DNA of 57,113 nucleotides from an uncultured bacterium (GCA_902775025.1 CACYKP010000018.1:1-57113), one strand, 5' to 3'; counted from the first letter of the stretch, positions 1 to 57,113 are shown. Numbers and translations are program-made. Notes: generated from the letters alone by a model not told the origin.

Positions 1-1
1 T

Positions 2-115
2 GATATGGATTTGAATAAGTTAGAGACTGAACGAACCGCATTAACAACAGAGTACGATTCCGTAAAGAAAGTAATACAGGATAATATCGACAGAACGTTT
101 AAGATATTCTCCTAG
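2..115 (+). CDS. C-terminal end of an MGMxASQAR-family coiled-coil protein (partial)
   Basis: Only the last 37 codons are in the window. The reading frame ends in TAG at 113-115. The peptide contains LETERTALTTEYDSVKKVIQ and ends FKIFS, which aligns without gaps to the C-termini of the proteins at 35713 and 38269 (LDTERNALNTEI..VKKVIQD, ending FKTFSG). It is therefore the tail of a third, more diverged paralog of that family. This end is a charged helix, predicted coiled coil. Function unknown. A hairpin terminator follows. Confidence 0.75.
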   Translation, partial: DMDLNKLETERTALTTEYDSVKKVIQDNIDRTFKIFS

Positions 116-162
116 AAGATGTAAGATGAAGATTTCCCTTTTTAATCCCTTTTCCCTTTTCC

Positions 163-192
163 GCTTGAGTATAAAACCTCAAGCTTTTTTTT
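163..192 (+). terminator. Rho-independent terminator
   Basis: GCTTGAG (163-169) pairs with CTCAAGC (178-184) and is followed directly by a run of T. It ends the partial gene at the left edge. Confidence 0.85.
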
Positions 193-290
193 TGTCTAAA
201 ACATAGTAATAACTGTTCTTAGTTCACAGAACTAATATTGTAGTTCTAAAAGATGTAAGGCTGCATATATTATAATCTTATAAAAAGCAG

Positions 291-506
291 TTATTTTACC
301 AATGCCCCAAATGCCATAACATCTTCATATGCAGCACCTGCTTCAAGCATCTCTTCTGCAGTAAATCCAAATAAAGTAATGGTATCAAGAGCTTCTGATT
401 TATTTTCTATGTTGTTTATAACAGAATTTAATGCAGATTCCCTTGTCATATATGGAAATTTGTCATTAATACCATTTTTTAAACTTCTTTTTTTTGCTTT
501 ACCCAT
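291..506 (-). CDS. Small conserved-looking protein of unknown function, 71 aa
   Basis: The gene lies 10 bp downstream of the ROK kinase gene on the same strand and has its own AAAGGA ribosome site before the ATG, so it is probably the last gene of the nanE-kinase operon. The protein has a basic N-terminus (MGKAKKRSLKNG) and a C-terminal helical part containing TLFGFTAEEMLEAGAAYEDV. I do not recognise the family. There is no signal peptide or membrane segment. Being co-transcribed with amino-sugar genes does not by itself show a role in that pathway. Confidence 0.7.
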   Translation of the reverse strand: MGKAKKRSLKNGINDKFPYMTRESALNSVINNIENKSEALDTITLFGFTAEEMLEAGAAYEDVMAFGALVK

Positions 507-516
507 TTATGTTCCT

Positions 517-1383
517 TTAAGCTAGTGCCAAAAGTGAAACTCCTATCATTCCTGCATAATTACCGGCAGTTGCCAATCTTATTGAAGTCGGAGTTGTTAC
601 TAAATCAGAATTTACTTCTGCTTCTATATATTTTATATCCGTAAATTGAGCCATAGAACCTGATAAAACAACACAATCCGGATCAAATATATTTGCCAAT
701 CCTTTTATTCCGATAATAATATCATTTTGCCATTTATTCAATATGTCAATCATTTTTTTGTTACCTTGCTTAACACCGTCGATTACATCATAAGTTGTAA
801 TTTCTTTATTATTAAGCATTTCTTCAGCATCAAGCTTTAATGCTGTTCCTGAAGCATATATTTCAAAACAATCCCAGCTGCCGCAAGTGCATTGTCTTCT
901 TTTGTCAGGATACATCTTAAAATGCATTTCTCCGGCTGCACCGGATTTTCCTTTGAGCAGTTTATCATTAATAATTATTCCGCCCCCTACTCCAGTTCCA
1001 AGTGTTAGCATTACTGAAACAGATGAACCTCTGGAAGCTCCTATTTTATATTCTGCCCACGCAGCGGCATTTGCATCATTTTCTAAAAATACTTTTTTTG
1101 AGCTTAATGACTGAAAATCTATAGAGCTGTATCCTTGTACTAAATTCCCGGTTGAACCGATTACAGCAGTATTTGAATTGTTTACGGCACCTGCTGTTGC
1201 GATTGCTATTGCATCTGCCTTGTTTTCAAATTTTGTTATTTGTTCTCGAAGAACTTTCTTTATACCATCTATTGTTTTAGGTGTTGAAAATTTATCAATA
1301 TTAGCAACAATTTTCCCCGTTTCATCAACAATTGTGCTATAAATTTTTGTACCGCCAATATCAAACGCTAATGCTTTTTTCAT
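517..1383 (-). CDS. ROK-family sugar kinase, probable N-acetylmannosamine kinase or glucokinase
   Basis: This is a 288-aa ROK protein. DIGGTK at residues 8-13 is the ATP phosphate-binding motif. ENDANAAAWAEY carries the catalytic Asp of the sugar site, and CTCGSWDCFE is the ROK zinc motif (CxCGxxxCxE). A glycine-rich LGTGVGGGI stretch lies between them. ROK kinases phosphorylate the 6-OH of glucose, GlcNAc or ManNAc. The gene directly upstream is nanE, 12 bp away on the same strand, so ManNAc kinase (NanK) is the best guess, feeding ManNAc-6-P to NanE. Substrate cannot be read from sequence alone; glucokinase is the main alternative. Confidence 0.88.
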   Translation of the reverse strand: MKKALAFDIGGTKIYSTIVDETGKIVANIDKFSTPKTIDGIKKVLREQITKFENKADAIAIATAGAVNNSNTAVIGSTGNLVQGYSSIDFQSLSSKKVFLENDANAAAWAEYKIGASRGSSVSVMLTLGTGVGGGIIINDKLLKGKSGAAGEMHFKMYPDKRRQCTCGSWDCFEIYASGTALKLDAEEMLNNKEITTYDVIDGVKQGNKKMIDILNKWQNDIIIGIKGLANIFDPDCVVLSGSMAQFTDIKYIEAEVNSDLVTTPTSIRLATAGNYAGMIGVSLLALA

Positions 1384-1395
1384 AAAAAATCCCTA

Positions 1396-2079
1396 TTATC
1401 TATTGTAATTAATAAATCTTTTTGTTATAAGTTGCGGCCTTGTAATAGCAGAACCTATAACAACGCAATGAGCACCAAGTTCAAATGCTTTTTTTACATC
1501 ATATGGCTCCCAAATCCTGCCTTCAAGTATAACAGGTTTATTTACAGATTTTACAAGTTTACAAAGAAGATTATAATCAGGCTTATCGCCTGGTTCTCCC
1601 GATTGAGTTGTATATCCGGCAAGTGTGGTAGATACTATATCTACGCCAAGTTCAGAACAATTTATACCTTCTTCTAGTGTCGATATATCGGCCATTGCAA
1701 GTTTTTTAGCTGAATGTATCATATTAATAATTTGCTCTAATGTGCAATTATTTGGCCGTTTCCGTGATGTTCCGTCAAAAGCTATTATATCTGCTCCTGC
1801 ATCAATTAATTCTTTGACTTCCGTTAATGTTGGTGTAATATAGACCACTTCTTTCCAATTTTCAGGTAATCTTTCAGGTTTCGTTAAACCAATAACAGGA
1901 ACATTATAACTTTTTGCATTTCTAACATCTCTTGCACCAGCTACTCTTAAAACCTCAGCTCCTCCATTTATAACTGATTCCATCATTGCCTTCATGCAGT
2001 TTTCTTTATATAAAGGTTCATATGGCATTGCTTGAACAGAAACTATAATTTTACCCTTCAAAAAGTCGATAACATCCAT
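1396..2079 (-). CDS. nanE: N-acetylmannosamine-6-phosphate 2-epimerase
   Basis: The 227-aa TIM-barrel protein matches the NanE family over its full length. It has the N-terminal LKGKIIVSVQA start, ADIIAFDGTSRKRP in the middle, ADISTLEEG, STTLAGYT and the C-terminal GAHCVVIGSAITRP phosphate-binding loop. It converts ManNAc-6-P to GlcNAc-6-P in the cytoplasm, in sialic acid or ManNAc use. It is the first gene of a reverse-strand operon with the ROK kinase. No nanA (lyase) or sialic acid transporter is in the window, so the route could also serve free ManNAc. Confidence 0.93.
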   Translation of the reverse strand: MDVIDFLKGKIIVSVQAMPYEPLYKENCMKAMMESVINGGAEVLRVAGARDVRNAKSYNVPVIGLTKPERLPENWKEVVYITPTLTEVKELIDAGADIIAFDGTSRKRPNNCTLEQIINMIHSAKKLAMADISTLEEGINCSELGVDIVSTTLAGYTTQSGEPGDKPDYNLLCKLVKSVNKPVILEGRIWEPYDVKKAFELGAHCVVIGSAITRPQLITKRFINYNR

Positions 2080-2112
2080 AAGAAAATTTTACCATAAAAA
2101 AATAAATTAATG

Positions 2113-2141
2113 TTGATAATTACTAAAATCAAGATTATAAT
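2113..2141 (+). promoter_or_regulatory. Sigma70-type promoter of the 338-aa membrane-anchored protein gene
   Basis: TTGATA (2113-2118) and TATAAT (2136-2141) are separated by 17 bp, with a GCGGGGA ribosome site following at 2154-2160. It reads rightward, away from nanE. Confidence 0.7.
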
Positions 2142-2168
2142 ATTAATATAAGTGCGGGGATTTTGTGT

Positions 2169-3185
2169 ATGGAAAAGAAAAGAATTTATGCTATTGCAAC
2201 AGTGTTAGTTGTAGCTGTAGTATGCACATACTGTTTAATTAATAAACAAGATGGCATTGTTCCAAAAAATGCTGAAAACAATAAAACCGGTGAAGTTATT
2301 AAAACTGAGCAAGTTGAAACAGTTAAAGAAAGTAAAAAACATTACTATAAAGCAGATAAAGAAGAGTCTGTAAAAACAGGTGTTGTAAAAAAATTAAGTA
2401 CACGAAAAGAAGACAAGTTTATTACAAAAACTAATTTGCATAATGAGATGCTTCCTTCTGCACTTCCATTATCAGCAATTTCAATAATTTCAGAATTACC
2501 TAAAAATGTAAAAGAGTCTGTATTAAAAATTGCTGAAACAAGCAACATATATATGATACAGCCTAAACGCGAGAAATTACTTGTTATAACCGATAACCCC
2601 GCCAATATCCGCCATGGTGTTGAATTTATTGAAATTTCTACTATTAGCGGTCAACAAACTAAGACTACACTTGGGTATAATGATAAAATGAAAGACTCTG
2701 AAAATGACAAATGGGAGTATAATGAAGCTAAACAACCAATAAGGCATACAAAGTACAACAAAGATGGTGATATGGAATTTGTTGAAACTTGGAGTTATGA
2801 ACCTAATGAGCCGATAAAATATGAGATGAAAGATGATAAAGATAATGTAATATCGGTAAGAAAAGAAACTTTGGAAAACGGTACTGATTTAAGAATTGAA
2901 CATCTTTTATATGACAAACACGGCAAGACCGAAATTAATGTTTCTGCAACATATGAAGGAGAAGATATAAAACGTTTTACATATTACAATGCAGATAAAA
3001 TAAATGATAGCGGCTCAATTTTTAGTGATTATTCTAATGGGCTAAAAACAAAAGAAACCGTTTATACTTCTGATTTGAAAGTTAAAAATTCTTATACGTC
3101 AGAATATAATGATGGTAACAGAGAAGAAATTACTAAATGGGATAACAAAAACCAAGAGGTTCATAAATACTTACCCGAAGAGTAA
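2169..3185 (+). CDS. Membrane-anchored or secreted protein of unknown function, 338 aa
   Basis: I chose the ATG at 2169 over the TTG at 2163 because it lies 8 nt after GGGGA. The N-terminus MEKKRIYAIATVLVVAVVCT is a signal anchor or signal peptide (hydrophobic residues 6-24). After a Lys/Glu-rich linker (about 30-90), the rest is soluble. Its C-terminal half has repeated Tyr/Asn-rich segments such as WEYNEAKQPIRHTKYNKDGD and KHGKTEINVSATYEGED, which look like short beta-strand repeats of the MORN/YD-like kind. Extracytoplasmic location is likely. Its last 15 bp overlap the convergent metallopeptidase gene. No family recognised. Confidence 0.8.
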   Translation: MEKKRIYAIATVLVVAVVCTYCLINKQDGIVPKNAENNKTGEVIKTEQVETVKESKKHYYKADKEESVKTGVVKKLSTRKEDKFITKTNLHNEMLPSALPLSAISIISELPKNVKESVLKIAETSNIYMIQPKREKLLVITDNPANIRHGVEFIEISTISGQQTKTTLGYNDKMKDSENDKWEYNEAKQPIRHTKYNKDGDMEFVETWSYEPNEPIKYEMKDDKDNVISVRKETLENGTDLRIEHLLYDKHGKTEINVSATYEGEDIKRFTYYNADKINDSGSIFSDYSNGLKTKETVYTSDLKVKNSYTSEYNDGNREEITKWDNKNQEVHKYLPEE

Positions 3186-3959
3186 GCTTTGCGATTCTTC
3201 GATAGGTCGTGGTCTTGTAAAATAATCCATAATTTTCCTTGAGGCATATACTGCTAAACCACCTAAGATAGCTTTACCGCTATATGTTGCGTGTGCTTTT
3301 AAATATATTTTTTTCATATTGTTCAGCAGTGATTTGGGGACACCTGATTTTTTAGCAAGTTTAATTCCCCTATAGCTGGCAACAGCTTCTTCAATAACTG
3401 TTGGCAGCATAGCAATAAATGCAATTTCTCCGCAATTATCTTCAATAACATCTGTTAAATTCCTGGGAGCATCTTTTGGTTTGCTTCTTGAAAATATTGC
3501 AAAATATTCCATCAAACCAGCAATTGCGTATCCTGGTGCACGAAGTTTTGCTAAATATTTAATACCCCATTTACTTTTTAGTGCATTAAGGGCATGTCCT
3601 AATTCATGGAAACCTGCTGATGATATTTTATTAGTGTTCAAAATGACTTTTCTGTTAAACGGATCGTAACAAGCTTGATGTCCCAATTTATAGTCTAATG
3701 GTACATCATTAAATTGTGCTTCAACTATGCCAACACCTTTATCCTTTAGTCCCGATATATTAAATGATTTATAAAAATAATCTTTAAATAAATGATTATT
3801 CGGAATTTCTCTGTTTAATTGCTTTTGAAATGATTTGCCAATGTATGGTAATGGCGATAAAATTGCAGCAGAAGCTGCAGATGCAAGCATATATCCGCCT
3901 ACATCGCTCATTAGAGGTCTTGTTTGATATTCCTGTCCGTTATAGTACACAGTTGACAT
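3171..3959 (-). CDS. Putative zinc metallopeptidase (HELGH motif), 262 aa
   Basis: HELGH at residues 118-122 fits the HExxH zinc site, and an EEAVASYRG helix near 190-197 could supply the third zinc ligand, as in gluzincin-type peptidases. Hydrophobic stretches at about 21-41, 144-156 and 228-243 suggest membrane association. An AGGTG ribosome site precedes the ATG. I cannot assign it to a named family. The gene converges on, and overlaps by 15 bp, the membrane-anchored protein gene. Peptidase activity is inferred only from the motif and the downstream Glu. Confidence 0.7.
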   Translation of the reverse strand: MSTVYYNGQEYQTRPLMSDVGGYMLASAASAAILSPLPYIGKSFQKQLNREIPNNHLFKDYFYKSFNISGLKDKGVGIVEAQFNDVPLDYKLGHQACYDPFNRKVILNTNKISSAGFHELGHALNALKSKWGIKYLAKLRAPGYAIAGLMEYFAIFSRSKPKDAPRNLTDVIEDNCGEIAFIAMLPTVIEEAVASYRGIKLAKKSGVPKSLLNNMKKIYLKAHATYSGKAILGGLAVYASRKIMDYFTRPRPIEESQSLLFG

Positions 3960-4049
3960 TATTCTACACCTAATTTATATAAAACAAATTAATAAAAAAA
4001 ATTGCTATATTATTACAATTTATTAATATGTTAATCTGCATAATTAGAG

Positions 4050-4080
4050 TTGACAATAAATCTTGATATTTTATTATAAT
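4050..4080 (+). promoter_or_regulatory. Promoter of tRNA-Gln
   Basis: TTGACA at 4050-4055 and TATAAT at 4075-4080, both perfect hexamers with a 19-bp spacer. The tRNA starts 16 bp further on. Confidence 0.75.
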
Positions 4081-4095
4081 AAATGTAGAAGGTAA

Positions 4096-4168
4096 TGGGA
4101 CGTCGCCAAGTGGTAAGGCAGCTGGTTTTGGTCCAGCCATCTCGGAGGTTCGAATCCTTCCGTCCCAG
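4096..4168 (+). tRNA. tRNA-Gln (anticodon TTG)
   Basis: The acceptor arms TGGGACG (4096-4102) and CGTCCCA (4161-4167) pair fully. The anticodon stem GCTGG/CCAGC encloses the loop TTTTGGT with anticodon TTG. The T-loop GGTTCGAATCC is intact. CCA is not encoded. Confidence 0.95.
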
Positions 4169-4174
4169 ATTTTA

Positions 4175-4199
4175 AAAGCTCCCGAGAGGGAGTTTTTTT
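4175..4199 (+). terminator. Terminator of tRNA-Gln
   Basis: CTCCC (4179-4183), loop GAGA, GGGAG (4188-4192) and seven T. Confidence 0.88.
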
Positions 4200-4223
4200 A
4201 TAATCAAATGTGTGTATTGTTAA

Positions 4224-4303
4224 ATATTAACTTTTGTAAAAATTTATAGATACATGCCGGATATTAAGCAAAAAAAAATCTTTTTTAATCTTTATATATA
4301 TAG
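4224..4303 (+). promoter_or_regulatory. TTAACTTTTGTAA box and AT-rich -10-like element before the GH13 gene
   Basis: ATATTAACTTTTGTAAA lies at 4224-4240 and CTTTATATATATAG at 4290-4303, just before the AAGGAG ribosome site. The same pairing occurs before at least six other genes in this window (see findings). Confidence 0.55.
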
Positions 4304-4318
4304 AAGGAGTACCTGCAG

Positions 4319-7300
4319 GTGTTTATAAATAAAATTAACGGAATTGCGCAATCCCAATTAGGCTTTAAATCACAAAGTCATAAAGTTAATGATGTAGGCG
4401 GAACTATTGTAACGTTTAATTATCCTTATGATTATAATAACGAAACTTGTGAAGTTGAATTATACAAAGTTATTAAGACTGATAAGCTTAACTATAAATT
4501 ATTAAATAATAACCCTGTAGTTATTCCTCTTAAACCTGAAGGCGTTTCTGTTGATTTACAAAAAGAAGCTAATATTGGTAAAGACGAACCTTATATTCAA
4601 GTTATAGTAAGAAAAGACAAAAAAACAGGTAAAGAAATATGGCGCGGTGCAGATACTGGAGTAAAGCTTCATATGGAAAATGGAGAACTTGTTCACAGAT
4701 ATCATTATGATCCGGCAAGTATTCAAGCAGAATATACTCCCCTAAATCCTGATGGCAGTCAAAAATTTGATAAAAATGGCAATCCTATAGTAAATAAATT
4801 TAATTATAATTCTTCAATTGAACTTCAAGGTTCAACATTGAAAGAAGATAAATATACTTTAATTACTCAAAACGGTACGCATCCAACTGTTAATGGTCCT
4901 GCAATTTTAGCAATGCCTGATACACTTGCTCCGGGATACAGATATAGAGGCTTTAATGAAAATAATACAGGTGAAATTGTTTATGAACCGGAGCGTCAAT
5001 TACATGGTGAATCAGTTATAAGAACTGTATCAAACACTAGCGGTGGAAGTTTGGCCGGCGTCGAAGCAAGTATATCTAAATTTAAAGAACATAATATTAA
5101 AAAAATTCCGACAACACCTTTTGCAAACGGTGATAATAGAACTTCTCACGGTTATTACAATAAACATAATAAACAAATTCAAAGTAATATGGGTAATACG
5201 GAAAATTTTGATTCTTTAATGAATGCAGAGTTTAGAAATGGTATGAATCACGTTTTTGATGCGACTCTGACTTCAGAAGGTATTGAAGGTGTTCATGTCC
5301 GTTACGCGCTGCGTTGGGGCGAACAAGCGCAAACATCAAAATGGTTCAGAATGAACGGTTTAAAAGATGCAGGTATCGGCTTTGGTGTAATACCGACAGA
5401 TGCTAAAAATTTCAGGCACAGAGTTATTAACCCGCCGTATTTATATGAAAAGCAATCAAACGGTACATATAAAAAAGTGGTTAATGATAAATATAACCCT
5501 AATCAAGAAACACTGATGCAAATATATGATGGTTCACAAGTTACTGATGAACAAATTAATCAACTTGATAAACCAATTGATAGATATAAAGACTTAACTG
5601 CTGGCAAAAAACTTGATATATGTACTTATGAGGATACTTTAGTAAATTATATATTTGAAATTAATCCAAATGAATACGATAAAAATATCAATAAAATAAA
5701 TGATTTGATAAAAAATGAAGGAAAAGAGATTACTCTAGATAGTCCGGAAGGTTCATTAATAGCAACTCACATGTCAAACTTTAATGTAAACAAGACAAGC
5801 GACGGTTATGTTGCTTGGGATGACAACCCTGATATGATTAAAATGAACTATGGCATTTCAGCTTATGATGAGATGGAATTGCAAGCTATATCTGACAGCG
5901 CAGAAAGGCAATATGAACGTAATTTAAGAGTAATTGGTTCAAAAGAAGTTCGTGATATGGCGGTGCAAACAGGTATATATTGGGCAGATAAAGCGAAAAC
6001 GGCACATACTATATACACTGTTCAAACTATAGGAAATGCTAAGTCAGCAGAAAAAATAAATAAACTAATAGAAGAAGGAAAATTGCCTGAAGAATTAAGA
6101 GTTTCGCAAAACGTCATTGATAATATTCTAAACGGAGAATATAATCTTGCTCCAAAAGGTCAACTAAGCAAAGATGATTTAACAGTAAAATCATTAATGA
6201 AACTTCCGCTTGATACATTGGAATTTGGTGAAAATACGACGGGTGTGTTGTCTACTTCGTATTTTATTAATTTAGCAACTTCTGATGAGCAAATAGGTGT
6301 ATCAAGATTTGATTTAATGAAGCAAGGTAACCCTCATCTTCTTAAAACTTATGAAAATGTTTACAATAATGTAAATAAAATGTTTAATAATGAATTGAAA
6401 GATTTTGCTCATTCTGTAATAAATAAAGTTAATGAAACATCAAACGAACCGTTAGTTGATTCTCAAGGTAATTATACTGAGTATGGTGAATATGTTATTG
6501 ATTTGCTTGGAAGAAATATCGCTAAATATGCTTTATTAAAATCATTATCAGGTGATAAATTTGCTTATAAACAATTGTCAAACGGTACATTAACATATGA
6601 TTACGATAATATAAAAAATGCAACTACTTTAAAAGCATTAGGAATTAAAGCTAATAATCCTACAGAAGAAGCAGAAATGCTCCAAAAGAAAATTAAAAAC
6701 GGATTAAAAACTCTTACCGAACAAGATGTGAATGTTGTAGCTAATTCTATTTCATCAATAATAAAAGGCACTGACAGAGATACATTTAGAATAGCAGAAG
6801 CTCTTGTTGACAGATCCGGTTTAGGTTTGGATTTTCGTCTTGATGCTGCAAAAGATGTTATGGATATGGATTCGGTAAGAAATAGGTATGCTGATTTTGA
6901 TGACACTTGGACCGATTTAATTAATTTCTGGAGTAAGTTTGTTCAAGGAGTAAAATCAGTTAATCCTCATTCATATATAGTTGCTGAAATGACTGATGTT
7001 GCTGATGTAATGCGAGATAATTTCGGCGGAGCTTCTTCTTGTCCGTATAACGGTTGGACTAATGTTAACGGAGTTAAATATAACGGTGAACCAGATGCAA
7101 TGGCTAAATTCTTTAATGAAACAGGAATAACATCAGAAGCTGCTTATTCATATTTCTTTACTGAATTGTTAGTTAACTTTTCTAAAGAATTTGAAAAAGG
7201 TGAATGGGGTTGTGATACTCATGATGCTTTTAAGAGTAAATATGATTTATTAATAAGAACAAGAAGTGCTGATTATTTGCGTAATTTATATACCTTCATA

Positions 7301-9178
7301 GGTAATCATGATAAAACAAGAACTATTCACGGTTTAGCTATTGATATGTCTTTGTTCCACTCAACATTAATGCATGACCAAGTTCAGTTTTGGCAAAATA
7401 GAGATAAAAGATATGAAGTCATAAAACTTTTATCAGGAGTAAATAATATCAATAATGCTCCTTTAGAGTTGAAGCTAAATGCTGATAATTTGGATTATTT
7501 CAGAACTGTTAGCACAAGGGCTGTTGCACAATCAAAACTTCTTTCAGAATCAATACAAGAAGATTTGAAAGGTAAAATAAGTGATAGTGATATTAACCTA
7601 TTAAAAGAAGCTTTAATTGATCTTGCAAATGGTAATTATTTAAACAGCAAAACTACTGAAAAAATGCAACGAATTAATATTCCGCAATTACAAAGTATTG
7701 AAAGTGTGGTACAAGAGATTGCTCGAATTGCACAAAAAAATGGTAACGTTTTATCTGATTCAGATTTGCAATTAATAATTAATAATGCTAAAAATCTAAA
7801 TTTTGAAAACTATATGGTACATGGTGATTTTGATTGGACAGATGAAACCGGAAAACAAAATAAATCATATATTAGAGAATTATTAGGAGATATTCCTGAA
7901 GATAAAATGTCAGAATATAGTTTATATACAGTTCAACTTGCTCGAATGATAAAAGATGCTTCAAACTCATTACCAAATTCTGGTGCTGTAACATCAGCAT
8001 TAAAAGAATTCGTGATGACATATAATCGAGCTAAAATTAGTGAAAATATGACCGGTTTCAGGATGTTTGAAGATCCTAAATCCGCAAGAAGAAAAAATAG
8101 TTATGCTGCCAATGATTTTAGGACGGCATTAGAAGAAGCTATTGAACAAGCTGAATATAAATCAGGACAAAAAATTAAAAATAAAGAATTAATTATTACG
8201 ACGGTTTATAATTCTATTACTGAACCTGCAATAAAAAAACAAGCAATGATGCTTTCATTTTTAAGTGCAATGTGTGGCATTCCTACTGTATATGCAGGTG
8301 ATGAATATGGCGATACCGGATATGAAGATAAGGCAAAAAATACTTGGGTAAGAAATAGAAATGCAAGCAGATTGTCGGAAATAGAAAGAAATACTGAATA
8401 TGGAAAAATGATGAAACGTAATGAAGAGTATACATATTCAGCATTAAATAATAAAGCTAATGTGTCTGCGCTTAAAAACGGCACTCCATATAGTATGGAC
8501 GTTTTAGCTCAAGGTAAAACAAGAGACGAAATAAATAAACGTATTGAAGAAATTAATCAAATCTGTAATAAAGAAAACGGACTTGATGAAAATAGTAAAA
8601 TAGTAAAAGATTTGCGTAAAGAACAAGAATTATTGCGTCTAGAACTAGCCAAAGTTGCATTTATGATGCAAAATACTGATGGAGATATGGCAGTATCGGT
8701 GTTTAATGCCGGTGGTATTGAACATGGAAACAGAGTGAACTATTTTGATAAATTCGGCATTCAAGATAAAGAAAAAAGGTTAAAATTCTTTGAAGAGAAT
8801 AATATTGAATCAATAAATATCGATAATCCGTATATTCCTATACAAGAAAAAACAACTATGGATGCTATTCTTATGGGAGCAGGAGTTGCTGTTCCTGTTG
8901 GAACTATATTTATCAATGAAGATGTCAGAGACAAAGCAAAATATATTGTAGAAAAAATTGGTGATAAACTTGGTATTGTCAGAAAAAATGCTGACGGGAA
9001 AACCGGCAAAATTGTGTTAGATGGCAAAACAGCTAAGAATGGTGTTATGATATTAAGGAAATTAAAAAATATTGGATTTAAAGGAAGTTTTAATCAACAG
9101 TATAATTTTACTAAAAATGCTTACCAAGTTAATAGTGCGCATCAAAAAGGTAAACAATTGTCATTAATTTCTCGATAG
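4319..9178 (+). CDS. Giant GH13 (alpha-amylase family) protein, 1619 aa
   Basis: A GTG start at 4319 follows AAGGAG by 9 nt. GH13 landmarks are clear: GGSLAGVEASISKFKEHNIK and SHGYYNKHNKQ near the start of the barrel, FRLDAAKDV (nucleophile Asp842), VAEMTDV (acid/base Glu890), FIGNHDKTR (Asp998) and SAMCGIPTVYAGDEYGDTGY at the barrel end. Region I, normally DVVxNH, reads FDATLT, so the conserved Asn-His pair is missing. The protein is about three times the usual GH13 length, with long insertions between motifs and a C-terminal tail with one hydrophobic stretch (DAILMGAGVAVPVGTIFI). No signal peptide is visible. Probable alpha-glucan hydrolase or transglycosylase; specificity unknown. Confidence 0.85.
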   Translation: MFINKINGIAQSQLGFKSQSHKVNDVGGTIVTFNYPYDYNNETCEVELYKVIKTDKLNYKLLNNNPVVIPLKPEGVSVDLQKEANIGKDEPYIQVIVRKDKKTGKEIWRGADTGVKLHMENGELVHRYHYDPASIQAEYTPLNPDGSQKFDKNGNPIVNKFNYNSSIELQGSTLKEDKYTLITQNGTHPTVNGPAILAMPDTLAPGYRYRGFNENNTGEIVYEPERQLHGESVIRTVSNTSGGSLAGVEASISKFKEHNIKKIPTTPFANGDNRTSHGYYNKHNKQIQSNMGNTENFDSLMNAEFRNGMNHVFDATLTSEGIEGVHVRYALRWGEQAQTSKWFRMNGLKDAGIGFGVIPTDAKNFRHRVINPPYLYEKQSNGTYKKVVNDKYNPNQETLMQIYDGSQVTDEQINQLDKPIDRYKDLTAGKKLDICTYEDTLVNYIFEINPNEYDKNINKINDLIKNEGKEITLDSPEGSLIATHMSNFNVNKTSDGYVAWDDNPDMIKMNYGISAYDEMELQAISDSAERQYERNLRVIGSKEVRDMAVQTGIYWADKAKTAHTIYTVQTIGNAKSAEKINKLIEEGKLPEELRVSQNVIDNILNGEYNLAPKGQLSKDDLTVKSLMKLPLDTLEFGENTTGVLSTSYFINLATSDEQIGVSRFDLMKQGNPHLLKTYENVYNNVNKMFNNELKDFAHSVINKVNETSNEPLVDSQGNYTEYGEYVIDLLGRNIAKYALLKSLSGDKFAYKQLSNGTLTYDYDNIKNATTLKALGIKANNPTEEAEMLQKKIKNGLKTLTEQDVNVVANSISSIIKGTDRDTFRIAEALVDRSGLGLDFRLDAAKDVMDMDSVRNRYADFDDTWTDLINFWSKFVQGVKSVNPHSYIVAEMTDVADVMRDNFGGASSCPYNGWTNVNGVKYNGEPDAMAKFFNETGITSEAAYSYFFTELLVNFSKEFEKGEWGCDTHDAFKSKYDLLIRTRSADYLRNLYTFIGNHDKTRTIHGLAIDMSLFHSTLMHDQVQFWQNRDKRYEVIKLLSGVNNINNAPLELKLNADNLDYFRTVSTRAVAQSKLLSESIQEDLKGKISDSDINLLKEALIDLANGNYLNSKTTEKMQRINIPQLQSIESVVQEIARIAQKNGNVLSDSDLQLIINNAKNLNFENYMVHGDFDWTDETGKQNKSYIRELLGDIPEDKMSEYSLYTVQLARMIKDASNSLPNSGAVTSALKEFVMTYNRAKISENMTGFRMFEDPKSARRKNSYAANDFRTALEEAIEQAEYKSGQKIKNKELIITTVYNSITEPAIKKQAMMLSFLSAMCGIPTVYAGDEYGDTGYEDKAKNTWVRNRNASRLSEIERNTEYGKMMKRNEEYTYSALNNKANVSALKNGTPYSMDVLAQGKTRDEINKRIEEINQICNKENGLDENSKIVKDLRKEQELLRLELAKVAFMMQNTDGDMAVSVFNAGGIEHGNRVNYFDKFGIQDKEKRLKFFEENNIESINIDNPYIPIQEKTTMDAILMGAGVAVPVGTIFINEDVRDKAKYIVEKIGDKLGIVRKNADGKTGKIVLDGKTAKNGVMILRKLKNIGFKGSFNQQYNFTKNAYQVNSAHQKGKQLSLISR

Positions 9179-9186
9179 TTATATTA

Positions 9187-10533
9187 TTAAATATTAACGC
9201 CGGACATCATATTAATTAATGTATCAATAGTATTCTGCATGCTAACACTATCTGTTGTTTTTTGTTGAAGGAAAGCATTAATTTGCGGCATCATTTCTAT
9301 AGCAACATCCAATCGGGGGTTTGTTCCAGCTTGATACATGCCGACATCGATTAAGTCTTTATTTTCTCTATATAATGATAATAAAGTTCTCATTTTAGCC
9401 GCCGCTTCTTTATGTTCAGGAGATGCAATCGATGACATCAAACGTGATATACTACCTAAAATATCAATCGCAGGGTAATGGTTTGCTTCTGCTACTTTTC
9501 TAGATAAGAAAATGTGTCCGTCTGTAATACCACGTACTGTATCTACAATCGGATCGGTTATATCATCACCTTCCATTAAAACAGTATAAAAAGCAGTAAT
9601 TGAACCTTTTTCACTATTACCTGCTCTTTCAAGAACTTTTTGCAACCAAGAAAATATAGATGGCGGATATCCTTTCATTGTTGGAGGTTCTCCGATAGAT
9701 AGTCCTACTTCACGTCCGGCCATTGCACAACGAGTAACTGTATCAGTCATTAAAAATACTTTTTTCCCTTGGTCACGAAAATATTCGCAAACAGCAGTCG
9801 CAGTGAGTAAACATTTTTGTCTTATAAGTGGCGGCTGATCTCCGGTTGAGCAAACCAGAACTGAACGTTTCATACCTTCAGGACCTAAAGCGTCTTCCAC
9901 AAATTCTTTTACCTCTCTACCACGTTCACCGATTAGTGCAACAACGTTAACATCAGCATCAGAGTTCCTTGCTATCATACCTAAAAGTGTACTTTTACCG
10001 ACACCGGAACCGGCAAAAAGTCCCATACGCTGTCCGCAGCCAAACGTTAAGCAAGAATCTATCGCACGAACACCTGTAGAAAACATTTCTGTGATTATTG
10101 GTCTTTCAAAAGGCCCAGGTGGCGGTCCGTCTGTCGGGCGCCATGTTGCATTTGTTAAATCGAGCGGTTTACCGTCAATCGGTTCTCCCATAGGATTTAT
10201 TAATCTTCCCAATAAAAAATCCCCGACAGGTATTATAATTGGACCGCCTGTTGTTGTAACAAGGCTTCCTTGACCAATACCAGCACCATCATACAAAAGT
10301 AAAAGTTGTGCAACATCACCTTTAAACGCTACTACTTCTGCAGGTTTTTTTTCGCCGTTAGCAGCTTCTATATAACATAAATCACCAATCTTTAAGCCCG
10401 GCAGTTTTACTTCAACGGTTAAACCAAGCAGTTTTGATACGCTGCCTTTATATTGATATAAATCAACATTTGCGATTTTGTTATGTACCTTTTCTTTTAT
10501 ATTATTTATATATTCTTGATTAACACCTTCCAT
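9187..10533 (-). CDS. fliI: FliI/SctN-family export ATPase
   Basis: This is a rotary-type ATPase of the flagellar/type III export family. It has the FLLGRLINPMGEPIDG block, Walker A GLFAGSGVGKST, VVALIGERGREVKEFVE, Walker B KVFLMTDTVTRCAMAGREVG, and GYPPSIFSWLQKVLERAGN, typical of FliI/YscN rather than F1. I prefer the ATG at 10533 (MEGVNQEY) because an extended -10 (TGATACAAT, 10541-10549 reverse strand) ends 7 nt upstream and there is no ribosome site; an upstream in-frame start at 10590 would lie before this promoter. No other flagellar or type III gene is nearby, so whether it serves a flagellum or another exporter is open. Confidence 0.88.
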   Translation of the reverse strand: MEGVNQEYINNIKEKVHNKIANVDLYQYKGSVSKLLGLTVEVKLPGLKIGDLCYIEAANGEKKPAEVVAFKGDVAQLLLLYDGAGIGQGSLVTTTGGPIIIPVGDFLLGRLINPMGEPIDGKPLDLTNATWRPTDGPPPGPFERPIITEMFSTGVRAIDSCLTFGCGQRMGLFAGSGVGKSTLLGMIARNSDADVNVVALIGERGREVKEFVEDALGPEGMKRSVLVCSTGDQPPLIRQKCLLTATAVCEYFRDQGKKVFLMTDTVTRCAMAGREVGLSIGEPPTMKGYPPSIFSWLQKVLERAGNSEKGSITAFYTVLMEGDDITDPIVDTVRGITDGHIFLSRKVAEANHYPAIDILGSISRLMSSIASPEHKEAAAKMRTLLSLYRENKDLIDVGMYQAGTNPRLDVAIEMMPQINAFLQQKTTDSVSMQNTIDTLINMMSGVNI

Positions 10534-10540
10534 ATAATTC

Positions 10541-10549
10541 ATTGTATCA
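10541..10549 (-). promoter_or_regulatory. Extended -10 element giving a probably leaderless fliI mRNA
   Basis: On the reverse strand TGATACAAT matches TGnTATAAT in all but one base, and its 3' end is 7 nt from the ATG at 10533. No good -35 is seen. Confidence 0.5.
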
Positions 10550-10619
10550 TATTTTAATAAATATAACCTAAAAAGCAACTTGCAAAACAAATATTTTTAT
10601 TTTATTATTAACTGAGTAA

Positions 10620-10690
10620 GGCGACATGGCCAAGTGGTAAGGCAGAAGCCTGCAAAGCTTTTATCCCCAGTTCGAATCTGGGTGTCGCCT
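10620..10690 (+). tRNA. tRNA-Cys (anticodon GCA)
   Basis: The acceptor arms GGCGACA (10620-10626) and TGTCGCC (10683-10689) pair, with discriminator T at 10690 as usual for tRNA-Cys. The anticodon arm GAAGC/GCTTT holds loop CTGCAAA. The T-arm CCCAGTTCGAATCTGGG is complete. CCA is not encoded. Confidence 0.95.
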
Positions 10691-10698
10691 TTTTTATT

Positions 10699-10717
10699 GG
10701 AAACGAAATTCGTTTCC
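10699..10717 (+). other. Perfect hairpin between tRNA-Cys and dnaA
   Basis: GGAAACG (10699-10705) pairs with CGTTTCC (10711-10717) around AAATT. It may end or process the tRNA transcript, but it lacks a strong T-run. No DnaA-box cluster was seen between 10591 and 10751, so there is no sign of an origin here. Confidence 0.5.
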
Positions 10718-10751
10718 TTATTTATTAAGTAACTAACACAAATCGAAATAT

Positions 10752-12137
10752 ATGGAAAATATAGAATTAAAGCGTTTCTGGGAGAAAGTTAAAGAAGAAT
10801 TAATAGGGAGTTTGCCTGAAAGTGTTCATCCTTGGATATATTCTTTAGAAGTATCGGGGTATGATAAAGGAGTGTTATCTGTTGTTACAGGGCAGGCTAT
10901 GGCAAGAGATTGGTTAAAGAAAAATCATTCTTCTCAAATGAATAAAATTTTACAAACTATTTCTAATGATTCTAATGCTCGCATTCACATAATTTACGAC
11001 GAAAATGCTGCTAAAAAAATAAAAAAAGAAGTAGAAAAAATTCATAAAAAAGAAATTGAAGCTAAACAAAAAGAACTTGCTATGGAAAATTTAAATTTCA
11101 TGCAGTCAAATGCTAACCTTAATTTAAAATATAAATTTGAAAATTTTGTAGTCGGTGCTAATAATAGATTTGCGCATGATGCATCTCTTGCCGTTGCAAA
11201 AAATCCTGCTAAAAAATATAATCCTCTGTTTATTTATGGGAATTCAGGCTTAGGTAAAACTCATTTAATGCAGGCTATTGGACATTATATTTTATTTCAT
11301 ACTCCGGATTTAAAAGTTAAATATACAAAGACTGATGATTATATAAATGATTTTATTTCTAATAGCAGAAAAACTAATAATTCTATAGAAAACATGTCTA
11401 AATTTAATAAAAAATATACAAATATAGATGTCATTCTTATTGATGACATACAATTTATTGAATCAAAAGAAAAATCAATGGAGAGAATGCAGCATACATT
11501 TGATAAATTATACGAGAAAGGCAAACAGATTGTGATTACATCTGATAGGATACCTGAAGAAATTCCAAAACTTACTGATGCACTAACTTCTCGTTTCAAA
11601 AGCGGTCTAATGGTCGAACTTATGCCGCCTGATTTAGATACAAGATTAGAGATTGTGGAAAAACTGGCTAATTACAATGATATTGCTGCTGATGATGATG
11701 CGTTAAAATATATTGCTGTAAATTTTTCCAAAAATGTTCGTGAGTTAGAAGGTGCATTTACTAAAGTATGTGCTTATGCTGAATTGAACAACAAATCTAT
11801 TACATTAGAATTAGCAAGAGAAATTCTAAAGTGTAAAGAAAATATAGATAAGCTTACATTTGATAAAATTGCTGATGTAACATCTAGCTATTATAATATT
11901 AATATGAGCGATATTAAAAGCTCTTCAAGAAGTCAAAAAATATCTAATGCAAGACAACTTAGTATATATCTATGTCGAGAATTAACAAATGAAAGTTTTG
12001 AAAATATAGGGAATTATTTTAATAAAAAACATACAACTGCTTTGTATGCGTATGAGCAAGTTGTAAAAAAAATAAAAACTAATGTAGAAACTTCAACTGC
12101 AATAAAAGAAATTAAACAGGCATTAAAAGTTATATAG
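10752..12137 (+). CDS. dnaA: Chromosomal replication initiator protein DnaA
   Basis: The 461-aa protein has all four DnaA domains. The N-terminal domain I starts LKRFWEKVKEELIGSLPES. A Lys-rich linker follows, then the AAA+ core with Walker A NSGLGKTHLMQAIG near residue 163, Walker B VILIDDIQFIESKE and the sensor region LTSRFKSGLMVELMPPD. The C-terminal DnaA-box binding domain has YFNKKHTTALYAYEQV. It opens the replication origin in its ATP form. No dnaN follows, and neither flank has an obvious DnaA-box array. There is no clear ribosome site before the ATG. Confidence 0.97.
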   Translation: MENIELKRFWEKVKEELIGSLPESVHPWIYSLEVSGYDKGVLSVVTGQAMARDWLKKNHSSQMNKILQTISNDSNARIHIIYDENAAKKIKKEVEKIHKKEIEAKQKELAMENLNFMQSNANLNLKYKFENFVVGANNRFAHDASLAVAKNPAKKYNPLFIYGNSGLGKTHLMQAIGHYILFHTPDLKVKYTKTDDYINDFISNSRKTNNSIENMSKFNKKYTNIDVILIDDIQFIESKEKSMERMQHTFDKLYEKGKQIVITSDRIPEEIPKLTDALTSRFKSGLMVELMPPDLDTRLEIVEKLANYNDIAADDDALKYIAVNFSKNVRELEGAFTKVCAYAELNNKSITLELAREILKCKENIDKLTFDKIADVTSSYYNINMSDIKSSSRSQKISNARQLSIYLCRELTNESFENIGNYFNKKHTTALYAYEQVVKKIKTNVETSTAIKEIKQALKVI

Positions 12138-12184
12138 CCATAGGAGCAGTCGTTTTTTTCTAAATTTTATGGTAAAAAAATATT

Positions 12185-13216
12185 ATGTTAGAAAATATAA
12201 AAAATCTTTTTACGTTCTATCATGCGCAAAAGTGTATCGATGATAAAAACTATGAAGCTGCTTTAGAAAAATTAAATTATTTAGCAGAGAAAGAGTTTAA
12301 ACCTGCTGAAACTTTCTTGAAGCGCGGTATTCTTTGTCATAAATTATTAATGCAGGAAGAGGCTTATGCTGATTTTACTTATATAATTAATAATTGTACA
12401 GAAAAACAAAGAGCTTATTACGAAAGAATGAAACTTAATTTTGAGATAAGCAATTATATAGAAGCAATAAGTGATTCTAATAAGATATTGGAAAACATTC
12501 CGAATAATTTTGAGTGTAAGATATATAAATTTTTGTCATATCTTTATATTGGACAGACAGAATTGGCAAAAAGTTATATTTTAGATATTTTTAATAGTCA
12601 TAAATATAAAGCAATACAGTTTATATTTAATGAAGCTGCAAAAAATATTGCTAAAGATGAATTAGCAAAAGGATTAAAGCTATTAGATGTAGTAGAACTT
12701 TTAGACCCTGATAACCCTATTAAAATATTTAAAGAAGCAAATATATATGCACTTGCAGGACAAGATGACAAAAAAGATGAATTGCTTAAACGACTCGATA
12801 CGGTTTTCCCTAAATACTTTTTATCTCATTTTCATTATACTGATATGTATGAAGATAGAGACTTGCTGGAAACTGCATTCTTGCTGGAACTAAAAATATT
12901 TGACACACGAAATTGCTTTGACTATCCTATGAGTATACTTGAAGGATATAAGTATTATCTTGAGGGACATATTTTGGACTCTAAAGAATCGTTTGAAAAA
13001 GCAATAAAAATTAATCCTGAAAAACCTGATGCGTATGTGCTTTTAGCGCAAACATTACAATTACTTTCCGGTTATGATAATCCTGCATTCAAAAAAGATG
13101 CAGAAATAAATTACAGAAAAGCTATGGCTATATACCAAAAAGAGAATTTAACTGCAAAAACGGAGGATATGAAACGTCAAATTAAGCATCTTAATTCTAC
13201 TTTAAGCTTTCGGTAA
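12185..13216 (+). CDS. TPR-repeat protein, 343 aa
   Basis: The protein is made of helical pairs with TPR spacing. The best ones are YEAALEKLNYLAEKEFKPAE near residue 24 and ILDSKESFEKAIKINPEKPD near 270. There is no signal peptide, so it is probably a cytoplasmic scaffold protein. It starts 47 bp after dnaA and may be in its transcript. Its last 20 bp overlap the convergent nadE gene. No specific partner can be named. Confidence 0.8.
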   Translation: MLENIKNLFTFYHAQKCIDDKNYEAALEKLNYLAEKEFKPAETFLKRGILCHKLLMQEEAYADFTYIINNCTEKQRAYYERMKLNFEISNYIEAISDSNKILENIPNNFECKIYKFLSYLYIGQTELAKSYILDIFNSHKYKAIQFIFNEAAKNIAKDELAKGLKLLDVVELLDPDNPIKIFKEANIYALAGQDDKKDELLKRLDTVFPKYFLSHFHYTDMYEDRDLLETAFLLELKIFDTRNCFDYPMSILEGYKYYLEGHILDSKESFEKAIKINPEKPDAYVLLAQTLQLLSGYDNPAFKKDAEINYRKAMAIYQKENLTAKTEDMKRQIKHLNSTLSFR

Positions 13217-15008
13217 TGTGTTCTTCATCAGTTCCTTTGTAATTTATATGAGAAGATGTTATAAGTTGATTGTAGTCAATTTTGTTAATTGAATTCGGTT
13301 CAATCATCACAGTCGGTGGTATTATTGACCATTTATAAAAAGCTGTTGACATTCTGCAATAAAATTTATTTAACCATTCTGTTTTTTGCTCTTTACTTAT
13401 ATTGTTATGTCTCTCATACAAAAATTCGGATATTAGCATCTCATAATATGATTCATGTTTACTTTCTATTCTCCATATTATCTCATCTAAAAACTCATAA
13501 GGCATAAGTGCATCTTCTGCAATAAGCGGTTTCCCTGTTTTAGGGTTTATAGCAAGTTCTGCTCCGGGACGTTTGTTTATTATTGTTTCAGGAATTAAAT
13601 TCTTACTGCCTGTATTTTTATTAATCCATCTTGCAAGAGCAAAAAGTTTTGTTTTTGTAATATCTGCAATCGGAGCATATCCCCCTGACATGTCGCCATT
13701 TATTGTTGCATAGCCCATATAGGCTTCGGATTTGTCTGATGTCGCAATAGGAATACAGGAAGAAAATTCGTTACTAACTCCCCATAATATTGTTGCTCTA
13801 GAACGAGCTTGTATATTATCTTGTGTGAATGACTGAGCATATCTGTAATTCCAGTCCTTTTCAATGGTGTTAAACATTTTGTGAAAATCTGCCGATATTG
13901 TATCAACAATATTACGAATAGGTACTTCGGTAAAATGTATTCCTAAATTATTAGCGAGTTGTTCTGCATCGGATTTACTTTCTTTACTTGTTATTTTTGA
14001 GGGCATAGATATTCCGTATACGTTTTCTTTCCCTAATGCGTCGGCTAATAAAACTGCACAAACTGATGAATCAAGACCTCCTGATAATCCCAAAACAGCT
14101 CTTTTTAACCCGCATTTATAAAAATAGTCTTTTATTCCAAGTACAAGAGCCTTATATGTACGCTCTAAATCATTTTCATAATCTAATGAAAATTCGTTTT
14201 TTTCTTTAAGACATTTACAATATCCATCAGGTAATGGGTAAATTTTTCCTATGCTTTTGTATGGCTCGACTATAATTAACTGTTCTTCAAAAGCTTTTGC
14301 TCTGGCAATAAGCTCTCCATTTGAATTGTATGCACAGCTGATTCCTTCAAATAACAGATTATCATTTGCACCTATCTGATTAACATATAATGATGGAATT
14401 TTGCATTTTGATGATAAATATGATAAATCTTCATTTTGAAAGTATTTTTTGTATTGCTTGTAAGTTTGTGATGCACAGTTTATAAATAACTTAGCTTTAT
14501 TATTTGTTAAAAACTCTATATTATTTTTGATATTAGTATCCAATGATATAGCATATTTTTCATATATAAAATACTGATTTTTAAAATCAGTATTGATTTT
14601 GCCATTATGTAATACTATCGGAGTATTGATATATTCATCATTAATATGTGCTATATCTCCAATTATTGCTATAGTATTTTTAGTTAATTTAGCTAGCTCT
14701 CTCAACCAATTGATGCTGTCTTTTTTAACAATAGTGTGCCTTTTGATGACATCTTTAATAGAACTTCCCAGCAATGAATCTTGGGGAAAAATAATGCATT
14801 TTAGTTTTATTTCTTCAGCTAATTTTATGTACTTTGCAATTTTTTTTGCATTGTATTCAATATCACCTGATATTGTATTAATTTGTGCAAGTCCGATATA
14901 ATCATCATTATTAATAATATTTTTAAGTTCAATGATATCATTTTTATTAAAAATTTCATTTCCTTTTAAACATTCATTTACTTTTTCTGTTAATTCAAAT
15001 AAATCCAT
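13197..15008 (-). CDS. nadE: NAD+ synthetase with a degenerate N-terminal glutaminase (nitrilase) domain
   Basis: The C-terminal half is a clear NAD synthetase: PP-loop LGLSGGLDSSVCAVLLADAL near residue 306, ARSRATILWGVSN, IATSDKSEAYMGYATINGD and NKRPGAELA. It makes NAD from deamido-NAD, ATP and ammonia. The N-terminal half aligns to the nitrilase-type glutaminase of two-domain NadE, but the catalytic Glu of the FPE motif is Gln (FPQ, Q76), and the segment that normally carries the catalytic Cys (GVxICEDLW) is absent between YFIYEKY (147-152) and LFINCAS (174-180). The Lys may remain at 143. A roughly 35-residue N-terminal extension is also unusual. The enzyme is probably dependent on free ammonia. 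Confidence 0.9.
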   Translation of the reverse strand: MDLFELTEKVNECLKGNEIFNKNDIIELKNIINNDDYIGLAQINTISGDIEYNAKKIAKYIKLAEEIKLKCIIFPQDSLLGSSIKDVIKRHTIVKKDSINWLRELAKLTKNTIAIIGDIAHINDEYINTPIVLHNGKINTDFKNQYFIYEKYAISLDTNIKNNIEFLTNNKAKLFINCASQTYKQYKKYFQNEDLSYLSSKCKIPSLYVNQIGANDNLLFEGISCAYNSNGELIARAKAFEEQLIIVEPYKSIGKIYPLPDGYCKCLKEKNEFSLDYENDLERTYKALVLGIKDYFYKCGLKRAVLGLSGGLDSSVCAVLLADALGKENVYGISMPSKITSKESKSDAEQLANNLGIHFTEVPIRNIVDTISADFHKMFNTIEKDWNYRYAQSFTQDNIQARSRATILWGVSNEFSSCIPIATSDKSEAYMGYATINGDMSGGYAPIADITKTKLFALARWINKNTGSKNLIPETIINKRPGAELAINPKTGKPLIAEDALMPYEFLDEIIWRIESKHESYYEMLISEFLYERHNNISKEQKTEWLNKFYCRMSTAFYKWSIIPPTVMIEPNSINKIDYNQLITSSHINYKGTDEEHITESLK

Positions 15009-15138
15009 ATATTATGTCCTATATTATTATTGCCGTGTAAAATTATACATTGAACAAATTCTATCGTAAATAAAATTTTGCACCTTAAATGCCTTTTTGT
15101 TATAATTTTTTCATATCATTATTAGGAGTATAAGATTG

Positions 15139-16407
15139 ATGGAAAGATTTATTGGGTTAATAGGTATAGTTGTTATTTTCTTAATTACCTACCTAATGTC
15201 GAATAATAAAAAAGCTATAAATTATAAAACAGTAGGAATGGGATTTCTTTTACAAATATTATTGGCAATATTTATATTTAAAGTTCCTATTGGAGAAAAG
15301 ATGTTTCTTTTAATCGGAGAATTTATCAGAAAAATATTAGAATTTGCTTATGAAGGCGGCATGTTTGTATTTGGTCCTTTGCTTGACAATATGCGTTTAG
15401 CTGAATTATTTGAAAAAAATAGTAGTATATTTACACTTCAGCTTGTTTGCTCAAGTATTTTTATGATGGTGCTAGTAAATATTTTATATTATTACGGAAT
15501 AATGCAAAGGGTTGTTGCTGTACTAGGTAAAGCAATGAATAAAATTATGAAGGTATCAGGTGCCGAAGCATTATCAAACGTTGCAAGTGCTTTTGTTGGT
15601 CAAATTGTCGCACAAATTATGATTAAACCATATTTAGAAAAACTTACACGTTCTGAACTTTTAGCATCTATGGCGGGAAGTATGGCATGCATATCCGGTG
15701 CTATTATGCCTATATATATTGGAATGGGGATTCCTGCTCATTATTTATTAGCTTCCTCTGTAATGGCAGCGCCCGGAGCACTGATATTAGCTAAAATAAT
15801 GTATCCTGAAACGGGTGAACCCGAAACCAGAGATAATATAAAAATATCTAAACGTAAAACTTTTACAAATGTATTTGATGCTATATCTAATGGTGCAGGT
15901 GAAGGTATGAAGGTTGCGATTAATGTTACTGCCATGATACTTGCATTAGTTGCGCTTGTTGCATTTATTGATTGGGTTTTAGGATTAAGCGGTATGTTTG
16001 TATATAAATATATACCAGGATTTTCACACCTTGCATTTCTTAACCATCTTTCTTTAAGTTATATTTTGGGAAAAATATTTATGTGGTTTGCATTAATCCT
16101 TGGTGTACCGTTCCAAGATGCATCTGTTGTAGGTTCACTAATGGGCACAAAAATTGTATTGAATGAGATGGTTGCTTATGTTAACTTATCGCATATTGCA
16201 TCAACATTACAAGCAAAAAGCTTTATGATTGCAAGTTTTGCGCTATGCAGCTTTGGAAACTTTGGCTCAATTGCAATTCAAATAGGAGGTATAGGTGAGC
16301 TTGCTCCAAACCAGCGGAAAAATCTTGCAAAACTTGGACTGAGAGCGTTGATTTGTGGTACGTTAAGTTGTTATTTATCTGCTGCAATAGTAGGAATTCT
16401 TATGTGA
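15139..16407 (+). CDS. nupC: Concentrative nucleoside transporter (NupC/CNT family)
   Basis: The 422-aa membrane protein has the CNT order of segments: an N-terminal membrane helix, YKTVGMGFLLQ, the FVFGPL motif (EGGMFVFGPLLDN), FTLQLVCSSIFMMVLVNILYY, the GAEALSNVASAFVGQ loop that binds nucleoside, and GSMACISGAIMPIYIG. It should import nucleosides with H+ or Na+. I used the ATG at 15139, 10 nt after AGGAG; a TTG lies 3 nt upstream. Its 3' end overlaps by 33 bp the convergent 97-aa gene. Confidence 0.93.
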   Translation: MERFIGLIGIVVIFLITYLMSNNKKAINYKTVGMGFLLQILLAIFIFKVPIGEKMFLLIGEFIRKILEFAYEGGMFVFGPLLDNMRLAELFEKNSSIFTLQLVCSSIFMMVLVNILYYYGIMQRVVAVLGKAMNKIMKVSGAEALSNVASAFVGQIVAQIMIKPYLEKLTRSELLASMAGSMACISGAIMPIYIGMGIPAHYLLASSVMAAPGALILAKIMYPETGEPETRDNIKISKRKTFTNVFDAISNGAGEGMKVAINVTAMILALVALVAFIDWVLGLSGMFVYKYIPGFSHLAFLNHLSLSYILGKIFMWFALILGVPFQDASVVGSLMGTKIVLNEMVAYVNLSHIASTLQAKSFMIASFALCSFGNFGSIAIQIGGIGELAPNQRKNLAKLGLRALICGTLSCYLSAAIVGILM

Positions 16408-16668
16408 TGAGCTGATGCTATGCTCTAAATTTAATTGATATTTTTGAATATTATATAACTTTTCTAAAGCTAAGTTTATTAGTGTCATATATCCGTTACG
16501 TTCTTCACTTAATTTATATATTAAATTTTGCGGTAAATTATAATATTGTCCTTTAAATTCTTTATCTTGACAGGATAATAAAAGTGCATTCATTAGTGTT
16601 GTCGTTTCGCGTATTTCGCAAATAGTTTTATTATTGAATGTCAAAATATCGCTTTCATGTGTATTCAT
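16375..16668 (-). CDS. Protein of unknown function, 97 aa
   Basis: A strong AAGGAG lies 8 nt before the ATG, which supports a real gene. The protein begins MNTHESDILTFNNKTICEIR and contains a helical LSEERNGYMTLINLALEKLY stretch. No signal peptide, membrane segment or known motif is seen. It follows the DUF262-like gene after a 126-bp gap that carries a perfect 17-bp inverted repeat, so it may have its own control. Its end overlaps nupC by 33 bp on the opposite strand. Confidence 0.7.
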   Translation of the reverse strand: MNTHESDILTFNNKTICEIRETTTLMNALLLSCQDKEFKGQYYNLPQNLIYKLSEERNGYMTLINLALEKLYNIQKYQLNLEHSISSSHKNSYYCSR

Positions 16669-16703
16669 AATAGCGTCTCCTTAAATATTTTTATTTCTTT
16701 TTC

Positions 16704-16741
16704 ATACTTAATTTGTATATTTGCATATACAAATTAAGTAT
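16704..16741. repeat. Perfect 17-bp inverted repeat, possible operator or RNA hairpin
   Basis: ATACTTAATTTGTATAT (16704-16720) and its exact reverse complement (16725-16741) flank TTGC. It lies 35 bp before the 97-aa gene. Neither side has a T-run typical of a terminator, so an operator or mRNA stabiliser is as likely. Confidence 0.75.
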
Positions 16742-16794
16742 ATAATGTCAAAAACAAAAGTGGTTAATATATTTTCCAATATTTTTAAATCATT

Positions 16795-17892
16795 TTATTT
16801 AAAGCTTATAATCGCATTCAAATATTGTACAAGCTCATTAAAATCTATATTTTTCCCGCTATTTTGACGATTTTTTAAATATTCATCTATAGTATTAAGT
16901 ATTTCTAAAAATATAGCTTCAGATATACTTCCGGTATAAAAATCTTCGTATACATTTAGTATGTAAGCAAATGTATCAGCACCGTTGTGCCTTTTTATAT
17001 TTATAAATGCATGTCTGATATCTTCGTTTTTAAAATTCACATATAATATATTGTAATATAACATTGCAGAGCGTTTTATGTTATTAATTAATGTTGCAGC
17101 AGGCATATATTGCAGCATTGTTTCAAAATAATTTACAAAACTTTCGTATAGCCTTTCAGAGTTAAATTGTTTATAATTGAATTTTGTTATAAAAAAGTCT
17201 TTCAAGAATAGTTCGATATCTCCTTTTTCTATAAAGTAAGAGGTTTTTATATCTTCCCATACATTTAAAACATTTTTATCATTCAAATAATTTTCAATCA
17301 TAGTAATTTGATTGATTTTGCGATTATTTTTATTAATTCTGTAGTACAAATCTCTCTTTGGTACATCATCAGTTTCTATAAGTGTAATGTTAATTTTTTG
17401 AAGCATTTTAAATATATTAGCAGCTTGCAATTTCTCTTCTTTAATTTGTGTCCAAAAATTATGTAATAAAACAAACATAGGCTTAGATTTTTCGTGTCCT
17501 GAAAGTCTTTCGCCGTTAATTATTTTAGAATACAAATCTTCATCTTCCGGATTAAGGTGTAATTTTAGCTTAGAGTTATTTTTAAATAAGTATTTTGAAC
17601 GTATAGTTTTTATTGCTTGTTCGTTTTGTTCAGTTGTACGTTTATAACATTCACAAATAGCGTGTAATAGCAACGATAAAGATACTATTCTGCTCAATCC
17701 GTCAATAATCGTATACTGGTCCATTGAGCGTTGATGCATATAGACTAATCCTAAATCTATAGAACGTGTAAATTGCTCATCTTCTGTCATCAAATCAAGA
17801 AAATTTACCAAATCACGATTACACTTTGCAATCTCCAAAGCATACAAATCATTCACATTATTTAAAAATTTAAGTAAATTTACAACTTCCAT
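16795..17892 (-). CDS. DUF262-like (GmrS/ParB-like fold) protein, 365 aa
   Basis: YTIIDGLSRIVSLSLLLHAI at residues 61-80 matches the DUF262 signature (IDGQQRLTTLxLLL), but the two Gln residues are replaced by Leu-Ser. FRINK-like text (YYRINKNNRKINQITMIENY) fits the later FxxLNxxGxxL block of the same family. DUF262 proteins include the GmrS part of type IV restriction enzymes and many uncharacterised nucleotide-dependent proteins. No DUF1524 (HNH) nuclease domain is present. It begins 1 bp after the stop of the winged-helix gene, so the two are probably translated together. Could be a defence or regulatory protein; function unknown. Confidence 0.65.
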   Translation of the reverse strand: MEVVNLLKFLNNVNDLYALEIAKCNRDLVNFLDLMTEDEQFTRSIDLGLVYMHQRSMDQYTIIDGLSRIVSLSLLLHAICECYKRTTEQNEQAIKTIRSKYLFKNNSKLKLHLNPEDEDLYSKIINGERLSGHEKSKPMFVLLHNFWTQIKEEKLQAANIFKMLQKINITLIETDDVPKRDLYYRINKNNRKINQITMIENYLNDKNVLNVWEDIKTSYFIEKGDIELFLKDFFITKFNYKQFNSERLYESFVNYFETMLQYMPAATLINNIKRSAMLYYNILYVNFKNEDIRHAFINIKRHNGADTFAYILNVYEDFYTGSISEAIFLEILNTIDEYLKNRQNSGKNIDFNELVQYLNAIISFK

Positions 17893-17893
17893 A

Positions 17894-18514
17894 TTAATCA
17901 GTTAAAATGAACCCGCCGGAAGGATCATTTTTTAACTTATCACCCTCAATTTTAGCTCTCAAATTTTTAATATATTTATAAACATAATCTCTTGGTAAGT
18001 TTAATAATTTTGCTAAATCTTTAGCGTATACTGTTTTACCTATATTATTTAGAAAATATTCAAATACCATTTGCTCTCTGTCAGTTAAAGATTTTTTTAA
18101 TACAATTTGAGGTTCTTTGTTCTCATCTATGATAGCTGTTTTATTGTTTACAACTTTTTCTTCAACTTTTTTTGCTAAAATTTTATCGATTTTTTTGTCT
18201 ATTATATTTTTTACTTCCGTTGATATTTCTTTATTTTCTGATATAGCGATATCTTTTTTGGTTATAGAAAAAGGGGTATGTGATATTTGGCGTTCACGTT
18301 CAAAAGCTCGTTGAGCAATTCTGGAAAACCCATCATTAAGGCTTGAACCTGTGTTTGATGAAGTTCCCTTAGTCATAACTATATCAACAACGTCATTAGT
18401 AGGTTTGCTTTCTTCAACTACCTTACCAAGTCTTGCGGCAAATTCTTCTAAAGTTATTTTTTCCAATGAACTTCTCCATTGTTTTATCTCTTCCTTAGTC
18501 AAATAATTAGGCAT
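17894..18514 (-). CDS. Protein with C-terminal winged-helix DNA-binding domain, 206 aa
   Basis: The N-terminal 35 residues (MPNYLTKEEIKQWRSSLEKI) are helical. The middle is a charged, low-complexity linker with VKNIIDKKIDKILAKKVEEK. The C-terminal 65 residues (SLTDREQMVFEYFLNNIGKT, then DLAKLLNLPRDYVYKYIKNL) look like a winged helix of the type found at the end of response regulators. There is no receiver domain. It is followed after 1 bp by the DUF262-like gene, so it may regulate or act with it. Not assignable to a known family. Confidence 0.7.
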   Translation of the reverse strand: MPNYLTKEEIKQWRSSLEKITLEEFAARLGKVVEESKPTNDVVDIVMTKGTSSNTGSSLNDGFSRIAQRAFERERQISHTPFSITKKDIAISENKEISTEVKNIIDKKIDKILAKKVEEKVVNNKTAIIDENKEPQIVLKKSLTDREQMVFEYFLNNIGKTVYAKDLAKLLNLPRDYVYKYIKNLRAKIEGDKLKNDPSGGFILTD

Positions 18515-18636
18515 TAATAATCTCCTATACTAACCTATGATAGTCTTAATTCCCCATAACGGATTTTATATTTATTATGTTATCATAAAACTTTTGAAAT
18601 TAATCAAAATATTTCACGATGTAAAGATTTTTTTTG

Positions 18637-19236
18637 TTAATTTTCTTGAACAATTCTTCCGGGAAGATTGTTTTTTTGAATAGTGGTAAGTAATGCTTCT
18701 GCACTTTGTTTATTTTTAAAAATACCGACTTGTAGTGTATAATTGTTTGAACCTATGCACTTAACAATAGGATTAAGAGTGCTTCCTGATTCTTGAATTA
18801 TCTCTTTTGCAACTTTGGCTTGCTCACTGGAAGTATATGAACCTATAAATACTTTGTAAACAGTATCTTGGGTAACTATATCATTATTAGCCGTAGTTTC
18901 TTGATTAGCTGTAGGTTCTTCAATTATGTTGTTTTCTTGTTGAGCATTTTTATTTTCATCTGCTTTTTGCATTAAATCGGAAAAATTACGTCCTTGATCT
19001 TCGTTTTGTATCATCTCTAAACGATTATCCAAAAATTTTTTATCTTCAAGTTCATCTGATTGTTGTTCTTTATAATCTCCAATAGATGTGTCTACAGACA
19101 TTTTTTTTGCTACTGAATTAATAAGTAATGTTGATAATAATAGCATTCCGAAAAAAGACACTATAAATATCTTTATTAGAGGGTGTTCTTTTTTGTTATC
19201 CTGTTTCATATATTTTTTGTAACCACGGTTTGTCAT
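18637..19236 (-). CDS. SPOR-domain membrane protein, 199 aa
   Basis: A basic N-terminus is followed by one membrane helix (IKIFIVSFFGMLLLSTLLIN, residues 22-41) and a Gln/Asn-rich linker. Residues about 122-199 form a SPOR domain (VYKVFIGSYTSSEQAKVAKE and YTLQVGIFKNKQSAEALLTT). SPOR domains bind denuded peptidoglycan glycans at division sites, so the protein should face the periplasm. It is the last gene of the HEAT-queC-DUF366 operon, 15 bp after DUF366. No amidase or division gene is beside it. Confidence 0.85.
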   Translation of the reverse strand: MTNRGYKKYMKQDNKKEHPLIKIFIVSFFGMLLLSTLLINSVAKKMSVDTSIGDYKEQQSDELEDKKFLDNRLEMIQNEDQGRNFSDLMQKADENKNAQQENNIIEEPTANQETTANNDIVTQDTVYKVFIGSYTSSEQAKVAKEIIQESGSTLNPIVKCIGSNNYTLQVGIFKNKQSAEALLTTIQKNNLPGRIVQEN

Positions 19237-19251
19237 AGTCTAATACTCCCT

Positions 19252-19812
19252 TTACTCAGTAACACCTCTTACTTTAGTGCAGGTCATGTTTATATCATCA
19301 AGTTCATTTGCATATCTTTCCATGACATCAAGTGCAAATTGCTTTGTATCAGATATTCCGAGTTCACTTGTTAAACCGCAAGCAGATACAGGTGCTCCGT
19401 CTGATAGAATATTTAATCCTGTATGGATTAAGATTGATGAAATTGATTTGGTAGCGATTGACACAGACAATTTTTTGTTATCAATCATTAAGTCATCTCC
19501 GCTCCTCAATGTGAAAATGCCTTTTTCTTCCAATAATTCTTTAATTATGCATATAAGCAAGCGTTGTCTGAATACACCTTCTCTTAAATTAACACCAAAT
19601 TGCTCACTTATAAAACTAAGCATATATTTACTATAAATAGGTTCATTATTGATAACATCTTCAATATCAACCATTTCACTTAAATCAACTTGACATTCAC
19701 CTTGAAATGCAATAATCGCATCACCTTGAATTTTAAAATTTTTATAAATCCAATGCGGCGCCAGTTGTGAACCTATATATTTAATCTCTTCATCAATAAA
19801 TTTAGTTTTCAC
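19252..19812 (-). CDS. DUF366 family protein
   Basis: The 186-aa protein matches DUF366, known in archaea and cyanobacteria: IGSQLAPHWIYKNFKIQGDAI near the start, IVAFQGEC-type strand (IIAFQGECQVDL), and KLSVSIATKSISSILIHTGL in the middle. No catalytic residues are known to me. Its start codon overlaps the queC stop by 1 nt, which points to translational coupling and hence to a possible role near 7-deazaguanine (preQ0/queuosine) synthesis. That role is inference. Confidence 0.8.
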   Translation of the reverse strand: MKTKFIDEEIKYIGSQLAPHWIYKNFKIQGDAIIAFQGECQVDLSEMVDIEDVINNEPIYSKYMLSFISEQFGVNLREGVFRQRLLICIIKELLEEKGIFTLRSGDDLMIDNKKLSVSIATKSISSILIHTGLNILSDGAPVSACGLTSELGISDTKQFALDVMERYANELDDINMTCTKVRGVTE

Positions 19813-20480
19813 TATTCACCAAATAATAAATTTATGTAGTTGTTCGCTTTATTATTTTCTAAAGCTCTTTTTAAATGTTTGCACGACTCACAATCTCCGC
19901 AATGCTTAATACCGGAACCGTAGCAACTCCTTACAAATTCAAGCGGTACACGCTTTTCTATTGCAATTCTAACTATATCATCCTTGGTATAATTTATCAA
20001 GGGCGCAATAACTTTAGGTTTTTTAAGAGTTGAATATTGAAATACATCAGAGATTTTTTCTCTGAATATCTCTGTATTATCAGGAAATGTCTGTCCTTCA
20101 TCTTTATTAGCACCAAATATTATATAATCATAACCGTATGAATCAGCAAAACAAGCTGCAATATTGAGGAACAAGCTGTTTCTATTTGGTACCCATACAT
20201 TTTTTGCACTTTCATAAGTGCCTAAATTTTCGTTCGGAATATCTTCATCTGATACTAGAGAAGTGTGTGTAATATTTTTTAGCCAATCTAAGTTTATAAT
20301 TTTATGTTCGATATTATAGTACCTGCAAATTTTACCAGCAGAACTTAGCTCCTGTATTACTGATTTTTGACCGTAATCAAAAGTTATCGCAAGTTTTATA
20401 TTCAGTTCATCTTTGTATGCGCCCAATGCAACAAGCGAATCTAATCCGCCCGACATAAGTATAATAGATTTTTTATTCAT
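19812..20480 (-). CDS. queC: 7-cyano-7-deazaguanine (preQ0) synthase
   Basis: The 222-aa protein has the PP-loop ILMSGGLDSLVALGAYKDEL at residues 7-26, VPNRNSLFLNIAACFADSYG, FGANKDEGQTFPD and the zinc-binding Cys set CYGSGIKHCGDCESC near the C-terminus. QueC turns 7-carboxy-7-deazaguanine into preQ0 with ATP and ammonia. Its partner enzyme QueE is encoded separately at 27510. The start overlaps the HEAT-repeat gene by 8 bp and the end overlaps DUF366. Confidence 0.96.
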   Translation of the reverse strand: MNKKSIILMSGGLDSLVALGAYKDELNIKLAITFDYGQKSVIQELSSAGKICRYYNIEHKIINLDWLKNITHTSLVSDEDIPNENLGTYESAKNVWVPNRNSLFLNIAACFADSYGYDYIIFGANKDEGQTFPDNTEIFREKISDVFQYSTLKKPKVIAPLINYTKDDIVRIAIEKRVPLEFVRSCYGSGIKHCGDCESCKHLKRALENNKANNYINLLFGE

Positions 20481-21417
20481 CTAAATCCTCACTATTTTCA
20501 TATTCATCTATCATATTTTGAGCTTCTTCCTTTAAAAATGCGGAATAACTTGGCAATGATATTACCTCATCAAGAATATCCCGTCCTATAAGGTTGTACA
20601 TTGCAATTAAAGCATTTCTTTGGACTTCTTCATCTTCATCTTTTAAAGCAGTTCTAATTAGTTTAGGTGCTTCATCAAATTCACTATTCATAAGTGCTTC
20701 AATTGCATTAATTCTAACCATTGGAGATGAGTCAATCAGTGAATTTTTAAGTACCTTAAGCACTTTATAGTTGTTTATATTCAGCATTCCTAATGCTTCA
20801 ACAATTTTTTCTTTTAAAAATGAAAATTTGTCCCAAATTCCTTGTTTTGCTTCCATTATTGCCACAAGCGGATCTATTGCACTTATGTCTCCTATTAATC
20901 CTAATGCGTATGCAGCAGATTCTTTTACATATATTGATTTTTCTTCTTCATCTTTTACTACATCAATTAGCGGTGCTACTGCATACTTATCACCGATTCT
21001 CCCCAAGGCATCTGCACAAGCAAGTCTGATTTTGTAGTTTTCGTTTTTGTTATTTAAGCAGCTTAAAAGTATCGTAACAGTACCGGTGTCCTTATAATTT
21101 GATATAGCTTTTGCACATAAAGCTCTTAGGTTTATTTTTTCATCTTCATCTTCCAGTTTTATATTTTTACTTAAAAGCATATCAGACAATATTTGTAGTG
21201 TAGAGGAGGTTTTATGTGAGTCGGCAAGCTTAATTATGCCGATTAATATCTCATAGTTATTTACATTTAATAATATATAATCATATATTTCAGATAAATC
21301 ACCTGTATCATAAAATTCTTCTAATGCAGCAATTTTTTTCAACACATCAGAAGGAGGCTCTGTTTCGACTCCGCATTCATTCAATATTTCATTAAAATTC
21401 AATGCAATATTACTCAC
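20473..21417 (-). CDS. HEAT-repeat protein, 314 aa
   Basis: The start is a GTG at 21417 without a ribosome site. From about residue 90 to 290 the protein is made of HEAT/PBS-lyase-like repeats, for example IRLACADALGRIGDKYAVAP, VKESAAYALGLIGDISAIDP and VRINAIEALMNSEFDEAPKL. No signal peptide. Such repeats bind proteins; in cyanobacteria similar ones act as phycobilin lyases or assembly factors, but nothing here points to that. First gene of the operon with queC, DUF366 and SPOR. Confidence 0.82.
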   Translation of the reverse strand: MSNIALNFNEILNECGVETEPPSDVLKKIAALEEFYDTGDLSEIYDYILLNVNNYEILIGIIKLADSHKTSSTLQILSDMLLSKNIKLEDEDEKINLRALCAKAISNYKDTGTVTILLSCLNNKNENYKIRLACADALGRIGDKYAVAPLIDVVKDEEEKSIYVKESAAYALGLIGDISAIDPLVAIMEAKQGIWDKFSFLKEKIVEALGMLNINNYKVLKVLKNSLIDSSPMVRINAIEALMNSEFDEAPKLIRTALKDEDEEVQRNALIAMYNLIGRDILDEVISLPSYSAFLKEEAQNMIDEYENSEDLDE

Positions 21418-21490
21418 AAATTCAAGATACTATAAATACTCCATATAAGCAATAAAATAAAGCATTTCAGATAAAATTATATACTGTTTA

Positions 21491-21570
21491 CTTAACAAAA
21501 CTTAATAATTCAAAACAAAAAAGGCAATTTTTAAAAGTAGAAATACTTTAGATATACATAAAGGTATTTT
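21491..21570 (+). promoter_or_regulatory. Promoter region of the 67-aa gene with shared -10-like element
   Basis: CTTAACAAAACTTAATAATT (21491-21510) resembles the TTAACTTTTGTAA box in reverse orientation. AAAAGGCAATTTTT is followed by ACTTTAGATATACATAAAGG at 21545-21564. The latter two are shared with other members of the set. Confidence 0.45.
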
Positions 21571-21583
21571 ATAAGGAGTCAAA

Positions 21584-21787
21584 ATGAAAGAAGAAGAATT
21601 AAATGCTACAATGTCAGTAATTGCAGATCCAATTAACAATGTATATAAATTAGATTCAAGACAAGCTATTGAAGAAATTCAAAGAATATGCAGAATTTTT
21701 GCTATTGCTGATAAACAAGCTAATAAACATAAAATGCTTTCTATTAAAAATTTAGCTACATTCAGATTAGTACTTAGTAATAACTAA
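21584..21787 (+). CDS. Small protein of unknown function, 67 aa
   Basis: AAGGAG lies 7 nt before the ATG and a strong terminator follows, so this is a stand-alone gene. The protein is amphipathic helical (SRQAIEEIQRICRIFAIADK), with no signal peptide or membrane span. Not recognised. It shares its promoter type with the genes at 21943, 35713, 38269, 41110, 43819 and 46718, which suggests the same regulon. Confidence 0.72.
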   Translation: MKEEELNATMSVIADPINNVYKLDSRQAIEEIQRICRIFAIADKQANKHKMLSIKNLATFRLVLSNN

Positions 21788-21811
21788 TAAATATAAATAG
21801 CAAATAATTGT

Positions 21812-21838
21812 AAGCTCTGACAAGTTCAGAGCTTTTTT
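21812..21838 (+). terminator. Rho-independent terminator
   Basis: AAGCTCTGA (21812-21820), loop CAAGT, TCAGAGCTT (21826-21834) and a T-run. Confidence 0.9.
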
Positions 21839-21847
21839 GTTAAATTA

Positions 21848-21920
21848 ATTGTTAAGTTTTGTAACAAATAAATTAAAGTGTGAAATTCTATATTTTTTAG
21901 ATACTTTATATATATGTAAG
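21848..21920 (+). promoter_or_regulatory. Shared box and -10-like element before the 142-aa gene
   Basis: ATTGTTAAGTTTTGTAAC at 21848-21865 and ATACTTTATATATATGTAAG at 21901-21920, with GTGTGAAATTCTA between them. Confidence 0.55.
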
Positions 21921-21942
21921 ATAAATATAAAGGTATAAGAAG

Positions 21943-22371
21943 ATGGCAATCGCAAGTTTAGCAGCATTAATTAGAACTGAAATGGATATAAGCTTTGCTA
22001 CAAGAGAATTAGATAAATTATCTCTTGAGATGGATGCTAATACTGCAAAGTTAGAAGACCAGCAAAAATGGGAAAAGAAATGGGAAAAAGCATTTGAAGA
22101 CGGACAAGATGATGATAAAGAAATAAATTCATGTGGTTATCATAAAGCAAAAGGCGAACATTGGTCTGATGCTAAAGCTGATGCTTATGCTCACGCAAAA
22201 GTCAAAAAATATGATGAGGACCTTCTTGATGAATTAACAGAATTAGATATGGATTATGATTCCAGAAAGACATTATTAGAAGCTGAAATAACAGAAAAAA
22301 CTGCAGAAAAAGATTCATGGAAACAAGAAACATCAACAGAATTCCAAGATACACATCTGCTCGGACAATAA
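21943..22371 (+). CDS. Small coiled-coil protein of unknown function, 142 aa
   Basis: The protein has no signal peptide. A helical N-terminus (MAIASLAALIRTEMDISFAT, then RELDKLSLEMDANTAKLEDQ) is followed by a short polar centre with two possible metal-binding residues groups (CGYHKAKGEHW). A second helix (LTELDMDYDSRKTLLEAEIT) runs to a short C-terminal tail. This helix-centre-helix plan, and the pattern of the last helix, resemble the proteins at 35713, 38269 and 46718. Its promoter carries the shared box. It converges on folD. Function unknown; structural or exported protein is my guess. Confidence 0.72.
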   Translation: MAIASLAALIRTEMDISFATRELDKLSLEMDANTAKLEDQQKWEKKWEKAFEDGQDDDKEINSCGYHKAKGEHWSDAKADAYAHAKVKKYDEDLLDELTELDMDYDSRKTLLEAEITEKTAEKDSWKQETSTEFQDTHLLGQ

Positions 22372-22378
22372 TAAAAGT

Positions 22379-23172
22379 CTATCGATATACTTTAGATGCA
22401 TTATACATCAAAGATGCGATAGTCATAGGCCGCAAGACGGAGATACAACATCAAAATCTACATCACCGGTCAGTTTGCCGTTAGCATCTTTATATATGCC
22501 GACGTCAATTACAACAGAATTTTTCTTAACCATCTTACATCTTACAATTTTTTTACCCACCGCAGAAACTACAATATCTGCGGTTTTTATTATTTCTTCC
22601 AAATTATTTGTATATGAGTGGCACATTGTAACAGTTGCATTTCTTTTTAGCAGCATTTGTGCCATAGGTTTTCCTACAATATTAGAGCGTCCTATTATGA
22701 CAGCATTTTTACCTTCAATAGGAATATTGTATTCATCTAAAAGCATCAAAATCCCTTGCGGGGTTGCCGGATAAAAGTATGGTTCAATTCCGTTTAACAA
22801 TTTTCCGCTATTTTCAGGGTGAAAACCATCAACATCCTTTTTAGGAGATATTGCCATAATTATGTTGTTTTTATTAATATGCTCAGGGAGCGGTAATTGT
22901 ACCAAAATTCCGGTTACACTATCGTCTTCATTTAATTCTGCAATCTTATCTATTAATATTTGTTCAGTAACACTATCAGGAAGCTCAATTATGGTAGATT
23001 TAATTCCAACTTTTTCGGCGGCATTTTTTTTATTTTTGACATAAATTTTGCTTGCAGTATTTTCGCCAACTAATATTACGACAAGGTGCGGAGAAACTGG
23101 TAATTGAAAAATCCTGTCTTTAACTTGGTTAAGTATCTTTTCTGATATTTTTTTCCCGTCAAGTAATACCAT
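22379..23172 (-). pseudogene. folD: folD (methylene-THF dehydrogenase/cyclohydrolase) with a frameshifting 3' deletion
   Basis: The first 249 codons are normal FolD: KISEKILNQVKDRIF, ASKIYVKNKKNAAEKVGI with the catalytic Lys, GILVQLPLPEHI, KKDVDGFHPENSGKLL and the Rossmann loop AVIIGRSNIVGKPMAQMLLK. The frame then stops after SPSCGL at 22423. In the next frame, from about 22429 to the stop at 22379-22381, the DNA still encodes PMTIASLMYNASKVYR, the normal FolD C-terminus. The conserved LITPVPGGVG segment between them is missing. A deletion of about 31 bp explains both the loss and the frameshift. FolD interconverts 5,10-methylene-, methenyl- and 10-formyl-THF. The product is probably inactive unless this is an assembly error. 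It overlaps the CooC-like gene stop by 1 nt. Confidence 0.85.
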
Positions 23173-23924
23173 TAGCTATTCTCCTGCGGTAAATTTAATC
23201 TGAAATAAAATTGTTTTACTGCATCAATAACAATATTAGAATACCAATCAGAAGTACCTGATACTAATTTTTCATCATATGGAATTGAACCCAAAATATC
23301 AAGTTCTTCTTCTTTCATCATTTTGTAGACTGTATCTAAATGCTGGTTATTGACTTTATTGACAACTACCCCAAGCTGACCTCCTACTGCGTACTTCGTT
23401 GAAAATTCGGCTATTCGCTTTGTAAGTTTTACAGATTCAATAGACGGATTTGCTACAATTAGAGCTAAATCAACATCTGTATCGACCAATTGATTAAGGT
23501 ATTTTAAATCAAATTCACAGTCAAAAATTACAAAATCATATCTTTCAATTAGTTTTTGACAAGCATCATTAATTTGTGATGTTATCGGGCATCTGCAATC
23601 CTTTGCTCCTACAAACCAAGACACAATAATATCCGTGTTGTCATCAACAGGTACAAGTATATCTTCAATTGCCCATTCTACAAAATCGTGTTTGGTCATA
23701 CCTTCAGGTATTCCTGTTTTATATTCGTGTTTTCCGCTTCTTATACCATATATTGTATTTCTTATATCAAAACCGAAAGAGTGTCCGAGTTCTCCTGTTA
23801 AATCGTTATCAAATAACAATATTGATTTATCAGGAAATAACTCTTTTATAATTCGATAAAATGCTTTAGTTATAGTTGTTTTTCCGCTTCCGCTTTTACC
23901 TGTTATTGCAATTTTTATTGTCAA
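23172..23924 (-). CDS. CooC/MinD-family P-loop ATPase
   Basis: I chose the TTG at 23924 (MTIKIAITGKSGSGKTT) since AGAGGT lies just before it. The deviant Walker A GKSGSGKTT is at residues 9-17, and later FVIFDCEFDLKYLNQLVDTD and ALIVANPSIESVKLTKRI fit the SIMIBI class. A CRCPI motif (DCRCPITSQINDAC) corresponds in position to the CxC of CooC, which delivers nickel to CO dehydrogenase. Its coupling with folD recalls one-carbon (acetyl-CoA pathway) gene clusters, but no CODH gene is in the window. A general MinD-like role is the alternative. Confidence 0.75.
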   Translation of the reverse strand: MTIKIAITGKSGSGKTTITKAFYRIIKELFPDKSILLFDNDLTGELGHSFGFDIRNTIYGIRSGKHEYKTGIPEGMTKHDFVEWAIEDILVPVDDNTDIIVSWFVGAKDCRCPITSQINDACQKLIERYDFVIFDCEFDLKYLNQLVDTDVDLALIVANPSIESVKLTKRIAEFSTKYAVGGQLGVVVNKVNNQHLDTVYKMMKEEELDILGSIPYDEKLVSGTSDWYSNIVIDAVKQFYFRLNLPQENS

Positions 23925-24060
23925 AATTAATACCTCTCTATGCAATCTTATCATAAATATTTAATACATAAAACATTCAATTAAATATAAACAGTTTGCA
24001 TATATAATTTTTTTATTGTAGTGTTAAATTATTAAGTTTACCAGAAAAGAGGAAATATAA

Positions 24061-25353
24061 ATGAACACAACTATTGAAAAACAAGAAAACAATATCGTAA
24101 AAGTTGATATTGTAGTTCCGGCAAAGGATGCTATCGGTTACTATAATAATGCAATTAAAAAATTCTCTCAATATGTTAATATTCCAGGGTTCAGAAAAGG
24201 TAAAGCTCCAAGGAATATTATTGAACAACACGTTGGTGAAGATAGAATTAAGCACGAGGCTTTAGAAGATGCTCTTCCAAGAATTTTTACGGAAGTAATC
24301 AAAGAAAATGATTTAGATGTCGTAGTACAGCCTTATGTTGAATCTTATGACTTTAACGTTGGTGAAGATTTGAAAATTACCGCAAAAATTGAATTAAGAC
24401 CTGAAGTAACATTGGGTGAATACAAAGGTCAAACAGTTGAAGTGGAAGAATACAAAATTCCGGATGATGCAGTTGATAAATCAATCAATCAAATGCTTGA
24501 ACAATATTCTGAGTTAAAAGTTGTTACAGACAGAAAAACTGTTAATACAGATATTATTGTTTTTGATTTTGACGGATATTCAAACGGTGAAAAAATCGAA
24601 CACGGTGATGCTAAAAACTTTACTTTAGATTTAGGTAATTCAAGCTTTATCCCCGGTTTTGCTGAACAATTAGTCGACAGACCATTAGGTGAAGATTTTG
24701 AGATAAATGTTACTTTCCCTGAAAAATATCATGAAAAGAAATTAGCAGGTCAGCCTGCAACTTTTAAATGCAAAATTAATGAAATCAAAACAAGAGTTCT
24801 TCCTGAACTTAATGATGAATTTGCACAAAAAGTCGGTAAATATAAAAATGTAGATGAATTAAAAGCTGATATTCAAAAGCGTCTTGAGGATCAAAAAGCT
24901 GATACAGACAGAATGAATTCGGAAAAAGCTATTTTTGAAAAAGTTTGTAATGATGCAAAAGTTGATATTCAACCTTCAATGATTGATAGAGAAACTGATA
25001 AACTTGTTGCAGAATACAAACAAAAACTTGAGGCTCAAGGTTTTACTTGGGAACAAGCTCTTGAAGCACACAGTTATGAAAGCATTATGAGTCAGCTAAA
25101 AGAAGATGCAGAATATCGAGTTAAAAATTCATTAGTTATTGATAAAATTGCTAAACTTGAAAATATAACCGTATCTCAGTCTGATTTTGGTGCAAAATTA
25201 TCTGAACTAAGCATGATGTATCAAATTGATCCTCAAACTTTAGTAAAACAGCTTTCTCAAACTCCGGGAGTATTTAATGCTTTGTCTCAGCAAGCATTAA
25301 ACGAGAAAGTTACTAAGTTCTTGGTTGATAATAATACTGCTAAGCTAAAATAG
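24061..25353 (+). CDS. tig: Trigger factor (peptidyl-prolyl isomerase chaperone)
   Basis: The 430-aa protein has the three trigger-factor parts: the ribosome-binding N-terminal domain with the signature PGFRKGKAPRNIIEQHVGED (residues 40-59), the FKBP-type PPIase domain (DIIVFDFDGYSNGE to KLAGQPATFKCKINEIKTR), and a helical C-terminal chaperone domain. It binds nascent chains at the ribosomal exit. AAGAGGAAA serves as the ribosome site. It is monocistronic, with a terminator shared with rfbA. Confidence 0.96.
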   Translation: MNTTIEKQENNIVKVDIVVPAKDAIGYYNNAIKKFSQYVNIPGFRKGKAPRNIIEQHVGEDRIKHEALEDALPRIFTEVIKENDLDVVVQPYVESYDFNVGEDLKITAKIELRPEVTLGEYKGQTVEVEEYKIPDDAVDKSINQMLEQYSELKVVTDRKTVNTDIIVFDFDGYSNGEKIEHGDAKNFTLDLGNSSFIPGFAEQLVDRPLGEDFEINVTFPEKYHEKKLAGQPATFKCKINEIKTRVLPELNDEFAQKVGKYKNVDELKADIQKRLEDQKADTDRMNSEKAIFEKVCNDAKVDIQPSMIDRETDKLVAEYKQKLEAQGFTWEQALEAHSYESIMSQLKEDAEYRVKNSLVIDKIAKLENITVSQSDFGAKLSELSMMYQIDPQTLVKQLSQTPGVFNALSQQALNEKVTKFLVDNNTAKLK

Positions 25354-25373
25354 TATTAATTAAATAATAAAAA

Positions 25374-25402
25374 AATCCCGATTTGAGAATCGGGATTTTT
25401 TT
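25374..25402. terminator. Bidirectional terminator between tig and rfbA
   Basis: AATCCCGATT (25374-25383), loop TGAG, AATCGGGATT (25388-25397), with T-runs for the forward strand and A-runs on the left for the reverse strand. Confidence 0.92.
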
Positions 25403-25412
25403 TATATCAATA

Positions 25413-26309
25413 TTACATAAAACTTAAAGCGACTGCATCAGGATGTTCTACAACTTGTCTAACATAGTTATAGTAGTCATTTTTGTATCCGTATTTTTCT
25501 ATTTTTTTTAATAATTCAGACTTGGAAATAAATCCCTGATTATATGCAATTTCTTCTAAGCAGGAAATTTTAACTCCCTTATTTAATTCCATTGTTTGTA
25601 CAAATTGACTTGCTTGAAGCATTGAATCATGTGTACCTGTATCAAGCCAAGCGAAACCTCTTCCTAGTATCTCAACATTTAATTTACCTTTTGCAAGATA
25701 TATCTTGTTTAAGTCAGTAATCTCAAGTTCACCTCTTGCTGACGGTGTAAGCTGTTTAGCATATTCACATACATTGTTATCGTAAAAGTACAAGCCTGTT
25801 ACCGCATAATTAGATTTTGGATGTTCAGGCTTTTCTTCCAACGATATTGCTCTATTATTTGAGTCAAACTCAACAACTCCGAATCTTTCCGGATCTTTTA
25901 CTGTATATCCGAATACTGTTGCACCGATATTATTCTTTATGGCGTGTTTCATAATTGTTGAAAATCCTTGCCCGTGGTAAATGTTATCTCCAAGAATTAG
26001 TGCGACATCATCACCGTTTATAAATTCTTCGCCAATTAAAAAGGCATCTGCTATTCCTCTTTGTACATACTGAATTTTGTATGTTAAATTTAAACCGTAT
26101 TGAGAACCATCGCCTAAAAGTTTTATAAAATTATCATAGTCTGCTTCGTTTGTAATAATCATAATATCTTTAATCCCTGCAAGCATTAATGTTGACAAAG
26201 GATAATAAATCATTGGTTTATCATATATAGGTAATAAAATCTTTGATATTGGTTGTGATGCAGGATATAATCTTGTGCCTGCACCTCCTGCTAAAACGAT
26301 TCCTTTCAT
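25413..26309 (-). CDS. rfbA: Glucose-1-phosphate thymidylyltransferase
   Basis: The 298-aa protein is RmlA/RfbA-like: MKGIVLAGGAGTRLYPASQP nucleotide-binding start, KILLPIYDKPMIYYPLSTLM, ALILGDNIYHGQGF with the metal-binding Asp, FGVVEFD, SLEEKPEHPKSNYAVTGLYF and RGFAWLDTGTHDSMLQAS. It makes dTDP-glucose, the first step to dTDP-rhamnose for cell-surface glycans. No rfbB, C or D is adjacent, so the pathway is split over the chromosome. AAGGAG precedes the ATG. Confidence 0.95.
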   Translation of the reverse strand: MKGIVLAGGAGTRLYPASQPISKILLPIYDKPMIYYPLSTLMLAGIKDIMIITNEADYDNFIKLLGDGSQYGLNLTYKIQYVQRGIADAFLIGEEFINGDDVALILGDNIYHGQGFSTIMKHAIKNNIGATVFGYTVKDPERFGVVEFDSNNRAISLEEKPEHPKSNYAVTGLYFYDNNVCEYAKQLTPSARGELEITDLNKIYLAKGKLNVEILGRGFAWLDTGTHDSMLQASQFVQTMELNKGVKISCLEEIAYNQGFISKSELLKKIEKYGYKNDYYNYVRQVVEHPDAVALSFM

Positions 26310-26409
26310 ACAAACTCCTTAAAAATGATAATTGTCCTTCTAATATTACCATTACACATTATGTTTTTCAATAGACAAATGATGAATAAAAAATATATTC
26401 AAATTAATG

Positions 26410-26438
26410 TTGACTTTTATATTAACATCATTAAATAT
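26410..26438 (+). promoter_or_regulatory. Candidate promoter of dnaJ
   Basis: TTGACT at 26410-26415 with an AT-rich -10 (AAATAT) at 26433-26438, 17 bp apart. Transcription would begin about at the ATG (26444), giving a leaderless or nearly leaderless mRNA; no ribosome site is seen. Confidence 0.4.
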
Positions 26439-26443
26439 CTGAT

Positions 26444-27475
26444 ATGACTAATATGATAAAAAATTATTATGAAATCTTACAAGTTAACGAACAATGCACA
26501 AATGATGAATTAAAAAGTGCATATCGTAAACTTGCACGTAAATGGCACCCTGATGTTGCGGGAAATACGGCGGAAGCCGTTAGTAAGTTTAAAGAGATTA
26601 ATGAAGCCTATGAAGTTTTGTCTGACAAAGTTAAAAGAGCTGACTATGACAGAATGAATAGATTTTATAATTATTCTTCAACAAAAAAAGCAACAGGTAA
26701 TACTACAGAACCTAATTTTAAAAATACTAATACACAACAAAAAAAATCTGATGAACACAAATCATCAAGTTATAAATTTAATTGGGAAGAATTTTTATCC
26801 AAATACAGAGAATATGCAAACAGATATCAAAATTCTTCAAAACCCAAAGAACCAAAGTGCGGTAATGCAAAAAGGGGAAAAGATATTAATACAGATGTTG
26901 AAGTTACAATATCAGAAGCAATTAACGGTACAGTAAAAGTTATTAATATGCTTAATACACACGTTTGCCAAAAATGCGGAGGAAGAAAATTTGTAAATGG
27001 AAGTATTTGCACTCATTGTAACGGAAAAGGCGAAGCTTCTGATTATAAAAGATTTACAGTAAAAATTCCTGCAGGAATAAAAGATAATTCAAAAATCAGA
27101 TTAGCAGGTGAAGGTGAAAATGGTGAAAATGGAGGTAAAAATGGAGATTTATATATTACAGTACATATAAAATCGCCGCTTGATTATAAAACTGATGGTA
27201 ATAATATATTAAAAACTATTACTCTTGAGCCGTATGAAGCTGTTTTAGGCGGTAATGTTAAAGTTAAGACACCGGAGGGAGATATTACAGTAAAAATATC
27301 TCCCAATACACAAAATGGACAAAAAATAAGACTAAGCGGCTGCGGAATAAATATTGGCGGAAAAATCGGCGATATGATTTTGACGGTGGAAATTCAAATT
27401 CACAAAAATATTACATCTGAAGAAGTTGAATTATATAAACGTTTAAAACAACTTTCCGCACAAAACATAAGATAA
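26444..27475 (+). CDS. dnaJ: DnaJ-type co-chaperone with a reduced zinc-binding region
   Basis: The J domain is at residues 7-67 with HPD at 35-37 (KWHPDVAGN). The usual Gly/Phe linker is replaced by a Lys/Ser/Asn-rich one. Only two Cys pairs remain (VCQKCGG and ICTHCNGKG), instead of the four CxxCxGxG repeats of classical DnaJ. The C-terminal substrate-binding domains follow (FTVKIPAGIKDNSKIRLAGE to LYITVHIKSP, and VLGGNVKVKTPEGDI). It should stimulate DnaK ATPase and present substrates. A specialised paralog (DnaJ2/CbpA-like) is as likely as the main DnaJ; no dnaK or grpE is nearby. ATG 26453 is an alternative start. Confidence 0.88.
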   Translation: MTNMIKNYYEILQVNEQCTNDELKSAYRKLARKWHPDVAGNTAEAVSKFKEINEAYEVLSDKVKRADYDRMNRFYNYSSTKKATGNTTEPNFKNTNTQQKKSDEHKSSSYKFNWEEFLSKYREYANRYQNSSKPKEPKCGNAKRGKDINTDVEVTISEAINGTVKVINMLNTHVCQKCGGRKFVNGSICTHCNGKGEASDYKRFTVKIPAGIKDNSKIRLAGEGENGENGGKNGDLYITVHIKSPLDYKTDGNNILKTITLEPYEAVLGGNVKVKTPEGDITVKISPNTQNGQKIRLSGCGINIGGKIGDMILTVEIQIHKNITSEEVELYKRLKQLSAQNIR

Positions 27476-27509
27476 TGAAAATATTTCGTGTCTGTGTTAC
27501 TCTGATTAT

Positions 27510-28169
27510 ATGGTTCAAGTTAAAGAAATATTTACATCTATTCAAGGAGAGGGGCCGTATGTCGGGTATAAGCAGCTGTTTATAAGATTATGCGGGTGTA
27601 ATTTAAAATGCTCATACTGCGATACTGAATTTGGTTCAGATAAATTTAAGGAATATTCTGTTCAAGAACTTATTGATATATGTAATAAAAATCCGGATTG
27701 CCACTCTGTTTCATTAACAGGTGGTGAACCGCTTTTGCATACTGATTTTATAAAAGAATTTGGGTGTAAATGCAATTTGTTGATATATTTAGAAACAAAC
27801 GGTACCTTATCTAATAAATTAAGAGAAGTAATTGATTATATAACATACATTTCTGCTGATATAAAACTGCCTTCGGCAACAGGGCTAAAACCTATGTGGG
27901 AAGAACACGAAGAATTTTTTGAGGTTTCCTCGCAAAAAGAATTGTTTGCAAAAGTAGTTTTTGACAAAAATATTAACGATTTTGAGATACATAAAATTTC
28001 GCATTTATGCAAAAAATATGATATTGAATTAGTCCTTCAGCCAATGATGAGGGGTAAATTACCGGTTATCAATTCTGGTTTTATGCAAGAAGTTTTGAAT
28101 AAATGTCTTAAAATTCATACAAAAACACGCTTGATACCGCAAGTTCATAAGTTCATAGATGTGATTTAA
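27510..28169 (+). CDS. queE: 7-carboxy-7-deazaguanine synthase (radical SAM)
   Basis: The 219-aa protein starts with FTSIQGEGPYVGYKQLFIRL, the QueE signature, followed by CNLKCSYCD, giving the SAM cluster Cys30, Cys34 and Cys37. TGGEPLLH (SAM binding) and the short C-terminal part ELVLQPMMRGK and LIPQVHKF complete the family. It forms the deazapurine ring for QueC (19812). No clear ribosome site precedes the ATG; it begins 34 bp after dnaJ. Confidence 0.94.
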   Translation: MVQVKEIFTSIQGEGPYVGYKQLFIRLCGCNLKCSYCDTEFGSDKFKEYSVQELIDICNKNPDCHSVSLTGGEPLLHTDFIKEFGCKCNLLIYLETNGTLSNKLREVIDYITYISADIKLPSATGLKPMWEEHEEFFEVSSQKELFAKVVFDKNINDFEIHKISHLCKKYDIELVLQPMMRGKLPVINSGFMQEVLNKCLKIHTKTRLIPQVHKFIDVI

Positions 28170-28205
28170 TTTTACTATAAATTATGTTTATACTAAGATA
28201 AAAAT

Positions 28206-29681
28206 ATGAATTTAGATGCCGTAATAGATAGCCTCTTATCTCCAATAGCTGATAAGGTTTCGAGTTTTATATTTTCTTACATAATGATAGGAAATGTAAA
28301 AGTCGAGTTTCTTATTGCTCTTATGATTATATCAGCAGTATTTTTTACTATAAGAACAGGATTTATCGGATTCTGGGGGTTTAAACACGCAATAAAATTA
28401 ATCACTGATAACTTCGAACATAATAACCCAAATGGATATCAAAGAAAGAAAAAAGGTGAATTATCATCATTTCAAGCACTTAGTGCAACAATATCAGCTT
28501 CTGCCGGAATAGGAAATGTAGCAGGGTCTGCAGCAGCTGTCTCTATTGGTGGACCGGGGGTAATTTTTTGGATGATTATTGCAGGAATTTTCTCTATGGC
28601 ACTAAAGTTTTCAGAAGTTCTTTTAGGCGTAAAATTCAGACAAACAAACCCTGACGGTACTGTTTCAGGCGGTCCTATGTATTATATTCCCTATGCGTTT
28701 AGGGGTAATAAATATATGGAGTGGTTAGGCAAAGGACTGGCTAAGACTTACGCAATTTGTGCAATTTTTGCAATGATTGGCGGCTGGAACTTATTCCAAA
28801 TAAATGCAATGACAGCTCAGATAACGGAAGTAACCGGAGGGAATGAAAGTATTTTTGCAAATAACGGTTGGATACTTGGAATGATCGTGGCAGTTATTAC
28901 TTGGTATACAGTAATAGGCGGAGTTAAAGCAATCGGTAAATTTACATCTAAGGTAACTCCCGTAATGTGTTCGCTTTATGTAACAAGTGCTTTTATCGTT
29001 TGTTTATTAAACATTCATCACCTTCCTGAAACAATTATTTTAATAATAAAAGAAGCTTTCTCACCGAAGGCTATGACTGGCGGAGCTTTTGCTTGCATGC
29101 TGTGGGGATTCAGACGAGCTATGTTTGCAAATGAATCAGGCTTAGGAACTGCACCTATAGCATTTTCAGCAGTAAATACAAACAAACCTGTTGTTCAAGC
29201 ATTTATATCAATGCTTCAACCTTTTGTCGATACTGTTATAGTTGGAGTTTCAACAGCTTTTGTAATAGTTGTATCTAAAGCATATTTGACTGTTGACGGA
29301 ATTGCAGGCATAGAGTTAACATCAAAAGCATTTGGAACAATTTGTCCTTTCTTTCCGATTTTATTAACTGTTATGGCGAGCTGTTTTGTTCTTTCAACTA
29401 TGCTATGCGGATCATACTACGGGGTAAAAGCTTGGAACTTTTTATTTGGTGAAGGGGTAAATAAAACAAAAACATTTCAAGTTATTTATTGTATTTGTAT
29501 AATTGCAGGATCAGCAATGAATTTTCAAAGTATTATCAATCTTTCTGATGCTGTAACATTATTTTTAGCAGTACCAAATCTTATTGCGGTATATCTTTTA
29601 TCAGGTGTTATAATCAAAGAACTTAAAAGATATTGCGAAAGATATGAGGTTGGCAATAAACTTGTAAAATACTTAAAATGA
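28206..29681 (+). CDS. Sodium:alanine (AGCS family) symporter
   Basis: The 491-aa protein has about eleven membrane helices and the AGCS signatures: FQALSATISASAGIGNVAGS, GPGVIFWMIIAGIFSMALKF, NPDGTVSGGPMYYI, and FRRAMFANESGLGTAPIAFS. It should import alanine or glycine with Na+. A TATACT -10 at 28189-28194 is only 11 bp before the ATG, so the leader is very short. Substrate specificity within the family cannot be read here. Confidence 0.94.
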   Translation: MNLDAVIDSLLSPIADKVSSFIFSYIMIGNVKVEFLIALMIISAVFFTIRTGFIGFWGFKHAIKLITDNFEHNNPNGYQRKKKGELSSFQALSATISASAGIGNVAGSAAAVSIGGPGVIFWMIIAGIFSMALKFSEVLLGVKFRQTNPDGTVSGGPMYYIPYAFRGNKYMEWLGKGLAKTYAICAIFAMIGGWNLFQINAMTAQITEVTGGNESIFANNGWILGMIVAVITWYTVIGGVKAIGKFTSKVTPVMCSLYVTSAFIVCLLNIHHLPETIILIIKEAFSPKAMTGGAFACMLWGFRRAMFANESGLGTAPIAFSAVNTNKPVVQAFISMLQPFVDTVIVGVSTAFVIVVSKAYLTVDGIAGIELTSKAFGTICPFFPILLTVMASCFVLSTMLCGSYYGVKAWNFLFGEGVNKTKTFQVIYCICIIAGSAMNFQSIINLSDAVTLFLAVPNLIAVYLLSGVIIKELKRYCERYEVGNKLVKYLK

Positions 29682-29720
29682 TAGTATATTATTAATTTAT
29701 AAATAAAAGGAATTAAAAAT

Positions 29721-31025
29721 ATGGCTAAAATATATTTCGTAGATGTAACAAACAGAGATGGAGTTCAAACTTCAAGATTAGGACTGGCTAAACTGCAAAA
29801 GACTATTATAAACTTAATGCTTGATGACATGGGGATTACTCAATCTGAATTTGGGTTTCCTACAACAATGCACGAATTGAATTATCTTAATGCAAACTTA
29901 GAGCTTGTTAAGCGTGGTGTTATATCTAAAACTAAACTTTCAGGTTGGATGAGAGCTATTGCAAGCGATGTAGAATTATCATTCTCAAATTGTCCTTTGC
30001 TTGAAAATTGCAACTTATCTCAATCTACATCTGATCAAATGATACAAGGTAAATATTTAGGTAAAAAAACTAAAGATGATATATTAAGAATGACTTGTGA
30101 AGCCGTTGAATGTGCTGTCGACAAAGGTGCAAAAATAATCGGTGTTAATGCTGAAGATGCATCAAGAAGTGATTTGGATTTTCTTATTAAACTTGCCAAA
30201 GAAGCAAAAAAATGCGGCGCATATCGTTTCAGATACTGTGATACATTAGGATATGAAGATCCGCATACTACTTATCACAGAATTTATACCATAGCAAAAG
30301 AAACTCAAATGCCGATTGAAATGCATTTTCACAATGACTTAGGTATGGCGGTAGCTTGCTCCGTTCAAGGGGCATTAGCTTCAGTTGAAGCAGGTCAAGA
30401 TGCCTATATTAATACTGCAATTAACGGAATGGGTGAAAGAGCTGGAAATGCTGATTTAGTATCTTGTTTACTTGCTTGTACAAAATCTGCAGGGTTTAAA
30501 GGAAAGGCACTGGTAGACGATAATATTGATTTATCAAAGTCTTGGAAGCTTGCAAAATATACTGCCTATGCTTTTGGTCTGCCTATTCCTATTAATCAGC
30601 CGGCAGTAGGTGATAATGCTTTTGCGCACGAATCAGGTATCCACGCAGATGGTGCTTTAAAAGACAGAAGGAATTACGAGCTTTATGACTTTGAAGAACT
30701 CGGAAGAGGTGAACCTGAAATTATCGAGACAGGCAGAATGATTACAACTGGTGAATACGGTGGTATTAAAGGGTTTAGAAATGTTTATGATAAATTAGAG
30801 ATTGAGTTTAAAGATGAAAATGAAGCCAGAAATATTCTGGAACTCGCTCGTTATGCAAACGTTCATACTCAGAAACCTTTGACTGAAAGCGAATTAAAGT
30901 TTATTTATCACTATCCTGATATTGCTGCAAGGTTGATGACTGTAACACCATTCTACGAACCGGCCGGCGAACTTCAAAAGCGTTTGGATGAAGGTGCAAA
31001 GGCTATGCCTCAACATATTATATAA
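29721..31025 (+). CDS. DRE-TIM metallolyase: homocitrate, 2-isopropylmalate or Re-citrate synthase-like
   Basis: The 434-aa protein has the DRE-TIM barrel: an N-terminal FVDVTNRDGVQTS metal/substrate motif, AEDASRSD, YRFRYCDTLGYEDP, the metal-binding MHFHNDLGMA, AINGMGERAGNADL and the AHESGIHADG loop. The family condenses acetyl-CoA with a 2-oxoacid. The N-terminal motif differs from classical LeuA (DTTLRDGEQ), and a C-terminal LeuA regulatory domain is absent, so homocitrate synthase (AksA/NifV) or Re-citrate synthase are better candidates. No leuB, C, D or lysine genes are near to decide. Confidence 0.8.
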   Translation: MAKIYFVDVTNRDGVQTSRLGLAKLQKTIINLMLDDMGITQSEFGFPTTMHELNYLNANLELVKRGVISKTKLSGWMRAIASDVELSFSNCPLLENCNLSQSTSDQMIQGKYLGKKTKDDILRMTCEAVECAVDKGAKIIGVNAEDASRSDLDFLIKLAKEAKKCGAYRFRYCDTLGYEDPHTTYHRIYTIAKETQMPIEMHFHNDLGMAVACSVQGALASVEAGQDAYINTAINGMGERAGNADLVSCLLACTKSAGFKGKALVDDNIDLSKSWKLAKYTAYAFGLPIPINQPAVGDNAFAHESGIHADGALKDRRNYELYDFEELGRGEPEIIETGRMITTGEYGGIKGFRNVYDKLEIEFKDENEARNILELARYANVHTQKPLTESELKFIYHYPDIAARLMTVTPFYEPAGELQKRLDEGAKAMPQHII

Positions 31026-31126
31026 TCAATTGAATGTAACAAATGTTAATATTTAATTATAATTGTTTTATAGTGTTTGCATTTTAATTATGTTTATTTT
31101 AGAATTTAAACATACGCCGAATTTAT

Positions 31127-31149
31127 AGAATGTGTTTAAATCACATTCT
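31127..31149 (+). terminator. Weak terminator-like hairpin
   Basis: AGAATGTG (31127-31134) pairs with CACATTCT (31142-31149) and is followed by ATTTTA. It may end the DRE-TIM synthase transcript. Confidence 0.4.
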
Positions 31150-31204
31150 ATTTTAAATAGGTAAGAAATAGGTTAAATATAAATAAAAATAAAGGAACAG
31201 AACA

Positions 31205-31372
31205 ATGGGTATCAAAGGTAAAAATGACAGAATGGTAGTTCTTGCATGTGAAGATTGTAAAGAAAGAAACTACACTACAGTAAAAAATAAAAAGAATACA
31301 AAGGACAGAATGGAGCTTTCTAAATATTGTCCTACTTGTAAGAAACATACAACTCATAAGGAAACTAAGTAA
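31205..31372 (+). CDS. rpmG: 50S ribosomal protein L33 (zinc form), 55 aa
   Basis: This short gene starts at the ATG after AAGGAACAGAACA. The protein has the two CxxC pairs of the zinc-containing L33 type (CEDC and CPTC), with [15 protein letters not shown] between and [18 protein letters not shown] at the end. It precedes tRNA-Trp, secE and nusG, the usual order in many bacteria. Confidence 0.96.
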
Positions 31373-31380
31373 CATAAGGC

Positions 31381-31434
31381 ATTAAGGTACTAGGGCACTA
31401 AGATAATTATAGCTTAGTTACCTAGTTTCTTAAT
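31381..31434 (+). other. Long imperfect hairpin between rpmG and tRNA-Trp
   Basis: Three consecutive helices stack: ATTAAG/CTTAAT, CTAGG/CCTAG and ACTAAG/CTTAGT. There is no T-run, so it may be a processing site or a repeat remnant. Confidence 0.5.
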
Positions 31435-31446
31435 AACTTTTATTAT

Positions 31447-31519
31447 GCGTCCTTAGTTCAGTTGGTAGAACGTCGGTCTCCAAAACCGGATGTCGAGGGT
31501 TCGAGTCCTTCAGGGCGCG
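31447..31519 (+). tRNA. tRNA-Trp (anticodon CCA)
   Basis: The acceptor arms GCGTCCT (31447-31453) and AGGGCGC (31512-31518) pair with one G-U. The anticodon arm TCGGT/ACCGG holds loop CTCCAAA. The T-arm AGGGTTCGAGTCCTT is intact. CCA is not encoded. Confidence 0.95.
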
Positions 31520-31585
31520 AATTATTAAGATAAGAGGATTAAAACCTCAAATGACTTAATATTAAGTTAAGTAAGGTAATTTGAA

Positions 31586-31786
31586 ATGAACGAGTCTTCA
31601 GATAAAATAAAGCAAGCAATTATTACATATTTTAGAGGCGTAAGAACTGAATGGGGCAAGATTACTTGGCCAGAAAAAAATCAGGTTGTTGTTGAAACTT
31701 GCTTTGTTGTTGCTATTGTTTTTATATTTACTGTGTTCATATATGTAGTTGATATAATATTCAATGCTTTACTCGCTAAGTTTTAA
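31586..31786 (+). CDS. secE: Preprotein translocase subunit SecE
   Basis: The 66-aa protein has the SecE cytoplasmic amphipathic helix (YFRGVRTEWGKITWPEKNQV) followed by one membrane helix (ETCFVVAIVFIFTVFIYVVD). It clamps SecY in the Sec channel. Length and the position before nusG fit. Confidence 0.95.
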   Translation: MNESSDKIKQAIITYFRGVRTEWGKITWPEKNQVVVETCFVVAIVFIFTVFIYVVDIIFNALLAKF

Positions 31787-31816
31787 TTATAAAATACAAG
31801 TATAAGGGTAAGAATA

Positions 31817-32425
31817 ATGAGTGAAAAAGAAGAAAACTTAACAAACGATGAATTAATTGCAGAAACTCAAGATGTAGAAGAGCATAAATCATCTGAAAAA
31901 AATCAAAAAAGATGGTACATAGTTCACACATATTCAGGATATGAAAACAAAGTTAAGAGTAACTTGGAAAAACGTATCGAGTATATGAATATGGCTGATA
32001 AAATATTCAGAGTTGAAGTTCCTCAAAAAACTGTTACCCAAATAAAAGGCGGAAGAAAGTTAGAAAAAGAAGAAAAAATCTTCCCAGGCTATGTATTAGT
32101 TGAAATGATTATGGACGAAGACAGCTGGTATGTAGTACGTCATACAGCCGGTGTTACAAAGTTTGTAGGTTCTGCAAAGAAACCTATACCTGCAAAAGAA
32201 TCTGAAATTAAAAAAATTATTAACCGTTCAACAACTACAACCCAAAAAATTGAAATGGACGTTAAAGTCGGTGAGAAAGTCAGAATTGTTTCAGGGCCGT
32301 TTGCTGAATTTGTCGGTGATATTACTGAAGTTTATCCTGATAAGGCAAAACTTAGAGCAATGGTTTCAATATTTGGACGTGAAACGCCGGTTGAATTGGA
32401 ATACAAACAAATACAAAAATTGTAA
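31817..32425 (+). CDS. nusG: Transcription termination/antitermination protein NusG
   Basis: The 202-aa protein has a short acidic extension (to about residue 30), the NGN domain (RWYIVHTYSGYENKVKSNLE, KIFPGYVLVEM, WYVVRHTAGVTKFVG) and a C-terminal KOW domain (VGEKVRIVSGPFAEFVGDIT). It binds RNA polymerase and couples to Rho or the ribosome. Standard secE-nusG-rplK order. Confidence 0.97.
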   Translation: MSEKEENLTNDELIAETQDVEEHKSSEKNQKRWYIVHTYSGYENKVKSNLEKRIEYMNMADKIFRVEVPQKTVTQIKGGRKLEKEEKIFPGYVLVEMIMDEDSWYVVRHTAGVTKFVGSAKKPIPAKESEIKKIINRSTTTTQKIEMDVKVGEKVRIVSGPFAEFVGDITEVYPDKAKLRAMVSIFGRETPVELEYKQIQKL

Positions 32426-32441
32426 ATTGGGTGTTGGTTGA

Positions 32442-32478
32442 CACCTCACCCCAACCCTCTCCTCAAGGAGAGGGAGAG
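32442..32478 (+). repeat. Short palindromic repeat (CCTCACCCC...GGAGAGGGAG type)
   Basis: An imperfect palindrome of about 37 bp in the nusG-rplK gap. It matches, in reverse orientation, the copies at 48016 and 50067, and the one in murI at 50787. Confidence 0.85.
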
Positions 32479-32488
32479 TTAGATAAAA

Positions 32489-32520
32489 CGTGGAAGGGGA
32501 AGCCCCCCGTCAGTACCACG
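32489..32520 (+). promoter_or_regulatory. L1-type mRNA leader structure before rplK (candidate)
   Basis: CGTGG (32489-32493) pairs with CCACG (32516-32520), and GGGG (32496-32499) pairs with CCCC (32503-32506). Between them lies an asymmetric loop (AA on one side, CCGTCAGTA on the other). Two helices around an asymmetric loop is the known form of the ribosomal L1 binding site in L11-L1 operon leaders. Confidence 0.5.
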
Positions 32521-32533
32521 AAAGGAGAAAAAA

Positions 32534-32959
32534 ATGGCAAAGAAAGTAGTAGGAAAAATTAAGCTTCAAATTGAAGCCGGAAAAGCAAATCCATCACCTC
32601 CGGTTGGTCCTGCTTTAGGTCAACACGGTGTTAACATCATGGATTTCTGTAAGCAATTCAATGCTAAAACCGAATCACAATCAGGTTACATTATCCCTGT
32701 AATCATTGATGTTTATGAAGACAGAAGTTTTACTTTTGTAATCAAATCACCACCGGCACCTGTACTTATTAAGAAAGCTTTGAACATACCTAAAGGTTCA
32801 GCAGTTCCAAATAAGACAAAGGTTGCTGAAATTACAAGAGCTCAATTAGAAGAAATTGCAAAAATCAAAATGAACGATTTAAATGCAACTACAATGGATG
32901 CTGCAGTTAAGATGATTGCTGGTTCTTGCAGAGCTATGGGCGTAACTGTAAAGGATTAA
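32534..32959 (+). CDS. rplK: 50S ribosomal protein L11
   Basis: The 141-aa protein is L11 over its full length: [35 protein letters not shown], and the C-terminal GTPase-centre rRNA-binding domain ending [19 protein letters not shown] lies just before the ATG, at the end of the candidate L1 leader. Confidence 0.98.
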
Positions 32960-32983
32960 TTGGTATAGCAAACGTAGAACACA

Positions 32984-33052
32984 ATGGAAGGACCATTTAA
33001 TGGGTAAATCGGCAATAAGCCAATTATATTTACCCCAGTCCGTTAACACCAT
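32984..33052 (+). promoter_or_regulatory. Second candidate L1-type structure, between rplK and rplA
   Basis: GGGTAAAT (33002-33009) pairs with ATTTACCC (33028-33035), closed further out by ATGG (32984-32987) and CCAT (33049-33052). The 3' side of the loop, CAGTCCGTTAACA, resembles the CCGTCAGTA of the first structure. Confidence 0.35.
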
Positions 33053-33067
33053 GAAAGGAAAATAAAA

Positions 33068-33793
33068 ATGTCTAAAATAACAAAAAAACAAAAAAAGCTT
33101 CAAGAGCTACTCGAAGGTTTTGAACAACCTACAAGCGGAAAAGAAGCATTAGCAAAATTACAAGAAGTATCTAAAGAAGTGGCAAAATTCAATGAAACAG
33201 TTGAATGCCACATGAGATTAGGTATTGATGTTAAACACGCAGAACAACAAATCAGATCAACAGTAGTTTTACCAGCAGGCTTAGGTAAAGAAGTCAGAGT
33301 TTGTGTTATTGCTAAAGGACCAAAAGTTAATGAAGCTAAAGATGCAGGCGCTGATTTTTACGGTACAGAAGATATTATTGATAAAATTTCAGGCGGTTGG
33401 TTTGAGTTTGATACATTAATTGCAACTCCTGACTGTATGGGTATGTTGGGTAAATTAGGTAGAGTTTTAGGTCCTAAAGGCTTGATGCCTAACCCTAAGA
33501 CAGGTACCGTTACTCTTGATATAGCAAAAGCAGTTAAGGATGCTAAGGCAGGTAAAGTTGAATTCAGAGCTGATAAACAAGGTATGATTCACTGCCCGAT
33601 AGGAAAAATTCAATTTGCTAATGACGATTTAGTTAAAAACTATGGTACATTAGTAGATGCAGTTTTGAAGGCAAAGCCATCTGCTGCTAAAGGTACTTAT
33701 GTTAAGTCAATTTATTTGACAACAACAATGGGTCCAAGCATTAAGATTGACTCTAAAAACCTTCAAGCAGAAGTTAAAGAAATTGTTGGTTGA
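33068..33793 (+). CDS. rplA: 50S ribosomal protein L1
   Basis: The 241-aa protein has the L1 features [55 protein letters not shown] and [21 protein letters not shown]1 forms the ribosomal stalk at the E site and commonly represses its own operon. Here rplJ and rplL do not follow; a terminator comes right after the stop. Confidence 0.98.
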
Positions 33794-33801
33794 TATTTAT
33801 G

Positions 33802-33828
33802 GCCGGTCATTTGACCGGCTTTTTTTTA
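33802..33828 (+). terminator. Terminator of rplA
   Basis: GCCGGTCA (33802-33809), TT, TGACCGGC (33812-33819) and eight T. Confidence 0.93.
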
Positions 33829-33898
33829 ATAAAAAATAAGGCATTTGATTGTGCCTTATTTTTTTGATTATATTGTTATAAAAGTAAAAGGTTATTAC

Positions 33899-34645
33899 AT
33901 GAAAATTACAAGCACAAACAATGAATTAATAAAAGAAATTGCAAAACTTTTGCAAAGAAAATATCGTGATAAAAGCGGTTTATTTTTGATAGAGGGTGAA
34001 AAATGTATTGCAGAAGCATTAGAATATGGAATAAAATTTGAACATTTATTTGTGCAAGAAGGTTATGATAAATTCAATTATAAAAATATAATTGAAACAA
34101 CAGAAGCCATTTTATCTAAGTTGTCTGATACAAAAACTGCACCAAAATGTGTTGCAGTTGGGAAACAAGTTCATTATGAATGGAATTCTAACTATCAAAA
34201 AGTTATTTTATTAGAGAATATTAAAGATGCAGGAAATTTGGGCACTATTATAAGAACCTCGTGCGCTTTTAATGTTGACGCTATCATTTTGTATGGTGAT
34301 ACTGTAGATTTATATAATCCTAAGTGTGTTAGAGCTGCTGTCGGAAATTTGTGGAAAGTTCCCGTTTTTCATATTGATAAATTTGATGAATTAAAAAGGA
34401 TATGTAAAGATTATACTCCTATATCGACTTTACCTAAGAGTGATAAGTCAGTTTGGCTTGATGATTTTTTGCCGCCGGAAAAATTTATGGTTATGTTCGG
34501 TACTGAATCAGAGGGGTTAAGCGACGAATTGAAGGGATATGCAGAACAATTTGGTAAAAGTATCACAATAAGAATGTCGGATAAAGTTGAGTCGTTAAAT
34601 TTAAGTATATCAGCGGGGATTATTTTATATAAATTATTTAATTAG
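33899..34645 (+). CDS. TrmH/SpoU-family RNA 2'-O-methyltransferase
   Basis: I chose the ATG at 33899 (MKITSTNNELIKEI), since the 18 upstream codons do not fit the family. An N-terminal substrate-binding domain (RKYRDKSGLFLIEGEKCIAE) precedes the SPOUT domain: motif 1 LLENIKDAGNLGTIIRTSCA, motif 2 FMVMFGTESEGLSDEL and motif 3 ITIRMSDKVESLNLSISAGI, which form the SAM knot. The likely target is a 23S rRNA nucleotide (RlmB/TsnR group). Confidence 0.9.
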   Translation: MKITSTNNELIKEIAKLLQRKYRDKSGLFLIEGEKCIAEALEYGIKFEHLFVQEGYDKFNYKNIIETTEAILSKLSDTKTAPKCVAVGKQVHYEWNSNYQKVILLENIKDAGNLGTIIRTSCAFNVDAIILYGDTVDLYNPKCVRAAVGNLWKVPVFHIDKFDELKRICKDYTPISTLPKSDKSVWLDDFLPPEKFMVMFGTESEGLSDELKGYAEQFGKSITIRMSDKVESLNLSISAGIILYKLFN

Positions 34646-34664
34646 TTTCCCCTTTCTGGTTGTT

Positions 34665-34755
34665 ACCCACCCCAGCCCTCCCTAAAAAGGAAGGGAGTTC
34701 TTGTATGCTTGGCGTGAAGCCTTCCTCCCCTTTTTAAGGGAGGTTAGGTGGGGTT
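34665..34755 (+). repeat. Long palindromic repeat, copy A
   Basis: About 91 bp that begins ACCCACCCCAGCCCTCCCT and ends AGGGAGGTTAGGTGGGGTT. The ends are imperfect inverted repeats, with an inner stem AAAAAGG..CCTTTTT and the core TATGCTTGGCGTGAAGCC. It lies just before the DUF559 gene. Confidence 0.9.
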
Positions 34756-34780
34756 TTAATTATAATATCTATAATGATGC

Positions 34781-34786
34781 TATAAT
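34781..34786 (+). promoter_or_regulatory. Extended -10 of the DUF559 gene, leaderless start
   Basis: TGCTATAAT (34778-34786) is a perfect extended -10. The ATG at 34793 lies at the expected start of transcription and has no ribosome site. Confidence 0.6.
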
Positions 34787-34792
34787 TTTGGT

Positions 34793-35140
34793 ATGGATGT
34801 ACAAAAGCAAAGAGCAAGATATTTGCGAAATAATATGACAGATTGTGAACGTAAATTGTGGTCTATTATTCGAAATAGACAATTCTATGGTTACAGATTT
34901 TTACGTCAATATTGCATTGGTAGTTATATTGTTGATTTTATTTGTCGTGAAAAGAAAGTTATTATCGAGGTAGATGGTGGGCAACACAATCAACTTAATA
35001 ATATAAGTTATGATTCAATAAGAACTAATTATTTGAATTCTCTTGGGTACAAAGTTATTCGATTTTGGAATAATGATATAGAGCAAAACATAGAAGGTGT
35101 ATATATAAAATTAAAAGAAATTCTTAATATTAATGATTAG
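34793..35140 (+). CDS. DUF559 (Vsr-like endonuclease fold) protein, 115 aa
   Basis: The full DUF559 length is present: RARYLRNNMTDCERKLWSII, then FLRQYCIGSYIVDFICREKK with Asp48, and VIIEVDGGQHNQ with Glu59 and His64. The D..ExD pattern is the PD-(D/E)xK/Vsr-type nuclease core. DUF559 proteins are small stand-alone predicted nucleases without a settled role. The gene sits between copies A and B of the long palindromic repeat, 37 bp after one and 17 bp before the other, and has its own extended -10. A link with repeat mobility is hypothesis. Confidence 0.88.
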   Translation: MDVQKQRARYLRNNMTDCERKLWSIIRNRQFYGYRFLRQYCIGSYIVDFICREKKVIIEVDGGQHNQLNNISYDSIRTNYLNSLGYKVIRFWNNDIEQNIEGVYIKLKEILNIND

Positions 35141-35157
35141 TATTCTCTAACGTGTTG

Positions 35158-35250
35158 CCACCCAACCCAGCCCTCCCTAAAAAGGGAGGGAGTTCTTGCG
35201 TGCTTGGCGTGAAGCCTTCCTCCCCTTCTTAGGGGAGGTTAGGTGGGGTT
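35158..35250 (+). repeat. Long palindromic repeat, copy B
   Basis: Same order as copy A, with the core GCGTGCTTGGCGTGAAGCC. Flanking TCTCTAACG and CCGTAAGGG extend the inverted repeat outwards. Confidence 0.9.
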
Positions 35251-35329
35251 TCTTCCCGTAAGGGTAAAGTTATAAATGATATCTTCATATTGTAAAGTTT
35301 AAAATAATTAGTTTTCCCTTACGTGTTGT

Positions 35330-35421
35330 CACCCACCCCAGCCCTCCCTAAAAAGGGAGGTAGTTCTTATGTGCTTGGCGTGAAGCCTTCCTCCCCTTTT
35401 TAGGGGAGGTTAGGTGGGGTT
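35330..35421 (+). repeat. Long palindromic repeat, copy C
   Basis: Nearly identical to copies A and B. The outer flanks are CCCTTACG and CCCGTGGGGG. Confidence 0.9.
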
Positions 35422-35481
35422 TCTTCCCGTGGGGGTAAATATTTGCTATATAGATTATTAGAATATTTTTGACAAAGATTA

Positions 35482-35550
35482 CCACCCACCCCAACCCTCC
35501 CTAGAAAGGGAGGGGTTCTTGTGTGCTTGGCGTGGAGTATTCCTCCCCTT
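35482..35550 (+). repeat. Long palindromic repeat, copy D (3' truncated)
   Basis: It starts CCACCCACCCCAACCCTCCC but stops after TTCCTCCCCTTG, so the right arm is lost. Confidence 0.85.
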
Positions 35551-35585
35551 GTAAATAGTAATAACTTGCTAAATTTATTATATAA

Positions 35586-35658
35586 TTGTAAACTTTTGTA
35601 ACAATTTTTGTAAAAATCCTAAAGTTTTGGAAAAAAATGCCGATATACATAGTATAGA
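35586..35658 (+). promoter_or_regulatory. Triple TTGTAA box and promoter of the 703-aa gene
   Basis: TTGTAA occurs at 35586, 35596 and 35608. On the reverse strand 35585-35602 reads GTTACAAAAGTTTACAAT, a full match to the cyanobacterial HLR1 consensus as I recall it. TGCCGATATACATAGTATAG follows at 35638-35657. Confidence 0.6.
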
Positions 35659-35712
35659 ATATAAAAATGTAAAAAATATAGTACAATATAAGGAAAAAAG
35701 GAGAACTACACT

Positions 35713-37824
35713 ATGGGTATGTCAGCATCACAAGCTCGTTTACTTTCATTACAAGCAAGAATGACCGACGTTGAGTATGAAGGTCAACAAATTAACCAAC
35801 AGAGATTAATGTTATCAAACAAGATGAACGAAGTCATGGAAAAGATGACTAATATGGATGTTCCGACTCCGCCATCAAAACAAGATTTCTTGTACAATAC
35901 CTACAAAGGAAAAACCAGAAACGGTAAAACTGTTAATGCTACTATGAATGATGATGGCACATTCAACTTTACTAAACCTGTAACAGGCAATATTGTTGTA
36001 GATGGCGGCCTTATGGACATAACAAAAGGGGCTGAAATTAAAGGTTCTAAGGCTGATATTCCTAGTACTACATCAGATAGTTATCATAAATGTGAACCGG
36101 GAGAAGATGGTATAAGCCTTAAAGGGGTATACCATGACCTTCATCAATATCAACCCGAAAACTACAAACAAGCATATGGCAAAGAATATAATGCTGCAAA
36201 TAAAAAATTTGATAAGCCGCTTACATCTGCTTATACAGGTGGCGAAGGTACAACTTATGCAACAAAAAAAAGTGAAACAAAAATACAAATTCCTGTGTAT
36301 ACAGACACCAAACTTAAACCTAGTGGATACTATGCAGGTGGTAAATATAGTGGGAAATACTTTGAAAGCGAACCTGTAAAAACAACACAGACTAGATATG
36401 TCCTTAATGGAGAAGAAGTATCATCGGATACGGAAGGTGCAACAGAGGAAACGACGTATTATTTAAATAACGAAGAATGTAATAAAGCCGATTATGATGC
36501 GACTTATTCACCTCTGCATGAAGCGCATAAATTGGAGGTAAAATATACAAATGTATCTATAACTTTTCCGATATCCTCTACTGACTTGGAAACTTTAATT
36601 ACAAATACACAAACACAATATGATACAGATTTAAATGGTTATAAAAATGATGGTACAAAAAAGTATGTATCCTCAGGTAATGCGGATGATAATCCGATTA
36701 ATTTTGATAACTTTGTAACTTCTTTTGAAGATCTTTATACTATTGCATACGATGAATTTGCAGGATTAGAGAATACGCCGGCTACTGCGTTTGATAGTAC
36801 AGCAACATACTGGAGATTCCAACCAGATGAAACCGGTGATGGTTACAATAAAACTAAAAAAGGTAGTGATTTAGTTAAACATAATAATGAGGTACAAGCA
36901 AATTATTCGAAAGATTATTATATTGAAGATGGAAATGGTGGATATAAAAAAGTCAAAGGTTCGGTAGCTAAAGATTATACGGCATATGAAGAAGGTGAAG
37001 GTGATATAAAAATCACAAACAAAGAAATTGATGTACAATCTCTTGAAGGATATTATATATATGATAATCAAAACTTAGCATATTATATAGGAGCTGGCGG
37101 TAAAACTGCCGAAGAAGCAAAAGCATTACTGCTATCTGGCGGTTGGGGGCTTATGAAAAAAAGCAATAGCGGTGATATTAGATGTTCAGATGCAAACTTT
37201 GCATCTGGTGCATCAGTAGGCGGCAATCCGACAATGACAATTGCTGAAGCTAAAGCAAAATATGGCGGTGAACCTAAATTCAGTACCGCATTAAGTGGCT
37301 TAAAACAATCTTTTGGTGAAGATTGCGTAAATGAATGGTCGGTTATAATCAGCACATCAGACACCGGAACATTGTCGTTCAGCTTCTGCAAAACAATTGA
37401 TTTAGCTACAGGTTCAGGTGTCGGCACTGAAAAGAATCTAGGACAAGTAAGAGTTTACAATCCGACTGTCGGCGAGTATGAAGAGACCATTGAAAATGTT
37501 GAAGTTGCTTATGATGAAGGTGGTTATCTGAAGAATATAAAACTTCCTAATGGTGAAATTGTTAATCTCGAAATAGTACAGCAGGTTGACGAAACCAAAT
37601 ATTCTATAGCAATGAACAAATATGAAATCGAAAAAATCGAATATGATAAAGAAGTTAATGAGCTAAATAAACAAACTTCTATCTACCAAAGACAAGATAA
37701 ACAATTAGAACTTAAGTTAACTCGTCTTGATACCGAAAGAAATGCTTTGAATACAGAAATCGATGCAGTTAAGAAAGTTATTCAAGATGCAACCGAAAAA
37801 GGTTTCAAAACTTTCTCAGGTTAG
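35713..37824 (+). CDS. MGMxASQAR-family protein with variable central insert, 703 aa
   Basis: AAAGGAG precedes the ATG. The N-terminal 60 residues (MGMSASQARLLSLQARMTDV, then GQQINQQRLMLSNKMNEVME) and the C-terminal 200 are closely similar to the 320-aa protein at 38269. A Thr/Tyr/Lys-rich central insert of about 370 residues (roughly 110-480) is unique to this one. Both ends are heptad-rich helices; the C-terminus ends TEKGFKTFSG. There is no signal peptide or membrane span. Conserved helical ends round a variable centre recall flagellin, hook or type III filament proteins, but no sequence match to those is claimed. Promoter carries the shared TTGTAA box. Confidence 0.8.
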   Translation: MGMSASQARLLSLQARMTDVEYEGQQINQQRLMLSNKMNEVMEKMTNMDVPTPPSKQDFLYNTYKGKTRNGKTVNATMNDDGTFNFTKPVTGNIVVDGGLMDITKGAEIKGSKADIPSTTSDSYHKCEPGEDGISLKGVYHDLHQYQPENYKQAYGKEYNAANKKFDKPLTSAYTGGEGTTYATKKSETKIQIPVYTDTKLKPSGYYAGGKYSGKYFESEPVKTTQTRYVLNGEEVSSDTEGATEETTYYLNNEECNKADYDATYSPLHEAHKLEVKYTNVSITFPISSTDLETLITNTQTQYDTDLNGYKNDGTKKYVSSGNADDNPINFDNFVTSFEDLYTIAYDEFAGLENTPATAFDSTATYWRFQPDETGDGYNKTKKGSDLVKHNNEVQANYSKDYYIEDGNGGYKKVKGSVAKDYTAYEEGEGDIKITNKEIDVQSLEGYYIYDNQNLAYYIGAGGKTAEEAKALLLSGGWGLMKKSNSGDIRCSDANFASGASVGGNPTMTIAEAKAKYGGEPKFSTALSGLKQSFGEDCVNEWSVIISTSDTGTLSFSFCKTIDLATGSGVGTEKNLGQVRVYNPTVGEYEETIENVEVAYDEGGYLKNIKLPNGEIVNLEIVQQVDETKYSIAMNKYEIEKIEYDKEVNELNKQTSIYQRQDKQLELKLTRLDTERNALNTEIDAVKKVIQDATEKGFKTFSG

Positions 37825-37863
37825 AAAATAAATTCTCTTTACTCTTTTCCTAATATTTATTCT

Positions 37864-37893
37864 GAGAGCTCCAAATTCGGAGCTCTCTTTTTT
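37864..37893 (+). terminator. Terminator of the 703-aa gene
   Basis: GAGAGCTCC (37864-37872), loop AAATTC, GGAGCTCTC (37879-37887) and a T-run. Confidence 0.93.
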
Positions 37894-37906
37894 ATGTAGT
37901 GTCATT

Positions 37907-37950
37907 CGTGGAGCATTCCTCCCCCTCCTAGGGGAGGTTAGGAGGGGTAT
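37907..37950 (+). repeat. Long palindromic repeat, copy E (5' truncated)
   Basis: Only the right half is left: CGTGGAGCATTCCTCCCCC to GGGGAGGTTAGGAGGGGT. Confidence 0.85.
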
Positions 37951-38028
37951 CAACCCGCAAGGAGAAAAGTTATAAGTTACACCATCTTATAGCTATGTTG
38001 ATGATAATTAATTGTCCCTAACGGGATG

Positions 38029-38120
38029 CCACCCACCCCAACCCTCCCTAAAAAGGGAGGGAGTTCTTGTATGCTTAGCGTGGAGCATTCCTCCCCTTCC
38101 AAGGGGAGGTTAGGAGGGGT
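38029..38120 (+). repeat. Long palindromic repeat, copy F
   Basis: A full-length copy with CCACCCACCCCAACCCTCCC at the left and GGGGAGGTTAGGAGGGGT at the right. Confidence 0.9.
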
Positions 38121-38121
38121 A

Positions 38122-38190
38122 ATTATTAACTTTTGTAACAATTTTTTTTTAAAAGCTAAAGTTTTTTGAAATTCTGCCGATATATATAAT
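38122..38190 (+). promoter_or_regulatory. TTAACTTTTGTAAC box and promoter of the 320-aa gene
   Basis: ATTATTAACTTTTGTAAC at 38122-38139 begins 1 bp after repeat copy F. TGCCGATATATATAAT (38175-38190) matches the same element before 35713. Confidence 0.6.
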
Positions 38191-38268
38191 AGTCAAGATA
38201 ATATAAATCTCAACCAAGATAGGTTTATATAAACGAAAAGGAACTAAAGGAAAAAGGAGACCAATAAA

Positions 38269-39231
38269 ATGGGTATGGCGGCATCGCAAGCTCGTATGCT
38301 TTCATTACTTGAAAGAATGAGCGATGTAGAGTTCGAAGGACAACAGATTAATCAGCAAAGGCTGATGTTGTCTAATAAAATGAACGAAGTCATGGAAAAA
38401 TTGACTAACATGGACGTGCCTACACCGCCTTCAAAACAGGACTTCCTATATAATAAATTTTACGGTAAAACAAGAAACGGTAAAAAAATTACGGCTCAAA
38501 TGAATGATGATGGTACATTAAGGATAACAAAACAGAATTCGGGAATGGTTGTAGAAGATACCGGTTTACAAAATATTAACAAAATTGTAACAGATAATGG
38601 TACTGAAATCAGAGTTAACGGTCGTAAAACAATGAGTATTACTGATGCAAATAATAAGTATGGCGGTTCCGATTTGCAAGATGCGTTGACAGGTTTGCGT
38701 AATACTTTTGATTACAAAGATGGCAAATATAACCAAGAAAACTACACTGTTATCATAAATGAAGCAGATAATGGAAAAGTAACTTTTTCATTTTGTTTAA
38801 CAGAAGATTTAAAAACAGGTTCCGGACTGGAAACAGAAAATGACAATGGAATGGTTAGAGTATATACAGCAGTTCATGGTTCTTATGAAGAAGCAATTGA
38901 TGATGTCGAAATAAGTTATGATGCAAAGGGCTATTTAGACAAAGTGTTGCTTCCAAACGGTGAAACCGTTGATATGTCTGTTGAACAGCAAGTAAACGAA
39001 ATTGAATATGACATCGCTGTAAATAAATATGAAATAAAAAAGATTGAATATGATAAAGAAGTCAATGAAATAAACAAACAAACATCTGTTTACCAAAGAC
39101 AGGACAAAATATTAGAGCTTAAATTAACTCGTCTTGACACCGAAAGAAATGCATTGAATACAGAAATCGAAGCAGTTAAAAAGGTTATTCAAGATTCTAC
39201 GGAAAAAGGCTTCAAGACCTTCTCCGGTTAA
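38269..39231 (+). CDS. MGMxASQAR-family protein, 320 aa
   Basis: AAAAAGGAG precedes the ATG. The protein starts MGMAASQARMLSLLERMSDV and shares with the 703-aa protein the QQINQQRLMLSNKMNEVMEK helix, the VPTPPSKQDFLYN turn, a central YGG..L..AL.GL domain, and a near-identical C-terminal helix (LELKLTRLDTERNALNTEIE ending GFKTFSG). It lacks the 370-residue insert and so gives the minimal form of the family. No signal peptide. Tandem arrangement with its paralog suggests duplication. Function unknown; filament-forming or exported protein is a hypothesis. Confidence 0.8.
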   Translation: MGMAASQARMLSLLERMSDVEFEGQQINQQRLMLSNKMNEVMEKLTNMDVPTPPSKQDFLYNKFYGKTRNGKKITAQMNDDGTLRITKQNSGMVVEDTGLQNINKIVTDNGTEIRVNGRKTMSITDANNKYGGSDLQDALTGLRNTFDYKDGKYNQENYTVIINEADNGKVTFSFCLTEDLKTGSGLETENDNGMVRVYTAVHGSYEEAIDDVEISYDAKGYLDKVLLPNGETVDMSVEQQVNEIEYDIAVNKYEIKKIEYDKEVNEINKQTSVYQRQDKILELKLTRLDTERNALNTEIEAVKKVIQDSTEKGFKTFSG

Positions 39232-39257
39232 TACGTCTAATTTTATAATAAAATTGT

Positions 39258-39349
39258 AACCCACCACAGCCCTCCCTAAGAAAGGAGGGGTGCTTGTGTG
39301 CTAATCGTGGAGTATTCTTCCCCTCTCTAGGGGAGGTTAGAAGGGGTAT
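39258..39349 (+). repeat. Long palindromic repeat, copy G
   Basis: A diverged copy: ACCCACCACAGCCCTCCCT to GGGGAGGTTAGAAGGGGT, downstream of the 320-aa gene. Confidence 0.85.
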
Positions 39350-39478
39350 CTTCCAGTAATGGATAATTGTTTATTAATAATTCGTATATATTTATTTCCC
39401 CAATATATTTCCCCCTTGTATTTGCCGTTTGAAGTGGTAGGATTTAATTAAATCCAACTTGATTAAGGAGTACGTATC

Positions 39479-40822
39479 GTGATTAAGAGAAATATAGTAG
39501 CATTATGTATTGTTATTTTATTGTGTTCAAATATTGTTGTACATTCTGCAGTTAGTCAAAATCTTGATGAATCCCTAATGTATTCTAATCAAGCTTCAAA
39601 CAAGTTTATGAAACGTGATATAAAAGGAGCATTGTTCTCTTTAGATGAAGCGATAAGGCTTAATCCGAATAATCCTCAGCTATATTTAAACAGGGGATTT
39701 GTAAAGCATGTTATACAAGATTATGATAACGCACTTGCTGATTATAACAAAGCTCTTGCAATAAACCCTAAGTTTGCTTTCGCATACAATAACAGAGGAG
39801 TTCTAAAAGTATCAATGAAGGATATTCAAGGTGCTTTTGATGATTATGCTGCCGCTCTATCAATAAATCCTAAATATGCTGATGCTTATTATAATAGAGC
39901 AAATCTAAGATTTATGATGGACGATTTAAAAGGTGCATTAGATGATTACAACTTGGCTATAGAATATAATCCAAAAGATTCAGAGGCTTATAATAATCGT
40001 GGTGTTGTGAAAAAACGTCTTAATTTTAATGTAGGCGCTTTAAGCGATTATTCACAGGCTATCGCACTTAACCCAAAAGACAGTATTGCTTATGCAAACA
40101 GAGGAAGATTAAAAAAATTGTATTTTGATAATGAAGGTGCAGCGATAGACTTAGATCAAGCGGTAGCTTTAGCAGAAAATCAAGCATTTATCAAGAATGT
40201 TAAACCGTTATTGTCTAAACAGCATTATATAGCTGCGATACCAGCAGTAGCAAGCTTTGCGTATGATTTTACGGATAGCAATGATAACAAGGTTACTAAA
40301 ACAGAAAAAATTGCACTTAATACTTTACCTGCAACTTACTCATTAAATAAGCAGGAAGAAAAACCTATTCAAAAGCTTGTTGAACCTCAAAAAGCAGAGC
40401 CGGTAAAAGAAGTTAAAACAGTAAAATCTAACAAACCTGTAAATGCAAAATCAAGTTCAATAACATCTAATACTACAACTTTAAGTGCGGGTGTAGGAAA
40501 GGTTGTGTCCCCGGAAGTACCTGATATAAGAACCTCACAGGTTACTAAAACGGCTACAACAAATGTTAAATTGGCAGAAAGCTATTATATCAGAGGTCTT
40601 CAGAAATGTGTTTTAAGAGATTTGCAAGGTGCTGTTGCTGATTTAGATAAAGCAATCGCTAACAACTCAAAGTATGCTGATGCTTATTTCTATCGTGCGG
40701 CAATAAAGAAGGAGCTTGGTGATAAAGAAGGCTTCAGAAAAGATTATTCAACTGCAATTCAAATTAACCCTTCTTTACAAACATTTAATGATACTAATGC
40801 TTTAAGTTTAATTAACGGATAG
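39479..40822 (+). CDS. Secreted TPR protein, 447 aa
   Basis: A GTG start at 39479 follows AAGGAG by 8 nt. A signal peptide (IVALCIVILLCSNIVVHSA) occupies residues 5-24. At least six TPR units follow, such as YDNALADYNKALAINPKFAF, IQGAFDDYAAALSINPKYAD and LKGALDDYNLAIEYNPKDSE, then a Lys/Pro/Thr-rich linker (about 275-350) and two further TPRs near the end (LQGAVADLDKAIANNSKYAD). It probably acts as a periplasmic protein scaffold. Its promoter lacks the TTGTAA box of its neighbours. Confidence 0.88.
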   Translation: MIKRNIVALCIVILLCSNIVVHSAVSQNLDESLMYSNQASNKFMKRDIKGALFSLDEAIRLNPNNPQLYLNRGFVKHVIQDYDNALADYNKALAINPKFAFAYNNRGVLKVSMKDIQGAFDDYAAALSINPKYADAYYNRANLRFMMDDLKGALDDYNLAIEYNPKDSEAYNNRGVVKKRLNFNVGALSDYSQAIALNPKDSIAYANRGRLKKLYFDNEGAAIDLDQAVALAENQAFIKNVKPLLSKQHYIAAIPAVASFAYDFTDSNDNKVTKTEKIALNTLPATYSLNKQEEKPIQKLVEPQKAEPVKEVKTVKSNKPVNAKSSSITSNTTTLSAGVGKVVSPEVPDIRTSQVTKTATTNVKLAESYYIRGLQKCVLRDLQGAVADLDKAIANNSKYADAYFYRAAIKKELGDKEGFRKDYSTAIQINPSLQTFNDTNALSLING

Positions 40823-40843
40823 ATATAGAACCCTTCGTATTTA

Positions 40844-40895
40844 ATGTTAACTTTTGTAAAGATAAATTTACAAGCTAAGATTCAGTAAATATAAT
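40844..40895 (+). promoter_or_regulatory. TTAACTTTTGTAA box before the 716-aa gene
   Basis: ATGTTAACTTTTGTAAAG at 40844-40861 and TATAAT at 40890-40895. A second promoter-like stretch, GGCAATTTTTTTT then CGTTTATGTATATAAG, lies at 40946-40984 and resembles the one before 21584. Confidence 0.5.
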
Positions 40896-41109
40896 AGTTT
40901 TAGATACACTGGCGCATTGATAAAAAAATACATGCTTAATAAAAAGGCAATTTTTTTTGTTCAGATACGTTTATGTATATAAGATGTAAAGGTAAATGGG
41001 ATTAAATTGCATTTTAAAGTGCGGTGATTAACACATCGCTCATATCCTCTCCGAATGGTGAGGGAAAATAAAAATATAATAGTAGATTGTAAAATATAGG
41101 AGTAAAGTT

Positions 41110-43260
41110 ATGGCAGACGAATTATCAATTCAACAAAAACAACCGAGTACAACCCCTTATGTTACGACAGGTGGTGTTTTAGGTGCAGTTGGAGCAGGTG
41201 CAGCAGCACATTATTATTCACAACCGAAGTATGGTTCTTGGGAAGATATTTTAAAAGACTCAAAAGATGAAGCTACTTTCAGCGGAAAGAAGTATGAAAA
41301 CGTTGAACAGTCTGTCAAAGATGAGATTAAGGCTGCAAATAATGCTGAAGCTGATGCGAAAGCGAAATATAACAAGAAGATGAATGAATACGTTGAAGCT
41401 AATAAAGGCGGTAAAACGGCTGAACTTCCTGCAAATGATAAATCATTACAAGATTTAAAAACTGCTCAGGACAACTTAGCTAACAAACGTGCTGAACTGG
41501 TAAATAAAAAAATTGCGGAACTAACTGCTGAAAATAATAAAACTGTTGATACCGTATCAAGAGATAATGCACAAAAAAGAATGCAAGCAATTATAAAACG
41601 TGTTCAATCTGAGCAAGAAAGCCAAAAAGCAGTCTTCGAAAGAATTAATGAATATATTGCAAATGCAGGCAAGTTAGACAAAGATGGTAAAGCTGTTATT
41701 AGTGATTTAGAAAAAGCAATGGAAGCCTTTGAAAAACAACAAAAAGATATTGATATTGCGAAGAAAATAGTAAATGGTGAATATGATATAGCAAGTTTAG
41801 AAGCAGCTATAAAAAAAGAAACAAATGCTGATAAAAAATCAGCACTACAAAAAAAATTAAATGCATTAAAGGAAATTAAAATTACATACGCAAAGGGTAA
41901 AACAAAAACAATTCCTGTTAATAAAACTCTTTCAAAGAGTGAAATAGAAACATTTAATCATTATATAAAATTAGCAGAAGATTATAACAGTGCAAATTAC
42001 TTAAATGAAGTTGAAATCTTAAAAGGTGTAAAAGGCAGCAAAAAACAAATTGCAGAGGAAATTAAAACAGCTATCATAAATACTCGTTCTTTGAATGAAG
42101 GGATTGATTCTCAAAAAGCAATAGTTGACAAGGCAGTTAAGCAATATTTAGAAGCTAAAAAGGCACTTCCGACACCGGAACAAACTTTTGCAGAATTTAG
42201 AAAAATAGCATCTGATACTGAAGTTGATTTTATTAATAACAATTATGCAAAAAATAAAAATGAAGCAGTAGCTCAAATGAGAAGTGCAATTATAGCCAGA
42301 GAACAAGCACAAATTAATTCTTTAAAAGAAGAATTAAACGAATTAAAATCATTTGAAAAAATTCAGAGATTAAATGAACTTATTGAAAAAGACGGTAACG
42401 TAAAATACAAAGGTAAATTATCAGTTAAAGATTTATTAACTGGAAAAATAGAAATAGATGGCAAAACAACAAAATTAACACTTGCTGAACAAAAAGAATT
42501 AGCTGCACTTAAAGAAGCATTGCAAAATACTAATATAGAAACTCTTACTAAAGCTGAAAATGCTAAAAATATCACAAAAAGAATCGCTGAACTTGACGGA
42601 AAAGAAGGTGAAATCGCTAAGTTGGAAGATAAATTCAACAAAGCTAAAAAGAACCGTGAAACAGTACGCAGATTAGACAGACAATTAGAAGCATTTGCAG
42701 GAAAAGATTACAAGGTAGAAGTTAAAGATGGCAAAGCTCAACTTGTAAAAGCTGATGGTAAAGTATTTGAACCAAAATCAGGTATGAATTTGTCAGGAAA
42801 GATTGCAGCTCCTGAATACCAATGGAAAAAAGAAGATTTGAAGGCATTAGATGAAGCAAGAGCACAATTTAATCCTAAAAAGCTTACAGCAGAAGGAATT
42901 AAAGCAAAAGCAGAAGCAGCTGTTACTGATGAAATGTTAAAGGCAGAAAAAGATGCAGTAGCAAATGCAGAAAATGCAGTAAAGGAAGCTAAATCACAAT
43001 TACCTAAAGTCGAAGCTAAAGATGTTGAAACTTTAAAGAAAGAATTTATTGCAAAAGAAGGTTCGGAAGCTGAATATGTTAAGAAAGAAACCGATGCGGT
43101 AATGAAAGCTTTGAAGGAAAAACACGGTAATTTAGTAAACGAAACAAGAATGAAATTCTTTGAATCAGGCAAAAACTGGAAAATCGCAACAGCAGCAGCT
43201 GCAGGTGCTGTAGTTCTTGGAGCAATAGGTAAATTATTCGCACCAAAAAAAGAAGCATAA
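41110..43260 (+). CDS. Long coiled-coil protein with terminal membrane segments, 716 aa
   Basis: AGGAG precedes the ATG. A Gly/Ala-rich hydrophobic segment (VTTGGVLGAVGAGAAAHYYS, residues 18-37) and a C-terminal one (WKIATAAAAGAVVLGAIGKL, about 690-709) flank roughly 650 residues of Lys/Glu/Ala-rich coiled coil, for example INSLKEELNELKSFEKIQRL. No cleavable signal peptide. It could span the envelope or link two membranes. Not recognised. It shares its promoter box with the MGMxASQAR genes. Confidence 0.78.
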   Translation: MADELSIQQKQPSTTPYVTTGGVLGAVGAGAAAHYYSQPKYGSWEDILKDSKDEATFSGKKYENVEQSVKDEIKAANNAEADAKAKYNKKMNEYVEANKGGKTAELPANDKSLQDLKTAQDNLANKRAELVNKKIAELTAENNKTVDTVSRDNAQKRMQAIIKRVQSEQESQKAVFERINEYIANAGKLDKDGKAVISDLEKAMEAFEKQQKDIDIAKKIVNGEYDIASLEAAIKKETNADKKSALQKKLNALKEIKITYAKGKTKTIPVNKTLSKSEIETFNHYIKLAEDYNSANYLNEVEILKGVKGSKKQIAEEIKTAIINTRSLNEGIDSQKAIVDKAVKQYLEAKKALPTPEQTFAEFRKIASDTEVDFINNNYAKNKNEAVAQMRSAIIAREQAQINSLKEELNELKSFEKIQRLNELIEKDGNVKYKGKLSVKDLLTGKIEIDGKTTKLTLAEQKELAALKEALQNTNIETLTKAENAKNITKRIAELDGKEGEIAKLEDKFNKAKKNRETVRRLDRQLEAFAGKDYKVEVKDGKAQLVKADGKVFEPKSGMNLSGKIAAPEYQWKKEDLKALDEARAQFNPKKLTAEGIKAKAEAAVTDEMLKAEKDAVANAENAVKEAKSQLPKVEAKDVETLKKEFIAKEGSEAEYVKKETDAVMKALKEKHGNLVNETRMKFFESGKNWKIATAAAAGAVVLGAIGKLFAPKKEA

Positions 43261-43296
43261 ATAATGCAGTCATAACTTGATATTTTACAAAAAACT

Positions 43297-43332
43297 AAAT
43301 CGGCACTGAATAATTATTCGGCGCCGATTTTT
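43297..43332 (+). terminator. Terminator of the 716-aa gene
   Basis: AAATCGGC (43297-43304) pairs with GCCGATTT (43323-43330), with an inner GAATAATTATTC palindrome and T's after. Confidence 0.8.
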
Positions 43333-43350
43333 AATAATGTCGTATTTATA

Positions 43351-43380
43351 AGATCCTTCGCTTACACTCAGGATGACAAG
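43351..43380 (+). repeat. GATCCTTCGCTTAC-type repeat
   Basis: AGATCCTTCGCTTACACTCA then GGATGACAAG; the reverse complement of the 43471 copy with few changes. Confidence 0.8.
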
Positions 43381-43470
43381 CCCATGGAATGAATAACTTG
43401 CCGTTCTTCTTGACGCATCTATATAATGTTCAACGTGCTGTCAATGACGGCACGTTTGAAAATAAGCAGG

Positions 43471-43500
43471 CACGTCATCCTGAGCGTAAGCGAAGAATCT
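43471..43500 (+). repeat. GTCATCCTGAGCGTAAGCGAAGAATCT repeat
   Basis: CGTCATCCTGAGCGTAAGCG then AAGAATCT. With the 43351, 43561 and 47690-47886 copies it forms one dispersed family. The stretch 43381-43650 otherwise holds no gene I can support. Confidence 0.8.
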
Positions 43501-43560
43501 GTTTTAAAGAGATTCTTCGGTTTAAACCTCAGAAAGATGTCAAGGTGTACGTCAAACAGG

Positions 43561-43592
43561 CACGTCATCCTGAGCCGTCAGGCGAAAGATCT
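43561..43592 (+). repeat. GTCATCCTGAGC-type repeat
   Basis: CACGTCATCCTGAGCCGTCA then GGCGAAAGATCT, a diverged copy in the same orientation as 43471. Confidence 0.75.
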
Positions 43593-43651
43593 TATGATTG
43601 CGCTCTTTGCCCGAAGTATCTCTTTTTTGCCTGCATAAACTTTTTTCGCAT

Positions 43652-43728
43652 AATTATAAACTTTTGTAAAGCAAATTTAATTTAAAAAAGCAATTTCTAA
43701 ATCAAAAATAACTTTATATATATGTAAG
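43652..43728 (+). promoter_or_regulatory. AACTTTTGTAA box and -10-like element before the collagen-like gene
   Basis: AATTATAAACTTTTGTAAAG at 43652-43671 and ACTTTATATATATGTAAG at 43711-43728, with AAGCAATTTCTA between. Confidence 0.6.
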
Positions 43729-43818
43729 TTTTAATTGGGATAACAAAATCAAAATAACTGGGGTTTGAGAGAACAATTAAAAACACGACCGTAAGTATAA
43801 AGTTAAGGAGATTTAGAG

Positions 43819-45270
43819 ATGGCTGACAGAATTTTTTCAAATGACGAACTTAGAATTAAAGTGACAGACAGATCTGTAAATAGATCTAAAAAAGGAGAAA
43901 CAGGAGTTTCTTGGGAATTAAAAGACAGATTTCAAGAATGGCTTAAAACGGGTAAAATTTACGAAGTTGACGGAAATGGTGTTTGGGACAAGTATCAAGC
44001 AGATGGTTTAGGTAATAAACTAGCTGAAATACACAAACATGCATTAACAGATGATGCATATTGGAAAAACATGCCAATTGGTAAAGGTATCAAATATAGC
44101 GAAGAAAAAATGATAGAACTTTTAACAGCAGCTGGCTATGCATTACCTGAAAATATCACCCCCGCACCTAACCCAACACCGACACCTAACCCTGAGCCTA
44201 TTATAGGTAAAGACGGCAAAGACGGCGTAGATGGAAAAGATGGCAAGAACGGTAAAGATGGTGCTAATGGTAAAGACGGTAAGAATGGCGAAGACGGCTC
44301 AATTTGGCCGGGAGTTTTTGCCGGTATTGGTGCAGGAGTTTTAACAGGTGTTGCAGCATTTTTAGCATTAAGAGGTAAAGGTAAACAAGCTGAAAAAATG
44401 GCTAAAAAAGCTCAAGAATTAGCTCAAAAAACAAGAAATCAAACTGCTAATATTACTAATAATTTAAGAAATGATGTAAAGAATGTATCTGCAGAAGTAG
44501 ATGCTGTAGGTGCAGAACTTAACAGAACTAGAACTCAAACTGCTAATATTACTAATAATTTAAGAAATGATGTAAACGGAATAAAAGATAAAGAACCGTT
44601 CAAACCGCAAGGCCCTGAAGGCCCGAATCCTCCGCAAGGTCCAAAAGTGCCTGAAGGACCAGAAGGACCTGTAAATCCAAGGGTATATAAACCAATCGAG
44701 CACCCAAACGGTGTAACAGACACTGAACTCGAAACAGCATTAAAAGAGGCTGAAAACGCAGGTGAAAAATTCAAACCTAATACCTTTGCGACATCTGAAA
44801 TGAGCAACGATGGCATTGCTAATGAATTAAAAGAACTTTCAAAACAAACTCAAACTTCTGAAGTAGTTGACAGAACAAATAAATTAAAAGCTGAACTGGC
44901 AAATCGTGGATATGAAGTTGATGCAAACGGTAATGCAGTAAAAAAAGGTGCTAAAGAAGCTGAAGCAAAGGCTAAAGCAGAAGCTGAAGCGAAAGCTAAA
45001 ACAGAAGCTGAAGCAAAAGCTAAAGCAGAAGCTGAAGAAGCAAAGAAAGCTAAAGAGGCAGAAGAAGCAAAGAAAGCTAAAGAAGCTGAAGAAGCAAAGA
45101 AAGCTAAAGAAGCTGAGGAAGCAAAGAAAGCAGAAGAAGCAGCTATACAAGCGAAAAATGCTCAAAAACAAATCTCAGAAATAGAAAAAGCTGTTGATGG
45201 AATATTCGAAAAATTTAAAGGTAATATGTCAAAGAACAGAATTAGAAGAAGGATTTGCAAAAGGTCCTGA
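43819..45270 (+). CDS. Collagen-like surface protein, 483 aa in frame (interrupted by a +1 frameshift)
   Basis: AAGGAG precedes the ATG. Order of parts: a globular N-terminus (1-112), a Pro-rich linker with PNPTPTPNPEP, eleven or so Gly-X-Y triplets (GKDGKDGVDGKDGKNGKDG region, about 133-156), one membrane segment (VFAGIGAGVLTGVAAFLAL), two copies of a QTANITNNLRNDV repeat, a second Gly/Pro stretch (PQGPEGPNPPQGPKVPEGP), and a long Lys/Ala/Glu helix of EAEEAKKAK repeats. In this frame it ends after MSKNRIRRRICKRS, a sequence unlike the rest; the true C-terminus continues in the +1 frame (next entry). No cleavable signal peptide. Cell-surface or envelope-spanning role is likely. Confidence 0.8.
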   Translation: MADRIFSNDELRIKVTDRSVNRSKKGETGVSWELKDRFQEWLKTGKIYEVDGNGVWDKYQADGLGNKLAEIHKHALTDDAYWKNMPIGKGIKYSEEKMIELLTAAGYALPENITPAPNPTPTPNPEPIIGKDGKDGVDGKDGKNGKDGANGKDGKNGEDGSIWPGVFAGIGAGVLTGVAAFLALRGKGKQAEKMAKKAQELAQKTRNQTANITNNLRNDVKNVSAEVDAVGAELNRTRTQTANITNNLRNDVNGIKDKEPFKPQGPEGPNPPQGPKVPEGPEGPVNPRVYKPIEHPNGVTDTELETALKEAENAGEKFKPNTFATSEMSNDGIANELKELSKQTQTSEVVDRTNKLKAELANRGYEVDANGNAVKKGAKEAEAKAKAEAEAKAKTEAEAKAKAEAEEAKKAKEAEEAKKAKEAEEAKKAKEAEEAKKAEEAAIQAKNAQKQISEIEKAVDGIFEKFKGNMSKNRIRRRICKRS

Positions 45271-45502
45271 AGCATTTGCAAAAGCTCAAAAAACAGCAAC
45301 AGAAAAATTTGAAAATGCTAAAAAAGCAATAGCAGAATATACTGAAAAATATGAAAAGCTACAAAAAGAACAAAAACAAGCTATAGATAATCTGACTAAA
45401 AACGGTGTTGCAGATGAAACGGCATTATTAAACAAAAGAAATAGCTTTACAGCAAAAATTAAAGAGCTTTATCAAGAATTACTTAAAAAATTAGGTTTCT
45501 AA
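45194..45502 (+). pseudogene. Out-of-frame C-terminal part of the collagen-like protein
   Basis: The +1 frame from about 45230 encodes TELEEGFAKGPEAFAKAQKT and ends YQELLKKLGF, with the same Lys/Glu/Ala composition and helical pattern as the end of the 483-aa frame. The ATG at 45194 is inside the upstream gene and has no ribosome site. The terminator follows this frame, not the upstream stop. Removing one base near 45235-45243 would give a single protein of about 560 residues. True mutation, programmed shift and sequencing error are all possible. Confidence 0.65.
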
Positions 45503-45527
45503 ACAGTCATCTTAATTCTAAATAAAG

Positions 45528-45560
45528 ACGAGGAACGACTAAAAATCGTTCCTCGTTTTG
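45528..45560. terminator. Bidirectional terminator
   Basis: ACGAGGAACGA (45528-45538) pairs with TCGTTCCTCGT (45546-45556), then TTTGTATTTT. It lies between two convergent genes. Confidence 0.92.
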
Positions 45561-45564
45561 TATT

Positions 45565-46542
45565 TTAATTTAGTTCATTAACAATTGATTTTATCTCTTC
45601 AGAAATATCTGAATCTTCTGTTATATTATCTCTTACCAACTTAGCAAATTCTGCTTTTTTAAACTCATGCAACCCTTTTGTTTTAAATATGTTTTCCAAA
45701 TTTTTTGCTTCAGGCAGTGTGCTATCCAAATCATTTTCTGATATTGATGCAAAATTGCTTAATTCATTATTAACCGTCTTTATGATTAATGATTTTGGTA
45801 ATAAGTCCTCAAACTCACCGCAGGATACAAGGTGAATTTTGTCAATATCTCTGAGTTTAGGCTTTATTTGTGCAATATTTTCTTCTGCATCTCTATCCAA
45901 TAGAACAAAAATAGGTATTTTAAGTTCTTCAATAAGCTTATAATACATTTTTACAACTTGGTTTTTGCCTCCTGCAGCGATTATTTGTATTCCTTCTTTA
46001 TAAAAATCAAATCCTAAAAATTTTGAAAAAGACGGCAGCAATATCTCCTCTGTTATACCTTCAACGAGCAGGACTTTTTCTACCGGATATTTTAGTCCGT
46101 TTTCATGTCTGAGTTGTCTTAAATTTACATTTAATGGCAGTGATTTTAGCCATCTCAGATTAATAGGGCAAGATTCATCTATCATTGGTAAAAAAGATTC
46201 AAAATCAATATGATTATTTAAAAATAGCTGTGTATCATTTTCATTAAAGAAAATTGTATTTTCATATTCTTTAATAATGTTATTTATTGTTTTATTATTA
46301 AAATTATCGTTATTAGCGGAATTATACTTCCATAGAGAATTATTTATTATAACTTCTGCTATATTTGTAATCTTTTCATATGACATATTTGACAGTTCTT
46401 GTTTTTTATAAGCAGGTTCTATTAGATTTGATAAAATAATATCAGAAAATACCCTAAAATACTTCTCTTTTGTAGGCTTAAAACGAGTCAGTCTGTCGAA
46501 TGATATTATAAGTTGTTCTTTTGATAAGTTTTTATATTTCAT
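45565..46542 (-). CDS. Stand-alone TOPRIM-domain protein (OLD-nuclease-like), 325 aa
   Basis: VEGITEE (160-166) and LLDRDAEE (214-221) are the Glu and DxD motifs of a TOPRIM domain, with AAGGKNQV between them as in OLD-family nucleases. The N-terminal 150 residues are helical and contain no Walker A, so the ATPase half of OLD is absent. Such proteins may nick DNA or act with a separate ATPase; none is adjacent. Its upstream region carries TTTACAAAAATTTACACA at 46582-46599, again a TTACA direct repeat. Confidence 0.75.
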   Translation of the reverse strand: MKYKNLSKEQLIISFDRLTRFKPTKEKYFRVFSDIILSNLIEPAYKKQELSNMSYEKITNIAEVIINNSLWKYNSANNDNFNNKTINNIIKEYENTIFFNENDTQLFLNNHIDFESFLPMIDESCPINLRWLKSLPLNVNLRQLRHENGLKYPVEKVLLVEGITEEILLPSFSKFLGFDFYKEGIQIIAAGGKNQVVKMYYKLIEELKIPIFVLLDRDAEENIAQIKPKLRDIDKIHLVSCGEFEDLLPKSLIIKTVNNELSNFASISENDLDSTLPEAKNLENIFKTKGLHEFKKAEFAKLVRDNITEDSDISEEIKSIVNELN

Positions 46543-46615
46543 AATTAAAGTTTATAACTAAATATATAACCTATAAAATTTTTTACAAAAATTTACACAT
46601 ATAAATAAGTCTCAT

Positions 46616-46689
46616 TATGTAAACTTTTGTAACAATTTTCTTAAATATGTGAAATTCACAGTTAAAAATATACTTTATATATATAAGAG
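46616..46689 (+). promoter_or_regulatory. GTAAACTTTTGTAAC box and -10-like element before the 264-aa gene
   Basis: TATGTAAACTTTTGTAAC at 46616-46633 (reverse strand GTTACAAAAGTTTACATA, a full HLR1-type match) and TACTTTATATATATAAGAG at 46671-46689, with GTGAAATTCAC between. Confidence 0.6.
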
Positions 46690-46717
46690 TATAAAACATA
46701 CGGAGCTAAGATTAAAG

Positions 46718-47512
46718 ATGGCGTTTTTACTATTATTACATCAGAAAATGAGGCTGCAGCGTAAGGAAAATCAACTTACGTTAAAACAGTTACAATTTTC
46801 TTCTAAAGTAGACCGTATGCAGAAGAAGGTTGATAAAAGACAAAAATACTACGATAAACTTAAGAAACAACTTGAAAGACAGGCTAATTGTTATAAAAAT
46901 CAGATGAATTCTTATTTTACTCAAATGGCTGGCTTGGGTATGAATTCAGTAAACCTTATGAACCCTTATGGATCAAACGGTGCTACTCAGCAAATTTTGA
47001 GTAGAATGTCAGCTGATGACATGAATAAACTTCTTGGTTTAACGGGAGAAGACGGCAAATTTAAAATTGATAAAGATTTAGCAACCGCTATAGCAAATGG
47101 TTCTTTGACAGTTGCACCGTCAGACATTGATGGTAAATGCAAAAAAGGCGATTTATGGGACGCAATAAATCAGAAAACCTTACCTAATGTAGATGCACAA
47201 CAAGCCGGTGCAGCATATCAACAATTACAACAATATGCGCAAATGCAGGTTGCACAAATTCAGCAGCAAGTACAAGTAACTAAAAGTAATTACGAACAAA
47301 ATGTTTCTATTTGGTTGGAAGCATCAATGGAACAACTTGAAGCTCAAGAAGAATGGGAAATGGATATGCTTTCGGAAGAGCAATCGGATATGGAAGCAGA
47401 AAAGAATTCTATCGAGGTTCAATTACAGAGAGTTCAAGAAGAGAAGAAGAATGTCGAACAAGCACTTGGGAATGCAATCCAAGATTCGGCACCGAAGTTC
47501 GGACTTGCATAG
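46718..47512 (+). CDS. Coiled-coil protein of unknown function, 264 aa
   Basis: I use the ATG at 46718 (MAFLLLLHQKMRLQRKENQL); longer frames would start inside the promoter, and CGGAG lies upstream. The N-terminal 70 residues form a Lys/Gln-rich helix, the centre has a small globular part (LLGLTGEDGKFKIDKDLATA), and the C-terminal 90 residues form a second long helix ending IQDSAPKFGLA. This is the same helix-centre-helix plan as at 21943, 35713 and 38269, and the last helix aligns loosely with theirs (SDMEAEKNSIEVQLQRVQEE). No signal peptide. Probable member of the same functional set. Confidence 0.75.
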   Translation: MAFLLLLHQKMRLQRKENQLTLKQLQFSSKVDRMQKKVDKRQKYYDKLKKQLERQANCYKNQMNSYFTQMAGLGMNSVNLMNPYGSNGATQQILSRMSADDMNKLLGLTGEDGKFKIDKDLATAIANGSLTVAPSDIDGKCKKGDLWDAINQKTLPNVDAQQAGAAYQQLQQYAQMQVAQIQQQVQVTKSNYEQNVSIWLEASMEQLEAQEEWEMDMLSEEQSDMEAEKNSIEVQLQRVQEEKKNVEQALGNAIQDSAPKFGLA

Positions 47513-47518
47513 TAACAA

Positions 47519-47592
47519 TACCTCCTCGGTTGGGGAGGTCGCAGCCGTACGAAACGGTAGTGAGTTACGGATGCGGGTGGGGTTCAACCCCA
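47519..47592 (+). repeat. GC-rich repeat-like element
   Basis: A GC-rich island in AT-rich DNA with hairpins CCTCCTC/GGGGAGG, GCCGTACGAAACGGT and GGGGTTCAACCCC. It has the look of a dispersed repeat; no gene is supported here. Confidence 0.5.
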
Positions 47593-47636
47593 AAAGAAGA
47601 AGTAAAGTACGAGATTTTAATAATATCAATCAACAG

Positions 47637-47660
47637 CACCGACGACATCGTCGGTGTTTT
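47637..47660 (+). terminator. Terminator downstream of the 264-aa gene
   Basis: CACCGACGA (47637-47645), CA, TCGTCGGTG (47648-47656) and TTTT. Confidence 0.75.
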
Positions 47661-47689
47661 CGTCTTATGTCAAAAATATAAATACCGTT

Positions 47690-47886
47690 ATTCTGAAGTA
47701 AATAACCATTCAACCCGAAGTATCTGTCTTAAAACATAAGACGTGCAAATGCATGAGATCCTTCGCTTACGCTCAGGATGACGCACGTTTATTGCAATGT
47801 GGTATGTAATGCTCAGAAAAACCTTCCAATGAAATACACAACTTGCCGTCATTCTGAGGGGAATAACCGTTTAGCCCGAAGAATCT
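47690..47886 (+). repeat. Three GTCATTCTGAG..GAAGAATCT-type repeats
   Basis: Copies at 47690-47725 (degenerate), 47755-47784 (GATCCTTCGCTTACGCTCAG, reverse) and 47848-47886 (CGTCATTCTGAGGGGAATAA to GAAGAATCT). The span 47661-48015 holds no supported gene. Confidence 0.75.
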
Positions 47887-48015
47887 TTATAATACAAATT
47901 GGTTTTACGTATTCCACTCATATTGCTTTACATTTACCCCAATTTTAGCTATAATTTAATAGAGATTTGGGAAGGCGAGAGCCTTAGAGTGTTTTAACAT
48001 ATTATATTCCCGATT

Positions 48016-48053
48016 ACTCCCTCGCCCTGCGGGAGAGGGAAGGGGTGAGGGGA
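48016..48053 (+). repeat. Short palindromic repeat supplying the ribosome site of the amidase gene
   Basis: ACTCCCTCGCCCTGCGGGAG then AGGGAAGGGGTGAGGGGA. The terminal GAGGGGA lies 10 nt before the ATG at 48064 and is the only Shine-Dalgarno-like sequence. Confidence 0.88.
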
Positions 48054-48063
48054 CAGTTTGTAG

Positions 48064-49995
48064 ATGAAATATCTAAAGAATTTATTCTTCTTTTTAATAA
48101 CATTTATAATGTTTTTTACTTTATCCGTATCTGCAGAAACGGCTAAAGTTACATCTATGGCTTATGATGATTCTTCATCGCTTGTGTATATCAATATTGA
48201 ATCCCAAAATCTTCAAAATAATGCTACAATTAAGTATGTTAAATTGCAAAGTCCTAATAGGATTTATTTTGATATAAATGATGCCGTCTTAATTGGAGCT
48301 AAACAGCAGCTTGCATTTGATAAAAGTAACATAAAAGAAGTCCGTTTAGCACAGTTTTCAACAAATCCTGATGTAGTGCGTGTTGTAGTAACATTTGAAG
48401 AAGATTTTGATACTTCTAAAGTAAAGTTGTTAAATATAAACGGAAATATTGTAGTTAAGGCAGACGCACCAAAACTAATTAACGATTATTTTAATACAAT
48501 TTATGATGAGAACCCGACTCAAGCTCCTTATTCAGGCATAACTGCGAATTCACAAGTTGTACAAAAAGGAACGAATATTGGTCTTGTAGAAAAAGCTCAG
48601 GCAGATAATAAAAATACTGTCGAGGTTATGAATGATATTTATAAAGCATTTTCCAGTTCAACACTAAATAATTCTAACGGAAAAACTTATGATTCGGTTG
48701 TATCTATAGATATTTCATCTGATTTGAAACTCAGATGCAAGTATTTTATAAACGGATACTATTTTAAAAATGGCGGACTTCTTGTTAGCGGTCTGGGGCA
48801 AATGACACGTTTGTTTGCTCTTGATAATCCGAGGCGCGTTGTTATAGATTTACCAAATACTTATGTTGATAAGCGTATAAGAAACAAAGATTTATCACTT
48901 TGTCCTGACGGAAGCTGCAAAGATTTCGCTAAAATTGGGCAGTTTGAATATAATAAAGCAAGGATTGTTGTAACTACTGATAATCCTGAAAAATATATTC
49001 CGATATATTCGGCTGATGCTCAATCTATGCTTTTTATCAATGCTGATAAATTAAATCATAAGACATTAGTTAATACTGTTTCTAACGTCCAAAAAGCTTA
49101 CGTAAAAAAATTATCTAATAAGTCAGGAGAGTTAATTTTATCTTTTACGGCACCGGTAGTACATTCAATTGTAAGAAGTGATAATTTGCTTACAATATAT
49201 ATGTTTAATGTAAAAAGTTATAATGAACCCGAACTCATAAAAACGTTAAATGGCTCAGCATTTAAGTCAATGACACTTTCACTTTTACCTCAAATCGGAG
49301 TAAGAGCTGACTTAAAAGTTAAAAAAGATGATATTATCAAAATTGACCAAAGTGTTGACGGAAAAGCATTAAGGTTTACATTAACTTCGCAATCAATATT
49401 TAAAAAAGACGAACCTGCTGTTACGGCAGAACCAGAGGTTAAACCCAAAAAACCGCCAATAAAAGATAAGGTAGTTTTGGACCCCGGACATGGCGGAACT
49501 GATTATGGTGCAATAAGAGAAGGTATTAATGAAAAAGATATTACTTTAGATATCACACAAAGAGTTGCAGCTATTTTGAAGAAAAAAGGATATAAGACTG
49601 CTTTAACAAGAACAGATGATATTTATTTAGGTTTACAAGACAGATGCGATTATACCGAAGTTGAAAATCCTGAGATATTTGTAAGTATTCACGTTAACTC
49701 AGCAGTTGCAACAGAGCCTTATGGGATAGAAACACACTATTATCATGAGCATAGCAAAGAACTTGCAGAAGTTATTCAAAAACATTTAATAAAAAATATC
49801 GAAACAAAAGACAGAGGTATTTTAAAATCTAAGTTCTATGTAATTAATCATACAGATGTACCGGCAGTTTTAGTAGAAACCGGTTTTATCTCTAATGCAT
49901 CAGAACGTGCAGAATTAATAACTGATAAACGTAAAGATGCAACAGCAAAAGCGATTGCTGAAGGTATTATTGAATACCTAAAAAGCCATAAATAA
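48064..49995 (+). CDS. amiC: N-acetylmuramoyl-L-alanine amidase with AMIN-like modules
   Basis: A signal peptide (NLFFFLITFIMFFTLSVSAE) covers residues 6-25. Residues about 30-135 and 210-435 contain AMIN-like beta modules (VYINIESQNLQ, VKLQSPNRIYFDI, DNPRRVVIDLPNTYVD). The C-terminal amidase_3 domain starts KVVLDPGHGGTDYGA near residue 469; it has the zinc ligands in DPGHGG, the downstream Glu of IREGINEKD, and the VSIHVNSA His, and the catalytic Glu in VLVETGFIS. It cleaves the amide between MurNAc and the stem peptide at cell separation. 643 aa, as in cyanobacterial AmiC. Expressed just before murI, with a shared repeat in both leaders. Confidence 0.93.
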   Translation: MKYLKNLFFFLITFIMFFTLSVSAETAKVTSMAYDDSSSLVYINIESQNLQNNATIKYVKLQSPNRIYFDINDAVLIGAKQQLAFDKSNIKEVRLAQFSTNPDVVRVVVTFEEDFDTSKVKLLNINGNIVVKADAPKLINDYFNTIYDENPTQAPYSGITANSQVVQKGTNIGLVEKAQADNKNTVEVMNDIYKAFSSSTLNNSNGKTYDSVVSIDISSDLKLRCKYFINGYYFKNGGLLVSGLGQMTRLFALDNPRRVVIDLPNTYVDKRIRNKDLSLCPDGSCKDFAKIGQFEYNKARIVVTTDNPEKYIPIYSADAQSMLFINADKLNHKTLVNTVSNVQKAYVKKLSNKSGELILSFTAPVVHSIVRSDNLLTIYMFNVKSYNEPELIKTLNGSAFKSMTLSLLPQIGVRADLKVKKDDIIKIDQSVDGKALRFTLTSQSIFKKDEPAVTAEPEVKPKKPPIKDKVVLDPGHGGTDYGAIREGINEKDITLDITQRVAAILKKKGYKTALTRTDDIYLGLQDRCDYTEVENPEIFVSIHVNSAVATEPYGIETHYYHEHSKELAEVIQKHLIKNIETKDRGILKSKFYVINHTDVPAVLVETGFISNASERAELITDKRKDATAKAIAEGIIEYLKSHK

Positions 49996-50004
49996 ACAAT
50001 TAAT

Positions 50005-50025
50005 GTCAGGTAAAACATGACCTAC
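50005..50025 (+). repeat. GTCAGGT..ACCTAC palindromic repeat, diverged copy
   Basis: GTCAGGTAAAACATGACCTAC is close to the reverse complement of 50844-50864 inside murI. Confidence 0.6.
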
Positions 50026-50066
50026 AAAATTCATTTGTTATCATATAAAATATGCAAGTCTTGCGA

Positions 50067-50104
50067 ACTCCCTCGCCCTGCGGGAGAGGGAAGGGGTGAG
50101 GGGG
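50067..50104 (+). repeat. Short palindromic repeat supplying the ribosome site of murI
   Basis: The sequence is the same as at 48016 over the full 37 bp. Its GAGGGGG end lies 4 nt before the murI ATG. Confidence 0.9.
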
Positions 50105-50108
50105 TAAA

Positions 50109-50969
50109 ATGGATATAAATACATCACCAATAGGTTTTTTTGATTCGGGAGTAGGCGGACTCTCTGTTTTAGCTCGTTTTAGGAAGGTTATGCCAAAAGA
50201 AAGTGTTATATATTTTGGCGATACGATACATTTGCCTTACGGTAATAAAACAAAGGAAGAACTTATTGGTTATGCGAAAAATATATTAGATTTTATGCAA
50301 TCTAAAGATGTTAAAGCAGTGGTAATTGCGTGTAATACATCTTCAGCTCAAGCATACGATACAATTAAAGGTATTTATACCTTTCCTATTTATCCAATTA
50401 TTCAAACCTGTGCAAAAGGTATAGGGGTAAATAATTATAAAAGGATAGGTGTTTTTGCCACAGAAGCTACGGTAAAGTCGGGGAAATATACTCAAGAGCT
50501 TAAAAAAGGCAATTCTAATATTGAAGTAAAAGAGATGGCAAGTAAAAATTGGGTAAGTATCGTAGAAAATGTCGGTGATAATATTGAGGAAAAAAAGGCA
50601 AATATTAAATTTGAGATAGAAGAGATGCTTGAATTTAATCCAGATAAAATAATCTTAGGTTGTACACATTACCCATATTTAATGAATGAATTTGTAAAAT
50701 ATGCACCAAAAGAATTATTTATTGATCCTGCAGAGATTTTTGTTAAGTATTTAAAAGAAGACTTAAGTACACGAGGATTATTAATGCCACCTCTCCCTAA
50801 CCCTCTCCCGTCGGGCGAGGGAGAATTTGGAACTACACATAACGTAGGTCAGGTTTCACCTGACAATAACTTCCCTACAGAACAATTCTATGTCAGTTCT
50901 AATCCGGAAGAATTTGTTAAAAATGCAAAGATCTTTTATGACGTAAAAGATCTGCCTAAATTGATTTAA
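50109..50969 (+). CDS. murI: Glutamate racemase with repeat-derived insertion
   Basis: The family motifs are GFFDSGVGGLSVLARFRKVM, YFGDTIHLPYG, VVIACNTSSA with Cys75 and LGCTHYPYL with Cys near 186, the two catalytic bases. MurI makes D-glutamate for peptidoglycan. At residues about 226-252 there is an in-frame insert, MPPLPNPLPSGEGEFGTTHN onwards, encoded by a dispersed palindromic repeat plus a GTCAGGTTTCACCTGAC palindrome. It sits between the substrate-domain end (FIDPAEIFVKYL) and the final FYVSSNPEEF strand. The stop overlaps the convergent tsaD by 4 bp. Confidence 0.95.
   Translation: MDINTSPIGFFDSGVGGLSVLARFRKVMPKESVIYFGDTIHLPYGNKTKEELIGYAKNILDFMQSKDVKAVVIACNTSSAQAYDTIKGIYTFPIYPIIQTCAKGIGVNNYKRIGVFATEATVKSGKYTQELKKGNSNIEVKEMASKNWVSIVENVGDNIEEKKANIKFEIEEMLEFNPDKIILGCTHYPYLMNEFVKYAPKELFIDPAEIFVKYLKEDLSTRGLLMPPLPNPLPSGEGEFGTTHNVGQVSPDNNFPTEQFYVSSNPEEFVKNAKIFYDVKDLPKLI
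50787..50864 (+). repeat. Palindromic repeats inserted inside murI
   Basis: 50787-50825 (CCACCTCTCCCTAACCCTCT to GGGCGAGGGAG) is a fourth copy of the short repeat. 50844-50864 (GTAGGTCAGGTTTCACCTGAC) is a second palindrome type. Together they are read in frame. Confidence 0.88.
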
Positions 50970-51997
50970 CGGACTCTTGAAAACACTTCAACATCAATAT
51001 TATCAAAAGTATTCTCGAAGAAAAATGCTGCTGAAGCAACCATAGAGGCATTATCTGTGCAGTATTTCATTTGTGGGGCATAGACTTTATACCCTAAATC
51101 AGACAAACTAAATATTTTTTTACGGATTTCACTATTTGCTGCTACACCGCCAGCCAGTACAACCTGTTTAAATCGTGTTTCTTCAAGTGCGTGTTTCACT
51201 TTTTTATAAAGAGTTGATGAAACACATTCTTGAAAACTTGCACATATATCATTAAGGGGTAAGTCTTTACCGTCAAAACTTTTAACCAATCTTAAAGCAG
51301 CGGTTTTTAGACCTGAAAAGCTAAAATCATACTCACCCACTTTTGCTTCAGGTAGTTTGAATGCAAAAGGATTGCCTTCTTGTGCTAATTTATCAAGCTT
51401 TGGTCCCCCAGGATACGGCAAACCAATTAAACGTGCTACTTTGTCATAGGCTTCTCCAACTGCATCATCAATAGTTTCGCCAATAATTTGCATATCGGAA
51501 TATGAATTAACTTTTATAATCTGTGTATGTCCACCGCTCACTAATAACGCAATAAACGGAGGCTGTAAATCTGTATCAATAAAGTTTGCTGCGATATGAG
51601 CATTTAAGTGATTAATACCGATAAAAGGTTTATCATAAGCAAGTGCAAGAGTTTTAGCAGCATTTAATCCTACAAGCAGACAACCTACAAGCCCAGGTCC
51701 TACTGTTCCTGCAAATGCACTAATCTGATTCCCGTTTACACCTGCTTGTTTAAATGCTTCATCGATAACTACATTAATAGCTTCTAAGTGTTCTCTTGCA
51801 GCTATTTCCGGAATTACTCCTCCGTATTCCTCGTGAATTTTTATTTGAGAAGCAACTATGTTTGCTATAACTTCTCGCCCGCCTTTAACTATTGCGCAGG
51901 CAGTTTCATCACAGCTTGATTCAATAGCCATAATAAGCGAATTATTATCAATTGTTACGGGTTTATTGCTAAATAATGTATTTTTAATCTTGTTCAT
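50966..51997 (-). CDS. tsaD: tRNA N6-adenosine threonylcarbamoyltransferase
   Basis: The 343-aa ASKHA protein has AIESSCDETACAIVKGGREV at the start, the metal-binding HLNAHIAANF (HxxxH), LVSGGHTQII, DDAVGEAYDKVARLIGLPYP, FSFSGLKTAALR and the C-terminal LAGGVAANSEIRKK and YCTDNASMVA. It transfers the threonylcarbamoyl group to A37 of ANN-decoding tRNAs. It converges on murI. Confidence 0.97.
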   Translation of the reverse strand: MNKIKNTLFSNKPVTIDNNSLIMAIESSCDETACAIVKGGREVIANIVASQIKIHEEYGGVIPEIAAREHLEAINVVIDEAFKQAGVNGNQISAFAGTVGPGLVGCLLVGLNAAKTLALAYDKPFIGINHLNAHIAANFIDTDLQPPFIALLVSGGHTQIIKVNSYSDMQIIGETIDDAVGEAYDKVARLIGLPYPGGPKLDKLAQEGNPFAFKLPEAKVGEYDFSFSGLKTAALRLVKSFDGKDLPLNDICASFQECVSSTLYKKVKHALEETRFKQVVLAGGVAANSEIRKKIFSLSDLGYKVYAPQMKYCTDNASMVASAAFFFENTFDNIDVEVFSRVR

Positions 51998-52029
51998 AAT
52001 AAGATTATATAATAAAAGTGAATAAGTAA

Positions 52030-52180
52030 ATAAGTGAATATGTCAATAAGTTCTTTTAATATTCATAATCACTATATTTTTTTATTCATAAATAAACAGA
52101 AAGGAACGAATAAATAATAGTAAATAAGAGAATATTACAAACACCTATTCTCTTATTACCCTATTACATTATTCACTTAT
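52030..52180. repeat. Nested palindromic element between tsaD and obgE
   Basis: Outer arms ATAAGTGAATA (52030-52040) and TATTCACTTAT (52170-52180) are perfect. Inner arms AATAAGAGAATA (52123-52134) and TATTCTCTTATT (52146-52157) are perfect too. The 189-bp gap between the divergent genes holds this element and nothing else I can support. Confidence 0.7.
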
Positions 52181-52186
52181 GCTAAT

Positions 52187-53488
52187 ATGGTTAAGTTTTT
52201 AGATAAAGCAAAAATAAGAGTAATCTCAGGACATGGCGGAAACGGAATGGTTGCTTGGCGCAGAGAAAAGTATGTAGATAAAGGCGGACCTGCCGGTGGC
52301 GACGGCGGACGTGGAGGCGATATATATTTTGTGGCTGATGAAAATATGTCTACTCTTTTAGACTTTAAGATTAAATCAGTTTACAAAGCAAAATCCGGTG
52401 AAAATGGCGGAATTAAAGGAATGCATGGTGCCGGAGCCAAAGATTTATTTATTAGAGTTCCTCTCGGTACTTTAGTTAAAGATACAAAAACAGGGAAGCT
52501 TATAGCAGATTTTACCGAAAACGAACAAAAAGTTCTGATAGCTAAAGGCGGAAGAGGCGGAAGGGGTAATGCCCGCTTTGCAACCGCACAAAAAAAAGCA
52601 CCACAATTTTGTGAACCGGGTGAACCCGGGATTGAAAGAGTCTTAGAATTAGAACTTAAACTTATAGCAGATGTAGGCTTGTTAGGAATGCCAAATGCGG
52701 GTAAATCTACTTTTATAAGTGCCGTAAGTTCAGCTAAACCTAAAATAGCTGATTATCCTTTTACAACACTTGTTCCTAATCTAGGTGTTGTTCCTAAATC
52801 TGATGGAGGAAGTTATGTTATAGCTGATATTCCAGGACTTATAGAAGGTGCGTCTGAAGGTGTAGGACTTGGCCATGAATTTTTAAGACACGTAGAAAGG
52901 TGTCGTTTTTTAGTTCATATTGTGGATTTGACTGCTGAAAAACCCGTAGAAAATTATAAAATTATCAATAATGAACTAAAAAAACATTCTCAACATTTGG
53001 GTAATTTATATCAAATTCTGGTTTTAAATAAAATTGATTCCGTTCAGAAAGATGATTTAGATAAATACACAGAAGAATTTAAGCAATATTCTAATGACAT
53101 TTATCCAATATCAGCGGTAACAAGAGAAGGTGTAAAAGAACTTCTACATTTTATAGACTCAAAAGTCGATGAGATACCAAAACCTGTATTTGATATTCAA
53201 ATAGAGGAAGATTTAGGAGCGTATGATAACGATGACAGCGCTTTTGAAGTTAGTAAAATTGCAAAAGATGCATTTGTTATAGAAGGCGGGAAAATTAACC
53301 GTCTGGCAAAAGTTACAGATTCACGCAATACTGAGCAGGTTATAAGGCTTCAAAATATTTTAAAAGGAATGGGAGTATTTGATGAGCTAAAAAAATACGG
53401 GCTTAAAAACGGTGATGTTGTTATATTAGGCGGATTAGAACTTGCATATTATGATGATGAATTCTGGGGCGATGAAGCTAAAGGATAG
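52187..53488 (+). CDS. obgE: GTPase ObgE/CgtA
   Basis: The 433-aa protein has the Gly-rich Obg domain (residues 1-157, with RREKYVDKGGPAGGDGGRGG), a G domain with P-loop GMPNAGKSTFISAV, IADIPGLIEGASEGVGLGHE and NKID, and a C-terminal OCT domain (after about 345). It acts in 50S assembly and stringent control. No ribosome site is visible; a TATGCT -10-like element ends 3 bp before the ATG. First gene of a run with tadA, TIGR02757, a TPR protein and pheA. Confidence 0.96.
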   Translation: MVKFLDKAKIRVISGHGGNGMVAWRREKYVDKGGPAGGDGGRGGDIYFVADENMSTLLDFKIKSVYKAKSGENGGIKGMHGAGAKDLFIRVPLGTLVKDTKTGKLIADFTENEQKVLIAKGGRGGRGNARFATAQKKAPQFCEPGEPGIERVLELELKLIADVGLLGMPNAGKSTFISAVSSAKPKIADYPFTTLVPNLGVVPKSDGGSYVIADIPGLIEGASEGVGLGHEFLRHVERCRFLVHIVDLTAEKPVENYKIINNELKKHSQHLGNLYQILVLNKIDSVQKDDLDKYTEEFKQYSNDIYPISAVTREGVKELLHFIDSKVDEIPKPVFDIQIEEDLGAYDNDDSAFEVSKIAKDAFVIEGGKINRLAKVTDSRNTEQVIRLQNILKGMGVFDELKKYGLKNGDVVILGGLELAYYDDEFWGDEAKG

Positions 53489-53502
53489 GAGTAAATATTT
53501 TT

Positions 53503-53925
53503 ATGCTTGATGCCATAGAAGAAGCAAAAAAGTGTAATATTGATGTGCCTATTGGTTGTGTAATAAAAAAAGACGACAGAATAGTCGCAATTGCACACAA
53601 TCTTAGAGAAAAAAATAATGACATAACTGCTCATGCAGAAATTTTAGCTATAAAAAAAGCTCAAAAAGAATTAAATACGTCAAGACTAAACGGGTGTGAG
53701 ATGTATGTAACACTTGAACCTTGCCCGATGTGTGCTTGGGCGATTATACAATCAGGTATTAAGTCTTTATACTTTGGTTCATATAATAAACAATACGGAG
53801 CTATGGGTTCCGTTCTTGATTTACCAAAACTTGCAAACTCTAAAATAAATGTATTCGGAGGAATCGAAGAAGAAATCTGTGATAAAATATTAGAAGAATT
53901 TTGGAAAAAAATTAGAAGAAAATGA
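53503..53925 (+). CDS. tadA: tRNA-specific adenosine deaminase (TadA-type)
   Basis: The 140-aa deaminase has the zinc His and catalytic Glu in ITAHAEILAI and the zinc Cys pair in LEPCPMCAWAIIQSGIKSLY. It deaminates A34 of tRNA-Arg(ACG). AGGAG lies 11 nt before the ATG. Its N-terminus is a few residues shorter than usual (it starts MLDAIEEAKKC). Other cytidine/guanine deaminases are a less likely alternative. It overlaps the next gene by 4 bp. Confidence 0.9.
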   Translation: MLDAIEEAKKCNIDVPIGCVIKKDDRIVAIAHNLREKNNDITAHAEILAIKKAQKELNTSRLNGCEMYVTLEPCPMCAWAIIQSGIKSLYFGSYNKQYGAMGSVLDLPKLANSKINVFGGIEEEICDKILEEFWKKIRRK

Positions 53926-54689
53926 TTACTAAAACAGAGTTAGATAATTTAGCTGAAAAATATGAAAATACTGATTTTATAAAAAATGATCCAGTGCAGT
54001 TCATTCATAGATATAAGAATAAACAAGATATTGAAATTGCAGGATTTATTTCATCACTATTTGCCTACGGAAACAGAAAAATGTTTATTAATAAATTAGA
54101 TGATTTATTCAGTCGTATGGACAATGATGTCGCTAATTATGTTAAAAATGGCGATTTTGCAAACTTAAAAGGATTTGAATATAGGTTTTCAAAAGATTAT
54201 GACATAATTCCTATGTTTAATATTTTAAACTCTTTATATAACAATTCAAATGGGTTAGAAGAACTTTTCAAATATTCATTTAAAACAGATAGAGGAAATA
54301 AGTATGACGAGTTTCTCGATAAAGTAGTTGATTATTTCTATGCAAGAGCACCCAGAAAAGCCGGACAAGGTTTTTATCATTTAATACCTAACCCTAAAAA
54401 AGGTGGCGCAATGAAGCGTATGAACATGTTTGTCAGATGGATGGTTCGTAAAACATCAGTTGATAAAGGAATTTGGACATTTATGCGTCCTAAGGATTTA
54501 TATATACCACTTGATGTACACGTAGCTCGACAATCAAGAGATATGGGGTTATTAGTGCGTAAAAGTAATGATTATCAGGCAGTTAGAGAACTTACATTTA
54601 AACTAAAAGAGTTTTGTCCTCAGGATCCTGTAAAATATGATTTCGCAATGTTTGCTTTTGGTGTAGAATTAAATAAAAATAAAAAATAA
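53922..54689 (+). CDS. TIGR02757 (DUF2400) family protein
   Basis: The 255-aa protein matches the family through YENTDFIKNDPVQFIHRYKN, IAGFISSLFAYGNRKMFINK, MKRMNMFVRWMVRK and PLDVHVARQSRDMGLL. The fold is thought to resemble helix-hairpin-helix DNA glycosylases, but no activity is established to my knowledge. ATGA overlap with tadA suggests coupled translation. Confidence 0.88.
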   Translation: MITKTELDNLAEKYENTDFIKNDPVQFIHRYKNKQDIEIAGFISSLFAYGNRKMFINKLDDLFSRMDNDVANYVKNGDFANLKGFEYRFSKDYDIIPMFNILNSLYNNSNGLEELFKYSFKTDRGNKYDEFLDKVVDYFYARAPRKAGQGFYHLIPNPKKGGAMKRMNMFVRWMVRKTSVDKGIWTFMRPKDLYIPLDVHVARQSRDMGLLVRKSNDYQAVRELTFKLKEFCPQDPVKYDFAMFAFGVELNKNKK

Positions 54690-54700
54690 AAGGAGTTCTC

Positions 54701-55387
54701 ATGGAATTTGCTTCAAAAAAATATATTTTCTTGTTAATTTTGGTATGCAGCGTTTTTGCAATATTTATTATAAAAGCTTTCGATTATTTACCTGATAAAT
54801 CTGTTGAAAGCAATAATAACAATATAAATGTTAATAATCAATATCAAAGTCCTATTACTGCTGAAAATCAAAATTATCAACAACCTCAGAATCAGAATTA
54901 TGATCCTGAACGTCATAAATCAGGACACGTTGATTTTATGCCGAAACCTGCCCAAGAACAGAATTCAAAAAATGATTATGAAGAGATAAAAGCACCAAAA
55001 GGAACTTATGAGGATGATATTAATGTAATTAATAATAATAGCAGTAATACTACATACTCACCTGATGATTTAGCTGTAAAATCTTTAGTTAATGCAATAA
55101 AATTAAAAAATATGTCTGATTATTCAAACGCACTAAATGAATTGCAAAAAGTCAGTGAATATACAAATGATAGTGAACTGCTTGCATTAAGTTATGAAAA
55201 AACGGCTGAGATATATGCTATTCAAAGACGATTTGGAACGGCTTTGTCTTTTGCAGGTAAAGCCTATAATACAGCACCTAATTCATATAGAGAGATGTTG
55301 ATTGCTCGTATTTATTATCAATCAGGTGATACACAAACAGCAATAACAAGATTAAATAACTTATTAACAAAAGGATTTAAAGATTAA
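54701..55387 (+). CDS. Membrane-anchored protein with C-terminal TPR-like region, 228 aa
   Basis: AAGGAG precedes the ATG. One membrane helix (YIFLLILVCSVFAIFIIKAF, residues 8-27) is followed by a long Asn/Gln-rich linker (about 35-110) and a helical C-terminus with two or three TPR-like units (YEKTAEIYAIQRRFGTALSF). Probably faces the periplasm. No family named. Confidence 0.82.
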   Translation: MEFASKKYIFLLILVCSVFAIFIIKAFDYLPDKSVESNNNNINVNNQYQSPITAENQNYQQPQNQNYDPERHKSGHVDFMPKPAQEQNSKNDYEEIKAPKGTYEDDINVINNNSSNTTYSPDDLAVKSLVNAIKLKNMSDYSNALNELQKVSEYTNDSELLALSYEKTAEIYAIQRRFGTALSFAGKAYNTAPNSYREMLIARIYYQSGDTQTAITRLNNLLTKGFKD

Positions 55388-55403
55388 TATTAAGGATAAA
55401 TTT

Positions 55404-56270
55404 ATGGAACAAGAAATACTGGATGTATCAAAAATTAAAAAATTATTATTTTTAGGACCAAATGGCTCATATAGTGATTTTGCAAAAAATAATTTTATTG
55501 ATGCATTTAATTTAAATTGTGTATCTACAAATCTAAAGTCAATATCATCAATTATAAAAGCTTTAAAAGAAGCAAATTCGCAAGATATTGTTGCGGTAAT
55601 TCCTATAGAAAATTCTATTGACGGAATTGTTCGTGAAACATTAGACAATCTTTCATCATTAAAAAAAGAAGGAATTAAGATAGTAGCTGAAACTACTCTT
55701 GATGTTAAACACGCACTTATTGGTTTTGGTAAAAAACGTGATATTAAAATTATACGCTCTCACACACAAGCCTTAGCTCAGTGTAAACAGTATATTTTGA
55801 ATAATTTTGCTGATAATTTAATTGAAGAAGCGACTCTATCAACTTCTTCTGCAATAAAATCACTTGATAAAAATGATACTAAAGTTGCTGCGATAGGTAG
55901 CGTTGAGTGCGCAAAAATGTATGGAATTCCAGTTATTGAGCAAAATATTAATGATGAACCAAATAACAAAACACGCTTCATTTTATTAGGGAAATTTATG
56001 TCTCCACAGACAGGAAAAGACAGAACAAGCATTACTTTTTCCACTGAAAATAAAGCAGGTGCATTAAGTAAAATTCTTAATATACTTGATACATATAGTA
56101 TTAATATGTCATACATAGATTCACGTCCTTCTAAAAAAGAGTTAGGCGAATACCTTTTTTATATTGATTTTGAAGGACATATAAATGATGAAAAAATTCA
56201 AATGGCTTTTGCAGATATAAAACCCTTAGTAAAAATGTTCTATGTGATTGGTTCATATAGTGAAGTATAA
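55404..56270 (+). CDS. pheA: Prephenate dehydratase
   Basis: The 288-aa protein has the PDT domain (LFLGPNGSYSDFAKNNF, VIPIENSIDGIVRETLDNL, and NKTRFILLG with the catalytic Thr of TRF) and a C-terminal ACT domain (ITFSTENKAGALSKILNILD with the GALxxxL motif, and SYIDSRPSKKELGEYLFYID) that binds Phe. No chorismate mutase domain is fused. It converts prephenate to phenylpyruvate and is likely feedback-inhibited by Phe. 6 bp separate it from the convergent dnaE. Confidence 0.95.
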   Translation: MEQEILDVSKIKKLLFLGPNGSYSDFAKNNFIDAFNLNCVSTNLKSISSIIKALKEANSQDIVAVIPIENSIDGIVRETLDNLSSLKKEGIKIVAETTLDVKHALIGFGKKRDIKIIRSHTQALAQCKQYILNNFADNLIEEATLSTSSAIKSLDKNDTKVAAIGSVECAKMYGIPVIEQNINDEPNNKTRFILLGKFMSPQTGKDRTSITFSTENKAGALSKILNILDTYSINMSYIDSRPSKKELGEYLFYIDFEGHINDEKIQMAFADIKPLVKMFYVIGSYSEV

Positions 56271-56276
56271 GTACAA

Positions 56277-57113
56277 TTATGCTTCAAGTAAGGGTTTATC
56301 GAGTGAACGAATTGTAACATCTATTTCATTAGGAAAGACACTTTTTAAGTGATTAGTTAAGTCATTAGTAGAACTTACCCAAAATATAGGGGAAGTAAGT
56401 ATTCTTGAACTATAACCGTTCACAGGCGGAAGCTTAAACATAACAGGATCATCTCCGTGGTGTGAAGCTAGTATATTTTTTATTCCGCATAATTCTTCGT
56501 ACTTAATTTCATTTTTTAAAGTTAGAGTTACTATATTAGCATTATCTACTGACTTAACAGAATCAATAAGAACGGAAACAGAATTTTCGCCCCTATGCTG
56601 AACTTTCCCTGTTATTATAACTTTTTCATCCTGCACTAATATATCACCAAATTCCTGTAATTTCTTATGGAAGCAAACACATTCAGCTTTACCTGTCAAA
56701 TCTTCAATTGTTACAAATCTTAAGAACTTAGACGGGTCTTTTTTTGTCGGAATTTGTCTGATAGCAGTAATCAAACCGCAGATAGTAACTACTGCTTCTT
56801 CACTTAGGGTTTCAAGCTCAGATATATTATGCGTTTTTAAAAATTGTATTTTATCCCTTATTGAAAACAGTGGATGTGATGTTACGTAAAACCCTAAAAA
56901 TTCTTTTTCAAACATTTGAATTTCTTTATCTGAATATTCTTCATTGCTGCCTTGTAGTTGGTATTGCGTACTAGAAAAATCTTCATCCCCTAATGATGCA
57001 AAAAGACTAACTTGCCCCATTGCTCTATCTTTAGCCTCTTTAGAAGTTACATCGAGAATATATTCCATATTTTCAAAGAGTTGTTTACGACTTTTTTCAA
57101 TATTAGAAAAAGC
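56277..57113 (-). CDS. dnaE: DNA polymerase III alpha subunit, C-terminal part (runs off the right edge)
   Basis: The frame is open through the window edge (AFSNIEKSRKQLFEN before the Met at 57068), so the gene starts outside. Visible are the end of the finger/HhH region (AKDRAMGQVSLFASLGDE), YSDKEIQMFEKEFLGFYVTSHPL, which is a DnaE hallmark, and the OB-fold (VTICGLITAIRQIPTKKDPS to ITGKVQHRGENS) followed by the C-terminal domain. It is the replicative polymerase catalytic subunit; the active-site Asp residues are beyond the edge. Confidence 0.93.
   Translation of the reverse strand, partial: AFSNIEKSRKQLFENMEYILDVTSKEAKDRAMGQVSLFASLGDEDFSSTQYQLQGSNEEYSDKEIQMFEKEFLGFYVTSHPLFSIRDKIQFLKTHNISELETLSEEAVVTICGLITAIRQIPTKKDPSKFLRFVTIEDLTGKAECVCFHKKLQEFGDILVQDEKVIITGKVQHRGENSVSVLIDSVKSVDNANIVTLTLKNEIKYEELCGIKNILASHHGDDPVMFKLPPVNGYSSRILTSPIFWVSSTNDLTNHLKSVFPNEIDVTIRSLDKPLLEA

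What the first reader, a model, noticed from the sequence alone, without database searches (positions are those of the whole stretch)
35713..39231. Paralogous proteins with conserved helical ends and a variable centre (flagellin-like plan)
The 703- and 320-aa proteins share near-identical N-terminal (MGMxASQAR, QQINQQRLMLSNKMNEVMEK) and C-terminal (LDTERNALNTEI..VKKVIQ..GFKTFSG) helices, but the first carries about 370 extra central residues. A third member ends at position 115, and the 142-aa (21943) and 264-aa (46718) proteins follow the same helix-centre-helix plan more loosely. There is no signal peptide. Paired terminal helices around a hypervariable insert is how axial proteins of flagella and type III systems are built. 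Similarity to those families at sequence level is not claimed.
Basis: partly seen in the sequence, partly recalled or inferred. Interest (0 to 1): 0.85.

Follow-up and report, generated by a model that had tools for sequence, protein, structure and literature searches.

The report
Axial-like proteins of a hidden secretion machine
These gut bacteria (Gastranaerophilales, relatives of Cyanobacteria) all carry a family of proteins shaped like flagellar building blocks, switched on by flagellar-type promoters and tied to a second, motor-less flagellum-like secretion machine that survives even in species that have lost their flagella, so they may build an undescribed surface structure.

Summary
The 703- and 320-aa proteins share 89%/86% identical ends around a variable centre; a third member is cut by the contig start. 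They belong to an unnamed family found in 192/192 sampled Gastranaerophilales genomes, in many copies of about 108-770 aa, and in 0/69 sampled genomes of the rest of the phylum. AlphaFold gives the 320-aa protein (pLDDT 92) an N-helix and a 76-residue C-helix around a beta-rich centre. All 22 best structural matches are flagellar axial proteins, at modest Z 6-9; no sequence homology to them was detected. Both genes have textbook sigma28/FliA promoters, the only two in the window. Flagellin and FliG occur in only 75 and 73 of the 192 genomes, but a second export machine (FliF2, FlhA2) is nearly universal, and in 27 of 50 flagellin-less genomes a family gene lies 8-17 kb from FlhA2. One near-complete flagellin-less genome keeps export gate, ATPase and rod but no detectable FliG, FliM, Mot, junction, cap, filament or L/P ring. 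The window encodes this machine's ATPase (9187-10590). Best reading: exported axial or surface subunits of a non-rotary, flagellum-derived T3SS. Export and assembly are inferred. The 142- and 264-aa proteins do not match the family.

The parts
35620..35646 (+). sigma28/FliA-type promoter TAAAGTTTTGGAAAAAAATGCCGATAT of the 703-aa gene
   Evidence: exact match to TAAAGTTT-N11-GCCGATA; only two strict sites in the window; none in 200 Markov-1 random windows
35713..37824 (+). 703-aa family member, conserved helical ends, long central insertion
38157..38183 (+). sigma28/FliA-type promoter TAAAGTTTTTTGAAATTCTGCCGATAT of the 320-aa gene
38269..39231 (+). 320-aa family member; AF2 model pLDDT 92: helix 2-46, beta-rich centre about 60-242, helix 244-319
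2..115 (+). C-terminal 37 aa of a third family member, cut by the contig start
   Evidence: E 3.9e-6
9187..10590 (-). FliI/SctN-type export ATPase of the second (non-flagellin) T3SS
   Evidence: Pfam T3SS_ATPase_C 8e-28; 84% identical to the FliI of flagellin-less genome G040, 80% to the FliI that lies beside FlhA2 in G027

Best explanation
The two proteins are members of an order-wide family of type III-exported, flagellar-axial-like surface subunits. They are made from sigma28 (FliA) promoters. They leave the cell without a signal peptide through a second, non-rotary, flagellum-derived export machine (FliE2-FliF2-X-FliH2-FlhA2, FliN/O/P/Q/R2, FlhB, FliI2, FlgB/FlgC/FlgG-like rods). Outside, the conserved N- and C-terminal helices pair into a coiled-coil stalk that packs against other subunits, as the helical domains of flagellin, hook and rod proteins do, while the variable centre faces out and differs between paralogues and species. 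Shown: the family, the predicted monomer plan, the promoters, the genomic linkage, and that the machine and family occur without flagellin. Inferred: export by this machine, self-assembly, and exposure of the centre.
For: Family in 192/192 genomes of the order and 0/69 sampled genomes of the rest of the phylum. Conserved ends (71% and 60% mean pairwise identity) against a 25% centre with large indels. AF2 pLDDT 92.4 with long terminal helices. VIA-align: rows 1-22 all flagellar axial proteins (FliD 9gnz Z 9.2, flagellins up to Z 8.8 with 7sn4 at 2.0 A over 106 residues, FlgL Z 8.0, FlgG Z 7.7); first other row Z 5.1. Strict sigma28 sites upstream of both window genes, 35 in the genome against 0 in the reversed-pattern control; a looser motif upstream of 57/91 family genes against 13/944 other genes in the same loci, and of 7/9 family genes in G040, where 33 of all 1743 ORFs have it. 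Flagellin 75/192, FliG_C 73/192, FHIPEP 192/192, FliF 190/192, with a distinct FlhA and FliF class in flagellin-less genomes. Family gene 8-17 kb from FlhA2 in 27/50 flagellin-less genomes, in conserved gene order in 9 fetched loci. G040 gene content. Cysteine 0.47% against 1.28% genome-wide in G040, as is usual for exported axial proteins (general knowledge).
Against: No sequence homology to flagellins or rods (hhalign probability 0.1%); no Pfam family in 67 members beyond coiled-coil noise. Foldseek alone has no match at E <= 1e-3, and Z 6-9 for long helices can be a common arrangement. Two genomes (G066, G142) keep family members but show neither FliF2 nor FlhA2; these lie in one operon, so one assembly gap would explain both. 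The two window genes do not sit beside T3SS structural genes. The 9 loci were chosen because they were linked, and related genomes are not independent. Two own-genome members (contigs 5 and 55) lack the promoter. No secretion or assembly data exist. How a rod would cross the outer membrane without FlgH/FlgI is unexplained.
Confidence: 0.6

Rival explanations
1. They are substrates of the second T3SS but not axial: tip, translocator or effector proteins (LcrV/IpaD-like helical hairpins with a variable head) that act on gut protists, host cells or other bacteria. The conserved helices would be the export and chaperone region.
For: Many paralogues per genome with unrelated centres suit effectors; some sit in an operon with a 272-287-aa Gly-rich hydrophobic signal-less protein that resembles a translocator in outline; the sigma28 regulon contains other small signal-less proteins.
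Against: Conservation extends through the whole of both terminal helices, as expected for subunit packing rather than a short export signal; structural neighbours are axial proteins, not tip proteins; minimal members of 108-145 aa are little more than the two helices.
Confidence: 0.25
2. They are accessory filament or hook-associated proteins of the ordinary flagellum.
For: Sigma28 promoters; some copies lie within 2-4 kb of flagellin genes; fold resemblance.
Against: 117 of 192 genomes lack flagellin and 119 lack FliG_C, yet all carry the family; in the window's genome the tested flagellin and FlgL genes lack the motif.
Confidence: 0.05
3. They are cytoplasmic coiled-coil proteins that are merely co-regulated by sigma28.
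For: No export data; weak coiled-coil hits only; sigma28 regulons can include non-flagellar cytoplasmic genes (general knowledge).
Against: Hypervariable centre, low cysteine, Ca-loop-like linkers (DSDGDGLSNxYE) in short members, and linkage to the export machine are all unusual for cytoplasmic scaffolds.
Confidence: 0.1

Closest known systems
Flagellin / FlgL / FliD (bacterial flagellar filament, junction and cap proteins)
   Same: Conserved terminal helices, variable beta-rich centre, no signal peptide, sigma28 promoter, best structural matches
   Different: No detectable sequence similarity; present in genomes without any detected flagellin; found only in one order
Flagellar rod and hook proteins (FlgB, FlgC, FlgG, FlgE)
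   Same: Structural re-ranking matches at Z 7-8; true rod genes are kept by the linked machine
   Different: No match to the Flg_bb_rod or FlgEFG C-terminal profiles; far larger and more variable centre
EspA / SctA filament and SctF needle proteins of injectisomes
   Same: Two helices, with or without a head, exported without a leader (general knowledge)
   Different: No match among the listed structures (a weak test only); no injectisome-type operon was found with it
Filament-less flagellar basal bodies of Buchnera (PMC8109811)
   Same: Flagellum-derived export apparatus kept without a filament
   Different: Buchnera keeps a reduced version of a flagellum; here a second machine coexists with a true flagellum in some species and is linked to its own candidate substrate family
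Incomplete flagellar gene set reported for the Melainabacteria genome MEL.A1 (PMC3787301)
   Same: Already noted to lack filament, cap, junction and L/P-ring genes; two flhA genes of ACD20 appear in its methods
   Different: Interpreted there as ongoing genome reduction; here the remainder is a distinct conserved machine with its own FliF and FlhA class

Membership tests
Flagellin (Pfam PF00669) | Significant match to flagellin profiles | tested here: not met
   No flagellin among the 25 commonest families of 67 members, nor for either window protein; hhalign to a 4-flagellin profile probability 0.1%
Flagellin / flagellar axial proteins, by plan | Conserved terminal helices around a variable centre in the predicted monomer | tested here: met
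   AF2 pLDDT 92.4, H2-46 and H244-319; conservation 71/25/60%
Flagellar axial proteins, by fold homology | Clear structural match covering most of a domain | tested here: inconclusive
   Rows 1-22 are all flagellar axial proteins, Z 9.2-6.2, but Z is below the level that excludes common helix arrangements; Foldseek E >= 3.7e-3
Flagellar axial proteins | Polymerises into a helical tube | not testable with these tools
   No multimer prediction was available
Flagellar rod/hook family (PF00460, PF06429) | Rod/hook motif in sequence | tested here: not met
   No hit for either window protein or among the commonest families of 67 members; hhalign to an 8-sequence rod/hook profile probability 0.1%
EspA / SctA / SctF | Match to these structures or profiles | tested here: inconclusive
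   Not among the listed structural rows; no Pfam hit
Type III secretion substrate | No N-terminal signal peptide | tested here: met
   No hydrophobic leader
Type III secretion substrate | Secreted in a T3SS-dependent way | not testable with these tools
   Needs an experiment
Sigma28 (FliA) regulon | TAAAGTTT-N10-12-GCCGATA promoter upstream | tested here: met
   Both window genes; 35 sites in the genome against 0 in the control

The most novel reading that the evidence does not exclude
An entire order of gut bacteria carries, next to or instead of its flagellum, a conserved non-rotary flagellum-derived secretion machine that builds its own surface appendage from a new family of axial proteins with hypervariable exposed domains, and whose sigma28 regulon includes further secreted proteins.
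Probability: 0.45. Interest if true: 0.92.

Novelty: new variant of a known kind. Interest (0 to 1): 0.8.

Why it matters
In a common but mostly uncultured gut lineage, flagellar genes in species without flagellin were read as decay. The data suggest instead a separate, conserved T3SS with its own candidate substrates. If true it adds another use of T3SS beside the flagellum and the injectisome, gives a large unnamed protein family of the order a testable role, and offers a route to how these bacteria touch hosts, protists or neighbours.

Tried and rejected
Pfam and NCBIfam scans of the window proteins gave only coiled-coil noise, including weak SPAM/SpaM-like hits that were not pursued. PDB sequence search with the family profile: best hit VAV at E 0.19, chance. 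Foldseek alone gave no significant match. EspA/SctA/SctF did not appear among the listed structural rows, which is no proof of absence. The 287-aa operon partner could not be modelled (pLDDT 41) and has no PDB relative by sequence. Accessory flagellar protein: rejected because flagellin-less genomes keep the family. A correlation with PF00771 presence alone was uninformative, since all genomes of the order have it; the two full-length FHIPEP classes had to be separated by score.

Full report
Observation. The two ORFs are at the stated coordinates and strand. Their ends are 89% (residues 1-62) and 86% (243-320) identical, and the shared centre is about 50% identical; the longer protein carries one insertion of about 380 residues near residues 107-114 of the shorter. 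A third member runs off the window's left edge, which is the contig's first base. There is no hydrophobic leader. The 142- and 264-aa proteins do not match the family profile.

Family. The window's genome (88 contigs) holds further members on contigs 5, 55, 7, 77 and 20. In a sample of the phylum it hits 48 of 48 genomes of the order and 0 of 69 others, only three of which belong to the same class. One five-contig genome, G040, has nine members of 108 to about 760 aa. In relatives the shortest members (108-145 aa) are little more than the two helical ends, sometimes joined by a DSDGDGLSNxYE-like loop. Across 67 members the mean pairwise identity is 71% for the N-end, 25% for the centre and 60% for the C-end. 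No Pfam, NCBIfam or PDB relative was found by sequence.

Fold. AlphaFold2 with 67 family sequences gives pLDDT 92.4 and pTM 0.67, with helices 2-46 and 244-319 around a beta-rich centre. Foldseek alone finds nothing below E 1e-3, although flagellins or flagellar filaments appear at ranks 5, 9, 11, 13 and 20. Re-ranking 999 chains with VIA-align puts flagellar axial proteins in all of rows 1-22 (Z 9.2 to 6.2), including FliD, flagellins, FlgL, FlgG rod and FlgE hook; the first other protein has Z 5.1. The best flagellin alignment is 2.0 A over 106 residues and spans both ends. The tool warns that Z in this range can reflect common helix arrangements, so this supports the plan but does not prove homology. 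Profile comparison with flagellins and with rod/hook proteins finds no similarity.

Promoters. TAAAGTTT-N11-GCCGATAT begins 93 bp upstream of the 703-aa start and 112 bp upstream of the 320-aa start. This is the FliA/sigma28 consensus known from E. coli and, with slight changes, B. subtilis (general knowledge). These are the only strict sites in the window; 200 random windows gave none. The genome has 35 strict sites against 0 for the pattern read backwards. Four other family genes of this genome have the site, two (contigs 5 and 55) do not, and the tested flagellin and FlgL genes do not; a site lies about 210 bp upstream of FliD. In loci from other genomes the looser motif precedes 57 of 91 family genes against 13 of 944 other genes, and in G040 7 of 9 family genes. 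Related genomes are not independent, so the p-value is not to be taken at face value. G040 keeps a FliA-like sigma factor.

Second machine. In the same 192 genomes flagellin is found in 75 and FliG_C in 73, while FHIPEP is in all and FliF in 190. Two score classes exist for each: FlhA1 (about 860-890 bits) and FliF1 (E about 1e-55) go with flagellin, whereas FlhA2 (about 700-735 bits) and FliF2 (E about 1e-33) are also in flagellin-less genomes, which as a rule have only that copy. The window's genome has both sets: FliPQR-FlhB-FlhA1 on contig 21; FliN/O/P/Q/R2 on contig 20; FliE2-FliF2-X-FliH2-FlhA2 on contig 15, where a 346-aa protein without a FliG match takes the place of FliG. In flagellin-less G040 the machine comprises FlgB, FlgC, three FlgG/F-like rods, FliE, FliF, X, FliH, FliI, a FliN-domain protein, FliO, FliP, FliQ, FliR, FlhB and FlhA2; searches with E. 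coli and own queries found no FliG, FliM, MotA, MotB, FliC, FliD, FlgK, FlgL, FlgD, FlgH or FlgI. Absences by single-sequence search are weaker than presences, except for FliG and flagellin, which were also tested by profile. The ATPase in the window (9187-10590) is 84% identical to the FliI of G040.

Link between family and machine. In 27 of 50 flagellin-less genomes with listed coordinates a family gene lies 8-17 kb (median 11.7) from FlhA2; the listing was truncated, so this is a lower bound. In nine fetched loci, chosen because they were linked, the order is family gene, 272-aa hydrophobic protein, usually a 90-aa protein, a 107-111-aa mini-member, a divergent ~210-aa gene, two housekeeping-like genes, then FliE2, FliF2, X, FliH2, FlhA2, with a few insertions or inversions. 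The first part of this operon recurs apart from the machine: the 272-aa gene is beside the family in 35 of 80 loci. Two genomes, G066 and G142, have family members but neither FliF2 nor FlhA2; since these lie in one operon a gap is possible.

Mechanism. Shown: family, conservation pattern, predicted monomer, promoters, distribution, linkage. Inferred: export by the second machine, packing of the terminal helices into a polymer, outward exposure of the centre. The rival that they are T3SS effectors or tip proteins remains open at about one in four.

Known work. Di Rienzi et al. (PMC3787301) noted that the genome MEL.A1 lacks filament, cap, junction and L/P-ring genes, read this as reduction, and used two flhA genes of ACD20 in their tree. 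A termite-gut study (PMC5877343) records disagreement over motility in this order. Filament-less basal bodies are known in Buchnera (PMC8109811). Searches of the held papers for this order with type III secretion found nothing relevant; subscription journals were mostly not searchable.

Noticed in passing
L024:11066-11929 (contig 55) and 35 of 80 genome loci: A 272-287-aa Gly-rich protein with central hydrophobic stretches, no signal peptide and helical ends follows family genes; in outline like a T3SS hydrophobic translocator, but it could not be modelled (pLDDT 41).
   Followed up: partly
L068:1446-3056 and homologues across the order: A third FHIPEP homologue, about 495 aa, matching only the cytosolic half of FlhA; function unknown, possibly a soluble substrate-docking protein. 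A further ~215-aa FHIPEP-like fragment lies at L069:9745-10386.
   Followed up: no
35 strict sigma28 sites in the window's genome, genes: The sigma28 regulon includes many small, signal-less hypothetical proteins; candidates for further T3SS substrates.
   Followed up: partly
G052:C2, G064:C3, G044:C2, G055:C11; own contigs 7, 77 (ends) and 18 (start): Copies with identical scores sit 17-19 kb apart in several genomes, and three contigs of this assembly break inside family genes; suggests gene conversion or recombination among copies.
   Followed up: no
upstream of window 21943, 38157, 46718 and several family genes: A TTTTGTAACAATTT-like element recurs upstream of family genes and of the 142- and 264-aa genes, which otherwise share a different promoter-like stretch (GTGAAATTC...ATACTTTATATATAT).
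   Followed up: no
L067:12953-13993 and its homologues in all fetched clusters: A 314-358-aa protein without any significant Pfam match occupies the FliG position between FliF2 and FliH2; G040 has a second, 230-aa homologue.
   Followed up: partly
window 4319-9178, 41110-43260, 43819-45270: Large ORFs without a Pfam family (1619 and 716 aa) and a 483-aa protein with a weak collagen-repeat match.
   Followed up: no
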